Source: an uncultured Eubacteriales bacterium (GTDB lineage Bacteria; Bacillota; Clostridia; Peptostreptococcales; Anaerovoracaceae). Taken from it: a stretch of DNA of 64,000 nucleotides. Position 1 is the first letter of the stretch, and each line of letters begins with the position of its first letter. Shown one piece after another: positions 1 to 64,000 of this stretch. The notes beneath the pieces were generated by a model. The model did no database searches. It was not told the origin of the DNA and saw only the letters and a list, made by a program, of their open reading frames with translations. Both the position numbers and the translations under genes were made by a program. The DNA lies in NCBI GenBank assembly GCA_902801255.1, contig CADCHO010000002.1, forward strand, positions 41,475-105,474, written 5' to 3'.

Positions 1-1029
1 GAGGTCTTTTTCGATGTTACCGCTTATCTGAAGAGATACGATATGGATCCGAAGCAGATGGCGGAGTTCCTGATGAGAGAAGTCTATGAGAGGATAGGAG
101 TCAGAGCGACAGCAGGTGTCGGCCCGAATCTGTATCTTGCGAAGATAGCCATGGACATAATCGCCAAGCATGCGGAGGATTTCATCGGGGTACTCGATGA
201 AGACGCATACAAGACTCAGCTGTGGGATCATAAACCTCTTACCGATTTCTGGATGATAGGGCGGCAGACGGCTAAGAAGTTCGAGCGCATAGGAATTACG
301 ACTATGGGAGGAATAGCCGCGCTTGCCGCACGCGACGAGGATTGGTTCTACAAAACGTTCGGTATAAACGCCGAGCTCATGATCGATCACGCATACGGCA
401 TCGAAACGACTGAGATGTCAGACATCAAGGGATATAAGACTAAAAGCAACTCGCTCTCACACGGTCAGGTACTTATGAGGGACTACACGAATGAAGAAGG
501 CCGGCTCATCATTAAGGAGATGACCGAACAGCTATGTCACGAGATGACTGATGCAGGCAAGGTAACGCCTAATGTTTCGATTGCGGTCGGTTACAGCAAT
601 GCCCTCCGCGTACCGATGGTGCATGGCTCTGTGTCGTTCGGTTATATGACAGACGCTGCCTCCGTAATAATGCCCGCAGTCGCAGATCTGTATGACAGCA
701 TCACCAACCATGAATATCCGGTCAGAAGGATATTCGTAAACTTCAATGACATAAAACTGCGTGAAGCTGACAAGCAGATGACACTGTTTGATCTCGTCGA
801 TGCAGAGGATGAAGAGGAAGGAAAGACGAAGGGACAGATGCGGAAAGAGGGAATGTCCGATCCCGTATCGGAGACCCGGGCAAGACTCAAGCGTGATGCT
901 GCCCTGCAGGAGGCTGTCAACTCGATCAGAAAAAAGTACGGCAAGGATGCGATGATCAGAGGCATGGATCTCGAGGAGGCCGCGACCACCATAGAGAGAA
1001 ATCACCAGGTGGGCGGTCACAAAGAATGA
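1..1029 (+). CDS. Y-family DNA polymerase (UmuC/DinB-like), 5' partial
   Basis: Translesion DNA polymerase, missing its N-terminus because the window starts inside it. The open frame runs from base 1 and begins EVFFDVT, the end of the family's catalytic SIDEVFFD motif, so the ATG at 43 is internal and not the start. The remaining palm helix (GVGPNLYLAKIA), the helix-hairpin-helix region (LTDFWMIGRQTAKKF) and a little-finger domain follow. The C-terminal tail (KYGKDAMIRGMD, ERNHQVGGHKE) is typical of the UmuC-like polymerases of Firmicutes rather than short DinB. The polymerase bypasses damaged template bases and is usually SOS-induced. Its promoter lies outside the window. It is followed within 20 bases by a small YolD-like gene, a common Firmicutes pairing. 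Confidence 0.93.
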   Translation, partial: EVFFDVTAYLKRYDMDPKQMAEFLMREVYERIGVRATAGVGPNLYLAKIAMDIIAKHAEDFIGVLDEDAYKTQLWDHKPLTDFWMIGRQTAKKFERIGITTMGGIAALAARDEDWFYKTFGINAELMIDHAYGIETTEMSDIKGYKTKSNSLSHGQVLMRDYTNEEGRLIIKEMTEQLCHEMTDAGKVTPNVSIAVGYSNALRVPMVHGSVSFGYMTDAASVIMPAVADLYDSITNHEYPVRRIFVNFNDIKLREADKQMTLFDLVDAEDEEEGKTKGQMRKEGMSDPVSETRARLKRDAALQEAVNSIRKKYGKDAMIRGMDLEEAATTIERNHQVGGHKE

Positions 1030-1048
1030 TGTGAAGTGTGTGAAGATA

Positions 1049-1237
1049 ATGAAAGAAAACGACAAAAAATGTATAATAAAAAATGGCGGGCCATGGGAGC
1101 GGCCGGCATCGACCAGGCCTAAAATGCCGCGGGCACAAAGGGCTAAGCAGTTCGCTCCTTTTGACGCGCTGACCGGTCTGTCTGAAAGACTCAGGCAGGC
1201 TGAAGAAGAACATGAGAGGGAGCTTCAACGCAAATGA
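1049..1237 (+). CDS. YolD-like small protein, partner of the Y-family polymerase
   Basis: A 62-residue basic protein with the core RAKQFAPFDALTGLSE. This is the conserved block of the small YolD-like proteins that sit directly after UmuC-type polymerases in Firmicutes, where they are proposed to act like UmuD. The frame can be extended to a GTG at 1031. The ATG at 1049 is preferred because it is an ATG and the extra residues add no family match, but no strong ribosome site distinguishes them. The stop codon overlaps the start of the next gene by four bases (ATGA), so translation is probably coupled. The function is inferred from family and context only. Confidence 0.75.
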   Translation: MKENDKKCIIKNGGPWERPASTRPKMPRAQRAKQFAPFDALTGLSERLRQAEEEHERELQRK

Positions 1238-2454
1238 TAAAGGGAGTACACAATTACTCTGAGATAGGTAGACTCAACAAGGTGCTGCTTCACCGCATAG
1301 GCACAGAGGTTGACGGACTTGTTCCTGACAATTTTGCAAGGCTTCTGTTTGATGACATACCATATCTGAAGGTAGCACAGCAGGAGCATGACAGATTTGC
1401 CGAGATACTGAAGAAGAATGGCGTTGAGGTAGTATACTATGTAGATGAGGTGGCGAAGGCACTCGAAAGACCGGACATAAAAGACCGCTTCATCAGAGAG
1501 ATGCTCGATCAGACCCGCTTTTCGTCGCGTGGAGTAAAAGAAGCCGTTTACGCGTATCTTATTGTTCTGAATCCGCGTCAGCTCGTCGAGAAAGTGATCG
1601 CGGGCATACGAAAAACCGAACTCACTGATTACAGATCAAGGACCCTCGCTGAAAAGATCGATGAGGCGTATCCGTTCTACATGGATCCTATGCCTAACAT
1701 GTATTTCACGCGTGATCAGGGAGCCTGCATCGGCAATGGCATAAGCATACACCACATGAGTACGGCGACCAGAAGAAGAGAGAGCCTGCTGCTCAGATAC
1801 ATGTATGAATTCAACAGCGATTTTGCTCCTGCCGGGACAGAGAAATGGTACGATTATGACGATCCGTACAGTCTTGAGGGAGGAGACATACTTGTTCTCA
1901 GCAAGTACATTGTGGCTGTAGGCCTTTCCGAGAGAACGACAGCTGCAGGCATCGAAACATTGGCCAGGAACCTGCTTACCGGCTCGGATTTTAAAAAGGT
2001 GCTGGTGTTCAACATCCCAAAGAAGAGAGCGTTCATGCACCTGGATACAGTATTTACGATGGTGGACTACGACAAATTCTCGATCCACCCTGAAATAGAA
2101 GGTCCGCTCCAGCTCTACGAGCTCAGTCTCGGAGCAGGCGGAGACATACACTTAGATTCAATGACTGACGACCTTGCCTCCATTCTGGCAGGCGAGCTCG
2201 GCCTTCCGACCGTGAAGCTCATACGCTGCGGAGGAGACGACGCCATGGCAGCACAGAGAGAGCAGTGGAATGACGGATCCAACACTCTCTGCATTGCGCC
2301 GGGCAAGGTGATCACATACGAAAGAAACTACGTTACAAACGATCTGCTTGACAGAAACGGCATAGAAGTGCTGACGATGCCAAGTTCGGAGCTTTCCCGG
2401 GGAAGGGGCGGCCCAAGATGCATGTCATGCCCGGTCAACAGAGATGACTTATAG
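1234..2454 (+). CDS. arcA: Arginine deiminase
   Basis: Hydrolyses L-arginine to L-citrulline and ammonia, the first step of the cytosolic arginine deiminase pathway. At 406 residues it has the usual family length. Visible signatures are FTRDQGACIGNG, HLDTVFTMVD with the catalytic histidine, the GGDD block, and the C-terminal CMSCP in which Cys396 matches the nucleophilic cysteine of known arginine deiminases. The residues before it read PRC rather than the usual GHC, a mild variation. It overlaps the preceding small gene by four bases and is followed after nine bases, with a GGAGG site, by ornithine carbamoyltransferase. No carbamate kinase or arginine/ornithine antiporter is nearby, so energy recovery by the classical pathway is not evident here. 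Confidence 0.96.
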   Translation: MIKGVHNYSEIGRLNKVLLHRIGTEVDGLVPDNFARLLFDDIPYLKVAQQEHDRFAEILKKNGVEVVYYVDEVAKALERPDIKDRFIREMLDQTRFSSRGVKEAVYAYLIVLNPRQLVEKVIAGIRKTELTDYRSRTLAEKIDEAYPFYMDPMPNMYFTRDQGACIGNGISIHHMSTATRRRESLLLRYMYEFNSDFAPAGTEKWYDYDDPYSLEGGDILVLSKYIVAVGLSERTTAAGIETLARNLLTGSDFKKVLVFNIPKKRAFMHLDTVFTMVDYDKFSIHPEIEGPLQLYELSLGAGGDIHLDSMTDDLASILAGELGLPTVKLIRCGGDDAMAAQREQWNDGSNTLCIAPGKVITYERNYVTNDLLDRNGIEVLTMPSSELSRGRGGPRCMSCPVNRDDL

Positions 2455-2463
2455 GAGGGGAAA

Positions 2464-3459
2464 ATGGGAGTTAACCTAAAAGGAAGAAGTTTTCTGACAC
2501 TGATGGATTTTACACCTGCAGAAATCAGATATCTGCTCGATCTTGCGCACGATCTTAAGGCAAAAAAGCGCCTTGGAATAAAAGGAAATTCGCTTGAAGG
2601 GAAAAATATAGTTCTGCTGTTTGAAAAGACATCGACAAGAACAAGATGCTCATTTGAGGTCGCAGCAATGGATGAGGGAGCCGGAGTAACGTTCCTCGAC
2701 AGCAAGAGCTCACAGATGGGCAAGAAGGAGAGCATTGCCGACACCGCTAAGGTGCTCGGACGCATATTTGACGGAATAGAATACAGAGGTTACGAGCAGT
2801 CTGTAGTTGAGGAGCTTGCTGCCGAATCAGGAGTGCCGGTATGGAACGGACTAACCGACATCGATCATCCTACACAGATACTCGCAGATCTTCTTACGAT
2901 AGAAGAGCATATTGCGAAGCCGCTCAACAAGGTCAAGGTGGTATTCGTCGGCGACGTCAGAAACAACATGTCTTATGCATGGATGTACGGATGCGCAAAG
3001 ATGGGCATGGATTTTGTCGCTTACGGACCGGATGAGCTCTGTGAAGGAGTTGATCCTGATGTACTTGCGCGCGCAAATGCAGTCGCCGCAGAGACAGGAG
3101 CTACTATCACGGTGACGAGCGATGATGCATCGCTGAAGGGTGCAGATGTAATTTATACAGACATCTGGGCATCGATGGGTGAAGAGGATCAGATCCCTGA
3201 AAGAGTAAGACTGCTGACTCCGTTCAAGGTTACGGAAGAACTTGTGGCAAAGACCGAAAATCCTGAGTATATATTCATGCACTGCCTGCCATCGTTCCAC
3301 GACTTCAAGACTACGATGGCTGCGGAGCAGCTGAAACTCGGCTACGATATCAGAGAGGTAACGGATGAAGTCTTCTCGGGCAGGAACTCGGTAGTATTCG
3401 ATGAAGCCGAAAACAGGCTCCATACGATAAAGGCGGTCGTTGTTGCGACGCTCGCATAA
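2464..3459 (+). CDS. argF: Ornithine carbamoyltransferase
   Basis: Interconverts citrulline plus phosphate with ornithine plus carbamoyl phosphate. The 331-residue protein has the carbamoyl-phosphate loop STRTR (residues 57-61), the HPTQ motif, the ornithine loop SMGEEDQ and HCLPSFHD with Cys274. The usual form is HCLPAFHD, so there is one conservative change. Sequence alone cannot separate anabolic from catabolic enzymes, but its place directly after arginine deiminase argues for citrulline phosphorolysis, the ArcB role. A GGAGG site precedes the ATG. The following gene starts 34 bases after the stop. The three carbamoyl-phosphate enzymes of this operon suggest its product feeds aspartate carbamoyltransferase. 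Confidence 0.95.
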   Translation: MGVNLKGRSFLTLMDFTPAEIRYLLDLAHDLKAKKRLGIKGNSLEGKNIVLLFEKTSTRTRCSFEVAAMDEGAGVTFLDSKSSQMGKKESIADTAKVLGRIFDGIEYRGYEQSVVEELAAESGVPVWNGLTDIDHPTQILADLLTIEEHIAKPLNKVKVVFVGDVRNNMSYAWMYGCAKMGMDFVAYGPDELCEGVDPDVLARANAVAAETGATITVTSDDASLKGADVIYTDIWASMGEEDQIPERVRLLTPFKVTEELVAKTENPEYIFMHCLPSFHDFKTTMAAEQLKLGYDIREVTDEVFSGRNSVVFDEAENRLHTIKAVVVATLA

Positions 3460-3493
3460 TAATATACAAATCATCAAGGGAGAAAAAAGGAAT

Positions 3494-4606
3494 ATGGAAT
3501 TCAAAATACCTGAATACAAGGCACCGGATTTCACCTCACCTGAATTGGTGAACGCTCCTGACTGCAGGTTCGAAGAAGCAGACAGAGACGGAGTTGCACC
3601 GGAGTACTTCCACAGCACATCAATGTTTCCTGAGTATTTTAAGGTGAGCGGAGAGTGGAAGCTCGCTGAGGAGAGCAGGATGGACTCGAGCGTGGTGCTC
3701 AGACCTGACGGCCGGCTCGACGTAGTTGAAAACCGCAACATCCGTAAAGGTGATCTGGTGGCGCTTGGAAGAAGTGAGAACGGACGCGAAGGCATATTTG
3801 TCCACACCAGGGGTTTTGAAGACGAAGAGACAGAACTCGAAGATCAGTTTGTGTTCCGTCAGGGCAGGAGCAGAGAAACCTCGTATGCCCGCGACTATGA
3901 CAGGCTCTTTGACCTGCTGAACTACGAGAAAGAGCATGGAAATATTGTCTGGGTGATGGGCCCGGCATTTGCATTCGACCATGATGCCAGGGCGTGCATG
4001 CAGGCAATGGTAGAGAACGGCTATGTAGATGCGCTGCTCGCCGGCAACGCGCTTGCTACGCATGATCTCGAGGGAGCCCTGCTCAACACGGCGCTCGGCC
4101 AGGACATCTATACACAGAAATCCCAGCCTAACGGCCACTACAACCATCTCGACGTCGACAACAAGATACGCAGGAGCGGCTCGATCCCGCAATTCATTGA
4201 AGATTACAATATCGATAACGGCATCATATACAGTTGTGTAAAGAATGACGTACCGATCATTCTCACAGGCTCTATCAGAGACGACGGCCCTATCCCGGAA
4301 GTAATTGCTGACGTATATGAGGGGCAGAACGTCATGAGACAGACTGTGAAGAAAGCGACCACTGTCATCTGCCTCGCAACGATGCTCCACACCATTGCAA
4401 CAGGCAACATGACACCATCGTTCAGAGTGCTTGAGGACGGCACGATCAGGCCGGTATTCCTTTATACGGTCGATGCTGACGAATTTGTCGTCAACAAACT
4501 TCTCGACAGAGGAAGCCTTGCGGCAACAACCATTGTTACAAATGTACAGGATTTCATCACGATCGTTGCCAACGGCCTCGGTCTTGAATGGAAGAGATAC
4601 TCGTAA
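3494..4606 (+). CDS. LOR/SDH-domain protein, probable ornithine cyclodeaminase (archaeal/cyanobacterial type)
   Basis: A 370-residue protein that matches the conserved LOR/SDH region (TIGR00300-like) by blocks such as NIVWVMGPAFAF, GYVDALLAGNALATHD and SIRDDGP. In archaea and in the C-terminal part of the cyanobacterial AgrE/ArgZ enzyme this domain converts ornithine to proline and ammonia. It is unrelated to the mu-crystallin type of ornithine cyclodeaminase. The open frame extends to 3440, but the ATG at 3494 has a proper GGGAG...AAGGA ribosome site, so that start is chosen. Its place after arginine deiminase and ornithine carbamoyltransferase fits disposal of ornithine as proline, which would pull citrulline phosphorolysis forward. 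The substrate assignment is inferred from family and context. Confidence 0.82.
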   Translation: MEFKIPEYKAPDFTSPELVNAPDCRFEEADRDGVAPEYFHSTSMFPEYFKVSGEWKLAEESRMDSSVVLRPDGRLDVVENRNIRKGDLVALGRSENGREGIFVHTRGFEDEETELEDQFVFRQGRSRETSYARDYDRLFDLLNYEKEHGNIVWVMGPAFAFDHDARACMQAMVENGYVDALLAGNALATHDLEGALLNTALGQDIYTQKSQPNGHYNHLDVDNKIRRSGSIPQFIEDYNIDNGIIYSCVKNDVPIILTGSIRDDGPIPEVIADVYEGQNVMRQTVKKATTVICLATMLHTIATGNMTPSFRVLEDGTIRPVFLYTVDADEFVVNKLLDRGSLAATTIVTNVQDFITIVANGLGLEWKRYS

Positions 4607-4626
4607 TAATACAGAAAGGGGACCAA

Positions 4627-5547
4627 ATGAGTGAAATAAAGCATCTTATCAACATCACCGATCTGAGCGTAGCAGACATCGAGCATCTGATGGAGACTGC
4701 TGATGACATCATCGCACATCCGGAAGCTTACTGGGATGCATGCGCTCACAAGAAGCTTGCGACACTGTTCTTTGAGCCGAGCACCAGAACAAGACTGTCC
4801 TTCACGGCTGCCATGATGGAGCTTGGCGGCAATGTGCTGGGTTTCGACCAGGCACAGTCGAGTTCCTCGGCGAAGGGCGAGACAGTATCTGACACCATCG
4901 TTATGGCAGGCTGCTATGCAGATATCATCGCGATGAGACACCCTAAAGAAGGCGCACCGGTCGTAGGTGCCGTGAAATCCAGGGTCCCTATCATCAACGC
5001 AGGAGACGGCGGGCACTTTCATCCTACGCAGACACTGACGGACCTCATGACGATCCACCGCAAGAAGGGCGAAATCGGCAACTTCACTGTCGGCCTCTGC
5101 GGAGACCTGAAGTACGGCAGAACTGTACACTCACTCATCGATGCGCTGCTGAGATATGAAGGCGTCAGGTACGTCATGATCGCTCCTGAGGAGCTGAGAC
5201 TGCCGGGATACGTCAGAGACAGACTCAACGAAGCGGGCGTAGAGTGGTGTGAAGTGGAGAGCCTTGAGGATGCGATCCCTGAGCTCGACATACTGTACAT
5301 GACGAGGATCCAGCAGGAGAGGTTCCCGAGCTGGGAAGATTACGAAAAACTCAAGGACAGCTTCATACTCACAAGAGCAATGCTGAACGCTGCAAAGGAA
5401 GACATGATAGTCATGCATCCGCTGCCGCGTGTCAACGAGATAGACGTGGATGTGGACGACGATCCGAGAGCGTGCTATTTCTACCAGGCGCTCATGGGCA
5501 AGTACATCCGCATGGCACTCATATTGTATCTGCTGGGCATTAAGTAG
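4627..5547 (+). CDS. pyrB: Aspartate carbamoyltransferase catalytic subunit
   Basis: Condenses carbamoyl phosphate and aspartate to carbamoyl aspartate, the committed step of pyrimidine synthesis. The 306-residue protein shows the STRTR loop (52-56), the SSSAKGE loop, HPTQTLTDL and HPLPRVNEID, all diagnostic of PyrB. The frame opens at 4588, inside the previous gene, but the ATG at 4627 has an AAAGGGGA ribosome site eight bases upstream and fits the family start. The pyrI gene follows after 12 bases, so this is the PyrB-PyrI holoenzyme type. It shares its operon with the carbamoyl-phosphate-producing ornithine carbamoyltransferase. Confidence 0.96.
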   Translation: MSEIKHLINITDLSVADIEHLMETADDIIAHPEAYWDACAHKKLATLFFEPSTRTRLSFTAAMMELGGNVLGFDQAQSSSSAKGETVSDTIVMAGCYADIIAMRHPKEGAPVVGAVKSRVPIINAGDGGHFHPTQTLTDLMTIHRKKGEIGNFTVGLCGDLKYGRTVHSLIDALLRYEGVRYVMIAPEELRLPGYVRDRLNEAGVEWCEVESLEDAIPELDILYMTRIQQERFPSWEDYEKLKDSFILTRAMLNAAKEDMIVMHPLPRVNEIDVDVDDDPRACYFYQALMGKYIRMALILYLLGIK

Positions 5548-5559
5548 AGGAGGTTTCAT

Positions 5560-5985
5560 ATGAACATAGACGGAATCAACACAGGATATGTACTGGATCA
5601 TATTAAGGCTGGCAAGGGCTTTGAGCTTTATCACCTCCTCGGACTCGACAAGGCGGACTGCACGGTAGCCATCATCCAGAGGGCGTCCAGCGAAAAGTAC
5701 GGAGCCAAGGACATAATCAAAATCGATGCCGATATTCCGATCGATTATGACCTGATCGGATACATCAGCCCGGATATAACGGTAAATATCGTAAAGGACC
5801 GCGAGCTTGTTAAAAAGTTCAAACCAAAACCGCCGACTATACTTACAAATGTGCTGGAATGCCGCAATCCAAGATGCATCACTTCTGTAGAAAGAGGCAT
5901 ACCGCAGAAGTTCAGACTTGTTGGCAATGAATCGAGGGATTACCGCTGCGTATACTGTGACACGCTGTATCGCGAAAACAAGTAA
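5560..5985 (+). CDS. pyrI: Aspartate carbamoyltransferase regulatory subunit
   Basis: A 141-residue regulatory chain that binds nucleotide effectors in its N-terminal domain and docks to PyrB through a C-terminal zinc domain. The zinc ligands are Cys101, Cys106, Cys130 and Cys133 (CX4C...CX2C), spaced as in other PyrI proteins. The allosteric half includes DHIKAGKGFELYHLL and KDIIKIDADI. A GAGGAGG site precedes the ATG. Its presence predicts feedback control by CTP or UTP. It closes the operon, with a palindromic hairpin seven bases after the stop. Confidence 0.95.
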   Translation: MNIDGINTGYVLDHIKAGKGFELYHLLGLDKADCTVAIIQRASSEKYGAKDIIKIDADIPIDYDLIGYISPDITVNIVKDRELVKKFKPKPPTILTNVLECRNPRCITSVERGIPQKFRLVGNESRDYRCVYCDTLYRENK

Positions 5986-5991
5986 AAATAC

Positions 5992-6021
5992 GGACTCCAT
6001 GGCAGTACCATGGAGTCCTTT
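5992..6021 (+). terminator. Hairpin after pyrI
   Basis: A perfect 11-bp stem, GGACTCCATGG and CCATGGAGTCC, with a five-base loop and only three T residues after it. It is a likely but weak terminator of the arcA-pyrI operon. Confidence 0.7.
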
Positions 6022-6044
6022 CGATAATAATAAGGGGAGGTCTT

Positions 6045-6779
6045 ATGAAAAAAACAAGACTTTTGATCGTATTGCTTGCAGCGGCGATGGTATTCATGCT
6101 TCCGCTTGCAGGCTGCAGTGGGCAGGAGGAGAGCTCTGAACCGGCTGATGCAGCTGCAGAGACAGAAACTGAAACTGAAACAGAAGAAGGGTCGGTGATC
6201 GACTATATGGTGTTAGTAAATCAGAACAATCCATTGCCTGACGGCTGGGAAGAGGCACTGCAGACAACAACCATTACGAATTCCGTAGGCGATGAGGTCT
6301 ATGTTGAAAGCAAGGCTTATGAGGCATACTGCGCGCTTAAGGAAGCAGTCGAAAAAGACCTGGAAGGCTATGATAAAGGGGAGGTCAGATTCGAACTGGA
6401 TTCCGCTTACAGAAGCGTTGCCGCTCAGCAGAAGATAGTAGATGACTTTACCGAAAAGTATGGAGAAGACTACGTCAAAAAGTATGTGGCTGTTCCGGGA
6501 TATTCAGAACATCATACGGGGCTTGCTCTGGATCTTTATTTCACCATAGACGGCAAGGAAGTCTACGAAAATGAGGATCTGGTTCAGTATCCGGATATCT
6601 GGGATGCGGTCCACGCAAGGCTCCCTGAGTTTGGATTTATTCTTCGGTTCCCGGAGGAAGGCGAGGCAATAACCGGCTACGCGTACGAGCCATGGCACAT
6701 ACGCTTTCTTGACAGCCCGGAGATCGCAAAAGAGATCACCGACAAGGGCTTAACACTTGAGGAGTATCTGGGAAAGTAA
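6045..6779 (+). CDS. VanY-like D-Ala-D-Ala carboxypeptidase lipoprotein (M15B)
   Basis: An exported lipoprotein. A basic N-terminus and hydrophobic core lead to a lipobox LAGC with Cys24, followed by an acidic TETETETE linker. The M15B zinc peptidase domain covers roughly residues 65-244, with the motifs SAYRS, PGYSEHHTGLALDL (two metal ligands) and WHIRF (the third metal histidine). It should trim the terminal D-Ala from peptidoglycan stem peptides on the outer face of the membrane. A GGGGAGG site precedes the ATG. It lies alone between the pyrimidine operon and the Memo cluster. There are no vancomycin-resistance partners, so a housekeeping cell-wall role is more likely than resistance. Confidence 0.88.
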   Translation: MKKTRLLIVLLAAAMVFMLPLAGCSGQEESSEPADAAAETETETETEEGSVIDYMVLVNQNNPLPDGWEEALQTTTITNSVGDEVYVESKAYEAYCALKEAVEKDLEGYDKGEVRFELDSAYRSVAAQQKIVDDFTEKYGEDYVKKYVAVPGYSEHHTGLALDLYFTIDGKEVYENEDLVQYPDIWDAVHARLPEFGFILRFPEEGEAITGYAYEPWHIRFLDSPEIAKEITDKGLTLEEYLGK

Positions 6780-6808
6780 GGCTGAATGGCTGAGGTCAGG
6801 AGGACAAC

Positions 6809-8194
6809 ATGGGTATAATTGCAGGATTCATGGTGCCGCATCCGCCTATGATCGTACCGGACATAGGCAGGGGAAGCGAAGCACAGGTGGCAGATACTGC
6901 CGCAGCCTATGAGAGAGTAGCGGACGAAATAGCTTCGCTCGCGCCGGAAACAATAATAATAACAAGTCCGCACTCGATAATGTACGCGGACTACTTTCAC
7001 ATTTCACCCGGCAAAAGCGCGAGCGGAAGCTTTGCCGGATTCAGGGCTCCGGGCGTCAGATTCAACGAGGAATACGATACCGAGCTCGTCAGAGAGATAT
7101 GCAGACTGGCCGATAAGGAAGATTTCCCTGCAGGCACACTGGGTGAGCGCGATAAGGAGCTCGATCACGGCACTATGGTGCCGCTCTGGTTCATAAGGAA
7201 CAGGTATAAGGGCGGTAAGATAGTGCGCATAGGCCTTTCAGGGCTTCCGCTGATAGACCACTACAGGTTCGGCATGATTATACGCGAGGCTGTTGAGAGC
7301 ACCGGGCGTAAAGCTGTGTTCGTGGCCAGCGGAGATCTATCACACAAACTGCAGGATTATGGTCCGTATGGATTTGTACCGGAGGGACCGGTGTACGATG
7401 AGCGTATCATGGACGTGATGGGGCGCGCCGCCTTCGGTGAGCTCCTTGACTTTGACAGTACTTTCTGTGACAAGGCTGCCGAATGCGGTCACCGTTCATT
7501 CGTTATAATGGGCGGCGCGTTTGACGGCACGGATGTAAGGGCAGAAAAACTGGTCCATCAGGACGTTACGGGAGTAGGTTACGGCATATGCACCTTCTAT
7601 CCTGAAGGTGCAGACAAAAGCAGGAACTTTCTGGAGCAGAAGATGACAGAGATCGAGAAGGAGCTGAAATCGAAGCGTGAGCAGTCCGACGAATATGTGA
7701 GGCTGGCGCGTGAAGCTGTTGAAGCATATGTACTCAGGAGAGAAGTCCTGAAAGTTCCGGCAAATCTCCCTGACGAGATGCTGTCTACTCAGGCCGGAGC
7801 ATTCGTATCGATACACGAGCACGGTGACCTGAGAGGATGCATCGGAACGATCGCTCCGACAAGAGACTGCGTAGCCGAAGAAATAATCGGCAATGCCATA
7901 AGCGCTTCAACGAGGGATCCGAGATTCCCGGCAATAACGCCTGATGAGCTCCCGTGGCTCGATATAAATGTGGACGTGCTTGGTGAACCTGAGGATATTG
8001 AATCCGAGGATGAACTCGATGTAAAGAGATACGGGGTCATAGTAAGCTGCGGACACAGGAGGGGACTGCTGCTCCCTGACCTCGACGGCATTGATACGCC
8101 GCGGCAGCAGGTGGAGATCGCGATGAAGAAAGGCGGCATCCACAGGTTCGAGAAATACAAACTGCAGAGATTCGAAGTAATAAGACATTATTGA
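6809..8194 (+). CDS. Memo-AMMECR1 fusion protein (AmmeMemoRadiSam system A+B)
   Basis: A 461-residue fusion. The N-terminal half (about 1-265) is a class III extradiol dioxygenase/Memo-like domain with PHPPMIVP, TSPHS, DHGTMVPL and SGDLSHKL supplying the histidines and acids of the metal site. The C-terminal part (about 285-461) is an AMMECR1 domain with FVSIHEHGDLRGCIG and STRDPRFPAIT. In many bacteria and archaea these are two separate proteins encoded beside a radical SAM enzyme; that enzyme gene starts two bases after this one ends. The biochemical function of the system is not established. An AGGAGG site precedes the ATG. Confidence 0.93.
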   Translation: MGIIAGFMVPHPPMIVPDIGRGSEAQVADTAAAYERVADEIASLAPETIIITSPHSIMYADYFHISPGKSASGSFAGFRAPGVRFNEEYDTELVREICRLADKEDFPAGTLGERDKELDHGTMVPLWFIRNRYKGGKIVRIGLSGLPLIDHYRFGMIIREAVESTGRKAVFVASGDLSHKLQDYGPYGFVPEGPVYDERIMDVMGRAAFGELLDFDSTFCDKAAECGHRSFVIMGGAFDGTDVRAEKLVHQDVTGVGYGICTFYPEGADKSRNFLEQKMTEIEKELKSKREQSDEYVRLAREAVEAYVLRREVLKVPANLPDEMLSTQAGAFVSIHEHGDLRGCIGTIAPTRDCVAEEIIGNAISASTRDPRFPAITPDELPWLDINVDVLGEPEDIESEDELDVKRYGVIVSCGHRRGLLLPDLDGIDTPRQQVEIAMKKGGIHRFEKYKLQRFEVIRHY

Positions 8195-8195
8195 T

Positions 8196-9056
8196 ATGGC
8201 TGTTTGTAAAGTATGCTTCAGACATTGCAATATTCCCGAAGGCGGGCTGGGCTTCTGTGGAGTCCGCACCTGCACTGACGGAGAGGTGACTGCCGCAAAC
8301 TACGGCAGGGTCACTTCGCTTGCCCTCGACCCTATAGAGAAGAAGCCTCTCGCAAGGTTTCACCCTGGTACGATGATACTTTCGGCGGGAAGCTATGGCT
8401 GCAACCTCAGATGTCCGTTCTGCCAGAACTATCAGATATCCTGGTCAGAGGAGGCGTACAGGTTCGCAGACAGGGCTGAATACATATCGCCTGAGGAAAT
8501 GGCGGGTATAGCGCTATCGTGCAGGGACAGAGGCAATATAGGCGTTGCCTTTACATACAACGAACCACTCATAGGGTACGAGTATATCCGGGACACCGCA
8601 AAACTTGTGCATAAGCAGGGAATGGTCAATGTGATCGTTACCAACGGTACGGCAGATCTGTATGTGCTAAGCGAACTCGTCCCATATATCGATGCTATGA
8701 ACATAGACCTGAAGGGTTTCACTGACCGCTATTATAATGAGGTGCTCGGAGGCGACCGCGCCATGACGATGGCTTTCATCGAAGAAGCCGCGAAGCACTG
8801 TCATGTGGAGCTTACCACACTGATCGTTCCGGGCGAGAATGACAGCGAGGACGAGATCCGCAGGATGACGGAATGGATTGCCGGTCTTAAGGACGCAGAT
8901 GGCAATACGATCGGTGAGGAGATCCCGCTGCACATCTCCAGATTCTTCCCGAGATTCCACATGACGGACAGGGATGCAACGAAAGTAAGGCTGGTTTACA
9001 GACTTGCTGATGTCGCCCGCGAAAGACTGAAATATGTGTATACAGGCAATTGCTAG
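8196..9056 (+). CDS. amrS: AmmeMemoRadiSam system radical SAM enzyme
   Basis: A 286-residue radical SAM protein. The cluster-binding motif CNLRCPFC has Cys69, Cys73 and Cys76, preceded by a cysteine-rich N-terminus (CKVCFRHC, GFCGVRTC) that may hold further metal. Features such as TYNEPLIGYEY and NIDLKGF match the family related to pyruvate-formate-lyase activating enzymes, in the AmmeMemoRadiSam branch. The ATG lies two bases after the stop of the Memo-AMMECR1 fusion, so the two are co-translated. The substrate is unknown; the likely partner is the fused upstream protein. Confidence 0.93.
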   Translation: MAVCKVCFRHCNIPEGGLGFCGVRTCTDGEVTAANYGRVTSLALDPIEKKPLARFHPGTMILSAGSYGCNLRCPFCQNYQISWSEEAYRFADRAEYISPEEMAGIALSCRDRGNIGVAFTYNEPLIGYEYIRDTAKLVHKQGMVNVIVTNGTADLYVLSELVPYIDAMNIDLKGFTDRYYNEVLGGDRAMTMAFIEEAAKHCHVELTTLIVPGENDSEDEIRRMTEWIAGLKDADGNTIGEEIPLHISRFFPRFHMTDRDATKVRLVYRLADVARERLKYVYTGNC

Positions 9057-9104
9057 GGGGTCCGGATAAGTTTCGGTGTCTGAAAGCAGAAAAAGGGACA
9101 AATA

Positions 9105-10361
9105 TTGAACGATCTTTTGACAGAAAACACGGATCATATAGAAAAATACATTCTTGTCGCAGTGGCCTCCGGCAATGAAGAGGCCGCCTGGGACTCGCTT
9201 GACGAGCTTGCGGATCTGCTGGATACGGCAGGCGGAGAGACCGTGATGCAGACTGTGCAGAACCTGGCTCATCCTGACAAATCGACTTACATCGGCAAGG
9301 GCAAGGCCGCGGAGATCCGCGAGTCGATAGAGATCCATGAGGCTGATGGGATCATATGCGATGATGAGCTGACAGCCTCCCAGATGCGCAATCTGGCCGA
9401 GCTGACAGGAGCGAAGGTCATAGACAGGACGACGCTTATTCTGGATATCTTTGCAGCCCATGCCCGTACTAGGGAAGGCAAGCTGCAGGTGGAGATAGCT
9501 CAGCAGAAGTACAGATATGCAAGGCTCCGGGGCATGGGCGAGGCTCTTTCGAGACTTGGCGCGGGTATAGGCACGAGAGGTCCGGGTGAGACTAAACTCG
9601 AGACTGACAGACGTGTGATCCAGAAGCGCATCAAGATACTCTCTGACGACATCGAAGCGATGAAGAGAGCACGCGACACTGCGCGAAAGAAACGTTCGGT
9701 CAATGCAGTTCCGACAGCTGCGATAGTCGGATACACCAACGCAGGCAAGTCGACACTGCTCAACAGACTTACAGGCTCGGATGTGCTGTCTGAGGACAAG
9801 CTCTTCGCGACACTTGACCCAACGACCAGAGCAGCGCTGCTGCCTGACGGCCAGCAGGTGCTGTTCACAGATACTGTAGGATTCATCAACAAGCTGCCTC
9901 ATAATCTCGTCGACGCATTCCGAAGCACTCTGGAAGAAGCCGGATATGCTGACATCATAGTGCATGTGATAGATGCTTCTGACCCGCAGGCGGAGATGCA
10001 TCGCAGAGTGGTTTATGATACACTCATAGACCTCGGGATAAGCGACAAGCCGGTGATCACGGTCTGGAACAAGGTGGATCTGGTAGATGAGGATGCGCTG
10101 TTCAGGGATTTCGGTGCAGATGCGTCGGTGAAGATATCTGCGAAGACAGGTTCCGGACTCGACGAATTTTACAGTGAACTGGCAAGAATACTCAGGGAGA
10201 GCCGGGTCTATGTAGATACGACTATTCCTTACAAAAATACCGCCGTAGTGGCGGAGATAAGAAAAGCAGGTCAGCTCCTCTCGGAAGAGTATGAAGAGGA
10301 TGGCATACACGTTAAGGCATACGTGCCGCGTGCCCTGGCTGCAAAACGGGAACTTGAATGA
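9105..10361 (+). CDS. hflX: GTPase HflX, ribosome-associated
   Basis: A 418-residue ribosome-splitting GTPase. The N-terminal HflX domain contains KSTYIGKGKAAEI and the IGTRGPGETKLETDRR hinge, and a helical region follows. The G domain has Walker A GYTNAGKST (209-217), DTVGF and NKVD. The start is a TTG at 9105 preceded by AAAAGGGA at a good distance; no in-frame ATG fits better. HflX recycles stalled ribosomes under stress. Its stop overlaps the start of the next gene by four bases (ATGA), which implies a shared transcript. Confidence 0.94.
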   Translation: MNDLLTENTDHIEKYILVAVASGNEEAAWDSLDELADLLDTAGGETVMQTVQNLAHPDKSTYIGKGKAAEIRESIEIHEADGIICDDELTASQMRNLAELTGAKVIDRTTLILDIFAAHARTREGKLQVEIAQQKYRYARLRGMGEALSRLGAGIGTRGPGETKLETDRRVIQKRIKILSDDIEAMKRARDTARKKRSVNAVPTAAIVGYTNAGKSTLLNRLTGSDVLSEDKLFATLDPTTRAALLPDGQQVLFTDTVGFINKLPHNLVDAFRSTLEEAGYADIIVHVIDASDPQAEMHRRVVYDTLIDLGISDKPVITVWNKVDLVDEDALFRDFGADASVKISAKTGSGLDEFYSELARILRESRVYVDTTIPYKNTAVVAEIRKAGQLLSEEYEEDGIHVKAYVPRALAAKRELE

Positions 10362-11050
10362 ATAAACTGATAAAAAGAATACTGATTCTGATAATTATTG
10401 CGGCGGCGCTGGTACTCGGGCTCAGTGCCTATGTGACACAGTCCGTAAAGGCTGAGATCGCCGGAGTCGATGCCGGAAGCGGCATAAGTGAGGCGGAAGC
10501 TGAAGACTGCAGGAGCATAGATCCTCAGTGCATACTGGTGCTGGGCTGTGCGGTGTGGGCGGACAATGAGCCGTCACCCATGCTTAAGGACAGACTCGAT
10601 ACAGCCATAGCCTTATACAAGACCGGTGTTGCTCCTAAGCTGCTTCTGAGCGGAGACAACAGTATCGTAGAGTACAGCGAGCCGGACTGCATGCTGAAGT
10701 ACACTCTTGCGCAGGGTGTTCCGCCAGAGGACATATTCCTGGACTTCGCCGGGTTCTCGACCTACGAGTCGGTATACAGATCACACGCAGTATTTATGGC
10801 AGACCGCATGATAGTGGTCACACAGAAATATCACCTGTTCAGAGCGCTCAAGGCATGCGATGCTCTTGGCATAGAGGCAAAAGGAGTGGCATCCAACCAG
10901 CAGAAATATGCAGGCAGATATTACAGAGAAGCGCGTGAAGTACTGGCGCGCGACAAGGATCTTTTCAAAGGAATCATAAAGGCTAAGCCGACATATCTCG
11001 GAGACGAGATACCTGTAGACGGTGACGGAACGGTAACACATCTGAATTAG
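10358..11050 (+). CDS. SanA/YdcF-family membrane protein (DUF218)
   Basis: A 230-residue protein with a single N-terminal membrane helix (about residues 6-26) and a DUF218 domain facing outward. Recognisable blocks are CILVLGCAVW, PMLKDRLDTAIALYK, KLLLSGDN, DFAGFSTYESVYRS and IVVTQKYHLFRA, as in E. coli SanA, a protein linked to envelope barrier function and vancomycin exclusion. The catalytic role of DUF218 is not settled. The gene overlaps hflX by four bases. Confidence 0.85.
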   Translation: MNKLIKRILILIIIAAALVLGLSAYVTQSVKAEIAGVDAGSGISEAEAEDCRSIDPQCILVLGCAVWADNEPSPMLKDRLDTAIALYKTGVAPKLLLSGDNSIVEYSEPDCMLKYTLAQGVPPEDIFLDFAGFSTYESVYRSHAVFMADRMIVVTQKYHLFRALKACDALGIEAKGVASNQQKYAGRYYREAREVLARDKDLFKGIIKAKPTYLGDEIPVDGDGTVTHLN

Positions 11051-11061
11051 AGGAATAATAA

Positions 11062-11538
11062 ATGAACGAAGCTGAAGTAAGAGGCCGCGCATTTCTGGAA
11101 AGCAAGGGCATGAGCGACCGAATAATAGATTTCAAAAATACAGATATAACTGCTGAAAGCACCGCGCTGGCGCTTGACGTTGATGTTGACCGCATCTGCA
11201 AGGGCCTGGCGTTCAAGGGCAAGGGTGGTAAGGCGATAGTTGTGATCGCGTCGGGAAAGTCACGCGTCAACAACGGGATGTTCAGGAATGTTTTCGGGTT
11301 CAGACCGACAATGCTGCCGGCGGAGCAGACAGAAGAGCTGGTAGGCCACATCGCGGGAACCATCAATCCGTTCTGTCTGAAAGACACGGCGAAGCTTTAC
11401 CTGGACCTTTCGATCAGAAAGCATGTGGGTGAGACCGTGTTCCCGGGTATAGGCGGGGAGGATTCGGTCGTGGAGCTTACGGTAGATGAACTCGAAAAGC
11501 TTTCCGACCCGGTCTGCTGGGTCCAAGTAACTATATAG
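11062..11538 (+). CDS. YbaK/EbsC-family aminoacyl-tRNA deacylase-like protein
   Basis: A 158-residue single-domain protein with the YbaK/ProX editing fold. Blocks such as DRICKGLAFKGKGGKAIVVI and AGTINPFCL resemble the conserved lysine and GG..SPFG-type regions of the family, although the latter is altered here to GTINPF. Members deacylate mischarged prolyl- or cysteinyl-tRNA in trans. It follows the SanA-like gene by 11 bases, with a GAGGAAT site. The gene ends before a strong bidirectional terminator. Confidence 0.8.
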   Translation: MNEAEVRGRAFLESKGMSDRIIDFKNTDITAESTALALDVDVDRICKGLAFKGKGGKAIVVIASGKSRVNNGMFRNVFGFRPTMLPAEQTEELVGHIAGTINPFCLKDTAKLYLDLSIRKHVGETVFPGIGGEDSVVELTVDELEKLSDPVCWVQVTI

Positions 11539-11564
11539 CCTGCAGATAACATATATAAACAATA

Positions 11565-11600
11565 AGCCCCTGATGCCTGAAGCATCAGGGGCTCTTTTAT
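11565..11600. terminator. Bidirectional terminator between convergent genes
   Basis: A 12-bp stem AGCCCCTGATGC / GCATCAGGGGCT with a 5-base loop. CTTTTAT follows on the plus strand, and a T-rich stretch follows on the minus strand. It separates the YbaK-like gene from the convergent PreA-like gene. Confidence 0.88.
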
Positions 11601-11609
11601 GCCGCTTTT

Positions 11610-13121
11610 CTATTTAATTACAGCTTTTCTTGCGGTTTTGATCGCCTTATCGGCGCAAACCAGTCTGCAAAGATGGCATCCTACGCATTTGCTGCCGATA
11701 AGTATTGGCTTGCGCATTTCTTCGTCAAATTTGATGGCCTGATGGCCGCCGTCCATGCACGATATATAGCATCTGCCGCATCCGCTGCACAGTTCATAAT
11801 CGAATACCGGGTACAGTATGGTATCTCTTTCGATGCTGTGATGATCGACTACTGTGCCTGCTGCACCGCCTATGAGATCCTTCACCGATGCTATGCCTTT
11901 GCACTTCATATAAATCTCAAGGCCTTCGATCAGATCATCGATGATCCTGTATCCGTACTGCATTACAGCTGTTGTTATCTGAAGACTTCCGGAACCGAGA
12001 AGCAGGAACTCAAGTGCATCGCGCCAGGTCTCTATTCCGCCCATTCCGCTTATGTGCATGTCGTTGAGCTCGCTGCATCTTGAGAGGTCTGAAATGAATC
12101 TGAGAGCTATCGGTTTTACCGCATTGCCCGAGTATCCGCCTATGATGGATTTGCCGCGGACAGCCGGCTCCGCTACAAGAGTATCGATATCGACACCTGT
12201 AATGGAATTTATTGTATTGATGGCTGCGATACCGTCAGCTCCTCCGCGCTTTGCTGCGAGCGCGATCGGCACCATGTCTGTGATATTCGGCGTGAGTTTT
12301 GCAAGGACAGGCAGTTTAGTTCCTTTCTTGGTAGCTCTTGTGAACCTTTCAACCAGCTCAGCTGACTGGCCTATCGTAACGCCCAGGTCATCAGCTTCCA
12401 TGTTCGGACATGAGAAGTTGCATTCGATCACCGATGCACCGGCTTTTTCACATTTAGCCGCAAGATCAGTCCACTCCTGCTCATTCTGACCCATGATCGA
12501 AGCAACGATCACCTTCGTAGGGAATTCCTGTCTGAGCTTTTCGAAAATCTGCATGTTCTCTTCAACACTGTGGTCGGAAAGCTGCTCTATATTCTTGAAT
12601 CCGCAGAAAGCGTTTGAATGATGCCTTATAGCAGAGAACCTTGGAGAAGTCTCGTGCTGAGGAAAGCTGCAGATGGTTTTGAAAGAAGCTCCTGCCCATC
12701 CTGCTTCAAAAGCACGTTTACACATGTCATAAGAGCTTGCAACTACCGACGATGACAGCAGGAAAGGGTTCTCCAGTTTTACTCCGCAGATATCAGTGGA
12801 CAGATCAACCTGCTCTATCCTGCTTACGGGAAGTAAACCGGCATTCTTTTTCACCTGCATCAGAACCTCATGGATTTCAACCGGAAGGCTCCTCTCTTTA
12901 AGCACACAGGCCTTTTCGCATGGAGCATTGCAGTATGTGCAGTCGCAAATCAGCTTATTGACTGCTCCGATATAATTACTGAAGTACAATGACTTGAGGA
13001 CATTACCTACATCAGCATGCTGCGGACAAGCCTTTGTACAAGGCGGATCAAGGCAGATCATACATTTGCTCACTTCAGATTTATCGAAAGTCGCTACAAA
13101 TGTTTCAGCGCTGTGTTCCAT
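11610..13121 (-). CDS. PreA-like dihydropyrimidine dehydrogenase / dihydroorotate dehydrogenase-family iron-sulfur flavoprotein
   Basis: A 503-residue protein in three parts. An N-terminal iron-sulfur region has Cys20, Cys23, Cys28 and Cys32 plus CDCTYCNAPCEKAC. A central FMN barrel of the dihydroorotate/dihydropyrimidine dehydrogenase type carries ECNFSCPN, where Cys matches the acid-base cysteine of DPD, and GMGGIE. A C-terminal two-cluster ferredoxin domain reads CSGCGRC and CVGCHLC. This resembles PreA with extra N-terminal cysteines. No PreT-like NAD(P)H/FAD partner is beside it, so electrons may come from ferredoxin or a distant subunit. The substrate could be uracil, thymine or a related heterocycle. 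A GGAGG site precedes the ATG. It is monocistronic and divergent from the SDR gene. Confidence 0.82.
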   Translation of the reverse strand: MEHSAETFVATFDKSEVSKCMICLDPPCTKACPQHADVGNVLKSLYFSNYIGAVNKLICDCTYCNAPCEKACVLKERSLPVEIHEVLMQVKKNAGLLPVSRIEQVDLSTDICGVKLENPFLLSSSVVASSYDMCKRAFEAGWAGASFKTICSFPQHETSPRFSAIRHHSNAFCGFKNIEQLSDHSVEENMQIFEKLRQEFPTKVIVASIMGQNEQEWTDLAAKCEKAGASVIECNFSCPNMEADDLGVTIGQSAELVERFTRATKKGTKLPVLAKLTPNITDMVPIALAAKRGGADGIAAINTINSITGVDIDTLVAEPAVRGKSIIGGYSGNAVKPIALRFISDLSRCSELNDMHISGMGGIETWRDALEFLLLGSGSLQITTAVMQYGYRIIDDLIEGLEIYMKCKGIASVKDLIGGAAGTVVDHHSIERDTILYPVFDYELCSGCGRCYISCMDGGHQAIKFDEEMRKPILIGSKCVGCHLCRLVCADKAIKTARKAVIK

Positions 13122-13219
13122 GGATCCTTCACCTCCGTGATGACGAACTATAGCATCGTTGTTTATCTACACTATTCATTATAATTAATTGTTACCCCCA
13201 AAGTATACTATAAAGACGA

Positions 13220-13249
13220 TTGTTATGTAGAAAAAGCGTATGCTATACT
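13220..13249 (+). promoter_or_regulatory. Putative sigma-A promoter for the SDR gene
   Basis: TTGTTA at 13220 and TATACT at 13244 with an 18-base spacer and a TG two bases before the -10. It lies 24 bases before the SDR start codon. Confidence 0.55.
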
Positions 13250-13272
13250 CCGAATTAGGATATTGGAGATAA

Positions 13273-14112
13273 ATGGATCGTGAAATACTGATTATGAAGA
13301 AGAATCTTTACGGAAAAAAAGTATTTGTGACCGGAGCCTCGTCGGGTATCGGCCGGGCATGCGCCAGGATGTTCGCGATGAACGGATGCGATGTCACAGG
13401 TGTTTCGAGAAATACCGAAGAAAGGACTGAGCACTTCACCGGGGGCGGAAGCCTGACTCTCAGAAGGCTGGATGTCACTGATGAAGCCGCGACAAGGAAA
13501 TTCATTGAAGGTCTTGCGGAGGTGGATATAGCGATCCTGTGCGCCGGCATGGGAGTTGCCGGACCTGCGGAAACAGCTCCTTCAGATCTGACCAGAAAGC
13601 AGATGGAAGTCAATTACTTCGGCACTCTCAATGCTGCACAGCCGTGTCTTACGAGGATGAGGGCACGTGGAAACGGACTGCTGATCATAATCGGCTCAAT
13701 TGCCGGAAGAGTATCCATACCGATGCAGAGCCAGTACTCCGCGAGCAAGTATGCGCTCGAAGCGTTCACTGATGCAGTCCGCATGGAGATGAAACAGTAC
13801 GGTGTCAAAGCCTGCATCATTGAGCCGGGTGACACTAAAACCGGTTTCACTGCCGCCAGGGAGACGCAGGATGCCGGCGGAGCCGGATACGGCAGCACCC
13901 TTGAGAAGAGCGTCGCAAAGATGGCTGCGGATGAACAGAACGGCAGGTCACCTGAAAGCGTGGCAAAGGTAGCGCTCACTCTGGCGGTAAGAAAAAACCC
14001 TCCGGCAAGAGTACCGGTAGGGTTGGATTACAAGGCACTTATGATGCTGCTTCGCGTGCTGCCCGACAGAAGCAAGGAGTTCATACTCCGCAAGCTTTAT
14101 CTGCCGAAGTGA
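13273..14112 (+). CDS. Short-chain dehydrogenase/reductase
   Basis: A 279-residue classical SDR oxidoreductase. The NAD(P)-binding motif TGASSGIG spans residues 20-27, followed by CAGMGVAG, NYFGT and the catalytic YSASK with Tyr155 and Lys159. The start at 13273 has a TGGAG site; an alternative ATG lies seven codons later without one. An arginine after the first strand region may favour NADPH. The substrate cannot be told from sequence. It is convergent with proC, whose stop codon begins at the next base, so no terminator fits between them. Confidence 0.88.
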   Translation: MDREILIMKKNLYGKKVFVTGASSGIGRACARMFAMNGCDVTGVSRNTEERTEHFTGGGSLTLRRLDVTDEAATRKFIEGLAEVDIAILCAGMGVAGPAETAPSDLTRKQMEVNYFGTLNAAQPCLTRMRARGNGLLIIIGSIAGRVSIPMQSQYSASKYALEAFTDAVRMEMKQYGVKACIIEPGDTKTGFTAARETQDAGGAGYGSTLEKSVAKMAADEQNGRSPESVAKVALTLAVRKNPPARVPVGLDYKALMMLLRVLPDRSKEFILRKLYLPK

Positions 14113-14919
14113 TCACATACAGTGTTTTTTCTCCATTATTTTGTCGATTGCGTGTATCAGCGAATACCTGAAACCGGTCTCTTCGAGAGCGCTGATGCCA
14201 ACGATCGTAGTTCCGCCCGGGGTGCAGATGGCATCCTTGAGTTCACCCGGATGCTTACCGCTTTCCATCATGTATTTAGCAGTGCCGCTGATCATCTGCG
14301 GCACTATTTTATATGCCTGGGCACGGCTCATGCCGTTTTTTACAAGACCGTCCGCCATGGCCTCAATGAACACATCTACGAAAGCAGGCGCACATCCCGC
14401 TCCGGTGCCGCCAAGCGACAGGAGTTCTGAGCTGAAATACTCGATCTTCGCGATCTGCCCGAACACGCCTTCAAAGAGCTCGAGCTGCTCAGGTGTAAGC
14501 GAATGCACGGACTCTGCAACTATGATGCCCTCGCCGATAGCGATCGGAGTGTTAGGGACGGTGCTGATATGATTGAATCCTTCGCCGAGATAACTGATGT
14601 AACGTTCATAATCGATCCCGGCTGCGATTGAGAACATAGGCTTGCCTTTCAGTGCACCGGCCGATGCCTTTACTACACCTTCGACCTGCTGAGGCAGTAC
14701 GGCTATCACGATGATGTCGCTAGCTGCCGCGACTGCTTCAGCACTTGCACATGCTTTGATGCCGCGCTTTTCACATGCTGCACGCAGCTTATCCATGTTT
14801 CTTGCGCAGGCATAGATGGACGAAGGCTCCACCACATTTTTGATAAGCAGGCCGTCGCAGATAGCACTTGCCATGCTCCCGAATCCGATAAATCCTACTT
14901 TTGCATTCCTGAAATCCAT
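14113..14919 (-). CDS. proC: Pyrroline-5-carboxylate reductase
   Basis: Reduces pyrroline-5-carboxylate to proline with NAD(P)H. It has the N-terminal GFIGFGSMASAI dinucleotide motif, IIVIAVLPQQ, MPNTP replaced by VPNTPIAIGEG, and a C-terminal LGGTGAGCAPAFVD and CTPGGTTI that match ProC. The frame can begin at a further ATG at 14931, but that start would overlap its own AAAGGA site, so the start at 14919 (268 residues, family-like length) is preferred. Together with the ornithine cyclodeaminase-type gene of the first operon it points to active proline formation. It sits alone on the minus strand. Confidence 0.92.
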   Translation of the reverse strand: MDFRNAKVGFIGFGSMASAICDGLLIKNVVEPSSIYACARNMDKLRAACEKRGIKACASAEAVAAASDIIVIAVLPQQVEGVVKASAGALKGKPMFSIAAGIDYERYISYLGEGFNHISTVPNTPIAIGEGIIVAESVHSLTPEQLELFEGVFGQIAKIEYFSSELLSLGGTGAGCAPAFVDVFIEAMADGLVKNGMSRAQAYKIVPQMISGTAKYMMESGKHPGELKDAICTPGGTTIVGISALEETGFRYSLIHAIDKIMEKKHCM

Positions 14920-15004
14920 AGTCACCACCATCCTTTCCGACAGTATCGTTATTCTATCACGAAAGACACATTGTTTTATATCATTATGGAAGCGATTCGC
15001 GTGC

Positions 15005-15051
15005 TATAATGGTTTCATAGATTGTAGCGGCTTTGCCGTAAGGATGAAACC
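15005..15051 (+). promoter_or_regulatory. Extended -10 promoter and adjoining inverted repeat upstream of the VOC gene
   Basis: TGCTATAAT places a -10 at 15005-15010, with no clear -35. An inverted repeat GGTTTCAT (15011-15018) and ATGAAACC (15044-15051) with an inner GCGG/CCGT pair starts at the predicted transcription start. It could be an operator or leader hairpin. Confidence 0.45.
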
Positions 15052-15072
15052 ATTGATCTCCGGAGGAGCAGC

Positions 15073-15435
15073 ATGAGATTAAAAAACTTTCTTATAGTCG
15101 TAAAAGACATAGAAAAGTCGAAGCAGTTCTATCATGATCTGTTCGGATTTGAAGTGCTGGTCGATTTTGACGGCAACATTATACTCTCAGACGGGCTGGT
15201 CCTGCAGGAAGAGAAGTACTGGAAAGAGTTTCTGCAGAGGGATGTTATACCTGAGAACAATTCCAGCGAGCTTTACTTTGAGGAAAGCGATATTGAGGCC
15301 TTCGTCGAAAAGCTGGAGCGCCTGTATCCGGACACAAAATTTGTCAACAGGCTGATGACGCATTCCTGGGGACAGACAGTAGTCAGGTTCTATGATCCGG
15401 ACGGCAACCTGATTGAAGTAGGCACACCAGTTTAA
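15073..15435 (+). CDS. VOC-family (glyoxalase/bleomycin-resistance fold) protein
   Basis: A 120-residue single VOC-fold protein. KNFLIVVKDIEKSKQFYHD at the start and FYDPDGNLIEV at the end are the paired beta-alpha-beta motifs, the latter with the conserved glutamate metal ligand. Members bind a metal and act as isomerases, dioxygenases or binding proteins; which one this is cannot be read from sequence. A GGAGGAG site precedes the ATG. The next small gene follows after 14 bases. Confidence 0.85.
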   Translation: MRLKNFLIVVKDIEKSKQFYHDLFGFEVLVDFDGNIILSDGLVLQEEKYWKEFLQRDVIPENNSSELYFEESDIEAFVEKLERLYPDTKFVNRLMTHSWGQTVVRFYDPDGNLIEVGTPV

Positions 15436-15449
15436 AGGGAGACAGAGTA

Positions 15450-15743
15450 ATGGCTGACGGCAAGTGGGTAATGACAGAAGATGACGCGAAAAGAGTCGAT
15501 CTTACACACAGCGGCTCCGGACTGCAGAACATGAGGGAACTGCCTAACTACGGCCTGCACAGGGCTGTGGATGACCGCGGAGGCGATGCTGATGCGAAAT
15601 GCTCCTTCTGCGGGTCTGAGGACCTTCAGACGGGCTTCGGCGGATTCGGAGAAGGATTCGAATATAAATCTTTCAAATGCAGATCATGCGGTGGCACGAC
15701 CGACTTCGTATATAAGGATGAGATAGGAAAATACTTCAAGTAA
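15450..15743 (+). CDS. Small zinc-ribbon protein of unknown function
   Basis: A 97-residue protein with two CXXC pairs (CSFCG and CRSCGG) separated by about 25 residues, a typical zinc ribbon. The N-terminal half (MADGKWVMTEDDA, LHRAVDD) has no motif I recognise. A GGGAGACAG site precedes the ATG. It lies between the VOC gene and trmL in the same direction with short gaps, so it is likely co-transcribed. The family is not recognised. Confidence 0.75.
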   Translation: MADGKWVMTEDDAKRVDLTHSGSGLQNMRELPNYGLHRAVDDRGGDADAKCSFCGSEDLQTGFGGFGEGFEYKSFKCRSCGGTTDFVYKDEIGKYFK

Positions 15744-15748
15744 TATAA

Positions 15749-16219
15749 ATGGCAATACACATCGTATTAGTAGAACCTGAAATACCGCCTAACACCGGCA
15801 ATATCGCCAGAACGGCCGCCGCGACGGACAGCGTACTGCATCTGGTGAAACCACTTGGCTTCAGCCTCGACGAAAAGAGTCTGAGGCGCGCCGGCCTTGA
15901 TTACTGGCCGTATGTAAAACTGGAAGTGCACGAAAGCCTGGAAGAGTTCCTTAAGAAGTACACGGGACGCAGAATGTGGCTCTCGACTACAAAGGGTGAA
16001 AAGCTGTACACTGAAGCTGACTTCAGGGATGAGGACATGATACTGTTCGGACGCGAGACAGCCGGCCTTCCAAAGGACTTCATCGAAGCAAATAAAGAGT
16101 GGGCGATCCGCATACCGATGAGCAGCGATACACGCCTCAGATCGTTCAACCTGTCAAACGCCGCAAACATAGTACTGTTTGAGGCGCTGAGGCAGCTGGA
16201 TTTTCCGGGGCTTGAATAA
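15749..16219 (+). CDS. trmL: tRNA (cytidine(34)-2'-O)-methyltransferase
   Basis: A 156-residue SPOUT methyltransferase. IHIVLVEPEIPPNTGNIART, the LFGRETAGLP knot motif and IPMSSDTRSLN-like IPMSSDTRLRSFNLSNA identify TrmL/CspR, which methylates the ribose of the wobble base in certain leucine tRNAs using SAM. It starts five bases after the preceding stop with no obvious Shine-Dalgarno site, so it probably relies on translational coupling. Confidence 0.93.
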   Translation: MAIHIVLVEPEIPPNTGNIARTAAATDSVLHLVKPLGFSLDEKSLRRAGLDYWPYVKLEVHESLEEFLKKYTGRRMWLSTTKGEKLYTEADFRDEDMILFGRETAGLPKDFIEANKEWAIRIPMSSDTRLRSFNLSNAANIVLFEALRQLDFPGLE

Positions 16220-16245
16220 AACAAAAGAAACAGGGAGGAAAAGTC

Positions 16246-16392
16246 ATGAAGAAGTTTAACGCAGATTATTTTCAGGATTGGGATTATAAAAAGCATGCGA
16301 GATTTTGTACAGCACTGTATCTTGCGCTGTATGCTTTTGATATGACATTTTCATATTTCGTAATTAAAAAGGTAATGAAGAAGGCGCTGTAA
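16246..16392 (+). CDS. Small hypothetical protein, 48 residues
   Basis: An ATG at 16246 preceded by a strong GGGAGGAAAAG site opens a 48-codon frame. The peptide has a charged aromatic N-terminus (KKFNADYFQDWDYKK), a hydrophobic middle segment (about residues 21-41, possibly membrane-associated) and a basic tail KKVMKKAL. The stop codon overlaps the next ATG by one base, so it is probably co-translated with the C_GCAxxG protein. I do not recognise it. Its ribosome site and tight coupling support a real gene. Confidence 0.65.
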   Translation: MKKFNADYFQDWDYKKHARFCTALYLALYAFDMTFSYFVIKKVMKKAL

Positions 16393-16832
16393 TGAATAGA
16401 CCGGATAAAGCAGAAGAACTGTTCAGAAAAGGGTATAATTGCAGTCAGTCGGTGTTCGCGGCATTTGCGGATGAGCTGGGTATGTCTGCTGAAGAGGCGG
16501 CAAAAATAGCCAGCCCTTTCGGTGCCGGATTCGGCAAGCTGAGAGAAGTATGCGGTGCTGTGAGCGGCATGACACTTGCAGCAGGGTATCTGAAGGGATA
16601 TGATGACCCTGCAGATTACGAGGGCAAGAAGGCACTGTATGCACTCATTCAGAAGATGTGCGCGGAGTTTAAGGAACGTGAGGGCACGATCATATGCAGA
16701 GATCTGCTTGGCCTGAAAGAAGGCGAAGACCCGGCAGAACCTTCAGTACGTACTGAGGAATATTATCAGAGCAGGCCGTGTATCGGAGCCTGCAGAGCTG
16801 CAGCTGAAATCGCTGAAAAATACCTGCTGTAA
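16392..16832 (+). CDS. C_GCAxxG_C_C family protein
   Basis: A 146-residue protein with the family's ordered cysteines: NCSQSV near residue 16, GAGFGKLREVCGAVSG (the GCAxxG-type block), a mid cysteine in KMC, a cysteine in TIICRDLLG and a final SRPCIGAC. The family is common in anaerobes and is thought to be redox-active or metal-binding, often next to electron-transfer proteins. Function is unproven. It overlaps the upstream 48-residue gene by one base. Confidence 0.85.
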   Translation: MNRPDKAEELFRKGYNCSQSVFAAFADELGMSAEEAAKIASPFGAGFGKLREVCGAVSGMTLAAGYLKGYDDPADYEGKKALYALIQKMCAEFKEREGTIICRDLLGLKEGEDPAEPSVRTEEYYQSRPCIGACRAAAEIAEKYLL

Positions 16833-16884
16833 CAGCAAAAAGCATACGGGATAATGGGTTTGGAAAACACAAGAGGATAAACTA

Positions 16885-17472
16885 ATGGCAACAGAAGAAC
16901 AGACAAAGACATTAGAATATGTAGACGGATATACTGACGAGATCACCGATGAGCTGACAGAAGACGGCGGAACGGCGGAAGCGAAAGTACCGGAAAAAGA
17001 GATCAAGTATGATGTCGATCTTGAGAACAATGAGAACAACATCGAATTTGAAGTCGAGACCGAGCCTGCACCGGAGCCGCAGCCACAGCCTTACGAGGAG
17101 ACCGTAACCGAAGAAGTCACCGAGGAGGTCACTTATGGACCAAGCTATAACAGGGGCTATGGTTACGACCGCGGCTATGGCTATAACCGTGGCTATGATT
17201 ATAACCGCGGGTATAACCGCAGAAGGACTGCTTACAGAAAGTGCAACAAGCATATTTTCACCTGGATATTCAATTTTGTTCTGGGAATGTATGGTGTCGA
17301 CAGGTTCGCGCGCGGTCAGATAGGTCTTGGCCTGCTCAAGATGATGACGTTCGGAGGCTTCGGTCTGTGGTACATGGCCGACCTGATAGTAGCGATACTG
17401 GAGTCGTACATCGGACCTTACCGCAATCAGGACGACCTGGAATTTGACCAGTTTGGAAGATACACCTATTAG
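16885..17472 (+). CDS. TM2-domain membrane protein with acidic and Gly-Tyr-rich N-terminal region
   Basis: A 195-residue protein. Residues 1-80 are strongly acidic with Glu/Pro/Gln runs. About residues 87-111 hold a GYxxRGY repeat (RGYGYDRGYGYNRGY), and about 118-172 form a TM2 domain, with two membrane helices joined by a short turn (GMYGVDRFARGQIGLGL). TM2 proteins are widespread with no single known function. The low-complexity N-terminus is presumably cytosolic. An AGAGGAT site precedes the ATG. The HD-domain gene follows after 16 bases. Confidence 0.82.
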   Translation: MATEEQTKTLEYVDGYTDEITDELTEDGGTAEAKVPEKEIKYDVDLENNENNIEFEVETEPAPEPQPQPYEETVTEEVTEEVTYGPSYNRGYGYDRGYGYNRGYDYNRGYNRRRTAYRKCNKHIFTWIFNFVLGMYGVDRFARGQIGLGLLKMMTFGGFGLWYMADLIVAILESYIGPYRNQDDLEFDQFGRYTY

Positions 17473-17488
17473 AAAGGGGACAGAGATA

Positions 17489-18055
17489 ATGCTTACACTT
17501 GAAAGAGCAAAGGAACTTAATGATGCAGTGGTGACTGAGGATCACCTCAGACTTCATGCGCTTAACGTCATGGCAGCTATGGGAGCCATGGCAGAGCATT
17601 TTGGCGAAGACAAAGAACACTGGATGGCTGTCGGATATCTGCACGATTATGACTACGAACAGTATCCGGATGAGCATCTTCTGCACACGGAACAGCCGCT
17701 TCTCGATGCGGGTGTCGACCCTGATGACGTACGTGCGATCCTTGCGCACGGCTACGGCCTGATCAATGATGTGGAGCCGCTCACCAACATGGAAAAGTCG
17801 CTCTATACAGTCGATGAACTGACCGGGATAATCCAGGCTTATGCCATCCTCAGAGGAGAGGGCATCATCGGCATGCAGACGAAGGGCTTCATGAAGAGAT
17901 TCAAGGATAAGAGATTCGCCGCCAAGTGCGACCGTGAACTGATAAAAGACGGCTGCGCGCGTCTGGGAATGGAACTCCGCGATGTGGCAGAGATCTGCAT
18001 CAGAGGTATGGAGGAACACGCAGAAGAACTGGGTCTGCTTGGGAAAGAAGAGTAA
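17489..18055 (+). CDS. HD-domain hydrolase
   Basis: A 188-residue protein with an HD-type metal phosphohydrolase domain: His23 in RLHALNVM, His52-Asp53 in YLHDYDYE, and a later AHGYG histidine. These small HDIG-like proteins hydrolyse nucleotides or phosphoesters; the substrate is not known. The frame extends upstream to 17444, but the ATG at 17489 has an AAAGGGGACAG site and is taken as the start. The Ca2+/H+ antiporter gene begins two bases after its stop. Confidence 0.82.
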   Translation: MLTLERAKELNDAVVTEDHLRLHALNVMAAMGAMAEHFGEDKEHWMAVGYLHDYDYEQYPDEHLLHTEQPLLDAGVDPDDVRAILAHGYGLINDVEPLTNMEKSLYTVDELTGIIQAYAILRGEGIIGMQTKGFMKRFKDKRFAAKCDRELIKDGCARLGMELRDVAEICIRGMEEHAEELGLLGKEE

Positions 18056-18056
18056 T

Positions 18057-19103
18057 ATGAAATACCTTAACATTCTGCTGGTTTTCATACCGATTACGAT
18101 ATACGGAGAAATAGCCGGTTTCTCGGATACCATGCTTTTCATTTTCAGTGCGCTCGCAATCATTCCTCTTGCAGGAGTGATGGGCAAAAGCACTGATGAC
18201 ATCGCCTGCTTCTGCGGGCAGAAGATAGGCGGGCTGCTGAACGCTACATTCGGCAATGCCACCGAGCTCATAATCGCCTTCGTAGCCATGAAAGAAGGCC
18301 TGTTTGATGTAGTAAAAGCATCGCTTGCAGGTTCCGTGATCGGAAACATCCTGCTGGTACTCGGAATGTCGATGCTGGCGGGAGGAATCAAGCATAAGAT
18401 ACAAAGATTCAATATCCACTCGATCAATATAACCTCCAGCATGCTTCTGTTTTCAGTGCTGGGCCTCGGCATACCGGCGATCTTCACGCATGCACTGCCT
18501 GAGTCCAGCCTCACAACGGAATATGAAGGATTCAGTGTTATCGTCGCACTTCTGATGCTGCTGGTGTATGTGATGCAGTTCGTGTTCACCTTTGTGACGC
18601 ACCGCGCGCTCTATGAGGAGTCGGTGCCGGGTGAAGAGGAAAGCCATGATGCGAACCTTCCTCGCGCAATTGTGCTGCTGATCGCTTCTACTGTTGCCAT
18701 AGCTATCATTTCTGAGATCTTTGTCGGTACTGTAGAGCCGATGGCAGAAAGTGCCGGTCTTCACAAGGCATTCGTAGGAATCATTCTGGTGCCTATAATA
18801 GGTAATGCTGCGGAGCACTCGTCCGCGATAATCATGGCGATGAAGGATAAGATGAACGCCGCGATCGAGATCGCGCTTGGTTCGAGCCTGCAGATCATCC
18901 TGTTCGTGTTGCCTGTACTTACGCTGCTGAGCCTGTTCTTTACGCCGATGAGTATAGTCTTCACGCCGTTCGAACTGGTTGCGGTAACAGGTTCCGTGCT
19001 GATAGCAAACCGTGTTGCGTCAGACGGCGAGTCAAACTGGCTTGAAGGCCTTCAGCTGGTAACCGTTTACATCATGATAGGCGCTGCATTCTTCTTTGTA
19101 TAA
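18057..19103 (+). CDS. Calcium/proton exchanger (CaCA family, Cax-type)
   Basis: A 348-residue membrane protein with about 10-11 hydrophobic helices. The two inverted alpha repeats are clear: GNATELIIAFVAMKEG and IGNAAEHSSAIIMAMKDK, each with the essential glutamate. It probably exchanges cytosolic Ca2+ for external protons. The frame is open further upstream, but the ATG at 18057, one base after the HD gene stop, gives the family N-terminus. It is co-directional with flanking genes. Confidence 0.93.
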   Translation: MKYLNILLVFIPITIYGEIAGFSDTMLFIFSALAIIPLAGVMGKSTDDIACFCGQKIGGLLNATFGNATELIIAFVAMKEGLFDVVKASLAGSVIGNILLVLGMSMLAGGIKHKIQRFNIHSINITSSMLLFSVLGLGIPAIFTHALPESSLTTEYEGFSVIVALLMLLVYVMQFVFTFVTHRALYEESVPGEEESHDANLPRAIVLLIASTVAIAIISEIFVGTVEPMAESAGLHKAFVGIILVPIIGNAAEHSSAIIMAMKDKMNAAIEIALGSSLQIILFVLPVLTLLSLFFTPMSIVFTPFELVAVTGSVLIANRVASDGESNWLEGLQLVTVYIMIGAAFFFV

Positions 19104-19112
19104 GGGAACGAT

Positions 19113-20045
19113 ATGAGCAGATATGACATAGTTTTCATAGGAACAGCCATACTTGATACAGTGATCAAGGGTTTTGACCCAAAGCCTGTTTCAGTGGCAG
19201 GATACAGAGCGGAAAGCGGATCCATAAATGCCGGAGGAGAAGGCGTCAATGGGTCCATCGCCTCGGCAAAGCTCGGCATGAAAAGCGCCCTGCTGTGTTT
19301 CCTGGGGAATGATCAGGCAGGTGATCTTATTGAGGTGGAGCTTGAGAAAAACGGAGTGGACACAAGCTGTATAGTCCGCACCTCCCAGAATCCTACTCCG
19401 GTCACAACTATCTTTGTGGCCGAAGACGGGAACCGAAAATCTATAACAAACAACGCTCATAAATATAACTTTCATCCTGAGCAGTATACGGACAGGTTTA
19501 CGGACACGAAGGCAGTCGTTATTGGTTCGCTGTTCAGAGCGCCTTTCAACGACCCGGATGTTATAAGAGCGGTCGTTTCGGAAGCGCATTCAAGAGGGAT
19601 ACAGGTATTTGCGGATACTAAGATCCCGAATTTCAGAAAACTCACACTGGACGAAATAGCGGATTCGCTTTCGATGATAGATTACATAACTCCGAATGAG
19701 GACGAAGCCAGATTCTTCACCGGTGAAGAGGAGCCTGAAAAGATGGCCAGGGTCTTCCTCGAAAAAGGAGTTAAGAATGTGGTCTTAAAACTCGGCGGCA
19801 AGGGATGCCTCCTGATGAACAACGATGAGACCATATTCATGCCTGCGCACAGTATCAATGTGGTCGACGCCACCGGCGCCGGTGACAACTTTATGGCCGG
19901 ATTCGTTTCTGAGCTCATACGCGGAAGTGATGTGCGGGATGCGCTGGCTTTCGCAAATGCGTGCGGAGCGATCTGCACTACGGCTGTTGGTACAGGAACA
20001 GCATTGCAAAACAGAGAACAGGTGCTGAAAATGCTCAGTACCTAA
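19113..20045 (+). CDS. PfkB-family carbohydrate or nucleoside kinase
   Basis: A 310-residue ribokinase-fold kinase. The N-terminal glycine motif (NAGGEGVNGSIASAKLG) and the C-terminal DATGAGDNFMAGF with catalytic Asp258 define the family. It transfers phosphate from ATP to a sugar or sugar-like alcohol. The exact substrate is not resolved, since the sugar-binding residues are not diagnostic to the eye. It starts nine bases after the antiporter stop, with a GGGAACG site. Confidence 0.9.
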   Translation: MSRYDIVFIGTAILDTVIKGFDPKPVSVAGYRAESGSINAGGEGVNGSIASAKLGMKSALLCFLGNDQAGDLIEVELEKNGVDTSCIVRTSQNPTPVTTIFVAEDGNRKSITNNAHKYNFHPEQYTDRFTDTKAVVIGSLFRAPFNDPDVIRAVVSEAHSRGIQVFADTKIPNFRKLTLDEIADSLSMIDYITPNEDEARFFTGEEEPEKMARVFLEKGVKNVVLKLGGKGCLLMNNDETIFMPAHSINVVDATGAGDNFMAGFVSELIRGSDVRDALAFANACGAICTTAVGTGTALQNREQVLKMLST

Positions 20046-20082
20046 TAATAAATCAAAAAATAAACCAAAAGGGGCAGAGAAA

Positions 20083-20853
20083 ATGCTTTTAAAACAGGAT
20101 TTCTATTTTAACTCATTAGGTGCAAACAGACCGTTACACATACGTATCCCGGATCACGGCGAACCGCCGTTTCCGGTATTCTACTTTTTTGACGGACACA
20201 ATCTTTTCAGAGATGAGGACGCTACATTCGGCAAGTCATGGGGACTTGATGAATACTGCAGCAACTGGGACAAGCAGATAATCATCGTCGGCGTCGAATG
20301 CGCTCACGGACACAACGAGCGTATGTCGGAGTATCTGCCGTACGGAGTCAATTACGGATGGCTGAAAGGTATCGAACCTCTGGGCGAGGCGACGATGCAG
20401 GGCATAATCTATGAACTGAAACCTTACATCGACGCAACATTCCCGACCATACCTTTCAGGGAGTGCACTGCTATCGGAGGCTCAAGCATGGGAGGTCTGA
20501 TGTCTGCATATGCGGTGGTAAAATACAACAATTACATATCCAAGGCAGCCTGCGTCTCACCATCGATCGGAAGCGTGAGCGGTAAATTCTGGCACGATAT
20601 GAACAATACTTATATGAGCCCGGATACACGCGTATACCTTTCATGGGGAACACAGGAAGGATACGGAAAGATAAAAGATCCGAATGTTGAAGATACGTCG
20701 AGCTGGATATATAAGACGTGCCGCGGCACAGCGAACAAGGTGATCGCAGCAGGAGGCGAAGCTAAACTATATTGCCAGATAGGCGGAAGACACTGCGAAG
20801 CAGACTGGGAGAAGCAGCTGGGGATCTTCATGCCTTTCCTCTGGCAGGAATGA
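20083..20853 (+). CDS. Alpha/beta-hydrolase, putative esterase
   Basis: A 256-residue cytosolic esterase-like hydrolase of the IroE/Fes-like group. The nucleophile elbow GGSSMGGL places the catalytic Ser135. A C-terminal GRHCEADWE supplies the likely catalytic histidine, and YFFDGHNLF supplies the oxyanion region. There is no signal peptide. The substrate is unknown. An AGGGGCAGAG site precedes the ATG. The LysR gene follows after 47 bases in the same direction. Confidence 0.85.
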   Translation: MLLKQDFYFNSLGANRPLHIRIPDHGEPPFPVFYFFDGHNLFRDEDATFGKSWGLDEYCSNWDKQIIIVGVECAHGHNERMSEYLPYGVNYGWLKGIEPLGEATMQGIIYELKPYIDATFPTIPFRECTAIGGSSMGGLMSAYAVVKYNNYISKAACVSPSIGSVSGKFWHDMNNTYMSPDTRVYLSWGTQEGYGKIKDPNVEDTSSWIYKTCRGTANKVIAAGGEAKLYCQIGGRHCEADWEKQLGIFMPFLWQE

Positions 20854-20900
20854 TAAAACAGGAGCAAGAGACAAGGGTATTAGAGCAGAGGGATTGAAGT

Positions 20901-21782
20901 ATGGATCTAAGAAGTCTGCGCTACTTTGTTACAGTAGCAGAAGAACTGAATATAACAAGAGCCGCTGAGAAACTGCATATGAGTCAGCCGCCTCTCAGCG
21001 CACAGATAAAAAGTCTTGAGGAAGAGCTTGACACGGTTCTTTTTATAAGAGGAAAGAGACACCTTAAGCTGACCGAATCCGGACAGCTGCTCTACAGACG
21101 TGCAAAGGAAATACTGAGTCTTGCCGAAAAGACGCGGTCAGAAGTTCATTCTATGGGTGAGGGAATGAGAGGAACGATCTCCATTGGCCTCGTGGAAGGT
21201 ATGGCTCCGGATATAGCCGCTGAATGGTTCGCAGGCTTTATAGGCAAATATCCGAATATACGATTCAGGATCCTTGACGGAAGTACGGATGATCTGCTCG
21301 AAAAGATGCGCACAGGCCTTATAAGTCTGGCAGTCATCACTTCACCGTGCGACCATTCCCTTCTTCACAGCTTCCACGTAGGGGAGGAAAGAATAGCAGC
21401 ACTGATAAACAAGACTCATCCTCTGGCGATGAAAGATGGAGACGAGATTGACATCAGGGAGCTCGCAGGGGAGAACCTTATCGTGCCAAGCAGAAAGGCG
21501 CTGATTGAAACCATTTACAAATGGTTCGAGAAAGCCGGAGCAGAACCGAAGATAGTCTGCGAGATGGACAGCTATCTCGATGCGGCAGCGCTTGCAGGCA
21601 GAATGGTAGGAGTCAGTATTTATCCGAGGACCGCCTATGTTCCGAATGACTCCCTTATATTCAAAGAGATTTCAGGAAATGATAAGAAGATGGAGTACCT
21701 GTTTGTGTGGCGCAAGGGGCATCCGCTCCCAACAATAGAGACAACATTCATCGATTATGTAAAGGAAATGGTTTCAGGTTAG
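20901..21782 (+). CDS. LysR-family transcription regulator
   Basis: A 293-residue LysR regulator. The winged helix covers residues 1-60 (MDLRSLRYFVTVAEELN, KLHMSQPPLSAQIKSLE), followed by a linker helix and a periplasmic-binding-protein-like effector domain. It belongs to the CatR/CbbR-like branch by its start. It is not closely similar to the two LysR paralogues further on. The target genes are unknown; it is co-directional with the esterase rather than divergent. A strong terminator follows 77 bases after the stop. Confidence 0.9.
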   Translation: MDLRSLRYFVTVAEELNITRAAEKLHMSQPPLSAQIKSLEEELDTVLFIRGKRHLKLTESGQLLYRRAKEILSLAEKTRSEVHSMGEGMRGTISIGLVEGMAPDIAAEWFAGFIGKYPNIRFRILDGSTDDLLEKMRTGLISLAVITSPCDHSLLHSFHVGEERIAALINKTHPLAMKDGDEIDIRELAGENLIVPSRKALIETIYKWFEKAGAEPKIVCEMDSYLDAAALAGRMVGVSIYPRTAYVPNDSLIFKEISGNDKKMEYLFVWRKGHPLPTIETTFIDYVKEMVSG

Positions 21783-21858
21783 TCATATAGCGCAATGACC
21801 TGAAGACGGAGAGCATCTTTAGGACAACATTAAGTTTAAGATTACGAAATTCTTTACT

Positions 21859-21889
21859 GGGAACTGCAGATATGCAGATCCCTTTTTTT
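21859..21889 (+). terminator. Terminator after the LysR gene
   Basis: A stem GGGA-A-CTGCA with TGCAG-A-TCCC around a GATA loop, followed by seven T residues. Good rho-independent form. Confidence 0.88.
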
Positions 21890-21905
21890 CTTTGTGTATA
21901 AGGCG

Positions 21906-22078
21906 ACTTCCGTATCAAATGCTGAAAACGGGCTCCCGATACGGAAGTCAGCAAGCATACAAGGAGATAGACTTCCGTATCAAATGCTGAAAACGGGCTC
22001 CCGATACGGAAGTCAGCAAGCACACAGGAAGAAAAACTTCCGTATCAAATGCCGAAAACAGGCTTCCGATACGGAAGT
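21906..22078. repeat. Three tandem 65-bp units, each an 11-bp inverted repeat
   Basis: Each unit carries ACTTCCGTATC, a 21-base loop starting AAATGC, then GATACGGAAGT. Left arms start at 21906, 21971 and 22036; right arms end at 21948, 22013 and 22078. The period is exactly 65. The first two units are almost identical; the third differs at a few loop bases. Spacers are 22 bases and partly conserved (CAGCAAGCA...). They lie 209 bases before glutamine synthetase III. They could be a multi-site operator or a structured leader. Confidence 0.9.
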
Positions 22079-22120
22079 CAGTGAACCACGTTGGCACCTT
22101 AACTTAAGGGCTTCGATTCT

Positions 22121-22155
22121 TAAAGAGACTTCCTTTTTAAAAAGGCCTCTTTTCA
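22121..22155 (+). other. AT-rich hairpin upstream of glutamine synthetase
   Basis: An outer stem AAAGAG/CTCTTT encloses the palindrome CCTTTTTAAAAAGG. It could be a terminator or attenuator in the glutamine synthetase leader; no long T run follows it. Confidence 0.45.
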
Positions 22156-22286
22156 TATGCAAAAAATATGATAATGCTAATTATATATGTATTTCATTCT
22201 TAAAACCGCAGGGTTTATTTTTGAAGCATATTTTAAAAATTATCGGGCTTTTATAGCGTGAAGCAAGTGAAAGGAGGATCGGTGAG

Positions 22287-24377
22287 ATGAGCAGGGTACT
22301 GGATCGTTTCGGATCTATGGTATTCGATGACAAAGTAATGAGAGCGATGCTGCCAGAAGACGCATATCGCTCAATGCGAAATACTATCAACAGGGGAGAT
22401 CCTCTGAATCAGGAGATAGCAAATGCCGTTGCCCAGGCAATGAAGGACTGGGCAGTCGCAAACGGAGCTACTCACTTCACACATTGGTTCCAGCCTCTTA
22501 CCGGCATCACTGCTGAGAAGCACGACAGCTTCATCCAGTCGTCGCCGGACGGAAGAGTAATAATGGAATTCTCCGGCAAGGAGCTTATAAAAGGTGAGCC
22601 TGATGCATCATCTTTTCCTTCGGGAGGCCTCAGAGCCACATTCGAGGCGAGAGGCTATACAGCATGGGATCCTACGTCCTACGCTTTCATAAGGGACCGC
22701 ACACTATGCATACCGACTGCATTCTGTTCATACAGCGGAGAGGCAATGGATGAAAAGACCTCTCTTCTGAGATCGATGGATGCGCTTAATCATCAGGCGC
22801 TGAGAGTACTCCATCTTCTGGGCAATGACTCAGTAAAGAGAGTCCATGCTGTTGCGGGTGCCGAGCAGGAGTATTTTCTTGTTCCGCGTGATCTTTACGA
22901 CAAGAGGCCTGACCTCAGATTTACGGGAAGGACACTCTTCGGCGTCATGCCTCCGAAAGGGCAGGAACTCGACGACCACTATTTCGGGGCTATAAAGCCT
23001 GAGATAGCAAGATTCATGGAGGAGCTGAATGAAGAACTGTGGAAGCTCGGAGTGTTCGCAAAGACAGAACACAATGAGGTAGCTCCATCGCAGCACGAGC
23101 TTGCGTGCATATATACAAAAGTAAATGTTACTGTCGACCAGAACCAGCTGGTCATGGAGATGATCAAAAAGGTGGCGGAAAGGCATGGCTTCGTAGCTCT
23201 GCTTCATGAGAAGCCATATGACGGAGTGAATGGAAGCGGTAAGCATAACAACTGGTCTCTGTCTACGGACAAAGGAGATAACCTGCTTGCACCGGGAGAC
23301 ACTCCTCACGATAACGCACAGTTCCTGCTTTTCCTTTGCGCGGTCATCAAGGCAGTTGATGATTATCAGGATCTTCTGAGGATATCCGTCGCGTCTGCCG
23401 GCAACGACCACAGACTCGGCGCAAGCGAAGCGCCTCCGGCAGTGGTCTCCATATTCCTGGGTGATGAGCTTACAGCAGTCCTTGAGTCGATCGAGAAGGA
23501 CATTCCTTATGAAAACAGCGGTGAAGTGCTGATGAAACTCGGCACAGAAGTGATACCGGGATTCAGAAGGGATAACACCGACAGAAACCGTACTTCGCCT
23601 TTCGCGTTCACCGGTAACAAATTCGAGTTCAGAATGCCGGGAGCCATGAGCAGTCTGGCTTTTCCGAACGTGATTCTTAATAGTGCAGTGGCAGATGCGC
23701 TGGGATATTACGCGGACAGACTGGAAAAAGCCGAAAACTTTAGTGAGACCGTGTATTCCCTCATAAGAGAGACGGTTCACGATCATAAAAGGATAGTGTT
23801 CAACGGCAATGGATACGATGAGGAATGGGTCGTCGAAGCCGAAAGTAGAGGACTTTCAAACTACAGAACCACGCCTGACTGCGTGCCGCATCTGATGGAT
23901 GAAAAGAACGTTAATATGCTGACAGGACAGAAGGTCTTCAGCAAATCAGAGCTGGAATCCAGATCCGAGATAATACTTGAGACCTACTGCAAGACCATCT
24001 GCATTGAGGCAAGAACCATGAGGTCCATGGCAATCAAAAGGATAGCACCTGCAGTCGAGGAGTATACTGCAGAACTTTCAGCCAACATGAACGAAAAAAA
24101 GCGCGCCATGCCGGATCTGGAATGCAGGTTCGAAAAAGAGATCATCACAAAGCTTTCCGCTAAAACTGACATGATCTACAGCGATGTGCAGGACATGATC
24201 TGCGTGCTCAATACCCTGAGCGGTGATGATTATTTCAGGGATGCGCAGGTGATACGCGATGAACTGCTTCCGGCTATGAGAAAGCTCAGGGAAGACGGGG
24301 ATGCTGCGGAGATGCTCACGTCCAAGAAGTACTGGCCGCTTCCAAACTATGGTCTGCTTATGTTTGGGGAAAAGTAG
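22287..24377 (+). CDS. glnN: Glutamine synthetase type III
   Basis: A 696-residue enzyme that makes glutamine from glutamate, ammonia and ATP. The length is typical of the large GSIII class (GSI is about 450). Matching blocks include THWFQPLTG, AEQEYFL in the catalytic core, EVAPSQHELA, HEKPYDGVNGSGKHNNWS and NDHRLGASEAPPA. An AAAGGAGG site precedes the ATG, which sits after a long leader with the 65-bp repeat array. Three glutamine-consuming amidotransferase genes follow in the same direction with short gaps, so this looks like a nitrogen-assimilation transcription unit. Confidence 0.96.
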   Translation: MSRVLDRFGSMVFDDKVMRAMLPEDAYRSMRNTINRGDPLNQEIANAVAQAMKDWAVANGATHFTHWFQPLTGITAEKHDSFIQSSPDGRVIMEFSGKELIKGEPDASSFPSGGLRATFEARGYTAWDPTSYAFIRDRTLCIPTAFCSYSGEAMDEKTSLLRSMDALNHQALRVLHLLGNDSVKRVHAVAGAEQEYFLVPRDLYDKRPDLRFTGRTLFGVMPPKGQELDDHYFGAIKPEIARFMEELNEELWKLGVFAKTEHNEVAPSQHELACIYTKVNVTVDQNQLVMEMIKKVAERHGFVALLHEKPYDGVNGSGKHNNWSLSTDKGDNLLAPGDTPHDNAQFLLFLCAVIKAVDDYQDLLRISVASAGNDHRLGASEAPPAVVSIFLGDELTAVLESIEKDIPYENSGEVLMKLGTEVIPGFRRDNTDRNRTSPFAFTGNKFEFRMPGAMSSLAFPNVILNSAVADALGYYADRLEKAENFSETVYSLIRETVHDHKRIVFNGNGYDEEWVVEAESRGLSNYRTTPDCVPHLMDEKNVNMLTGQKVFSKSELESRSEIILETYCKTICIEARTMRSMAIKRIAPAVEEYTAELSANMNEKKRAMPDLECRFEKEIITKLSAKTDMIYSDVQDMICVLNTLSGDDYFRDAQVIRDELLPAMRKLREDGDAAEMLTSKKYWPLPNYGLLMFGEK

Positions 24378-24410
24378 GTTACAGACGTTCATCTGACAGG
24401 AGGTATATAT

Positions 24411-27616
<3,206 letters not shown>

Positions 27617-27619
27617 TAC

Positions 27620-29488
27620 ATGTGTGGAATAGTAGGATTTACCGGAAGGCAGCAGGCAGCGCCTATATTGCTTAACGGTCTGTCAAAACTGGAATACAGA
27701 GGATACGATTCTGCCGGGCTTGCCGTACGTGACGGGGAGTCGCTTGCCGAGGTCGTGAAAGCAACCGGCAAGCTGAAGAATCTGGCGGAAAAGATCGACA
27801 ACGGAAAAGCTCTTCCGGGAACATGCGGCATAGGACATACAAGATGGGCAACACACGGTGAGCCTTCTCAGAACAACGCGCATCCGCACGTCAGCGGCAA
27901 TGCTGCAGGTTCAGCATCGGGACCGGTCGAATCTGATGTTGTGGGAGTTCATAACGGCATAATTGAGAATTATGAGGAGCTGAAAGCAAAGCTCGTAAGC
28001 CAGGGCTATGCATTTTACAGCTCGACAGATACCGAAGTTGCCATAAAACTTGTCGATTATTATTACAAGAAATATAAGATCGGACCTATCGACGCCATCA
28101 ACAGAATGATGGTTCGTGTAAGAGGTTCATATGCCCTTGCTCTGATGTTCAAGGACTATCCGGGTGAGATCTACGCTGCCCGCAAGGACAGCCCGATGGT
28201 AATCGGAACAGCAGACGGAGAGTCGTTCCTCGCATCCGACGTACCGGCTCTTCTGAAGTATACCCGTGACATCTATTACATTGATGACCTTCACTCGGTA
28301 AGGATACTTCCGGGCGAACTTCACTTCTTCGACCTAAACGGCGATGAGGTCGAAGTGGAACAGAAGCATATCACATGGGATGCTGAAGCGGCTGAAAAGG
28401 GCGGATTTGAGCACTTCATGATCAAAGAGATCCATGAGCAGCCTAAAGCTATACGCGACACCCTCAGCAGCGTGATACATGACGGACAGATAGATCTTTC
28501 TGCTGCCGGACTCACGCCGGATGTGCTGTCAGGCATAAGCGGGATACACATCGTTGCATGCGGCTCTGCATGGCATGCCGGAATGGTGGGCAAGTATGTC
28601 ATAGAGGATCTCGCGGAGATCCCGGTAAGTACCGAGATCGCATCCGAATTCAGATATAAAAAGATACTTATCGACAAGGATGCACTTGTGATAATCATCT
28701 CACAGTCCGGAGAAACCGCTGACACGCTTGCAGCACTCAGAGCAGCTAAGGCAAAAGGCATCCGCACACTGGGTATCGTCAATGTAGTCGGCTCCACCAT
28801 AGCAAGAGAGGCTGACAACGTGCTGTACACACTGGCAGGCCCGGAGATCGCTGTAGCCACCACAAAGGCATACAGTGCGCAGCTGGCTGCGCTGTACACT
28901 CTGGCTGTTGCTCTTGGAGAAGCAAAGGGAAAGATCAGCGAACCGGATTACAAATACTATATCGAGGAACTGCAGGCTCTGCCTGACAAAATAGAAAAAG
29001 CTCTTGAAGCCAAGGAAAGGATACAGTGGTTCGCAGCTAAATACTCGAATGCGCGCGACGTGTTCTTCCTCGGAAGGGGACTTGATTATGCGATAAGCCT
29101 TGAGGGAAGCCTCAAGATGAAAGAGATCAGCTACATCCACAGCGAAGCATATGCAGCAGGAGAGCTGAAGCACGGGACGATCAGTCTGGTAGAGAACGGA
29201 ATCCTTGTAATCGGACTGCTGACACAGGGAGATCTGCTCGAGAAGACTGTCAGCAACATGGCAGAGTGCAAGGCTCGTGGAGCATACCTGCTTGGCGTGA
29301 CTACCGAAGGCAGATATAACGTGGAAGACTCGGTCAATTTCACAATTTACGTACCGAGGGCAGACGAACACTTCGTCGGAAGCCTGGCTGTAATACCTCT
29401 GCAGCTGCTCGGGTATTATATCAGCGTTGCAAAGGGCCTCGATGTGGACAAGCCGCGTAACCTCGCAAAATCAGTTACCGTTGAATAG
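27620..29488 (+). CDS. glmS: Glutamine-fructose-6-phosphate aminotransferase (isomerizing)
   Basis: A 622-residue enzyme making glucosamine-6-phosphate for peptidoglycan. The glutaminase domain begins MCGIVGF (Cys2 nucleophile), with GHTRWATHG and a slightly extended loop near residue 90-105. Two SIS isomerase domains follow (ACGSAWHAG, ISQSGETADTLAAL, and the C-terminal DKPRNLAKSVTVE). It starts three bases after the pyrG stop with its AAAAGGAG site inside pyrG. I see no space for a glmS ribozyme, because only three bases separate the genes. The transcription terminator appears to lie inside the convergent LysR gene. Confidence 0.97.
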   Translation: MCGIVGFTGRQQAAPILLNGLSKLEYRGYDSAGLAVRDGESLAEVVKATGKLKNLAEKIDNGKALPGTCGIGHTRWATHGEPSQNNAHPHVSGNAAGSASGPVESDVVGVHNGIIENYEELKAKLVSQGYAFYSSTDTEVAIKLVDYYYKKYKIGPIDAINRMMVRVRGSYALALMFKDYPGEIYAARKDSPMVIGTADGESFLASDVPALLKYTRDIYYIDDLHSVRILPGELHFFDLNGDEVEVEQKHITWDAEAAEKGGFEHFMIKEIHEQPKAIRDTLSSVIHDGQIDLSAAGLTPDVLSGISGIHIVACGSAWHAGMVGKYVIEDLAEIPVSTEIASEFRYKKILIDKDALVIIISQSGETADTLAALRAAKAKGIRTLGIVNVVGSTIAREADNVLYTLAGPEIAVATTKAYSAQLAALYTLAVALGEAKGKISEPDYKYYIEELQALPDKIEKALEAKERIQWFAAKYSNARDVFFLGRGLDYAISLEGSLKMKEISYIHSEAYAAGELKHGTISLVENGILVIGLLTQGDLLEKTVSNMAECKARGAYLLGVTTEGRYNVEDSVNFTIYVPRADEHFVGSLAVIPLQLLGYYISVAKGLDVDKPRNLAKSVTVE

Positions 29489-29491
29489 AAA

Positions 29492-30361
29492 TTACCGGAC
29501 GTTTTCTTTAAGATATGATATTACGGAGCGGGCTAAAGGGCCCGCTTCTTTTATTGATTTAATGCCAATACCAAGCGTTCTGTATGACTCTGGATCGAGC
29601 ATGCGGCTGTCATATTCTCCCGGATGCTTCTCTACTATAAGTTCAGGAAGAACAGCTATGCCGAGTCCATGCTGCACCATCGACAGCACGGCAAAGTCGT
29701 CCCTGAAATAGTACTTTACTTCAGGAGCAAATCCGGCCTGATCAAATACCTTACGCACATCGCGGTCGTAGGACTGATATGTCATGATGAGAGGATAGTC
29801 CCTGAGAACGTCCACCGGAACATAGTCATAATCGCTGAGATCATGCTTATCTGAGAAAACCACAAGCATCGGATCATCCAGAAGAGGAATGAAGTCGATG
29901 GATTTACGCTCCGGTTCGCTGAGGAGAGCGATGTCAAGAGAGCCATCGGCAATTCCATGCTCCATCTCATCCTGACCGCTTTCCACTATCTCGAATACCA
30001 CTTCCGGGTAGTTGTCCTGGAAATAATCAAGCAGCTGTGGCAGCCAGGAAGTGGAAGTACTTACGAAGGTACCTATCCTTATGGTGCCCCGCTTTATACC
30101 GCTTATATCCGCTATCTCCTGAAAGAACTTCTCTTCATGAGCTCGCATGGCCCGCATCGTCGGGAGCAGCTGAAGAGCCTCCCGTGTCGGTTCAACACCT
30201 TTCTTTGTTTTGATCAGGAGAGGGAATCCTATCTCATCCTCAAAGGACTTAACCATCTGAGTCAGATTTGACTGCGTATAGCCGAGGATCTCTCCTGCCT
30301 TTGTGAGACTCCCGCTGTCTATTGCGGTGAGCAGCACCTGTATCATCTTCTGCGTGTTCAT
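29492..30361 (-). CDS. LysR-family regulator, paralogue 1
   Basis: A 289-residue LysR protein with winged helix (MNTQKMIQVLLTAIDSGSLTKAGEIL) and an effector domain. The frame opens at a GTG at 30373, but a GGAGG site sits seven bases before the ATG at 30361, which also matches the start of its paralogue at 41070-41939; the two align from end to end with only a one-residue offset. It is divergent from a 31-residue hydrophobic peptide and a BrnQ carrier, a usual arrangement for a LysR target. The effector is unknown. Confidence 0.9.
   Translation of the reverse strand: MNTQKMIQVLLTAIDSGSLTKAGEILGYTQSNLTQMVKSFEDEIGFPLLIKTKKGVEPTREALQLLPTMRAMRAHEEKFFQEIADISGIKRGTIRIGTFVSTSTSWLPQLLDYFQDNYPEVVFEIVESGQDEMEHGIADGSLDIALLSEPERKSIDFIPLLDDPMLVVFSDKHDLSDYDYVPVDVLRDYPLIMTYQSYDRDVRKVFDQAGFAPEVKYYFRDDFAVLSMVQHGLGIAVLPELIVEKHPGEYDSRMLDPESYRTLGIGIKSIKEAGPLARSVISYLKENVR
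29527..29555 (+). terminator. Terminator of the glnN-glmS unit, inside the convergent lysR coding region
   Basis: AGCGGGC (29527-29533), loop TAAAGG, GCCCGCT (29540-29546), then TCTTTTATT. It lies 38 bases after the glmS stop but within the last codons of the opposite-strand LysR gene. Confidence 0.8.
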
Positions 30362-30561
30362 AAGCGCCTCCACGGACTCGCCTGATTGGGCCGGATTTTA
30401 TCTCTGGATGTTTTTCTAATAAAATACTAATCATTAAGCAAATTAATATCAAGCATCATATCCATTAATTTTTCGTTTCTTATGAGCCGGGTTATATTGA
30501 TATCAGAAAGAAGGACCACAAAGGTCATGGAGATAAAAGACCAACAAAAGGAGGTAACAAA

Positions 30562-30657
30562 ATGGATATTCTCATCACAATGGCTTACACAGCACTCATG
30601 ACATTCGTTATGGTCAAGGTAACTGAAATCGTTCCTTCGGACGATAAAAGAAAATAG
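30562..30657 (+). CDS. 31-residue hydrophobic peptide beside LysR paralogue 1
   Basis: An ATG at 30562 preceded by AAAAGGAGGTAAC, one of the best ribosome sites in the window, encodes MDILITMAYTALMTFVMVK followed by a charged tail ending SDDKRK. Residues 3-21 could span the membrane once. It is divergent from LysR paralogue 1 and lies 114 bases before brnQ. A second LysR paralogue also has a short hydrophobic peptide beside it. Function unknown; possibilities include a membrane regulator peptide or leader peptide. Confidence 0.65.
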   Translation: MDILITMAYTALMTFVMVKVTEIVPSDDKRK

Positions 30658-30681
30658 ACCTTTCAAAATTCAATAGCAGAT

Positions 30682-30722
30682 GCGGAGGCGATGGCGGTGT
30701 TTTAGCTGCCGTCGCTTTCCGC
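30682..30722 (+). other. GC-rich hairpin between the small peptide and brnQ
   Basis: GCGGA/TCCGC outer arms with an inner GGCGATGGC/GCCGTCGC pairing, without a following T run. It may stabilise the peptide transcript or act as an attenuator before brnQ. Confidence 0.45.
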
Positions 30723-30738
30723 ATAAAAAGGAAGGTAG

Positions 30739-30744
30739 TATAAT
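30739..30744 (+). promoter_or_regulatory. Possible -10 box for brnQ
   Basis: TATAAT in the context TAGTATAATATG, 28 bases before the brnQ start, without a clear -35 hexamer. Confidence 0.35.
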
Positions 30745-30771
30745 ATGCAATTGAATGAGAGAGGTTAAAAA

Positions 30772-32103
30772 ATGAAGAGGGATCTTGGAGCTAAGGAATT
30801 GCTGGTAATGGGAGGAGCGTTGTTTTCGATGCACTTCGGTGCAGCGTGCATGCTGTTTCCCGTGCAGTGGGGCAAGGATGCAGGAATTGCGCTCTGGCTG
30901 GTATTCGCAGGAGTAGCGCTCTCGGGAGTACTTCTCCCGTATTTCGGTTATCTGGCTCTTGTAAAGGGTAATGGAACCTTCCTGGAAATAACAAAGAGGA
31001 TCTCCCCGAAATTCGGGACATTCTTTGCAGCACTGACAATATTCGTCATAGGTCCGTTATACATGGTGCCGAGAATGAGCGCCGCGGCCTGGGCGGCCAT
31101 AGTGCAGATCACAGGACTTGAAACAGAGAGCATGCTTCCTGTAGTGCTGTTCTCGATCGTTTACTATCTGATTACTTACTGGTTTGTTGTAAATCCGGGA
31201 GAGGTGATGGATAAGATAGGAAAAATCCTGTTCCCGGTACTTCTTGTTGTAGTTACAGCGGTCATCGTAAAAAGCCTTGTGACGCCTATATCCCGCGAGT
31301 GGGCTGCGCCGTCATTTGACCAGAATCCTGTGATATATGGCTTTCTCCAGGGTTATGCAACAGCCGACCTTCAATGTGCGCTGCTTTTCGGAATCGTTGT
31401 GGTGCAGGGAATCCGGAATGCCGGTATAGGCGAGAAGTCGATCAATAAAAACCTGATAAAGATTGGAATCATCGGATTGGGCCTTCTGCTGGTGACTATT
31501 CTAGGTCACATGATAGCAGGCGCCAACACCGGCGGTACGATAGATCTGACACTTTCAGCCCTCTATACCGAAATGGTGCTGGTGCTGTGGGGCAAGGCCG
31601 GAGGAATACTGTTCAATATTGCGCTTGTTGCAGCAGCACTTACGACAGCCGTTGGCGCAGTCTCATCGACCTCTGAGATCTGGGAAGAGATCCTGCATGA
31701 AAAAAACGGTAAGCTTTATACCTACAGAAACTTCTGCATAGTATCCTGCGTGCTTTCGTGTATCGTTTCGTTTGCAGATCTCGATACGATCGTTAAAGTG
31801 GTAGGACCTGTACTGGATGCCTGCTACCCGGCGGCAATAGTCATTGCAATGTATTACTGCCTTTGCAGAAACAATACTTCACAGGCAAATCTCAGGGCAG
31901 CAAAGTGGGCGTTTATAGTCACTTTTGTCATAAGCGTTGTTGAGCTGATATCAAGATACAGTGAGATGTTCGGACTCGGATGGAGCTGGGCGGAAAGACT
32001 GTACGGCAGCCTGTCACTCTCCGCTTACAGCCTTGGATGGCTGCCTGTATGCATCGTAGTATATGCAGCTGTACGCCTTTTGCCGCGCCAGTCGCACGGT
32101 TAA
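30772..32103 (+). CDS. brnQ: Branched-chain amino acid carrier BrnQ (LIVCS family)
   Basis: A 443-residue carrier with about 12 membrane helices. The start LGAKELLVMGGALFSMHFGA matches the first helix region of BrnQ, IGPLYMVPRMSA matches GPLFATPRT of E. coli BrnQ, and GYATADLQCALLFGIVVVQGIR matches its mid-protein helix. It imports leucine, isoleucine and valine with Na+ or H+. Stickland fermenters use these as electron donors, which fits the window. A GAGAGG site precedes the ATG. The upstream LysR and peptide genes are candidates for its control. Confidence 0.9.
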   Translation: MKRDLGAKELLVMGGALFSMHFGAACMLFPVQWGKDAGIALWLVFAGVALSGVLLPYFGYLALVKGNGTFLEITKRISPKFGTFFAALTIFVIGPLYMVPRMSAAAWAAIVQITGLETESMLPVVLFSIVYYLITYWFVVNPGEVMDKIGKILFPVLLVVVTAVIVKSLVTPISREWAAPSFDQNPVIYGFLQGYATADLQCALLFGIVVVQGIRNAGIGEKSINKNLIKIGIIGLGLLLVTILGHMIAGANTGGTIDLTLSALYTEMVLVLWGKAGGILFNIALVAAALTTAVGAVSSTSEIWEEILHEKNGKLYTYRNFCIVSCVLSCIVSFADLDTIVKVVGPVLDACYPAAIVIAMYYCLCRNNTSQANLRAAKWAFIVTFVISVVELISRYSEMFGLGWSWAERLYGSLSLSAYSLGWLPVCIVVYAAVRLLPRQSHG

Positions 32104-32121
32104 TTAAAAATGTAATCTGAA

Positions 32122-32153
32122 AATGGCCGGAGACCATCTCCGGTCATTTTTTG
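32122..32153 (+). terminator. Terminator after brnQ
   Basis: AATG-G-CCGGAG / CTCCGG-T-CATT stem with a short loop, followed by TTTTTTG. Confidence 0.88.
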
Positions 32154-32335
32154 TTTGTAATGTCAGGCTACAAAGCATGGATTTAGAGAAGAAGGTTGAA
32201 TATCTAATGCCTTTAGGACTGAATTTTCAAGACAAATTCAAATAAATCTTGAAAATAATGGATATTAATCAAGCAGGTTCAAGAATCATCGCAACGATTT
32301 CCTAAGATTGCTAAAGAATGCGGATTCCCTTATAT

Positions 32336-32345
32336 GTGCTATAAT
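32336..32345 (+). promoter_or_regulatory. Extended -10 promoter for tex
   Basis: TGTGCTATAAT gives a TGN extended -10 at 32340-32345, 78 bases before the tex start; no good -35 is needed for this class. Confidence 0.5.
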
Positions 32346-32422
32346 AAATGGGTTGCTGCGGTATGGATTGGTATGGACTATAGGCCGCAGAAAGAACATT
32401 AGAAACAAGAGAGGTTATATAT

Positions 32423-34600
32423 TTGGAAAATATTCTGAAAAAGATAGCTGATGAACTGGGGATAAAGCTATGGCAGGCTGAGGCGGCAACGGAGCTGATC
32501 GACAGCGGCTGTACTATCCCGTTCATCGCACGTTACCGTAAGGAAGCGACCGGGGCTATGGACGATGAGGTGCTTCGCAGCTTTGACGAAAGGTTGAAAT
32601 ACCTGCGAAATCTTGAAGACCGAAAGCAGACTGTGCTGGCGGCGATAGAAGAGCAGGGGAAGCTTACGGATGAGCTAAAGGCAAAGATAGAAGCTGCAGA
32701 TACTGCTGCTGTCCTTGAAGATCTGTACAGGCCATATAAGCCAAAGAGAAAAACTCGTGCGAGTGTCGCCAGGGAAAAAGGTTTGCAGGGGCTCGCTGAC
32801 TATCTGCTGTCAAAAAATGCAAAGGATGATCCTGCAAAGGAGGCAGAGAAATACATCTCTGAAGAAAAGGAGATACCTGATGCACAGACCGCTCTGGGGA
32901 TGGCACAGGATATAATTGCAGACGATATGTCCGATGATGCCGATATAAGAGCATGGATAAGAAAGAAGACACTCGAAAAAGGATTCATAACTTGCGGGCT
33001 TGGCGCAGAGGGCAAGAAACTCGTCGAAGCCGGAGAACGCTCGGTGTATGAGAACTACTATGAGTACAGCGAAGCAGTATCGAAGATACCGGGGCACAGA
33101 GTGCTTGCGATAAACCGCGGAGAAAAGGAGAAAGTGCTTTCGGTATCCGTGGATGCTCCTGAAGAAGAAATAGACAGATTTTTAAAGCGCAGGATGCTGC
33201 GCGGAGTAACGGATGTCTGTGCGCCATACGTTGAAGCTGCGGTCGAAGACGGATACAAGAGACTTATTGCTCAATCAATTGAGACGGAGATACGCGGCAG
33301 CCTGACTGAGGCAGCTGAGGAAGGTGCGATAAAGGTATTCGGATCAAACCTGGAGCAGCTTCTGATGCAGCCACCGATGAAGGAGAAGACCGTGCTCGGA
33401 TGGGATCCGGCTTTCAGGACCGGATGTAAGCTTGCCGTATGTGACCCGACAGGCAAGATACTGAAGACTGCAGTGATATATCCGACTGCGCCGCAGAACA
33501 GAGTGGCAGAGGCTGTAAAGGTTCTCGAAGAGCTCTGTGACAAATATAACGTTGACATCATTTCGGTCGGAAACGGTACCGCATCAAGGGAATCTGAAAA
33601 GATAATTGCTGACTTCATACGTGACTATGACAGGAAAAGGCGCGGAAGAAAGCTGCAGTACGCAATAGTCAACGAGGCCGGTGCATCTGTTTATTCCGCA
33701 AGCAAGCTTGCGACCCAGGAGCACCCCGACCTCAACGTAGGGGAGAGAAGTTCAGCTTCGATCGCCCGCAGGCTGCAGGATCCGCTTTCCGAACTCGTAA
33801 AGATCGATCCTAAGGCGATAGGCGTCGGACAGTATCAGCATGACATGAACCAGAAGCGTCTTGGAGAGGTGCTGACAGCAGTCGTTGAAAAATGCGTAAA
33901 CATGGTAGGTGTTGACCTCAATACGGCATCACCTTCTCTTCTTGGCTATGTTTCGGGCATCAGCAAACAGATAGCTGCAAACATCGTTGCTTACAGGGAT
34001 GAGAACGGAAGATTCAGCACGCGTAAAGAGCTGCTGAAAGTCCCGAAGCTTGGGCCTAAGGCTTTTGAGCAGTGCGCAGGCTTCCTAAGGATCGCGGACG
34101 GAAGTGAACCGCTCGATGCCACATCCGTGCATCCTGAGAGTTACGATGCTGCCAGAGCCATACTTAAAGAATACGGTTTTGATGTAAAAGACATAACTGC
34201 CGGAAAGGTCAAAGATCTTGCATCGAGGAAGGATGTCGCGGAAAAGCTGGGCATCGGAAAGTACACATTTGCCGATATAGCCGCAGAACTCGAAAAACCG
34301 GGAAGGGATCCGAGAGAAGATGTGCAGGCGCCTGTTCTCAGAAGCGACGTGCTGGAGATGTCAGATCTGGTTCCCGGCATGGAGCTGAAAGGAACTGTGC
34401 GCAACATAGTTGATTTCGGTGCATTCGTGGATATCGGAGTGCATCAGGATGGCCTCGTGCATATATCCGAGCTGGCTGACAGATACGTGAAGCATCCGCT
34501 TGATGTCGTCAAAGTAGGGGATATAGTGAACGTTAAAGTGCTGTCGATAGACGAAAAACGCGGAAAGATAGCGCTGTCAATGAAATCAGCCGGTAAATAG
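32423..34600 (+). CDS. tex: Tex-family RNA-binding transcription accessory protein
   Basis: A 725-residue nucleic-acid-binding protein. In order: an N-terminal helical region (LWQAEAATELIDSGCTIPFIARYRKEATGAMDD region), the YqgF/RNase H-like domain (GWDPAFRTGCKLAV, ISVGNGTASRE), helix-hairpin-helix motifs (LGYVSGISKQIA, LLKVPKLGPKAFEQ) and a C-terminal S1 domain (GTVRNIVDFGAFVDIG). The start is TTG at 32423 after GAGAGG. The protein is nearly universal in Firmicutes and affects transcription and toxin or stress gene expression. It is apparently transcribed with the thioesterase gene 31 bases later. Confidence 0.96.
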   Translation: MENILKKIADELGIKLWQAEAATELIDSGCTIPFIARYRKEATGAMDDEVLRSFDERLKYLRNLEDRKQTVLAAIEEQGKLTDELKAKIEAADTAAVLEDLYRPYKPKRKTRASVAREKGLQGLADYLLSKNAKDDPAKEAEKYISEEKEIPDAQTALGMAQDIIADDMSDDADIRAWIRKKTLEKGFITCGLGAEGKKLVEAGERSVYENYYEYSEAVSKIPGHRVLAINRGEKEKVLSVSVDAPEEEIDRFLKRRMLRGVTDVCAPYVEAAVEDGYKRLIAQSIETEIRGSLTEAAEEGAIKVFGSNLEQLLMQPPMKEKTVLGWDPAFRTGCKLAVCDPTGKILKTAVIYPTAPQNRVAEAVKVLEELCDKYNVDIISVGNGTASRESEKIIADFIRDYDRKRRGRKLQYAIVNEAGASVYSASKLATQEHPDLNVGERSSASIARRLQDPLSELVKIDPKAIGVGQYQHDMNQKRLGEVLTAVVEKCVNMVGVDLNTASPSLLGYVSGISKQIAANIVAYRDENGRFSTRKELLKVPKLGPKAFEQCAGFLRIADGSEPLDATSVHPESYDAARAILKEYGFDVKDITAGKVKDLASRKDVAEKLGIGKYTFADIAAELEKPGRDPREDVQAPVLRSDVLEMSDLVPGMELKGTVRNIVDFGAFVDIGVHQDGLVHISELADRYVKHPLDVVKVGDIVNVKVLSIDEKRGKIALSMKSAGK

Positions 34601-34631
34601 GAACAAAATGACAAGGAGATGATTGTTACAG

Positions 34632-35345
34632 ATGAAACTGGTAAAAAAAGACAGATTGGCAGCAAGCAACTGCGGAGCTGATGTAAAGTTTTCCGTTGAA
34701 GGAGCTTTCCGCATCGTGGAGGACATGGTCACCGAACTTATGGGGGACCAGCATATTGACGGAGTCACATGCATGCGCGAATACGGCGGAATGTGGGTAT
34801 TCGTCCGTAACAGAATCGAGATGCCGCAGGCTCTTGCGTGGATGGACGAGTACACAGCCACCAGCTATATAAGTTCATTCTCAAAAATCAGACTGTACAT
34901 AGATACCGTGCTTCAGAAAGCGGACGGCAGCATTGCGCTCAAATCCAGACTCGAGCTCTGCGCGGTAGACCTGGAGACCGGTAAGATCAGAAAGTCGGAT
35001 AGTGTTGGAGTAGGAGAAAAGACTCCTGCTGAGGAGCCTATGTTTGAGATTGCTTATACAAAGGAAAAACCTGTACGCGGAGACCTGATCGATGAGATCA
35101 CAGTGCGCTCTGCAGATATCGATTACTGTCACCATACCAATAACGTTGCGTATGTGCGTTACTTTGTTAATCAGATAGATGTCGATGATCTGATCGGGAA
35201 TCCGGTCAAGACCATTGAGGTACAGTATGCGGCCCAGACACATGAGGGCGACAGACTCAGCATGTATCGCTGTGATTCTGAAAACGAAGCCTATGTTATA
35301 GAAAAGGACGGCGGCAAAGTCGTCAGCTGCATCATAACGAGATAA
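34632..35345 (+). CDS. Acyl-ACP thioesterase family protein
   Basis: A 237-residue double-hotdog thioesterase (PF01643-like). The N-terminal hotdog carries YGGMWVFVRNRIEM. The C-terminal hotdog carries ADIDYCHHTNNVAYVRYF, which matches the Asp/Asn-His-NN catalytic motif of plant-type FatA/B relatives in anaerobes. It releases fatty acids from ACP in the cytosol. AAGGAG lies 13 bases before the ATG at 34632 but 4-5 before an in-frame TTG at 34623, so the start could be three codons earlier. It lies between tex and ftsH. Confidence 0.85.
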   Translation: MKLVKKDRLAASNCGADVKFSVEGAFRIVEDMVTELMGDQHIDGVTCMREYGGMWVFVRNRIEMPQALAWMDEYTATSYISSFSKIRLYIDTVLQKADGSIALKSRLELCAVDLETGKIRKSDSVGVGEKTPAEEPMFEIAYTKEKPVRGDLIDEITVRSADIDYCHHTNNVAYVRYFVNQIDVDDLIGNPVKTIEVQYAAQTHEGDRLSMYRCDSENEAYVIEKDGGKVVSCIITR

Positions 35346-35396
35346 ACGATATGTCAGAAAATGATAAAGGAATTTAAGTAAAGACAGGAGAAAGCA

Positions 35397-37217
35397 ATGA
35401 ACGAAGTAAAGAATCCAAGAAAACCGCTGATAGTTTTCTATATAATCATGCTGCTTGTCATGTTTGCGTTCAATTCCCTGATAGCTCCGATGCTTGCTGA
35501 AGAGCCTAAGATCAAGGATGTGGACTACGGCACGTTCATGACCATGACTGAAGAAGGCAAAATAGGATCGGTTCAGGTCGAAGAAAACCAGATATTATTC
35601 ACCAGCAAGGACGGCAAGGATGTGTACCGCACCGGAGTGATGAACGATCCTGACCTTGTCAACCGCCTGCACGCATCAGGCGCAGAGTTCACAACCAAGA
35701 TTGTAAAGCAGATGTCCCCGCTGGCTAGCTTCTTCCTGAGCTGGATACTGCCGATCTTCATATTCATCGCTCTTGGACAGTTCCTGAGCAAGAGGATGAT
35801 GGACAAAGCCGGCGGCCCGGGATCCATGATGTTCAACATGGGCAAGAGCAATGCCAGAGTCTATGTAAAGTCCTCCGACGGAATCAAATTCGATGACGTT
35901 GAAGGTGTTGACGAGGCAGAAGAAAATCTTCAGGAGATAGTGGACTATCTGCATGATCCTGCAAAGTACAAGGATATCGGAGCATCGATGCCGAAAGGCG
36001 TACTGCTGGTAGGCCCTCCGGGAACAGGAAAGACCATGCTTGCCAAGGCTGTTGCAGGCGAAGCAAATGTACCGTTCTTCTCGATGTCGGGTTCTGAATT
36101 CGTAGAGATGTTTGTCGGCATGGGTGCGTCAAAGGTCCGCGACCTGTTCAAACAGGCTAAAGAGAAGGCGCCTTGTATCGTATTCATCGATGAGATAGAT
36201 GCGATCGGACAGAAAAGAAACAGCGGCAATTTCGGAGGCAACGATGAGAGAGAGCAGACGCTCAACCAGCTGCTGACAGAAATGGACGGATTTGAAGGCA
36301 ACAGCGGAGTCATAATCCTCGCAGCGACCAACAGACCTGAGTCGCTCGATCCGGCTCTCACCAGACCGGGACGTTTCGACCGTACAGTACCTGTAGAGCT
36401 GCCTGATCTCAAAGGCAGGGAAGCAATTCTCAAAGTACATGCCGCAAAGGTCAAGACTGAAGATAATATCGATTACTCGGTTATCGCGCGCATGGCAGCT
36501 GGGGCATCCGGAGCAGAACTTGCGAATATAGTAAATGAAGCAGCACTCCGCGCGGTAAGAGACGGACGCAAAGCTGCATCGCAGACTGACTTTGAGGAAA
36601 GCATAGAAGTCGTCATCGCAGGATACGAGAAGAAGAATTCGATACTTACAGATCATGAGAAGAAGGTAGTGGCATATCACGAAATAGGCCATGCTCTTGT
36701 GGCAGCAATGCAGACGCATTCGGCTCCTGTACAGAAGATAACGATCGTACCGCGCACATCAGGCGCCCTCGGATATACGCTTCAGGTCGATGAAGGTGAT
36801 CACTATCTGATGACTAAAGAAGAGCTTGAGAACAAGATAGCTACCCTGACAGGAGGCCGTTCAGCCGAAGAAGTTGCCTTCGGATCTGTCACGACAGGTG
36901 CTTCCAATGACATAGAGCAGGCTACAAAGATCGCACGTACCATGATCACGCGCTTCGGCATGAGCGATGACTTTGACATGGTAGCGATGGAAGCCGTACA
37001 GAATCAGTATCTGGGAGGAGACACTGCACTTTCATGTTCCGCCGAGACACAGACAATAATAGATAAGAAGGTAGTTGAACTTGTAAAGAAGCAGCACGAA
37101 AAAGCCAGAAAGATACTCAGTGATAACCGCGCAAAACTCGATGAACTTGCGGGTTACCTTTATGAAAAGGAGACCATTACAGGCGATGAATTCATGAGCA
37201 TCCTGGAGGCAAAGTGA
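35397..37217 (+). CDS. ftsH: ATP-dependent zinc metalloprotease FtsH
   Basis: A 606-residue membrane AAA+ protease. Two membrane helices (about residues 12-30 and 104-124) flank an external domain. The ATPase has Walker A GPPGTGKT (206-213), Walker [10 protein letters not shown] and the [20 protein letters not shown] region. The protease motif is HEIGH (His428, Glu429, His432), where most FtsH proteins have HEAGH, and the third ligand is in the RFGMSDD region. The C-terminal tail is short. It degrades misassembled membrane proteins. An ACAGGAG site precedes the ATG. Confidence 0.96.
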
Positions 37218-37337
37218 TGAAGCGCAGAATACGATCGCATTGACGTGGCTGCACTTTATAGACAGATAAAAACTTGTATCCGAAAAAGTACTGTAAAACA
37301 TGCAGGAAATTTGTTATTAATTTATCATGTTGTTTTT

Positions 37338-37366
37338 AAGGAAGATTCTGTGTCTTCCTTTTTTTT
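37338..37366 (+). terminator. Terminator/attenuator between ftsH and sstT
   Basis: AAGGAAGA / TCTTCCTT with a seven-base loop and a run of eight T residues. It ends about 20 bases before the sstT start, so it may also act as an attenuator. Confidence 0.82.
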
Positions 37367-37386
37367 CGGTAAGGAGAAGAGATTAT

Positions 37387-38616
37387 ATGAATTTATTTCA
37401 AAAGTGGATGAACATCAGTCTCGTACTGAGAATTTTCATCGGTCTTATCATAGGAGCTATCCTTGGATTCATCATCCCGTCGCAGCAGTGGATCTCGATT
37501 TTCGGTGACGTGTTCGTCGGAGCACTCAAGGGCATCGCACCTGTACTGGTATTCGTACTGGTCGCATCATCGCTTGCCAACGCAAAGGGCGGTAACGCGG
37601 ACAGATTCAAAGTAGTTATTTTCCTGTACATGCTCAGTACGCTCATCGCAGCATTCGTCGCAGTATGCATGAACTTCACTTTCAGAGTTAAGGTTCCTCT
37701 GACAGGCGTTGAGAACGTTGCCGAAGACCTGACTCCTCCGGGATCGGTATTCGAGGTTCTCAAGAATCTGTGTCTGAGCTTTGTCAACAACCCGATCAAC
37801 GCCATTGCAAGTGCAAACTACATCGCTATCCTGTTCTGGGCAGTAGTGATCGGTCTTGCTCTCAAGGCGGCCAGTGCGGGAACAAAGAAAGTCTTCAGCG
37901 ATCTGGCGGAATCACTTTCAGTTGTAGTTCGCTGGGTCATCAACTGCGCACCATTCGGTATCATGGGTCTCGTATTTAACGCAGTTTCAACAAGCGGACT
38001 CGCTATCTTCATGCACTATGGTCAGCTGGTAGCTCTGCTGGTAAGCACAATGTGCCTTACTTCGCTCGGTATCAATGCGATCATCGTAGGTCTGGTACTA
38101 AGACGTAACCCTTATCCGCTCATGTGGTACTGCATCAAGAGAAGTGCTCTCACAGCTTTCTTCACAAGAAGCTCTGCTGCGAACATCCCTGTAAACATGG
38201 AGCTCTGCAAGGATCTCGGACTTGACGAGGATATGTATTCTGTATCCATTCCTCTCGGCTCGACTATCAACATGGACGGAGCTGCAGTTACAATCACAAC
38301 TCTTACGCTGGTTGCCTGCTGGACAACAGGAGTGGATGTGACATTCCCTATGGCTATCCTGCTGAGTATCGTAGCTACACTTTCCGCATGCGGAACTTCC
38401 GGCGTTGCAGGCGGCTCGCTGCTGCTGGTACCTCTCGGATGCTCGATGTTCGGAATCCCTCAGGATATTGCCATGCAGATGGTAGGAATCGGATTCATCA
38501 TCAGCGTTATTCAGGATTCTGTAGAGACAGCTCTGAACTCCTCCGGAGACGCTATCTTCACAGCAACTGCAGAATTCTATTCGTGGAAAAAGGAAGGACG
38601 CGAACTTCCTCTGTAA
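37387..38616 (+). CDS. sstT: Na+/serine-threonine symporter SstT
   Basis: A 409-residue member of the dicarboxylate/amino acid:cation symporter family, with about eight helices and two hairpins. TRSSAANIPVNMELCKDLG with the SAANIPV serine-rich loop, GSTINMDGAAVTITTLT and SACGTSGVAGGSLLLVPL match SstT closely. It imports serine and threonine with Na+. The frame extends 20 codons upstream into the terminator, so the ATG at 37387 with AAGGAGAAG is the start. It fits amino-acid fermentation. Confidence 0.94.
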   Translation: MNLFQKWMNISLVLRIFIGLIIGAILGFIIPSQQWISIFGDVFVGALKGIAPVLVFVLVASSLANAKGGNADRFKVVIFLYMLSTLIAAFVAVCMNFTFRVKVPLTGVENVAEDLTPPGSVFEVLKNLCLSFVNNPINAIASANYIAILFWAVVIGLALKAASAGTKKVFSDLAESLSVVVRWVINCAPFGIMGLVFNAVSTSGLAIFMHYGQLVALLVSTMCLTSLGINAIIVGLVLRRNPYPLMWYCIKRSALTAFFTRSSAANIPVNMELCKDLGLDEDMYSVSIPLGSTINMDGAAVTITTLTLVACWTTGVDVTFPMAILLSIVATLSACGTSGVAGGSLLLVPLGCSMFGIPQDIAMQMVGIGFIISVIQDSVETALNSSGDAIFTATAEFYSWKKEGRELPL

Positions 38617-38636
38617 AACATCTAAACTCGCAATTC

Positions 38637-38671
38637 AAAAACGCTGGAGCCTATGCTTCAGCGTTTTTTTC
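38637..38671. terminator. Terminator after sstT
   Basis: ACGCTGGAGC/GCTTCAGCGT stem with a CTAT loop and seven T residues; the A run before it makes it usable from the opposite strand as well. Confidence 0.88.
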
Positions 38672-38729
38672 TGGATATCGTAAACTGTTAAGGTATCATA
38701 AATATTCACTAAAACTGAGAGGGGAGGCG

Positions 38730-39830
38730 TCAGACTTGCTGTTTCGCCTTCCTTCTTTCGATATATCTCTCAAACTGCAGCTTGAGTAAAGCAGCTATCG
38801 GGACGGCAACGAGCATTCCTACAACACCACCGACTTTACCGCCGGCAAGAAGTGCGATTATGACCAATACAGGATGTACTTCCACGTTGCTGCTCAGCAT
38901 CCTCGGATTGATTATATTACCGTCGATAAACATAACAGCTGCGAGTATTATGCCGCCGATGATCAGATGGCTTAAGGAGCCTTCTGCCAGGCATACGATT
39001 ATCAGTGATCCGAATCCCACGACCGGCCCTACATAAGGTACCAGATTGCCTATTCCTGTAAGAATGCCGATTACTACCGCATATGGCACTCCTGCTATAA
39101 GAAGTGCAATAGAGGACAGTAAGCCGACTAAGGCCGCATCTATTGACTGCCCCCTTATATAGCCTGAGAAAACTCTGTTAGCATCTGCGGAGAGCTGAGA
39201 AAGTCTGTTCCTGGTACTGTCGCTGGCCATTATATGCAGTACTTCAGCCCAATATTTGAATATTTTTTCATCAAGAAGGAAGTATATTGCAAATATCACT
39301 GCAAAAAGCAGGGTAGATGCGCCGGATTTGATGCCGTTGAATATCTTGCCCAGTTTGTCCCCGGCACTTCCGAGGTTGATGTTCATACTGGCCAGCTGCT
39401 TTTCTATGGTTGTCCAGAATCTTGAAAACTGATCGGCCAGAGCAACAAGATATTCTTTGATTTCCGCAGGGTTGAATGCTGACAGACTCTTTGTGACAGT
39501 AACGGCGATTATTCCCAGAATAACGCCCAGGGCCAGCAGCACAATGACGAAAGTCAACACAACTGCTGCGATCTTTTTTGCAGACGGTTTTTTCATCGAG
39601 CCGAAAAGCTTCTTCTCAAACAACTTTACGACAGGACTGAGCAGATATGTGAATACAAGCCCCAGCACGAGAGGCCTCAGAACTGAAGAAGCAAAGGACA
39701 GAACGTTCCCTGTCTTACCTGCAAGATAGTATATTATAAGGCACAGTACGAATACCGTAAGTGCGGACGCGACTGCATATATCGCTTTTGTCATATATTC
39801 CTGATTGTAATATTTATCCAGTTTTCTCAT
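38730..39830 (-). CDS. AI-2E family transporter (PerM/YhhQ-like)
   Basis: A 366-residue membrane protein with seven or more helices in the pattern of the AI-2 exporter (TqsA/PerM) family. Key regions are the GLVFTYLLSPVV helix pair, a cytosolic amphipathic segment, GYIRGQSIDAALVGLLSSIAL, GIGNLVPYVGPVVGF and GKVGGVVGMLVAVPIAALLK. Members export autoinducer-2 or exchange Na+/H+; the true substrate here is unknown. The C-terminus is basic (RRKAKQQV). It is monocistronic on the minus strand; the region upstream of its start also carries the promoter of the phosphoesterase gene. Confidence 0.92.
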   Translation of the reverse strand: MRKLDKYYNQEYMTKAIYAVASALTVFVLCLIIYYLAGKTGNVLSFASSVLRPLVLGLVFTYLLSPVVKLFEKKLFGSMKKPSAKKIAAVVLTFVIVLLALGVILGIIAVTVTKSLSAFNPAEIKEYLVALADQFSRFWTTIEKQLASMNINLGSAGDKLGKIFNGIKSGASTLLFAVIFAIYFLLDEKIFKYWAEVLHIMASDSTRNRLSQLSADANRVFSGYIRGQSIDAALVGLLSSIALLIAGVPYAVVIGILTGIGNLVPYVGPVVGFGSLIIVCLAEGSLSHLIIGGIILAAVMFIDGNIINPRMLSSNVEVHPVLVIIALLAGGKVGGVVGMLVAVPIAALLKLQFERYIERRKAKQQV

Positions 39831-40018
39831 TTTGACCCTTCCTGAACAATTTGCCGCGCTGATGCGCCGCTGAGAAGTACTCTCTTTAAAGAATAATACA
39901 TTAATAGTTTTTCAACTCAAAGGATTTTTCATTTTCACGTGGTATACTCTTCAGGTAAGTCAGTAAAACATAAAGCAGCGACGGTATTCATGAAGAAAGC
40001 TGCAAGCAGGAGTAATAA

Positions 40019-40729
40019 TTGAACGTATTAGTTATACCTGATATTCACCTGAAGGGGTGGATGTTTGACAGAGCCGCAGAACTTATGAATTACGGTATGG
40101 CAGACAAAACAGTATGTCTGATGGATATACCGGATGAATGGGGTCATGGAAGTGACCTCGAGTTATATAGAGAAACATTCGACAAAGCGATAGAGTATGC
40201 CCGGAAGTTTCCGGAAACACTGTGGTGCTATGGGAATCATGATCTTTCATATATCTGGCTGCAACCTGAAAGCGGGTTTTCTGCTTATGCCATACAGACA
40301 GTCAGCAGCAAGCTGGCAGAGTTAAGGAAAGCTTTGAGAGACAGCAGTCAGCTGGCATATATTCACAGGATAGACAATGTGCTGTTCATGCACGGAGGAC
40401 TGACACACGAATTCGTCAGGACCTATGCGCCTGATATTGACTATAAGGATACAGATGCGGTAATAAAAAGGATCAACAGCCTGGGCTTTCTGGAGATATG
40501 GGATGATGCATCACCTATATGGTTCCGGCCGCAGTATTATAATGAGAAAATGTACAGGGAGAAAGATCTTCTGCAGGTAGTCGGGCATACGCCGGTGAAA
40601 GAATCAGAGCGTTCCGGCAGTGTGTTTTCATGTGATCTGTTTTCGACTTACAGAAACGGAGATCCTATCGGAACACAGGAGTTCATCCTGATAGATACTG
40701 AGAACTGGCAATACCAGGGGATAAAATAA
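40019..40729 (+). CDS. Calcineurin-like metallophosphoesterase
   Basis: A 236-residue phosphoesterase. Motifs are PDIH (Asp8, His10), GNHD (72-75), MHGGLTHEF and a late VGHTPV. The usual GDxxDRG block is replaced by MDIPDEWG, so the bridging aspartate is probably Asp36. Substrates of such proteins range from phosphoproteins to dinucleotides and are not clear here. The start is TTG at 40019 after CAGGAG; a possible -10 TATACT lies at 39943. A 30-residue peptide gene follows 179 bases later. Confidence 0.82.
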   Translation: MNVLVIPDIHLKGWMFDRAAELMNYGMADKTVCLMDIPDEWGHGSDLELYRETFDKAIEYARKFPETLWCYGNHDLSYIWLQPESGFSAYAIQTVSSKLAELRKALRDSSQLAYIHRIDNVLFMHGGLTHEFVRTYAPDIDYKDTDAVIKRINSLGFLEIWDDASPIWFRPQYYNEKMYREKDLLQVVGHTPVKESERSGSVFSCDLFSTYRNGDPIGTQEFILIDTENWQYQGIK

Positions 40730-40908
40730 CAGACAAAGAAATGTGGAGCGATATTAGCTTTTGTAATATCGGACATGCAAAATAACCATTTTACTGTTAG
40801 CTATAAGAGTGTTATTTTTTTATCAGACAAAGAGAGCCGCACATCAGCATACTGATGAGAGCGGCATAGAAGATAAAATAATATATTCATTATATAGGAG
40901 GCAATAAA

Positions 40909-41001
40909 ATGGTAGGAATCATCGCAGTAGCAGGAATCGTTACAGTTTCCGGAATTCTCACTTATGAGTTCGAAGAGAAGATCGCTCCGAAGAACAACTA
41001 A
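40909..41001 (+). CDS. 30-residue hydrophobic peptide beside LysR paralogue 2
   Basis: An ATG at 40909 with a strong TAGGAGGCAATAA site encodes MVGIIAVAGIVTVSGILTY and then EFEEKIAPKNN. The first 19 residues could form one membrane helix with an external or cytosolic acidic tail. It converges on LysR paralogue 2 and shares a bidirectional terminator with it. The sequence differs from the peptide beside LysR paralogue 1, but size, helix and ribosome site are alike. Function unknown. Confidence 0.65.
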   Translation: MVGIIAVAGIVTVSGILTYEFEEKIAPKNN

Positions 41002-41033
41002 TAAAAACTTAAAAATCCATATCTTATAAAGGA

Positions 41034-41068
41034 AACGATCCGGCAGCAATGACGGATCGTTCTTTTCT
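41034..41068. terminator. Bidirectional terminator between small peptide and LysR paralogue 2
   Basis: AACGATCCG (41034-41042) and CGGATCGTT (41053-41061), then CTTTTCTTC. It ends two bases before the stop of the LysR gene on the other strand. Confidence 0.82.
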
Positions 41069-41069
41069 T

Positions 41070-41939
41070 CTAACGAATATTTTTCATGATGTATTTGATA
41101 ACAAACTTCGCAAGGGGACCGGCGTATTCGTATGATCTGATGCCTATCCCCAGAGTGCGGTAGGCTTCAGGCTGGAGCATGCGTGTATCATAATCACCGG
41201 GGAATTCATTTATAGTGAGCTCCGGCAGTATCGCCAGCCCCAGTCCGCGCTGCACCATTGACAGAACGGCGAAGTCATCCCTTGAATAATACCTTACCTG
41301 AGGCATGAATCCCGCATCTTCGAAAACCCTTTGGGGATCCTTGTCGTAGCTCTTATAGGTCATAATAAAAGGATAATCCTTAAGTTTTTCAACAGGCACA
41401 TAATCATACTTACTAAGCTCGTGGCCGGGAGGGAAGGCGATCAGCATCGGATCCTCGAGAATAGGTATGAAATCTATGCTTGCCTTATCCCCGGGATAGC
41501 TCATGAGAGCAATGTCGAGTGAACCATCAACCAGACCGTCTATCATCTCATCGTGACCAAGCTCTTCGATCTGAAAGACGACCTGAGGGTAATTATTCTG
41601 AAAGTATTCGATGATCTGAGGAACCCAATAGACTGAAGTGCTTACGAAGGTCCCTATCCTGATGGTGCCTTTGCGCAGCCCATTAAGCTCCGCGACTTCC
41701 TGATCAAATCGTTCTTCGCTTTCGACGATCCTTCTCATCGCGGGCAGGAGCGTCCTGGCTTCCTGAGTCGGTTCAACACCGCGGTTGGTTTTGACAAGAA
41801 GAGGAAAACCGACTTCGTCTTCAAAAGCCTTCATTATCTGCGTAAGGTAGGACTGCGTGTATCCGAGAGCCTGACCGGCTTTGGTGAGGCTTCCCTTGTC
41901 TATGGCAGTAAGCAGGATCCTTATCTTTTGTGTGTTCAA
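41070..41939 (-). CDS. LysR-family regulator, paralogue 2
   Basis: A 289-residue LysR protein highly similar over its whole length to the one at 29492-30361: identical stretches include GTIRIGTFVSTS, DFAVLSMVQ and YRTLGIGI. The start is a TTG (MNTQKIRILL) with a GGAG site upstream. The shared effector-domain blocks suggest related ligands, while the recognition helix (LGYTQSYLTQ vs LGYTQSNLTQ) is nearly the same, so the two may share operators. It is followed by a bidirectional terminator and preceded by the transglycosylase gene on the same strand. Confidence 0.9.
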   Translation of the reverse strand: MNTQKIRILLTAIDKGSLTKAGQALGYTQSYLTQIMKAFEDEVGFPLLVKTNRGVEPTQEARTLLPAMRRIVESEERFDQEVAELNGLRKGTIRIGTFVSTSVYWVPQIIEYFQNNYPQVVFQIEELGHDEMIDGLVDGSLDIALMSYPGDKASIDFIPILEDPMLIAFPPGHELSKYDYVPVEKLKDYPFIMTYKSYDKDPQRVFEDAGFMPQVRYYSRDDFAVLSMVQRGLGLAILPELTINEFPGDYDTRMLQPEAYRTLGIGIRSYEYAGPLAKFVIKYIMKNIR

Positions 41940-41963
41940 TTCACTCTACTCCGTTCTGTATTA

Positions 41964-42833
41964 TTAATACCAGCCTGAGGAGCGGAAATGCGCCCATGCT
42001 CTGGACGGAGAACCGTACCTGCGGGCTATGTATTTAAGTCCCCATCTTATCTGAGGCTCAGCGTTTGTATAATAGTCGCTTCCCTCGGAAGCCATCTTTT
42101 TGGCAGGTAATGCCTGCGGGATGCCGTGGGCTCCGCTGCTCTTGTTATGCGACCGCGGGTTCCAGCCCGATTCCCTGTTCCACAGATATATCAGCGGTTC
42201 AAGCTCCGATGAGTCCCATCCGAAATCCGGCAGAAGCGAAAGAGCATATTTCTGGTATTCTCCCTTGGTGCCGGATGCGATCGGCAGCGAATCAGGAATA
42301 TCGTCAGTTAACTTGTCCTCAGGGATGTAATAATCTTCGTCATCCACAGAAACGCGGCTCCAGCCGTTGCGGGTTATGCCTGTGCGCTTCACCATCTTGT
42401 CCTTCTCAAGCGTCCCTGCGCTTTTATAAGACATGTCTGCGCCTGTTCTGTATTCGATCTTTTCGGTGGTCCACAGGTATTCATATACTTCCTCAACAAC
42501 GGTTTCCGCGTATGTCTTCAGCGTTGCCGCTGCAACCTCATTTGCGTGCTCGTCCATGAAATAGGATGAACTCGCAAGAGTGGAAGAACAGACCTGATCG
42601 AAAACGCGCACTTCAACATTATGACACCAGATCCTGTATACAAAACAGCAGGCCAGTATCACTGATATCAGCTCGACCGCGATGATTCCCTTCAGTATTT
42701 TGGGCTTTGCGCTTGTTTTCCTTATATGTTTAGGAGGGTTGGCGCTTTCATCCCTGATATGTTTGGGGTTTGCACGGTCTGCTTTGGAGTGTTTAGGCTT
42801 TAAGTTTTCCTGATCGTTTTGGATGATGTTCAC
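41964..42833 (-). CDS. Membrane-anchored lytic transglycosylase (SLT domain)
   Basis: A 289-residue protein. Residues 1-47 are a cytosolic Lys/Pro-rich segment with near-repeats (KPKHSK, NPKHIRD, PPKHIRK, KPKILK). One membrane helix follows at about 48-68, then an external region. The C-terminus is an SLT-type lysozyme fold with LIYLWNRESGWNP (catalytic Glu), GAHGIPQALPAKKM and IRWGLKYIARRYGSP. It cleaves peptidoglycan glycan strands. It ends exactly with the SLT domain. The gene lies just upstream of LysR paralogue 2 on the same strand. Confidence 0.87.
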   Translation of the reverse strand: MNIIQNDQENLKPKHSKADRANPKHIRDESANPPKHIRKTSAKPKILKGIIAVELISVILACCFVYRIWCHNVEVRVFDQVCSSTLASSSYFMDEHANEVAAATLKTYAETVVEEVYEYLWTTEKIEYRTGADMSYKSAGTLEKDKMVKRTGITRNGWSRVSVDDEDYYIPEDKLTDDIPDSLPIASGTKGEYQKYALSLLPDFGWDSSELEPLIYLWNRESGWNPRSHNKSSGAHGIPQALPAKKMASEGSDYYTNAEPQIRWGLKYIARRYGSPSRAWAHFRSSGWY

Positions 42834-43056
42834 CTCTCTGAAACTTTAGGAGACACAATCATAATCAAATTATCATATAAAGCATTGGAATTTCAACGGT
42901 CTGAATAAAAGAAAGGGCTTTTCAGCGGAAAATGCTGAAGAATAAGGGGAAAAGGATTTGTAGTCAGTAGGGCAATTAATATAAAATAATTGCATCTTTT
43001 TTGTTCCCATTGAAAAAGGGTGGACTAGAGAAAACCTAAAGGAGGAGTAAGATAAA

Positions 43057-43659
43057 ATGGAAAAAAATGTAGTCGTAGCAGTATTCAAAGTTGAGAGTGA
43101 AGGTTATCAGGCACTTTCAGAACTCAGACAGGCAGCAGGTGCTGAGACATATCTCGTTTCCGCAGCAGCACTTGTAAAGAAAGAAAAAGACTCATGCTTC
43201 TATCTTGACGGATTTGACACAGGCGTGCAGACAACAAATGATACGATGATAGGCGGACTCATCGGAATGACGATAGGAATTCTCGGAGGTCCCCTCGGAA
43301 TGCTTCTCGGAGGAAGCTACGGCGCACTCGTCGGATCGACAGTCGATGCAGGCGAAGCTATGTTCGGAGCTTCAATGCTTGATCAGATCGCTGATAAGCT
43401 GGATGACGGCATGGTAGCTCTCGTTGCACTGACTGAAGAAGAGAATGAAGAAGCTCTTGACGCAAAACTATCTGCATATGATACGATAATTGCACGTTTT
43501 GATGCTGAAGCTGTAGCTGAAGAAGTAGACAGAGCTTATGAGAAGCAGGCTGAAATGGCAAGACAGGCAAGAATGGAGCTCCGCAAGGAACAGAAAGAGA
43601 AAGCACGCGAGGAACTTAAAGAAAATATGGAGATTCTCAGCGCTAACTTTACAAAATAA
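43057..43659 (+). CDS. DUF1269-like membrane protein
   Basis: A 200-residue protein resembling the DUF1269 group. A ferredoxin-like N-terminus (VVVAVFKVESEGYQALSELRQ) leads to a Gly-rich double membrane stretch at about 66-98 (GGLIGMTIGILGGPLGMLLGGSYGALVG), another alpha-beta block and a long charged C-terminal helix (about 150-200), probably a coiled coil. Function is unknown. An AAAGGAGGAG site precedes the ATG. It stands alone and is convergent with a small unknown gene, with a shared terminator. Confidence 0.75.
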   Translation: MEKNVVVAVFKVESEGYQALSELRQAAGAETYLVSAAALVKKEKDSCFYLDGFDTGVQTTNDTMIGGLIGMTIGILGGPLGMLLGGSYGALVGSTVDAGEAMFGASMLDQIADKLDDGMVALVALTEEENEEALDAKLSAYDTIIARFDAEAVAEEVDRAYEKQAEMARQARMELRKEQKEKAREELKENMEILSANFTK

Positions 43660-43678
43660 CTGATTACTGTAAAAAGGA

Positions 43679-43724
43679 AAAACCGCAGTCTTTGTTATCA
43701 CAACATCGAACTGCGGTTTTTATT
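43679..43724. terminator. Bidirectional terminator
   Basis: AAAACCGCAGT / ACTGCGGTTTT arms with a 20-base loop, T/A runs on both sides, between convergent genes at 43659 and 43723. Confidence 0.82.
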
Positions 43725-43932
43725 ATTCCTGCACAGTGATGACTTCGAAATCATTGTCATCTGTCTCGTGGAAGGATTCAAGCTTAGTCATCAGAGAAGT
43801 AACAGACTTTTCAGAATAACGCTTTGCCTCACTCTCTTCGAAAGTGTTAATAAAGCATTTATTCTTTGTTGAAAGCGATGCAACATAACCTGTCTCATTG
43901 CTAAACTTATTTGTCCACTTAATAATTACCAT
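43723..43932 (-). CDS. Small hypothetical protein, 69 residues
   Basis: Preceded on the minus strand by GGAAAGGAGGCCATAG, an excellent ribosome site. The protein begins MVIIKWTNKFSNETGYV and has an acidic tail (ETDDNDFEVITVQE). There are no membrane segments or cysteine motifs; KWTNKFSNETGYVASL resembles a small beta-sheet protein. The family is not recognised. It converges on the DUF1269-like gene. Confidence 0.65.
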   Translation of the reverse strand: MVIIKWTNKFSNETGYVASLSTKNKCFINTFEESEAKRYSEKSVTSLMTKLESFHETDDNDFEVITVQE

Positions 43933-44080
43933 TTCTATGGCCTCCTTTCCTTATATATATTGCTACAAGTTGGGATAATACTACTTTGTCAACCAGTTGT
44001 CAAATAATATAATATAATATAAAATAAACCTTTTATATAACTTAGCAAGAAATCCCCCATCCTCTATAGGTGGCGGGAGC

Positions 44081-44845
44081 ATGTCACGGAATTTGAATAT
44101 GAAGCTATTATTGACAAGCAGCCCTATAGGTATTTACAGAAGTAACGAACCGCTGAACTATAAAGGTTTCAATCCTGCAAACGGGATGGTGGACACTCTG
44201 AGGGAATTCTGGCCGGATAATGCCAGATGTCTTCTCATATCTGCTTTTCATGATGAGTATGAAATAAACGACAGAATGAGATATGACTATGAGCGTATCG
44301 TTAAAGATACGGGACTGTCATTATCATGCATGGACATATGCGATTCGCGGAACGGAAAAGAGAAGGCCGACGGACTACTGAGCTATGATTTTGTCATACT
44401 CGGAGGAGGTCATGTGCCGACTGAGAATGCGTTTTTCAGAAGGATAGGGCTTGAAGAAGGGTTCAGAGGGTTCGATGGAATAGTAATGGGCATCAGCGCC
44501 GGAACCATGAACTGTGCCCGAATCGTTTATGCGCAGCCAGAACTGCCGGGCGAAGCAGCTGATCCTGACTACGAACGGTTTATACCTGGCCTAGGACTGA
44601 CAGAATACAACCTGCTGCCTCACTACAACGCTGTAAAAAATGACATCCTTGATGGCATGCGCCTGATAGAAGACATCGCATTCGCTGACAGCACAGGAAA
44701 AACCATCTATGCGATCACAGATGGCAGTTATCTGTTGCAGACGGAAGACCGGGCGGAGATCCGTGGTGAAGCATATATGATACGTGATGGCGGGATCAGA
44801 CAGATATGCACTAATGACAATGTTTTAAAACTGCAGGTTGAATAA
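44081..44845 (+). CDS. Peptidase S51 (dipeptidase E-like) / type 1 glutamine amidotransferase-like protein
   Basis: A 254-residue cytosolic protein. The nucleophile block GISAGTMN matches the GxSAG elbow of the S51 family (PepE, cyanophycinase). VILGGGHVPTENAF and LLPHYN are further family blocks, and the catalytic histidine is likely in PHYN. It may cleave Asp-X dipeptides or related substrates. An alternative start lies at 44099; the one at 44081 has a GGTGGCGGGAG site just upstream. It stands alone with an AT-rich upstream region. Confidence 0.83.
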   Translation: MSRNLNMKLLLTSSPIGIYRSNEPLNYKGFNPANGMVDTLREFWPDNARCLLISAFHDEYEINDRMRYDYERIVKDTGLSLSCMDICDSRNGKEKADGLLSYDFVILGGGHVPTENAFFRRIGLEEGFRGFDGIVMGISAGTMNCARIVYAQPELPGEAADPDYERFIPGLGLTEYNLLPHYNAVKNDILDGMRLIEDIAFADSTGKTIYAITDGSYLLQTEDRAEIRGEAYMIRDGGIRQICTNDNVLKLQVE

Positions 44846-44886
44846 GATATTTGATAAAGCAGTATAAAAATAATGGGGGCTTTTCA

Positions 44887-45189
44887 ATGAATGAAGATGA
44901 AAAGATTTTAACTGCGGATAAAAAGCCTGACTATGCACAGGAGATAATCGCGATCATAAGAGGTGATGATTCTCCAAAAGTAAAGCTTATCAGGCTCGAG
45001 GACTATCATGAGAATGATATAGCAGAGGTCATTTCCGAGCTTACAGTACAGGAAAGAAAGAAGTTTTACCACGTGTGTCCTGCGGGGATGCTCGCGGAGA
45101 TCTTTGAGTATTTTGATGAGGATGATGCAGGGAAATACCTCGACGAAATGGATGTAAAAAAGGCAGCTGGCTGCTGCTTCTTAATGTGA
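44887..45189 (+). pseudogene. MgtE N-terminal-domain fragment
   Basis: A 100-residue product whose residues about 18-93 match the helical superhelical N domain of MgtE magnesium channels (DYHENDIAEVISEL, TVQERKKFYHV, YFDEDDAGKYLDEM). Full MgtE proteins have about 450 residues with CBS domains and a membrane part; here the frame ends abruptly in AAGCCFLM, and no CBS or membrane region follows. It looks like a truncated relic, or a free-standing N domain that binds something else. A GGGGG-type ribosome site precedes the ATG, so it could still be expressed. Confidence 0.6.
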
Positions 45190-45252
45190 TGCACCTGGCC
45201 TGACGAAGAAAACGTGTTTTCTGTTTCATATATGATTAATAAGGAGGGTAAG

Positions 45253-45405
45253 ATGAAAGGAAAAATTATCGCGTGCACAGTATGTGCTCTTACATGCTGC
45301 TGCCTGTATACTCACAGAAGAGTTATCAAGGCCGTTATCAAGAATGAGCCGATGCCGAAAGCACCTGAATGGCACTTCTGGGTAAAGCCTGAAGACCGCA
45401 GATAA
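45253..45405 (+). CDS. Small cysteine-rich membrane-type protein, 50 residues
   Basis: An AAGGAGGGTAAG site precedes the ATG at 45253. The peptide has a basic start, a hydrophobic cysteine-rich stretch (IIACTVCALTCCCLY, about residues 5-19) and a basic/aromatic tail ending EWHFWVKPEDRR. The helix could be membrane-inserted or acylated at cysteines. The frame extends 13 codons upstream without a ribosome site. I do not recognise it. Confidence 0.6.
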   Translation: MKGKIIACTVCALTCCCLYTHRRVIKAVIKNEPMPKAPEWHFWVKPEDRR

Positions 45406-45473
45406 GCGATCACGAGGAATGCCTCACAGGCAGGAGGGCAGAAGAGCATAGCCATGCAATAATTGGTTACAGA

Positions 45474-45503
45474 AAAAACAGGCAGCAATGCCTGTTTTTT
45501 ATT
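45474..45503. terminator. Bidirectional terminator
   Basis: AAAAACAGGCA / TGCCTGTTTTT with a GCAA loop, between the small plus-strand gene and the minus-strand ECF component gene. Confidence 0.88.
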
Positions 45504-45544
45504 AAGGTTGTAACAAGTGCGGGCAACCGAGTTTTGCAATCCGG

Positions 45545-46036
45545 CTAATGCGGGAGATGTCTGAAAAGCGGCTGAGCTGCCAGTGCCACGGCAATACCCA
45601 CGGTGAACTGTCCGATATTCCACGGAAGGCTGACTGCCGCAAGTGCCCAGCTGCCATACATAATGCGTTCAGCTATCAGATAGCCCGCGCACATGACAAG
45701 CCCACCGGCGATCAGGGAAAATACTTTTGATCTTTTTTCAATCAGAGAACCGGCAAGAAATGCCATGGCAAATTTTATTATGAAGCTCCATGGTGCCCAA
45801 AAGGCAAAACCGCCAAGAACATCGCCGAGCGAAGAACCGAGGGCTGCAGCAACTGCGCCCTGTTTTTTCCCGATTATAAGTACTCCAATGTAGATCATTG
45901 CGTCTCCGAGATGCACATAGCCCTGTGTCATCGGGATGGGTATTCTGAACAGGATAGTGCCAAGCAGAACGAGGCATGTCATGAGTGCGGTGAAGACGAG
46001 TTTATTTGTTCTGATGTCTGAAGAATTGGAACTCAT
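45545..46036 (-). CDS. ECF transporter S component (vitamin-type)
   Basis: A 163-residue membrane protein of about six helices with the ECF S-component look: FTALMTCLVLLGTILFRIPIP, YVHLGDAMIYIGVLIIGKKQG and ALGSSLGDVLGGFAFW. It would bind a vitamin or precursor and work with shared EcfA/A'/T subunits encoded elsewhere. It is divergent from a MocR-type gene whose relatives often respond to pyridoxal phosphate, so vitamin B6 is a reasonable guess; riboflavin-like substrates are the alternative. An AGGAGG site precedes the ATG. Confidence 0.82.
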   Translation of the reverse strand: MSSNSSDIRTNKLVFTALMTCLVLLGTILFRIPIPMTQGYVHLGDAMIYIGVLIIGKKQGAVAAALGSSLGDVLGGFAFWAPWSFIIKFAMAFLAGSLIEKRSKVFSLIAGGLVMCAGYLIAERIMYGSWALAAVSLPWNIGQFTVGIAVALAAQPLFRHLPH

Positions 46037-46169
46037 GTGAACCTCCTTTTAGCAGCTATTCTTGAACGGTACATATATATGGACTATAATAACAGGCAAC
46101 TGAGATTGTAAAAATGCTCATTTTGCGATTATTATTAATAACAATTTGCTTATATTTAGGAGAAAACGG

Positions 46170-48368
46170 ATGATTTCTGTGGAAATTGATCACAATTCAG
46201 ATAAAAGCCTTTATGTACAGCTTTATGAATATCTCAAAGGGGAGATCGAGAAAGGCAGGATCGAGACAGGAGAGAGACTTCCTTCGCTGAGGACGATGTC
46301 TGAAACTGCCGGTATGAGCGTCACTACTGTTAAAGCGGCTTATGAGCAGCTGATGGTAGAAGGATATCTGACAAGCAAACCGCAGTCAGGGTATTATGCC
46401 GCACGCGGAGCTGTAATAAAGGATTCACATAAGAGGCCAAAAGGCCATGACAGAGAAGAGGTCGCGGATGTAAAGGCGCAGGAAAGCAATGCAGAAGCAC
46501 AAAAGAGCGGTGCGCTTCCGTTAAATTGCGACCTGGACTCCTTTGATTTCGTCAAATGGAAAAAATGCATGTCAACGGTTCTCAACGAAACACCGGAGCT
46601 GCTGCTCTCTGAGGCAGACCGTCAGGGAGAGCCGGCTCTCAGAGAGGAAATAGCAAGATATCTGTATAAGTCAAGAGGAGTGATCTGCACTCAGGAGCAG
46701 GTGGTGATCAGTGCCGGCACCCAGCAGCTCATTAATCATCTGGCCAGGATACTTAAAATGATGGATATAGCCCATGTGTCCGTTGAAGATCCCGGATATA
46801 TGCCTGTAAGGAGTATTTTCCGGGACTGGGGTTTCGGCATGAGCTGCATCCCGGTCAAAAAAGACGGCATAGTAATAGAGCGGCTTCCGGTAAACATCAG
46901 GACGGCTGCATATATCTGCCCTCAGAACCAGTTCCCGACCGGAGCTCTGATGCCGATCAGCCGCAGACATGAGATCCTTGACTGGGCCGAAGCCAACGAC
47001 AGCATAATCATAGAAGATGATTACGACAGCGAGCTTCGTTATACAGGAATGCCGATCCCGGCACTGCAGGGTATAGATCACGGCAACAGGGTAGTATACC
47101 TTGGCTCTTTCACATCCACACTGTTTCCGGCAATAAGGATCAGCTATATGGTGCTGCCGGAAAGAATGGTGAAGCTTTACGAGAAAATACGAAATAACTA
47201 TGACCAGACCTGCTCTAAAACGGAGCAGCTGACTCTGGCAGAGTTTATGAAGAGGGGCTTCTTTCACACAAACCTCAGACGGGTGCGCAAGCTTTACTCA
47301 ATCAAGCTTCAGGAGACACTTGATGCTATCAGAGAGTACGGGAGTGACGGCGAATTTCTGACAGCCGAGAATACTCAGTCCGGCATAAACATAATATTCA
47401 GACTGAATACCCATACAAAGGTGATCACGAAGGGACAAAACGGTGATGCCAGAAGCCTGGAGATACGCCGGGAAATGGCGGATCGTCTGGTGCATACAGC
47501 TGCCAAAGCCGGCGTCAAAGTGAGAGACATCGATCAGCTCGATCATGACGGCCAGATATATATGGTGTTCTACTATAACCAGATCCCGCTTGGGCGCATC
47601 AGAAATGCTGTCAAAACCATGATCGAAGGCTTCAAATCTGATGTAACAAAAGGCAGCCTCGGCCTTCCGGCAGTATATGAAGTCATAAGGCTGAGCGGAG
47701 GAAAACCGCAGTTCCTGAAGGAACACTATGACAGGCTCGAGAGATCCCTTGCAAGCATGAGGATACCGGTGCCTTTCACATGTGATGAGCTGGCCGGATG
47801 CATAGCTCAGCTTGCAGAAGAGAGCGGGATAAAAGATCATAATATAAAGATAGAGGCAGATATCAGCGGGCATTCAACGATGTATCTCAACCCAACACAC
47901 TATCCATCTGCGGAACAATACGAAAAGGGTGTCAGAACTGATCTGTTCAGAGGCGAGAGAAAGAACCCTAACATCAAGATGATGGACCGTGAGCTCAGAG
48001 ATGCGACCGATAAAGCTATAAAGTCGGGAAATCTGTACGAAGTGTTCCTGGTAAACAGGGATGGGATCATAACGGAGGGCAGCCGTTCAAATGTGTTCTT
48101 TATTAAAAATGGTGAGGTATACACTTCGCCGACAGATACAGTACTGCCCGGCGTCACCAGAACCGTAATTATAAGAATCCTGGAAGATGCAGGCATACCT
48201 CTTCATTATAGTGCGATAAAGCAGGAAGAACTGAGTGGATTCGATGCTGCATTCATAAGCGGCACCTCCCCTAAAGTGCTTCCTGTCGCAAATATCGGTG
48301 ATATCGCATATGATGTTGACAATCCGGTATTGAGGTCTTTAATGGCACGGTATAATATTTTGTTATAG
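46170..48368 (+). CDS. MocR-type regulator fused to a class IV aminotransferase
   Basis: A 732-residue fusion. Residues 1-70 are a GntR winged helix (YVQLYEYLKGEIEKGRI, LPSLRTMSETAGMSVTTV). About 105-465 form a class I aminotransferase-like domain as in GabR/PdxR, with CPQNQFPTG and IIEDDYDSE. About 480-732 form a class IV fold (branched-chain/D-amino acid aminotransferase type) with ITEGSRSNVFF, LPGVTR and SGTSPKVLPV. In the MocR part the PLP lysine of the usual SFSKTLxP motif is replaced by Ser316 (GSFTSTLFP), so no internal aldimine can form. The class IV half keeps the lysine position as Lys603 (NIKMM). It starts with ATG at 46170 after TTAGGAG. Confidence 0.85.
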   Translation: MISVEIDHNSDKSLYVQLYEYLKGEIEKGRIETGERLPSLRTMSETAGMSVTTVKAAYEQLMVEGYLTSKPQSGYYAARGAVIKDSHKRPKGHDREEVADVKAQESNAEAQKSGALPLNCDLDSFDFVKWKKCMSTVLNETPELLLSEADRQGEPALREEIARYLYKSRGVICTQEQVVISAGTQQLINHLARILKMMDIAHVSVEDPGYMPVRSIFRDWGFGMSCIPVKKDGIVIERLPVNIRTAAYICPQNQFPTGALMPISRRHEILDWAEANDSIIIEDDYDSELRYTGMPIPALQGIDHGNRVVYLGSFTSTLFPAIRISYMVLPERMVKLYEKIRNNYDQTCSKTEQLTLAEFMKRGFFHTNLRRVRKLYSIKLQETLDAIREYGSDGEFLTAENTQSGINIIFRLNTHTKVITKGQNGDARSLEIRREMADRLVHTAAKAGVKVRDIDQLDHDGQIYMVFYYNQIPLGRIRNAVKTMIEGFKSDVTKGSLGLPAVYEVIRLSGGKPQFLKEHYDRLERSLASMRIPVPFTCDELAGCIAQLAEESGIKDHNIKIEADISGHSTMYLNPTHYPSAEQYEKGVRTDLFRGERKNPNIKMMDRELRDATDKAIKSGNLYEVFLVNRDGIITEGSRSNVFFIKNGEVYTSPTDTVLPGVTRTVIIRILEDAGIPLHYSAIKQEELSGFDAAFISGTSPKVLPVANIGDIAYDVDNPVLRSLMARYNILL

Positions 48369-48389
48369 GGATAAAGAGAGGAGCTCTTT

Positions 48390-50846
48390 ATGAACTTGAC
48401 AGACGATGAAAAGAACAGGCAAATAATAGAAGAGCAGGCCGCAACTATCCGTCTTTTTACCGATCTTACAAAGGCGGGAAGCTGGATTATTAACTATGCA
48501 CCGGACGGCTCTTTGGAATCTGTACAATGGGGCGATGGATTCCGCAGGCTGATGGGCTACAGCGACCAAAGTGATTTTCCGGATGAAATAGAATCCTTCG
48601 TGCGGGGAATTTACCCGGAAGACAGGGAATTGCTGATGGGCGATATGACCGCCAGTGTTTTTGATGAAAATATCATGAGCACATCGGGCAAGGAATTCCG
48701 CTTTTGCAGAAAGGACGGCTCAGTCCGTTGGTTTCGCAGCAGCGGCATACTGACCCGTGATTCTGAAGGCAGGCCGGTGCAGCATAGAGGCGTTACGATC
48801 GACATAACCCAGGCGAAGGAGCATGATGATCTGTATGCTGAACTGCAAAATGAAGCTGCGTCCCTCGACACCATACATGAAATGCTCGGATCCGGCAAAT
48901 GGACGATGGATTTCGACGAAGATGGCGTGATGGAGAGCGTCACCTGGAGCGATGAGTTCCGAAGGATGCTCGGTTACAATGACGCGGATGATTTTCCGGA
49001 CGTGCTGGAATCCTGGTCCGACCTGCTGCATCCTGATGACAAGGATCGCGTGCTGCGGGAATATAACGAAACACTCTATGACTATACCGGTCAGAAGACC
49101 TATGACGTGGAATACCGGCTGCTGACGAAAAACAGAGGTTACCGCTGGTACCGGGCTGTCGGCAAACCGACACGCCGCTCTGATGGCTCGCCTAAAACTT
49201 ATGTCGGTGTGTTCATAGATATCACCGAGCAAAAGGAAATGATGCAGGAACTGGCTCAGCAGCGGGAATCGCTTAGCATTGCGCTGGAGGAAGCCAATCA
49301 GGCCAACAAAGCAAAGACGGCTTTCCTGTCTAATATGAGCCATGAGATCCGAACTCCGATGAATGCGATCATCGGACTGGACCGTATCGCTCTGAATGAT
49401 CCCGGAATATCTGATGCGACCAGGGAACACCTTGAGAAGATCGGGCTTTCAGCCCAGCATCTGCTCAGCATAATCAACGACATCCTTGACATGAGCCGCA
49501 TCGAATCCGGCCGCATGACCGTGAAGAATGAAGAGTTTTCTTTCGCAAAGGCGTTAGCCCAGGTCAATACGATCATAAGCGGCCAGTGCAGGGACAAGGA
49601 TATTGAATATGAATGCCGTGTAAAAGGTACGGTTGACGATTACTATATCGGCGATGAAATGAAGCTGCGTCAGGTTATGATCAATATCCTGGGGAACGCA
49701 GTCAAGTTTACACCGTCAGGCGGCAGCGTCACGTTTGTTGTGGAACCAACCGCAAGATTCGATGGAAAAACTACGCTTCGATTTATCATCAGCGATACTG
49801 GTATCGGAATGAGTCAGGAATTCCTTCCTAAGCTTTATGATGCATTCAGTCAGGAGGATTCATCCAGCACAAACCGCTATGGAAGCACAGGCCTGGGAAT
49901 GGCCATAACCAAGAGCTTCATTGAGCTGATGAACGGAACGATTTCAGTAGAGAGCGAAAAACAAAAGGGAACAACATTTACAGTCACGGTCACGCTGATC
50001 GACTGCGATCAAAAAAGTATTGGGGATGATGCTGATATTCCGCAGCCTCATGAACTGTGCGTATTGGTGATCGATGATGATCCGATCGCCTGTGAGCATG
50101 CGCAGCTTGTTCTGGGACAGGTGGGTGTGAATTGTGAAAAGGCATTGTCCGGAGCAGAAGGCCTGCAGATGGCGAAAGTCCGCTATGCCAGAAGGGAACC
50201 TTATAGTCTGATCCTGGTTGATTGGCGCATGCCTGATATGGACGGCATAGAAACGACCCGGCAGATACGGGCTGCCGTGGGCACCGAAACGCCGGTGATC
50301 ATACTTACCTCATACAACTGGGATGAAGTTGAGGATGAAGCGAAGGCTGCAGGTGTGGATACCTTTGTTGCAAAGCCATTATTCGCCGGGAAGGTGCTTG
50401 ATGAGTTTAAGGAAGCTTTCAAAAAGAAGAATGCGGAGCTTTTGCGGGAAACGGCAGATCTCAAAGGCCGCAGAGTGCTGTTAGCAGAAGATGTCACAGT
50501 AAATGCCGAAATTATAATGATGGTACTCTCCATGCGTGAGATACAGGTGGATCACGCGGAAAACGGACGTATCGCTGTAGAAATGTTTGAGAAACACGAA
50601 GAAGGCTATTATGATGCTGTTCTGATGGATATGCGTATGCCTGAAATGGATGGACTGGAGGCGACCCGGAGAATCAGAGCCATGGACAGACCTGATGCAA
50701 AGAAGATTCCTGTCATAGCGTTAACGGCAAATGCTTTTGATGAAGATGTTCAGCGAAGTATGCAGGCAGGTCTGAATGCACACCTGAGCAAACCGGTGGA
50801 ACCGGATATATTGTTTGAAACGTTAGAGGAGCTTTTGCATCATTAG
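48390..50846 (+). CDS. PAS-PAS hybrid sensor histidine kinase with two receiver domains
   Basis: An 818-residue soluble signalling protein. Two PAS/PAC units (about 20-140 and 155-285), a short coiled coil, HisKA with His318 in SNMSHEIRTP, a HATPase domain (INILGNAVKF, ISDTGIGM, STGLGMAITKSFIELM), then two receivers. The first has Asp611 (VDWRMPDMDG) and the second Asp747 (MDMRMPEMDG). There is no membrane segment and no HPt domain, so phosphate must pass to an external HPt or the protein is self-contained. The signal is unknown. A GAGAGGAG site precedes the ATG, 21 bases after the MocR fusion. A second hybrid kinase lies 1.7 kb downstream. Confidence 0.93.
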   Translation: MNLTDDEKNRQIIEEQAATIRLFTDLTKAGSWIINYAPDGSLESVQWGDGFRRLMGYSDQSDFPDEIESFVRGIYPEDRELLMGDMTASVFDENIMSTSGKEFRFCRKDGSVRWFRSSGILTRDSEGRPVQHRGVTIDITQAKEHDDLYAELQNEAASLDTIHEMLGSGKWTMDFDEDGVMESVTWSDEFRRMLGYNDADDFPDVLESWSDLLHPDDKDRVLREYNETLYDYTGQKTYDVEYRLLTKNRGYRWYRAVGKPTRRSDGSPKTYVGVFIDITEQKEMMQELAQQRESLSIALEEANQANKAKTAFLSNMSHEIRTPMNAIIGLDRIALNDPGISDATREHLEKIGLSAQHLLSIINDILDMSRIESGRMTVKNEEFSFAKALAQVNTIISGQCRDKDIEYECRVKGTVDDYYIGDEMKLRQVMINILGNAVKFTPSGGSVTFVVEPTARFDGKTTLRFIISDTGIGMSQEFLPKLYDAFSQEDSSSTNRYGSTGLGMAITKSFIELMNGTISVESEKQKGTTFTVTVTLIDCDQKSIGDDADIPQPHELCVLVIDDDPIACEHAQLVLGQVGVNCEKALSGAEGLQMAKVRYARREPYSLILVDWRMPDMDGIETTRQIRAAVGTETPVIILTSYNWDEVEDEAKAAGVDTFVAKPLFAGKVLDEFKEAFKKKNAELLRETADLKGRRVLLAEDVTVNAEIIMMVLSMREIQVDHAENGRIAVEMFEKHEEGYYDAVLMDMRMPEMDGLEATRRIRAMDRPDAKKIPVIALTANAFDEDVQRSMQAGLNAHLSKPVEPDILFETLEELLHH

Positions 50847-50861
50847 ATAAGGAGTTTTTCC

Positions 50862-50896
50862 GGAGGAGACAGGGAACGGTTCCCGGCCTCCTTTTT
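50862..50896 (+). terminator. Terminator after the hybrid kinase
   Basis: GGAGG...GGGAAC / GTTCCC..CCTCC compound stem followed by TTTTTG. It overlaps a REP-like repeat. Confidence 0.75.
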
Positions 50897-50939
50897 GTTG
50901 GAAACAGAGAACCGTCCCCCTGTCTACCTGTGCCTCCCT
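50869..50939. repeat. REP-like inverted repeat
   Basis: GACAGGGAACGGTTCC on one side and GGAAACAGAGAACCGTCCCC followed by CTGTC on the other form imperfect complementary halves. Such ACAGAGAACCGTCCCC strings resemble dispersed intergenic repeats seen in many bacteria. Only one copy is visible in this window. Confidence 0.5.
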
Positions 50940-51005
50940 GTTAAAAAATTATTAGAATTGAAATGCTGTTTTGCACCGCATATTATTGAAGATGGAAGGA
51001 CAGTG

Positions 51006-51019
51006 GTAGGTTATCCTAC
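51006..51019. promoter_or_regulatory. Short inverted repeat before the permease gene
   Basis: GTAGG-TTAT-CCTAC lies 28 bases before the permease start codon. It could be an operator or a small hairpin in the leader. Confidence 0.35.
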
Positions 51020-51046
51020 TAAGCATAGAGGAAGGGGGTAGTAATT

Positions 51047-52120
51047 ATGGGCTTGTATCTGAAAGACCTTTTTGCGGCTATCGCTGTTGTCTTTAACGCA
51101 ATTCCTATGGCTATGTTTTCGCTGTCATATGGATTTGCTGCATTTCCTACAGCGCTCGGATTCATAGTCGGCGGATTCGGCATGCTTCTGACTCATCAGA
51201 TCGCACCAATCTCACTGCAGGCAGAAAGTATCGTGCTTGCAGGAACCATCAGCCATGACCGCAATGAGAGACTGAACATCATCTTCTACAGCGGTATCGT
51301 AATGGCGATTCTGGGTCTATGCGGTGTGCTGACAAAGACCATGGATTTTATCGGCCCGTGCATTCTGAACGCCATGCTGGCAGGTGTTGGCCTTATGCTG
51401 GCTAAAGCCGGATTTGACATGATCAAACAGAACAGATTCGTTTCCGGCATTTCCATGGCATCGGCAATTATTGTCTATTTTGCAACCAACGATCTTATCT
51501 GGACGATCGCAGTCTCTGTTATTGTCAGTGATGTTGCACACCTTATCAAAGTCAAAGTGACAGGCCAGCAGGATCATCTGCTGGAAGTCGATATGAGCAA
51601 GGAAAGACTCATACCGCTGAAACTGACCGTTAATCCTCATATCATCCGCAGCGTACTGGCTGTCTGCACTCTTCAGATAGGCGGAAATATCGCTTATGCC
51701 ACCATTACGGCGGGCATTGCAGGAGAAACGGCAAATGTAGACGCGATCACCGTTTATTCCGGCCTGGCGGATTCGGCAAGCGCATTCTTTGGCGGTGGCC
51801 CGGTAGAAGCAATCATCAGCGGCACTGCGGCAGCACCTCATCCGTTGCTAGCGGGAGTGTTGCTGGTTGCGATCGTGTCAGCAATATTCCTGACAAGAAC
51901 GATCACAAAGCTGGCTAAGCACATTCCGGCAGAGACTATCTCGGGTTTCCTGTTCGTGCTCGGAGCCTTTGCAGTCTTCCCTGAAGATGCAAAAGCGGCA
52001 CTTACTGAAGATCCGGTCGTAGGCGCCTGTGTAATCATTGTCACAAGCTTCTCCGATCCGTTTATCGGTATGGTATCCGGTATCGCACTGAAATACGGAC
52101 TGATGTTCCTCGGAGCTTAG
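51047..52120 (+). CDS. NCS2-like purine/uracil-type permease, short form
   Basis: A 357-residue polytopic membrane protein with about ten hydrophobic segments. GGFGMLLTHQIAPISLQAESIVLAG, SGLADSASAFFGGGPVEAIISGTAAAPHP and ETISGFLFVLGAF recall the core of NCS2/AzgA-type nucleobase permeases. It is about 80-100 residues shorter than usual members (430-470), so it may be a separate branch. Substrate unassigned; purines are the best guess. An AGGAAGGGGG site precedes the ATG. It sits between two hybrid histidine kinases, whose signal could be its substrate. Confidence 0.7.
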   Translation: MGLYLKDLFAAIAVVFNAIPMAMFSLSYGFAAFPTALGFIVGGFGMLLTHQIAPISLQAESIVLAGTISHDRNERLNIIFYSGIVMAILGLCGVLTKTMDFIGPCILNAMLAGVGLMLAKAGFDMIKQNRFVSGISMASAIIVYFATNDLIWTIAVSVIVSDVAHLIKVKVTGQQDHLLEVDMSKERLIPLKLTVNPHIIRSVLAVCTLQIGGNIAYATITAGIAGETANVDAITVYSGLADSASAFFGGGPVEAIISGTAAAPHPLLAGVLLVAIVSAIFLTRTITKLAKHIPAETISGFLFVLGAFAVFPEDAKAALTEDPVVGACVIIVTSFSDPFIGMVSGIALKYGLMFLGA

Positions 52121-52522
52121 ATACAGATAAATAATATGTAAACTGAAAAAATGCAGCCTTTTTATGCAGGCTGCATTTTTCTTTATTTCCTCTTAAAACA
52201 TATGAAAACTGATGACCATCGAGAGAAGTTCAAACAATTCTCAGAGAATAATCTGGTTGTAGTAAGGGGTGCGATCCCCGATATTGATGAGTAAATCTGG
52301 ACAAAACCTCTTATTGTGTCGCTTTAAGAACGTAATGATATATTCTGTCTGTTGAATTAGCGACATTTTGTAGCTATATTGAAGTTATACTATCTGATAA
52401 AGTTTTTCTTCATATATTTCATCAATGTAGTATTAAGAAAAGGCAGATTGATGCCACACGATAAACTAAGCAAAACACTTTACATGGTAACTGATGTGCC
52501 TGAGACATAAGGAAGTGAAATA
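52121..52522. other. 402-base intergenic region with short frames only
   Basis: After the permease terminator there is a 30-codon frame at 52202-52294 (KFKQFSENNLVVVRGAIPD) without a ribosome site, perhaps a gene relic. A 19-codon frame at 52451-52510 starts after AAGGCAG and ends 13 bases before the next gene, so it could be a leader peptide. The rest is AT-rich with no clear structure. Confidence 0.6.
52146..52181 (+). terminator. Terminator after the permease gene
   Basis: AAAAATGCAGCC / GGCTGCATTTTT with a nine-base loop and T-rich tail. Confidence 0.88.
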
Positions 52523-54022
52523 GTGGGTATTATGAAAGACGTTTTTCTCTATCTGATGATATATGCCGGCAGTGCGCTGATGGCTTATAACATATCACGT
52601 TATGTGTGCTTTTCAAGAGATGTCCGGAAACACGGAAACTGGAATAAGGAGCAAAAGCTGTTTAATATTCCTATAGTTTTGCTGATCCTGTTTTTCGTCG
52701 GATATTTGATTGTCGGGTTTTTCGGGAAGCCGGATCTTGTTATGGCGGGTATCCTTTTTGGCGGTAGCATTTTCGTATTTGTTATGCTTCTTCTCATCCG
52801 CCGTACGTTTGACAGGATCCAGGAGAATGAGCAGCTTGAAGCGAAGCTGTCTGCTGCTGAAGAGGCGAGTAAAGCGAAAACATTTTTTCTGTCCAATATG
52901 TCCCATGACATCCGTACACCATTGAATGCCATTATAGGCTATACTACGCTGGCAAAACGGGAGGGTGTTACAAACGAGGAAAAAAGCGAGTATATAGATA
53001 AAATCGAAATAGCAAGCCGTCAGCTTCTGGAAATCGTGAACGATGTGCTGGAAATGAGCCGCATCGAAAGCGGGAAGTTCAGCCTTGAACCGACCTGTGT
53101 GGATTTGGAAAGCTGCATATTGGAAGCGTGCGATCTGGTCAGGACGCAGCTGGAAGCAAAAAAAATCGAATTATCCGTATCTTGTGATGTTTCGCACAAA
53201 TGGGTGCTGTGCGATAAGGTCATGCTGGATCGCGCTCTTATGAATCTGCTGTGCAACGCGGGAAAGTTTACGGAAGAAAATGGCAATGTGTCCCTGCAGA
53301 TGAAGGAACTTACCAGTGATGAAGAGACTGGCAGATATGAAATCCGGATAAAAGATACAGGTATCGGTATGAGCCAGGAATTCGTGGAGCGTTTGTTTAC
53401 TCCATTTGAACGAGAACGAACATCGACAGTCAGCAGAATCCAGGGAACAGGACTTGGTCTTGCAATTACAAAACATATTGTTGACATGATGGATGGCAAG
53501 ATAACAGTTCAGACGGAGCAAGGCAAAGGTACTGAGTTTATTATTACGACTGCCTTCCCGCTGGTGGAGCCGGAAGAGGAAATCTGTTCCAACGCGAGGG
53601 ATGAGGCCTCCTTTGAAGGTAAGCGTGCACTGCTGGTCGAAGATAATATGATCAACATGGAAATTGCTCAGATGCTGCTTGAACAGTCGGGTTTCCTGAT
53701 CGAAACAGCGGAGAATGGAAGAATAGCCGTGGAAATGACGGCAGCATCCGAGCCGGGATACTTTGATGTGATCCTGATGGATATACAAATGCCTGTTATG
53801 GATGGATATATGGCGGCGCAGGCGATACGCAATCTTCCCGACCCGGGACTCGCCGGCATCCCGATCATAGCAATGACGGCTAATGCGTTCCAGGAGGATA
53901 TAAAGAAAGCCGAGGAAGTCGGGATGAACGGGCATATCGCAAAACCGCTGGATATCCCAAGCATGAAAGCTACTCTGCAGCAAGTACTGAATCAAGCCCC
54001 GGAGGCTTTTGGTTGTTCATAA
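52523..54022 (+). CDS. Membrane hybrid histidine kinase with receiver domain
   Basis: A 499-residue sensor. Two or three hydrophobic segments (about 5-22, 48-68 and 74-92) with almost no external loop are followed by a short coiled coil. Then HisKA with His128 (SNMSHDIRTP), a HATPase domain (LLCNAGKFTEENG, IKDTGIGM, GTGLGLAITKHIVDMMDG) and a receiver with Asp420 (LMDIQMPVMDG). There is no PAS or HPt domain. The start is GTG at 52523 with AAGGAAG upstream. The kinase and receiver blocks resemble those of the larger hybrid kinase at 48390. Its last six bases overlap the convergent peptidase gene. Confidence 0.92.
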   Translation: MGIMKDVFLYLMIYAGSALMAYNISRYVCFSRDVRKHGNWNKEQKLFNIPIVLLILFFVGYLIVGFFGKPDLVMAGILFGGSIFVFVMLLLIRRTFDRIQENEQLEAKLSAAEEASKAKTFFLSNMSHDIRTPLNAIIGYTTLAKREGVTNEEKSEYIDKIEIASRQLLEIVNDVLEMSRIESGKFSLEPTCVDLESCILEACDLVRTQLEAKKIELSVSCDVSHKWVLCDKVMLDRALMNLLCNAGKFTEENGNVSLQMKELTSDEETGRYEIRIKDTGIGMSQEFVERLFTPFERERTSTVSRIQGTGLGLAITKHIVDMMDGKITVQTEQGKGTEFIITTAFPLVEPEEEICSNARDEASFEGKRALLVEDNMINMEIAQMLLEQSGFLIETAENGRIAVEMTAASEPGYFDVILMDIQMPVMDGYMAAQAIRNLPDPGLAGIPIIAMTANAFQEDIKKAEEVGMNGHIAKPLDIPSMKATLQQVLNQAPEAFGCS

Positions 54023-55627
54023 GATATCCTTGACAATGTCATTCGGGAAATAGAATTCTATGAGTCTTCTTATTTCTTCACTGTCATTATGTTTTGTCAA
54101 TAGCTCTAAAACGCCTTTTGTATCCGCTATCTTAAGCTGGTAGGAAGTGTATACATCTTTTAAGAAGGCGGAGAACACTTCCTCGCCTAAGAGCTGCTTC
54201 ACCTTATACAAAAAGTGCGGCGCATAGGCATATTCTGTCTTACCCGGTGTATCCAGCGCGAACTCATCGTCCATACCCATGAATGTTATTAAATTCTTGT
54301 TATCCTCCTGGGTTACCAGATCATAGTGATCCAGCGGAGCAAGATCTGATTCGTAGATTTCTTCGATCATTTCACGCTCTGAAATGTATTCATCCGGTGA
54401 TGCCCCCTCACTGTAGTATTCTTTCAGCAGATGATAAGACTCCGTGTCATTACACATGATTTCGCTAGTGAGGAAAGTTGTTATTCCTTCATCGATCCAT
54501 GATTCACGGTTTTCATTATTTCCAACTGCATAATAAAACCACTGGTGTGTTATTTCGTGGATCGTATACTTATAAGCAGAGCTGTAAGCTGACAGGTCCT
54601 CCGTAATCATGTCCGTTCCGCTGACATCCGCGATCCCGGAGTACTCCATATTGGAAGTTCCTTCGACCATAACAAAGCTGTCCCTGACATAAGGACCCAC
54701 CATTTCTGTCAGCAGAGTAAATGCATCCGTGATGAACTGTTTCGATAAAGTCCGGTAGGTTTCCTCGCCTGTTGTTTTCAGATAATAATTCTCAATTTTG
54801 ACGCCCTCGACCTCAAAAGTATCAACGCCCATGAAATCCGATACATAGATAGCGAGATCTCTGAGAGCCTCCGCGTCTACTGTGGTTCTGGTCCCTTCTC
54901 TCTTAACTGTACCGGGCCCTGCAACGAGAAAGGATTCAGGAGCCTCAACAGTAACGTGATAATCCGCAAGCTCGGGATTCCTGTTCTCAAAAGTATATTC
55001 CGGCGGATCAAGGCACCAACCGTCGTTCGTATAGTATTCCAGGTACGGATAGCAAAACGCCAGCTGGAAAAGACTGCCTTCGTCTCTTTTATATACTCCG
55101 AATCTGTAATCACAGACCGGCAAATCCGTCCATGCGTTCACCTGCAGCGTTCTTGTTTCGCCGGCTTTGAGCGGATCCGACTCGAGATCGACTTTAATAA
55201 GTGTGTCATCCTGATCATATGTAATTTTTAGCTGTTCGTCGCTTCCTTTCCATGTGACCGAGGTGACTGCGGAGGATCTTCCTTCATTCTCTTCTTTTAT
55301 TTCCGGGTTTTCCTTCATAAGGGCGTCGATATAGCCGTTTGGATAATACCGGATATAAAGGCTGCTGAAATCTTCATCACCACTTTTATTTGCGATATCC
55401 ATGAAGACCGTCTGCTCCAGCCGCTCCTTTTCCGTATCCAGCTTCAGGTCGATGTCATAGGAAAGGGCACGGATAGCCGCAGAGTCAACAGCTGCATTAT
55501 TTTCCACACTGTTCTCTTCCGTCACGGGAGACTTAAGCCTTGTGGAGGTATAAACAGCCAGTCCAATGACCGCTGCTAAAAGAACAGCTATACAGATTAT
55601 CACACTCATTTTCCTGTGATTTTTCAT
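54017..55627 (-). CDS. M1-family zinc metallopeptidase, membrane-anchored
   Basis: A 536-residue protein with an N-terminal signal anchor (about residues 7-27, VIICIAVLLAAVIGLAVYTS) and an external M1-like domain. HEITHQWFYYAVGNN with the downstream ESWIDEG gives the HEXXH...E zinc site. GAMEN is not conserved; the corresponding block reads GTSNMEYSG. It may trim extracellular peptides. The ATG at 55627 has a CAGGAGGATAC site; the frame extends 10 codons further. It overlaps the 3' end of the hybrid kinase by six bases with no terminator between. Confidence 0.87.
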   Translation of the reverse strand: MKNHRKMSVIICIAVLLAAVIGLAVYTSTRLKSPVTEENSVENNAAVDSAAIRALSYDIDLKLDTEKERLEQTVFMDIANKSGDEDFSSLYIRYYPNGYIDALMKENPEIKEENEGRSSAVTSVTWKGSDEQLKITYDQDDTLIKVDLESDPLKAGETRTLQVNAWTDLPVCDYRFGVYKRDEGSLFQLAFCYPYLEYYTNDGWCLDPPEYTFENRNPELADYHVTVEAPESFLVAGPGTVKREGTRTTVDAEALRDLAIYVSDFMGVDTFEVEGVKIENYYLKTTGEETYRTLSKQFITDAFTLLTEMVGPYVRDSFVMVEGTSNMEYSGIADVSGTDMITEDLSAYSSAYKYTIHEITHQWFYYAVGNNENRESWIDEGITTFLTSEIMCNDTESYHLLKEYYSEGASPDEYISEREMIEEIYESDLAPLDHYDLVTQEDNKNLITFMGMDDEFALDTPGKTEYAYAPHFLYKVKQLLGEEVFSAFLKDVYTSYQLKIADTKGVLELLTKHNDSEEIRRLIEFYFPNDIVKDIL

Positions 55628-55790
55628 CGTTGTATCCTCCTGAGTACAGTTAAGCACTGTAGTATAGAATAATAATATCAGTTATAAAAAGCGAATCAAA
55701 CATCTCTGGCGGCAGATACTAAACAAATTGCAATTCGGGAGCATGATGCCGGCATAGCTGCAACTAATAACAACATAAAATGTTAACTAT

Positions 55791-55820
55791 GGTTGGTTGT
55801 CCGCAGGGCAACCAACCTTT
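55791..55820. promoter_or_regulatory. Inverted repeat upstream of the ABC exporter genes
   Basis: A perfect 9-bp inverted repeat GGTTGGTTG / CAACCAACC with a nine-base loop, followed by TTT. It could be a weak terminator, a leader hairpin or an operator; it lies 67 bases before the ABC ATPase gene. Confidence 0.5.
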
Positions 55821-55883
55821 ACAATATTCATAACAATCAAACAAATCGGATATATCTGATAAAACGAATCGAAAGGAACTGAT

Positions 55884-56603
55884 ATGAATATTGTAGAACT
55901 GACGGATGTGAGCAAAACTTATCCGTCTTTCCGACTGAAAGAAGTCAGCTTTTCTCTGGAAAAGGGCAAAATCACCGGCTTTATCGGCCGAAACGGTGCC
56001 GGCAAAACTACAACAATAAAATCGATGCTGAATCTGATCCATACAGACAGCGGAGAAATCTCATACTTCGGCGTGCCGCTTTTGGGCAATGAGAAGGAAA
56101 TCAAACAGAGGATCGGTTATTCTACCGGAACTGTCAGCTGGTATCCGAGAAAGAAAATAAGCGAGATAGTGGAAGTTACCAGAAGCTTTTACCGCGACTG
56201 GGATGGGACTGCCTACCGGAAATATATGGAACTGTTCGGAATAGACGAGAACAAGAAACCTATAGAGCTTTCGGAAGGAATGAAGGTAAAGTTCAATCTG
56301 CTCCTGGCACTTTCACACAAAGCAGAAGTCCTGATCCTGGATGAGCCGACAAGCGGCCTGGATCCTTTTTCCAGGGACGAGCTGCTTGGGCTGTTCAGGA
56401 CACTCAAAGAACATGGTGTTACCATATTTTTTTCAACTCATATAACGTCAGACCTTGAGAAATGTGCGGACAATATTGTCTATATCAGCGGTGGTGAGAT
56501 CATAGCAGACTGTTCAAAGGCAGATTTCGTGCATGATCAGGGAAGACAGGGAGAAACACTCGAAGAAATATTCCTGAGACTTGAGAGGGAGGTGAGATCA
56601 TGA
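55884..56603 (+). CDS. ABC transporter ATP-binding protein
   Basis: A 239-residue ATPase subunit. Walker A GRNGAGKTT, a signature region reading LSEGMKVKFNLLLAL (degenerate from LSGGQ), Walker B LILDEPTSGLD and a switch histidine in STHI. It resembles YtrB/BcrA-like ATPases of small exporters. A GAAAGGAACTG site precedes the ATG. It overlaps its membrane partner by four bases (ATGA). Confidence 0.93.
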   Translation: MNIVELTDVSKTYPSFRLKEVSFSLEKGKITGFIGRNGAGKTTTIKSMLNLIHTDSGEISYFGVPLLGNEKEIKQRIGYSTGTVSWYPRKKISEIVEVTRSFYRDWDGTAYRKYMELFGIDENKKPIELSEGMKVKFNLLLALSHKAEVLILDEPTSGLDPFSRDELLGLFRTLKEHGVTIFFSTHITSDLEKCADNIVYISGGEIIADCSKADFVHDQGRQGETLEEIFLRLEREVRS

Positions 56604-57253
56604 ATGCGCTTTTGAAAAAAGAGATGCGCCTCAGTGCTTTGCTGCTGACTTATTTGTTCATCGGGTTTGCTTTTATGACAATGCTGCCGGGATATCCGGT
56701 ACTATGCAGTGCATTTTTCATAAACCTTGGGATATTCCAGAGCTTTCAGAGTGCCAGAGAGGCCAACGACATAGTTTTCTCAGCTCTGCTGCCGGTAGCT
56801 AAGCGTGATGTAGTCAAAGGAAAGTACCAGTTCTCAGTCATGATAGAGCTGTGCGGGTTCGCGCTGATGGCAGTTCTGACCCTTGTGCGAATGACGTTCC
56901 TGTCAGATGCGGCTGTGTACCGTCAGAATGCACTGATGAACGCAAATCCATTCTGCCTCGGGTGTGCGCTGGTGATCTTCGGAGCGTTCAATCTGATCTT
57001 TCTCGGAGGGTTTTTCAGGACGGCTTATAGCCTTGGAAAGCCGTTCATCACATACATCATTGTGAACTTCCTTCTGATAGGAATCGCCGAGGCATTGCAT
57101 CATTTCCCGGGGATGGAAGCACTCAACGCTTTCGGCTTTGACCACATTGGTCTGCAATTATCGACACTGCTCGCCGGGGCAATTCTATATATACTGCTTA
57201 CTGTCATGTCGTATAATAAAGCGTGTGAGAATTTTGAAAGAATCGATCTCTGA
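56600..57253 (+). CDS. ABC-2-type membrane protein
   Basis: A 217-residue membrane subunit with six hydrophobic segments and the block AREANDIVFSALLPVAKRDVVKGKY, which matches ABC-2 permeases of the YtrC/DUF type that partner BcrA-like ATPases. The exported substrate is unknown, with peptides or lipid-active antibiotics typical. It overlaps the ATPase gene by four bases and is followed after 12 bases by the XRE-AbrB regulator gene, so the three form one unit. Confidence 0.85.
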   Translation: MNALLKKEMRLSALLLTYLFIGFAFMTMLPGYPVLCSAFFINLGIFQSFQSAREANDIVFSALLPVAKRDVVKGKYQFSVMIELCGFALMAVLTLVRMTFLSDAAVYRQNALMNANPFCLGCALVIFGAFNLIFLGGFFRTAYSLGKPFITYIIVNFLLIGIAEALHHFPGMEALNAFGFDHIGLQLSTLLAGAILYILLTVMSYNKACENFERIDL

Positions 57254-57265
57254 AGAGGTGACGAA

Positions 57266-57694
57266 ATGCTGAAAGACAATCTGGTCATGCTCAGAAAACT
57301 GAACGGCTACTCGCAGGAGCAGATAGCTGAAAAGATAGACATTTCACGTCAGGCATATGCAAAGTGGGAAAGCGGCGCAACTGTTCCGGATGTTGACAAA
57401 GCGGCTCTGCTCGCAAGGGTTTACGGAGTGACATTAGACAGCCTGCTGAAGACAGAAACGATTGAAGGAGTCGGAATAGTTCCTCCTGCCGAAAAAGGAA
57501 AGAATATCTGGGGTACGGTCACGCTTGGAGACAGAGGACAGATAGTCATTCCTAAGGCGGCCCGGGATCATCTCGGGATCAAAGGCGGAGATCGTTTGAT
57601 TGTTGCGAGCGATGAAGTGGGCGTCGCATTGATCCCGGCAGAACTATTTGAAAGCAAAATGCAGGAGATTATGAACAAGTTATCTGAAAAATAA
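57266..57694 (+). CDS. XRE helix-turn-helix fused to AbrB/SpoVT domain
   Basis: A 142-residue regulator with two DNA-binding folds. Residues 1-62 are an XRE helix-turn-helix (LRKLNGYSQEQIAEKIDISRQAYAKWESG). Residues about 82-130 are an AbrB/SpoVT swapped-hairpin (GTVTLGDRGQIVIPKAARDHLGIKGGDRL). The combination is known in Firmicutes. It lies at the end of the ABC exporter unit and probably controls it. A GAGGTGACG site precedes the ATG. Confidence 0.9.
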   Translation: MLKDNLVMLRKLNGYSQEQIAEKIDISRQAYAKWESGATVPDVDKAALLARVYGVTLDSLLKTETIEGVGIVPPAEKGKNIWGTVTLGDRGQIVIPKAARDHLGIKGGDRLIVASDEVGVALIPAELFESKMQEIMNKLSEK

Positions 57695-57705
57695 ATAGAA
57701 GACAT

Positions 57706-57734
57706 CTTGACTAACGACCGAACGGTAGGTAAAA
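57706..57734 (+). promoter_or_regulatory. Sigma-A promoter of the tetR gene with overlapping operator-like motif
   Basis: TTGACT (57706-57711), exactly 17 bases, then TAAAAT (57729-57734). The spacer holds ACCGAACGGTAGG (57716-57728), whose ACCG/CGGT core is an inverted repeat. Nearly the same 13-mer recurs before the next gene. Confidence 0.75.
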
Positions 57735-57780
57735 TAGCGGTGTCGGATATCGAATGTGTTTTGCTGTTGAAAGGAGAACT

Positions 57781-58398
57781 ATGGAAAGGGGCAATACGAG
57801 AGACGAAATACTGAAAGTCGCACTCGACCTGTTTTCGGTAAACGGTTATGAGGCAACAAGCATTTCACATATCGCAGATGCGGTCGGAATACGAAAAGCC
57901 TCTCTTTACAGCCACTTCAGCAGCAAGCAGGAGATACTTGATAATGTCGTAGAGTCAGTACTGAACGGATACGCAGAGCATTCGATATTTGCCAACGCTG
58001 ACTGGGATGATCCTGAATTCACCAAAGACAAAGAAGGGATGACTGGCGAAGACGCCGCGAAGATGATCCGGGGCCAGGTCAGATATATAGTTCATGATCC
58101 TGCTATCAGCAAGGGCAGAAAGTTGCTCCTGATAGAACAGTTCCGGAACAAAGAGCTTGCTGTTCTGCAGACTAAAATGAATTACGCAGATATCCTGAAA
58201 TATTTCGAAGGTATGATCAGATTCCTTATCCGTAGTAATACACTTAAGGATGGAGATACTGAGATCATGGCTGCGCAGCTTTCATCACCGATAACGGTAT
58301 GGATCAACCTGTGCGACAGGGAACCTGCCAGAGAGGAAGAAGTAATGGAGCTGGTTCACAAACACGTGCTGCAGTTCTTCGAGGTATACGCAAAGTAG
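57781..58398 (+). CDS. TetR-family transcription regulator
   Basis: A 205-residue TetR protein. The N-terminal helix-turn-helix covers residues about 8-55 ([44 protein letters not shown]). The C-terminal ligand domain has no recognised class. The frame extends nine codons upstream, but the ATG at 57781 has a GAAAGGAGAA site. It probably represses itself and the downstream Ntn amidase and CPBP genes through ACCGAACGRTAGG sites. Confidence 0.9.
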
Positions 58399-58480
58399 AA
58401 CGATGCAAGTAATCAATTGTATAGAATATACGTACCGGCCGGCCATTGAGGCTGACCGGTAAAAAAATACACCTCAAACT

Positions 58481-58493
58481 ACCGAACGATAGG
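58481..58493. promoter_or_regulatory. Second copy of the TetR operator-like motif
   Basis: ACCGAACGATAGG matches the motif in the tetR promoter at 12 of 13 positions. It lies 21 bases before the Ntn amidase start codon, in the leader rather than between -35 and -10. Confidence 0.55.
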
Positions 58494-58514
58494 GAGCAAA
58501 TGGAGGGATCAGTA

Positions 58515-59201
58515 ATGTGTACAAGCATAGTAGTAAATAAGAAAAAGACGATAATAGGCTGGAACCTGGATCTTCTGGATATGGAATACAGAGTCAGACC
58601 TGCAAATGAAGGGGTATACATAGAGGTAAATGATGCAGCGGAAGGGTGGATGCCGCTGTTTGGCGCCAACTGCCGGGGAGACTTCGTTGGAATGCCTACA
58701 TGCTGGCCTTTCGATGAGAGAAGTGATCCGAAGGGAGACGGTGAAAATGTGATAATGCTGGATGTCGACCTTCTGCTGCAGAAGAAAACACTGCAAGAAA
58801 TACGTGAAATAACGGCTGAAAGACCTGTATACAGCATCCCGGGACTGACATTTATGTCAGCTCTGTCAGATGCTGACGGCAACGTGCTTCATATCGTGCC
58901 GGGGCAAGGCTCCAGCTATTATGAAAAACCTGAATACAAGATATTAACTAACTTCTCACCATATAAGCAGGACTCGGAGACACATCCGTGGATGGGCTGG
59001 GATAGATATCACAAAGCAAAAGACATGCTGGATAAAGCGTCATATGATTTTGATGTTGAAGATTGCTTTGAAGTACTTAGAGAAGTATCTCAGGAAGTCT
59101 GCCCGACTGTTGTATCTATGGTATATGACGTGACAAACAGGACTGTTTACTGGTGTGAGAACAGAGACTGGGATAAGAGAGAACTGTGGAGGTGGAAATA
59201 G
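58515..59201 (+). CDS. Choloylglycine hydrolase-like Ntn amidase
   Basis: A 228-residue Ntn hydrolase of the choloylglycine/penicillin V acylase type. The start MCTSIVV places Cys2 as the nucleophile once Met is removed; this and the GGAGGG site seven bases upstream select the ATG at 58515 over two earlier frames. NWDLD-like GWNLDLLDMEYR and NFSPYKQD resemble the substrate-pocket asparagine blocks. It is short compared with bile salt hydrolases (about 320 residues), so a linear amide or N-acyl substrate is more likely. It is followed by a CPBP gene with a three-base gap. Confidence 0.78.
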   Translation: MCTSIVVNKKKTIIGWNLDLLDMEYRVRPANEGVYIEVNDAAEGWMPLFGANCRGDFVGMPTCWPFDERSDPKGDGENVIMLDVDLLLQKKTLQEIREITAERPVYSIPGLTFMSALSDADGNVLHIVPGQGSSYYEKPEYKILTNFSPYKQDSETHPWMGWDRYHKAKDMLDKASYDFDVEDCFEVLREVSQEVCPTVVSMVYDVTNRTVYWCENRDWDKRELWRWK

Positions 59202-59203
59202 TC

Positions 59204-60073
59204 ATGAAGACGAATATAGAAAAATACATTATTGGTACCAGATATGACAATAAAGCGCTGATCACATTCTTCGCTTTAGTGATAATACTTTCGCTGGCGG
59301 CAGAGGCATTTATAGTAAATGGAGGCCCGCGCTGGATGTATTTTGTGCTGATGTGGGTCCCTGCGTTCTCCGCAATCTTTGCAAGTGCAGTTTCACTGAA
59401 AAAAAACAAGGAGAAATTTTCCCTGAAGAATTTTATCTCCGGACTTGGGATAAGGAAATGCAGGATCCGTTACATACTGCTTGCTGTTCTTATTCCTATG
59501 ATCTATCTGCTGATCCCATATATGATCTACTGGAAAACACATCCTGAAAACTTCGGGTATACAGGCGTGGCTCTTCAGGTAGTATTAAAAGATTGTCTTC
59601 CGATGATGGTAATTGGGATTTTCCCCAACATCATTTCAGCAATGGGTGAGGAAATAGGCTGGCGTGGGTACATGCTTCCTGCACTTACGAAAAGAAGCAA
59701 CCTTGTAAAAGCACTCATAGTTACAGGCCTGTTCTGGGCATGCTGGCATCTGCCGCTGCTCGCTTTCGGGGACTATATGGCAGGTGCGCCGGTATGGTAT
59801 AAACTGCCTGCATTCGTGCTTTGCATATTACCGGTTGGGATCATTATTGGCGGTCTGACATACATGAGCAATAGCGTATGGCCGGCAGCGTTCCTGCATG
59901 CGGCACACAACAACTTTGACCAGGCAGTATTTGGCGTAATAACAAGAGGCGACGACATGATGTATTATGTAAGTGAGACCGGACTTCTCACAATAATATG
60001 CGCATGGGTGATCGCGATTATAATGATCGTTAAAATCAAAGATATTGCAGCAAAAGAGGAGAACCGAATATGA
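59204..60073 (+). CDS. CPBP-family intramembrane metalloprotease (1)
   Basis: A 289-residue membrane protein with about eight helices and the CPBP/CAAX-protease motifs EEIGWRGY, FWACWHLP and HAAHNNF, which hold the two glutamates and histidines of the intramembrane active site. Bacterial members often provide bacteriocin self-immunity or process signal peptides. The GGAGGTGG site supports the ATG at 59204. It is three bases after the Ntn amidase and overlaps the following GNAT frame. Confidence 0.88.
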   Translation: MKTNIEKYIIGTRYDNKALITFFALVIILSLAAEAFIVNGGPRWMYFVLMWVPAFSAIFASAVSLKKNKEKFSLKNFISGLGIRKCRIRYILLAVLIPMIYLLIPYMIYWKTHPENFGYTGVALQVVLKDCLPMMVIGIFPNIISAMGEEIGWRGYMLPALTKRSNLVKALIVTGLFWACWHLPLLAFGDYMAGAPVWYKLPAFVLCILPVGIIIGGLTYMSNSVWPAAFLHAAHNNFDQAVFGVITRGDDMMYYVSETGLLTIICAWVIAIIMIVKIKDIAAKEENRI

Positions 60074-60500
60074 GATCCCGGTAGCTTTGGATCTTGCATG
60101 GAGAGTATTCTCTGAATATGAATCCCCGGATTACTCTGATGAGGGTACTGAGGAATTCCGCAGGTGTCTGCATGATGAGGAATACCTGTACGGCATAGAT
60201 TATATCGGGGTGTTTTACGACCAGAAGCTTATTGGTTTGATTGGGATCCGTACAGGACTGGAGCATATCTGTTTCTTCTTTGTCGATGGGCAGTATCACA
60301 GAAAGGGGGTCGGAACTAAGATGTTTGATTACCTTCTGGAGAATTATAAAGGCAATAACATAACAGTCAACTCTTCACCGTATGGTCTGGGCTTCTACAA
60401 AAAGCTTGGATTTGTCCCGACTGAAGAAGAGAAAACAATCAATGGTATACGATTCACACCGATGATATATGAGAGGAAATCAAATGGAAGTGATTTATGA
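60045..60500 (+). CDS. GNAT acetyltransferase with doubtful start
   Basis: A 151-residue GNAT domain with the acetyl-CoA loop VDGQYHRKGVG and the C-terminal SPYGLGFYKKLGF. The usual beta-1 start of the family is missing: the frame begins at a TTG (60045) without a ribosome site, inside the CPBP gene. A good AGAGGAG site sits nine bases before an ATG at 60070 that lies in another frame and stops after four codons (MRSR). This suggests a small deletion or frameshift at the original start. The rest of the domain is intact. It could still be made by coupling to the CPBP gene. Confidence 0.65.
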   Translation: MQQKRRTEYEIPVALDLAWRVFSEYESPDYSDEGTEEFRRCLHDEEYLYGIDYIGVFYDQKLIGLIGIRTGLEHICFFFVDGQYHRKGVGTKMFDYLLENYKGNNITVNSSPYGLGFYKKLGFVPTEEEKTINGIRFTPMIYERKSNGSDL

Positions 60501-61320
60501 AAAGAAAAAAGAAATGACATTTATCGGGTATCACACAGAAATACGTCCGGAGGAAGCATATCAGAAGTGCCCGGAATTTTGGGACAAGGAATACGCGATG
60601 AAATATGCGAAGCTCTGGCAGACGATGGAGCCTGCAAATGCTGTCGAGAAGGCGATCATTGAAAACGGGGTAGGCATGTACGCTATATGTGCTGAGTCAG
60701 AAAATGGCTTCAGTTACTGGATCGCCGGCTTGTATCAGGGCGGTGATGTTCCGGACGGACTGGAACTGTATTCATTCCCAGAGAGCAACTGGGCTGTGTT
60801 TAGTACAAAGGGACCGATCCCCGGATCGCTGCAAACATTGAATACTGCAGTATGGCAGGATTGGTTCCCGAACGAGGGGCAGAAATATCACGCAAACGGA
60901 ACAGCGACACTGGAAGTTTATTCCGCGGGTGATCCGAACTCATCTGAATATGAATGCAGCATATGGGTGCCGGTCAGGAACAGAGTGAATGAATATATCG
61001 CGTACTGTGGATTGGACTGCGAGACATGCGAAGCCCATATTGCAACTGTAAACAATGATAATGATCTGCGGGTCAAGGTCGCAAAGGAATGGTCAGAGCT
61101 GAACGGTGTAGAGATCACGCCGGAGATGATTAACTGCGCAGGTTGCCGAATAGACGGAGTGAAGACTCCTTTCTGCGATTCCCTTTGTCCGATCAGACAG
61201 TGTGCACTTAGCAAGGATGTAGAAACATGCGGAGACTGCGACGAAATGAGCTCATGTGAAAAGCTTGAAATGATAACAGGAAACAACGAGGAAGCTCTCA
61301 AACGTCTAAAAAACAGGTAG
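60484..61320 (+). CDS. GyrI-like effector-binding domain fused to DUF3795 cysteine-rich domain
   Basis: A 278-residue fusion. Residues 1-165 resemble the GyrI-like/AraC effector-binding fold (VIYEKKKEMTFIGYHTEI, NWAVFSTKGPIPGSLQTLNTAVWQDWFP). Residues about 180-265 are DUF3795-like: YCGLDCETCEAHIAT, then CAGCR, CDSLCPIRQC and CGDCDEMSSCEKL, eleven or so cysteines that could hold metal. The function is unknown; the N-terminal fold binds small hydrophobic ligands. The ATG at 60484 with GAGAGGAAATC overlaps the GNAT gene by 17 bases. Confidence 0.78.
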   Translation: MEVIYEKKKEMTFIGYHTEIRPEEAYQKCPEFWDKEYAMKYAKLWQTMEPANAVEKAIIENGVGMYAICAESENGFSYWIAGLYQGGDVPDGLELYSFPESNWAVFSTKGPIPGSLQTLNTAVWQDWFPNEGQKYHANGTATLEVYSAGDPNSSEYECSIWVPVRNRVNEYIAYCGLDCETCEAHIATVNNDNDLRVKVAKEWSELNGVEITPEMINCAGCRIDGVKTPFCDSLCPIRQCALSKDVETCGDCDEMSSCEKLEMITGNNEEALKRLKNR

Positions 61321-61410
61321 AGAGAAAACAAACCAGTAAAAGAACAAGAGAATGCGAAAAAGCAGCGCCGGTTCGAGCTGAGGCAGAAAAAGAAAAGAGA
61401 GGACAGATAA
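61321..61410 (+). pseudogene. Relic of the C-terminal tail of a DUF2992/YjdF-like gene
   Basis: Directly after the stop at 61320, in the same frame, 29 codons encode KEQENAKKQRRFELRQKKKRE and related basic residues, ending at 61408-61410. This resembles the characteristic C-terminal tail of DUF2992/YjdF proteins (RQFELRQQKRKEKHRGR type). No N-terminal part of that family is nearby, so it reads as a gene remnant. Confidence 0.5.
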
Positions 61411-61447
61411 AAGTGAATAGAAAAGCACTTTATATGGGGGTGAAATA

Positions 61448-62080
61448 ATGCGTATCTATGTTGATTTTGACGATTGCCTGTGCGAGACAGGAAGGGCATT
61501 CTCAGAGCTTGTGCTGGAAATGTTCAATAAGCATGTTCCTTATGACCGGATTCATTATTTTGAACTGGACAGGTCTTTTGGTCTGGATGCGGAACAATAC
61601 GAGCGGTTTATGCTTCGTGCGCACGAGCCGGAGATACTGTTGTCATATGATGCGACGCCGGGAGCTGCAGAGACTATAAACGAATGGATTTCCTGCGGGC
61701 ACGAAGTATCGATCATTACCGGCCGCCCATCAAGCGTTTATGAGCCATCCCGTATATGGCTGGATGAGCATGGACTTAAGAACGCCAGACTGTTCTGTCT
61801 CAATAAATATGGAAGGAATCACTTTATCAAAAACAGTAATAGCACTCTTGAACTTGAAGACTATTACAGGATGAAGTTTGATTATGCAGTTGAGGATTCT
61901 CCAAAGGCGTTCAAATTTTTCGAACATCTGCCGGAACTTAAGGTTCTGGTGTTTGACAGACCATGGAACAGGGAATGTGCTTTTCCGAATGGAAACTATC
62001 AAAGATGCGCTGATTGGGAGAGCATTCGCAAGATTGTTACCAGTGAGGACAACAGAAATGCAGGTAGTCAATTATTTTGA
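61448..62080 (+). CDS. HAD-family phosphatase, 5'-nucleotidase (NT5C)-like
   Basis: A 210-residue HAD hydrolase. Motif I is VDFDDCLCET with the two catalytic aspartates, motif II ITGRP, and motif IV VEDSPKA; the pattern fits the NT5C-like deoxyribonucleotidase group in bacteria. It probably dephosphorylates nucleotides or sugar phosphates in the cytosol. A GGGGGTG site precedes the ATG at 61448. Its end overlaps a GNAT fragment by 23 bases. Confidence 0.78.
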   Translation: MRIYVDFDDCLCETGRAFSELVLEMFNKHVPYDRIHYFELDRSFGLDAEQYERFMLRAHEPEILLSYDATPGAAETINEWISCGHEVSIITGRPSSVYEPSRIWLDEHGLKNARLFCLNKYGRNHFIKNSNSTLELEDYYRMKFDYAVEDSPKAFKFFEHLPELKVLVFDRPWNRECAFPNGNYQRCADWESIRKIVTSEDNRNAGSQLF

Positions 62081-62339
62081 AAGCAACAGGCAAGCCCACT
62101 GGCTTGAAGAAATCAAGCGGAGCGATTGGAACGCAGGATCTTTTCTAGCTGATTTAATCAGCAGAGGGATGTTTTTTGATGCTATCGGAGCGGAGGCAAA
62201 AGTATTGCTCCTGACAGAAGGCGATGAGTTGATCTCTTTTTGCACATATGCTGAGAAGGACGACATTTATAAAAAGACGGGCCTTGAAAATATGGATGCG
62301 CCGTTTTTGTCTCCGCCTGTGGTAAAGAAACGTATATAA
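62058..62339 (+). pseudogene. Truncated GNAT acetyltransferase
   Basis: From the ATG at 62058 the product resembles the first half of a GNAT protein (WLEEIKRSDWNAGSFLADLI, AEAKVLLLTEGDELISFCTYAEKDDI). The normal next step, the acetyl-CoA loop, is absent; the frame runs into unrelated residues and stops at 62339. A shifted frame beyond about 62298 gives AVFVSACGKET and ENVLTKYE, which could be remains of the missing part. It looks broken by a frameshift and deletion. Confidence 0.6.
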
Positions 62340-62412
62340 TAATAGAGAATGTTTTAACAAAATACGAGGTCGGGAAACAATCCTGTCAGAGCTGATGCAG
62401 GGGGGGAGGATA

Positions 62413-63234
62413 GTGAAAGTCAGGATGGAAAATAAATCAAGAAAGCATGTTTTGTGTGAGAAAGCGCCGCTTGCTGCAATGATTCTGGTGGCGGTTCTCG
62501 CATTGGTATTATTAACTATACCCGGGTTGCTGGGTCTTCCTAAGGTAGCAGAAAGCCTAACGTCAAGCGTTCTCTCGGTACTCTTTATGATAGCCTACAC
62601 AAGGTGGTTTGCTCCTGAGTTCAAAGGTGTATTCAGAACAAGTCATCTTGCAACAGGACTCGCTTTCGTATGGTTGGCTTTTGCATTTAAATTCTTCGGA
62701 GCGTATTTCGTGAATCTTGCAGACAGCGGCTTTTATTTCAAACCTACCGTAGCAGCTCTTGCCATGGCAATTGCCGCAGGTTTTTACGAAGAGACGATAT
62801 TCAGAGGAGTTACTGTTCCTATCGGAATGAGATATTTCAAGAGTGAAAAAAGAGTGGGCATTCTTGTGCTCATATCAGCTCTTGTATTCGGCCTTATGCA
62901 CATCGGAAACATTTTGAACGGTGCGAGCATACAGATGGGAATCGCTCAGGGCGTCGCTACGACCTTCGCAGGAATATTTTTCATTGCTGTATTTCTCAGG
63001 ACCGGAAACATACTGATCCCGATCTTCATGCACGGCATATTTGACTACATGTGCTTTACAACGGACCCTACATTGGAAAACGGAATTATGGCCAATGATA
63101 TAGCTACGAGGGCACTGATACTTGCAGTATTAGTTGACGTAATAGCCGGCATTTGGGGGCTGTATCTTCTCCGCCCTGCAAAGAGAGCAGAGATACACGC
63201 GATATGGGACGATAAGTGGAGCGTGATCCGCTAA
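62413..63234 (+). CDS. CPBP-family intramembrane metalloprotease (2)
   Basis: A 273-residue membrane protein with about eight helices and the CPBP motifs FYEETIFRG, FGLMHIGN and MHGIFDYM. It is only distantly similar to CPBP 1 at 59204. The start is uncertain: GTG at 62413 lies close behind GGGGGAGGA, and ATG at 62425 is the alternative; the frame also reaches an ATG at 62395. The substrate is unknown; immunity or membrane-peptide processing are possible. It is the last clear gene of the window. Confidence 0.85.
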   Translation: MKVRMENKSRKHVLCEKAPLAAMILVAVLALVLLTIPGLLGLPKVAESLTSSVLSVLFMIAYTRWFAPEFKGVFRTSHLATGLAFVWLAFAFKFFGAYFVNLADSGFYFKPTVAALAMAIAAGFYEETIFRGVTVPIGMRYFKSEKRVGILVLISALVFGLMHIGNILNGASIQMGIAQGVATTFAGIFFIAVFLRTGNILIPIFMHGIFDYMCFTTDPTLENGIMANDIATRALILAVLVDVIAGIWGLYLLRPAKRAEIHAIWDDKWSVIR

Positions 63235-63346
63235 GAGTGCAATGCATCCTCATTTGCGTTTACTGACAATTATAATCAGAAAAAAGCAGCGCAATAGGAA
63301 GGACCTGACGCACTGTTTTCATTCAGTCGAGCGACGTATACAGTGG

Positions 63347-63666
63347 ATTGCGTATATAGATCTCTAAAAACGCTCAGTATGCGCAATCAAAGGAAAAGTT
63401 GTGCATAGGTGCATAAAGAATCGGCCTCTATGCGCAATGAAAAATTAAGATGCCAGTGATCCCAACAAAAAGTGGAGAGATCACTGGGAACTTTATGAGA
63501 AAATGGCTTAAAACAAGGTGACGATCGTCAAAATGTAATGATTTCAATCATAAGCTGAGCCAGACACAATGATAATTGCGCAAATCACATCCGAAAAAGA
63601 TGGGTGGTGCGCAATGATAAAGCCGATTGCGCATGAGCTTTAAAATGAGGGGGGAGTATGCGCAAT
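63347..63666. repeat. Ordered inverted-repeat array ATTGCGCA-N25-TGCGCAAT
   Basis: Unit A: ATTGCGTA 63347, TGCGCAAT 63380, GTTGTGCA 63398, TGCGCAAT 63431. Unit B: ATTGCGCA 63575, TGCGCAAT 63608, ATTGCGCA 63626, TGCGCAAT 63659. Within each unit the arms are 25 bases apart, the two inverted repeats are 10 bases apart, and the period is 51. Six of eight arms are perfect; the loop sequences are not conserved. Confidence 0.88.
63453..63551. repeat. Three further palindromes between the two array units
   Basis: CCAGTGATC (63453-63461) with GATCACTGG (63479-63487); the perfect 12-base palindrome TGACGATCGTCA (63519-63530); and ATGATT-TC-AATCAT (63538-63551). Confidence 0.8.
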
Positions 63667-63780
63667 AACGTTTTGAACAGTAGTCATCATTGAGAGGGAC
63701 AGTTGCTGTTTTATAAGACTGCATATTCTCGTTTGTCGAAATGAGACAGGAAAAAAAGAAAGTGCAATTATGGCTGGCAG

Positions 63781-63834
63781 AGCACCTCGGCTTGGGTGCT
63801 TCTGAAGCGGGCGACTGTAGTTGCCCGCTTTTAT
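63781..63834 (+). terminator. Two consecutive hairpins, the second terminator-like
   Basis: AGCACC...GGTGCT (63781-63800), then AAGCGGGC...GCCCGCTT (63805-63830) followed by TTAT. The second could end a transcript that runs through the repeat array. Confidence 0.65.
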
Positions 63835-64000
63835 GATGCGTTCCGAAAAAGAAAACCTCCGATTTCTTGGAGGTACAGCGACATCATCCCATCCATTCCT
63901 CAAACTTTCCTCAAATCGTCTTGCTTTTTTCTTTTTTATTGCGACGCATAATTAGGCATAGAAAAATGTGGTAAGAGTATGAAATGTTTCTTCTTTGCTG

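Follow-up and report, generated by a model that had tools for sequence, protein, structure and literature searches.

Why should the genes for an arginine deiminase, an ornithine carbamoyltransferase (OTC), an ornithine cyclodeaminase-type protein (ODC) and both subunits of aspartate carbamoyltransferase (ATCase) stand in a single row? In the usual view, the arginine deiminase pathway spends its carbamoyl phosphate (CP) on making ATP, and pyrimidine synthesis obtains its CP from carbamoyl-phosphate synthetase (CPS). The row, arcA-arcB(OTC)-odc-pyrB-pyrI, lies at 1234-5985 on the + strand of the window, as we call the whole 64,000-nucleotide stretch analysed, which belongs to a metagenome-assembled genome (MAG; G000, 78.5% complete) of an uncultured Eubacteriales bacterium. 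We read it, with a probability of roughly one half, as a branch-point operon for ornithine and CP that could be used both ways, taking arginine to proline and pyrimidines when arginine is available and running OTC in reverse otherwise.

The five genes are intact, open and consecutive, with intergenic gaps of 9, 34, 20 and 12 nt, and all exceed the curated NCBIfam cut-offs on which our family calls were based (Table 1). The order, common strand and close spacing given in the preliminary description are thus borne out. The window pyrI scores below the cut-off of a second PyrI model, TIGR00240, and all five proteins align near full length with solved structures. arcA and the OTC gene are adjacent, as in arginine deiminase operons, and so are the two open ATCase subunit genes. 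The 62-aa ORF before arcA, which from its motif we take to be YolD-like, is itself preceded by a dinB-like gene. It contains a possible -10 element that, paired with ATGAAA at 1049, scores 10/12 in a consensus promoter scan; promoter-like matches in the row region were not above chance (5 versus a mean of 6.2), nor were matches in the terminator consensus scan clearly so (7 versus 5.0). A stem-loop past pyrI likely marks the end of the row: a hairpin of similar form was recognised by eye in 11 of the 16 genomes that carry the row, a different one occurs in G068, and none was seen within the 70 nt inspected in G002, G003, G023 and G062. The row would be transcribed as one unit.

Table 1. Genes of the row and neighbouring features, in window coordinates.
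Feature	Position	Strand	Evidence
62-aa ORF	1049..1237	+	overlaps arcA start by 4 nt (ATGA); no family call
TATAAT, possible -10 element of row promoter, inside 62-aa ORF	1072..1077	+	invariant in 16/16 aligned genomes
arcA, arginine deiminase, 406 aa	1234..2454	+	TIGR01078, 497.7 bits (cut-off 489.1); structure 4bof (arginine deiminase), E 7.1e-126
arcB/argF, ornithine carbamoyltransferase (OTC), 331 aa	2464..3459	+	TIGR00658, 382.7 (cut-off 280.85); 3upd, E 1.2e-105
odc, LOR/SDH-type ornithine cyclodeaminase family, 370 aa	3494..4606	+	NF052526, 616.3 (cut-off 440); 3c2q, E 3.6e-56
pyrB, aspartate carbamoyltransferase catalytic subunit, 306 aa	4627..5547	+	TIGR00670, 338.6 (cut-off 236.95); 1ml4, E 7.5e-86
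pyrI, aspartate carbamoyltransferase regulatory subunit, 141 aa	5560..5985	+	NF002063, 177 (cut-off 171); 1pg5_B, E 3.3e-24
12-pair stem-loop past pyrI, likely row end	5992..6018	.	T-run weak on + strand; terminator-like on - strand only

When 196 genomes, G000 among them, were searched with the odc protein, 74 matching places turned up in 69 of them; we inspected 61 neighbourhoods, namely the window's own and 60 of the 73 places outside G000, some of which end early at contig ends. The order arcB-odc-pyrB-pyrI was found in 16 of the 61, in 14 of these together with arcA. The other 45, including some short stretches at contig ends, contain no arcA, arcB, pyrB or pyrI at E 1e-10. A dinB-like gene precedes the row in all 16 carriers, which are a group of gut bacteria; the row loci L195-L205 (n=11) come from Mogibacterium sp. 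or Clostridiales MAGs, some of them from sheep, goat and horse. When each row genome was compared with the window, dN/dS was 0.013-0.088 for all five genes (two comparisons, being saturated, have no ratio), while dS ranged from 0.5 to saturation (above 2). Conservation of the order in 16 genomes of one genus at such dN/dS values argues that the arrangement is not due to chance and is, as judged from these comparisons, under purifying selection. One might suppose instead that relocated genes came to lie behind a promoter near dinB and have stayed together by descent alone, and indeed all 16 carriers belong to one genus and one odc clade, and the dinB-like neighbour has no metabolic link to the row. 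We regard such neutral shuffling as very improbable, since the gaps have remained short in 16 genomes despite a dS of about 1 or more in most pairs, since parts that are separate in relatives and share two metabolites came together, and since arc-odc linkage is met in other families too.

The places of these parts in relatives are informative. In G007, G010 and G035, pyrB-pyrI is flanked by a cluster of ygeW, arcC, ygeY and a 191-aa gene, presumably xpt, that precedes pyrB, and by thiN-pyrC-carB-pyrK-pyrD-pyrF-pyrE (labels are best BLAST matches to G000 genes, partly named by eye; the G035 pyrI was dropped in gene calling). In G000 these two flanking clusters occupy separate contigs, and neither cluster includes pyrBI; in G023 the 191-aa gene likewise has no pyrB after it. 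The PyrB proteins encoded at the pyr loci of the genus (G005, G007, G010, G035) are 66-78% identical to that of the row, and their PyrI is related, but the G000 pyrBI genes are in the arc row and not at the pyr locus. An OTC gene whose product is 81-82% identical to the window's is beside argD in G007, G010 and G035. G064 has an OTC (84% identical) beside an arcA (74% identical); its odc is on a different contig, and its pyrBI lies at a distance of 36 kb. In a quick-method odc tree of 130 rows with SH-aLRT supports, the row odc genes form one clade (97) within an 86-row group of Lachnospiraceae/Oscillospiraceae type (99), apart from the other odc genes of the genus; support for the inner forks is lower (80-88, with a single 98), and the odc of L060, from another genus of the same family, is in the same 86-row group.

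A wider odc set, in which 80 of 169 loci were kept, includes 69 loci outside the genus. Among these, arcA or arcB is near odc in 11 of 69, and pyrB or pyrI in none of the 69. The clusters arcA-arcB-(arcC)-odc of Lachnospiraceae, Oscillospiraceae and kin (L208, L211, L214, L215, L216, L218, L225) combine, as the row does, arc genes with an odc of this family (76-81% identical); they differ from the row in the missing pyrB and pyrI, and their arcA and arcB are 42-65% and 58-60% identical. Elsewhere, pyrB, carA, OTC, arcA and arcC were found within about 18 kb in G078, where gene calling is poor, so that this case carries no weight here. The row looks as if it had been assembled from parts that stand at separate loci in relatives, in which case the genes would have moved into the row.

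Within the G000 assembly, the row holds the only OTC found (a second match to the OTC profile is pyrB) and, as a single match, the only ATCase. The preliminary description had gone further and proposed that the cell makes pyrimidines from arginine without CPS. This part fails, because G000 has a complete carB (C22:7801-10923, 1386.6 bits), accompanied by pyrC, pyrK, pyrD, pyrF and pyrE, so that arginine is not an obligatory source of CP. The broader proposal of a coupling between arginine and pyrimidines keeps the support of a conserved row under purifying selection and of the single OTC and ATCase. The description had also named an active carAB as a point against itself; carB is there, but carA was not found over cut-off. 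The carB profile search covered 13 of the 16 row genomes (G062, G066 and G068 were left out) and was positive in 12, the exception being G002. carB is with pyrC, pyrK, pyrD and pyrF in G000 and G012, and apart from other pyr genes in G003 and G023. carA over cut-off was not found in 13 of the 16 row genomes, G000 included, and is present in G024, G033 and G066. Such absences are soft, as all genomes compared are MAGs (G023 is 97%, G002 79% and G062 76% complete).

A carB without carA is common in the genus. carB exceeds the cut-off in 30 of the 36 genus genomes searched, and in 24 of these 30 no carA reaches its cut-off (G034 among them, which has a truncated carA where its contig ends). In the comparison set, taken from other families of the same order, this was the case in 0 of 19. 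Eight CarB proteins whose genes do not adjoin carA share changes at 18 of 313 columns that are invariant in eight carA-paired CarB; two of the 18 are one two-residue deletion, and one of the eight is from G035, whose genome has carA elsewhere. The solitary CarB may use free ammonia, and CPS would probably be active in G000. The idea that loss of carA drove the formation of the row is weakened, as many members of the genus without the row also lack carA, and G024, G033 and G066 have both the row and carA.

With a carB at hand, the strongest rival to the branch-point reading is purely anabolic: the row would co-regulate two users of CP, OTC acting as ArgF and ATCase, together with proline synthesis, all fed by CarB, with ArcA as an add-on for excess arginine and no net flux from arginine to pyrimidines. 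Besides the company of carB in G000 and the presence of pyrD in 16 of 16 row genomes, this account draws on the G000 arg cluster, which has argC, J, B, D, G and H (named by eye, except argB and argG, which are family matches) and no argF, and on argG, which 13 of the 16 row genomes have, G012 in two parts. It also draws on G004 and G006, where arcA is gone between the 62-aa ORF, whose frame is also open there, and arcB, while the other four row genes are kept. G006 retains a short stretch that we read as both ends of arcA, and the profile search found no arcA over cut-off elsewhere in either genome, weak matches of 17-26 bits (in G004 and others) being excluded; the G012 arcA, with 485.0 bits just below the cut-off, was counted from its row locus. 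Retention of the row thus does not need arginine deimination, and both G004 and G006 have argG. The reverse case speaks against the anabolic account: in G002, G023 and G062 no argG was found, arcA and OTC are kept, and a purely arginine-synthetic OTC would be of little use without argG. Either half of the pathway can therefore go while OTC, odc and pyrBI remain, and we consider the anabolic account possible, yet somewhat unlikely.

The absence of a carbamate kinase, claimed earlier, is true of the row, since none is encoded in the row stretches of the 16 genomes. It is not true of G000 as a whole, where the genome-wide search that had been suggested as a check found an arcC over cut-off outside the row. 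This arcC adjoins ygeW, near ygeY, in what we presume to be a purine-degradation cluster. A row without arcC supports the arginine-pyrimidine reading, and we note that 5 of the 11 related arc-odc clusters (among the 69 loci outside the genus) carry arcC. The row might then be part of an ordinary arginine deiminase pathway for energy, with CP turned into ATP by a carbamate kinase encoded elsewhere and pyrBI as a passenger, as could be suggested by the arcC of those five clusters and by the arcC that 14 of the 16 row genomes have above the cut-off. That appears improbable to us, given that the G000 arcC is not among arc genes, that G017 has no arcC above the cut-off and G002 just a fragment where a contig ends, and that pyrBI has been retained in the row over a dS of 0.5 to above 2.

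The third gene would connect the row to proline. Its family, NF052526, is labelled 'putative NPN-dependent ornithine cyclodeaminase' (NPN, nickel-pincer nucleotide), and its best structure match is an 'uncharacterized conserved protein'. It also aligns with the C-terminal parts of the cyanobacterial proteins Alr4995 (6lrh, E 1.5e-48) and Sll1336 (6juy, E 1.9e-47), which we take to be the arginine dihydrolase/ornithine cyclodeaminase AgrE/ArgZ; in the row, unlike in these, odc encodes a separate protein and the first steps fall to ArcA and OTC, not to a fused dihydrolase. The suggestion that ornithine leaves as proline makes sense insofar as no proB over cut-off was found in 15 of the 16 row genomes, but ODC may not be the sole route to proline, since proC is within the window (14113-14931) and G017, the exception, has proB. 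proB exceeds the cut-off in 4 of 47 genus genomes, and over 99 genomes, kinship being ignored, it is missing in 37 of 43 with odc versus 25 of 56 without. As for the cofactor, all 16 row genomes have larC, a nickel-pincer marker, and the odc of G008 has larB and larC behind it. A strict link between odc and nickel-pincer genes did not emerge, the association with larC being weak (Fisher p 0.047 in 99 genomes, 0.21 in the genus and 1.0 outside it) and 8 of 43 odc genomes having no larC over cut-off, three of these 98-100% complete. No pertinent report of a nickel-pincer ornithine cyclodeaminase was found among open-licence PMC papers.

The branch-point reading would work as follows. When arginine is present, ArcA would convert it to citrulline, from which OTC, with phosphate, would give ornithine and CP; ODC would turn ornithine into proline, and PyrBI would join CP to aspartate, the reaction that opens pyrimidine synthesis proper. 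The observation of the preliminary description that the two products of OTC are the substrates of the next gene products holds. Citrulline phosphorolysis is unfavourable and requires coupling to carbamate kinase, according to a review (PMC6022934); here, uptake of both OTC products could provide the pull, PyrBI together with ODC standing in for the kinase. Without external arginine, or in the arcA-less relatives, OTC would instead run towards citrulline, using the CP of CarB to build arginine, and ODC would still give proline and PyrBI pyrimidines. On the opposite side of the balance are carB, an arcC in trans that might take the CP, and the arcA-less relatives that keep the rest.

The arginine deiminase pathway (arcABC) likewise would yield ornithine and CP from arginine through ArcA and OTC; the row differs in having no carbamate kinase of its own and in having PyrBI and ODC as takers of the products. 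A closer precedent is archaeal. In Thermococcus kodakarensis, it has been shown genetically that arginine supplies CP for pyrimidines: disruption of arcE or arcB causes severe growth defects without pyrimidines, and disruption of arcC has little effect (PMC13260591). Arginine as a CP source for pyrimidines and, in the scheme of those authors, ornithine as a proline precursor are common to both cases. The row differs in using ArcA instead of ArcE, in its bacterial host, in the presence of carB where T. kodakarensis has no CPS, and in that its route is predicted from the genes. The feeding of OTC products to the next enzymes, the coupling need and this precedent lead us to hold a flux from arginine to proline and pyrimidines likely when arginine is available, with OTC running the other way when it is not.

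One might speculate further that the CPS of the genus, without its glutaminase subunit, is inefficient or needs a high level of ammonia, and that in species with the row, above all the argG-less G023, G062 and G002, arginine is the main source of CP for pyrimidines. PyrBI would then replace carbamate kinase as the pull, and the row would be a bacterial arginine-to-UMP-plus-proline operon; we consider this stronger version rather doubtful.

Among the open-licence PMC papers listed, the Thermococcus study turned up but, as judged by title and start of abstract, no bacterial arc-pyrBI operon; nor did we find a bacterial CarB lacking CarA (by title or start of abstract) or anything on arginine use by Mogibacterium (by title). 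The novelty is in the gene arrangement, as the parts are ordinary and the chemistry has already been shown in an archaeon. A conserved bacterial operon joining the two fates of CP would match, at the level of genes, the Thermococcus route described in 2026. It draws attention to a genus in which the large subunit of CPS often stands without the small one, and the alternative losses of arcA and argG are natural tests of whether a single OTC can work both ways.

In the genus of the window's genome, carA was missing above the cut-off in 24 of the 30 genomes that possess carB above it, compared with none of 19 genomes from other families of the same order. The CarB proteins whose genes do not adjoin carA share a two-residue deletion, along with other changes. 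In G023, a relative bearing the arcA-pyrI row, a carA profile search of the genome gave no match at E 0.001; there, a gene for a short GMP synthase, which lacks the glutaminase part, adjoins carB and an IMP dehydrogenase-like gene (the latter named by eye).

Coordinates of the features discussed (L, fetched loci, counted within each locus; C22, a contig of the window's genome, G000).
Feature	Location	Detail
carB	G000:C22:7801-10923	L041
GMP synthase	L281:11616-12587 (G023)	323 aa; matches profile positions 196-512
odc, larB, larC	L072:5067-8092 (G008)	consecutive
ygeY, carbamate kinase, ygeW	L042:6901-16972	cluster
LigB/Memo-like–AMMECR1 (AmmeMemoRadiSam A) fusion, then radical SAM enzyme of same system	window 6809-9056	
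Protein like PreA of dihydropyrimidine dehydrogenase	window 11610-13121, - strand	503 aa; 5.6 kb from arcA-pyrI row
Block with glutamine synthetase III, asparagine synthase, CTP synthase, GlmS	window 22287-29488	named by eye

Within the tabulated block of the window, the identity of the CTP synthase was confirmed beyond its naming by eye.

The carbamate kinase cluster also holds, by eye, hydantoinase-like and xanthine dehydrogenase-like genes, and we take it to serve purine degradation. As for odc itself, the LOR/SDH-type ornithine cyclodeaminase gene, the order odc-larB-larC in the compared genome G008 hints at a cyclodeaminase dependent on the nickel-pincer cofactor.
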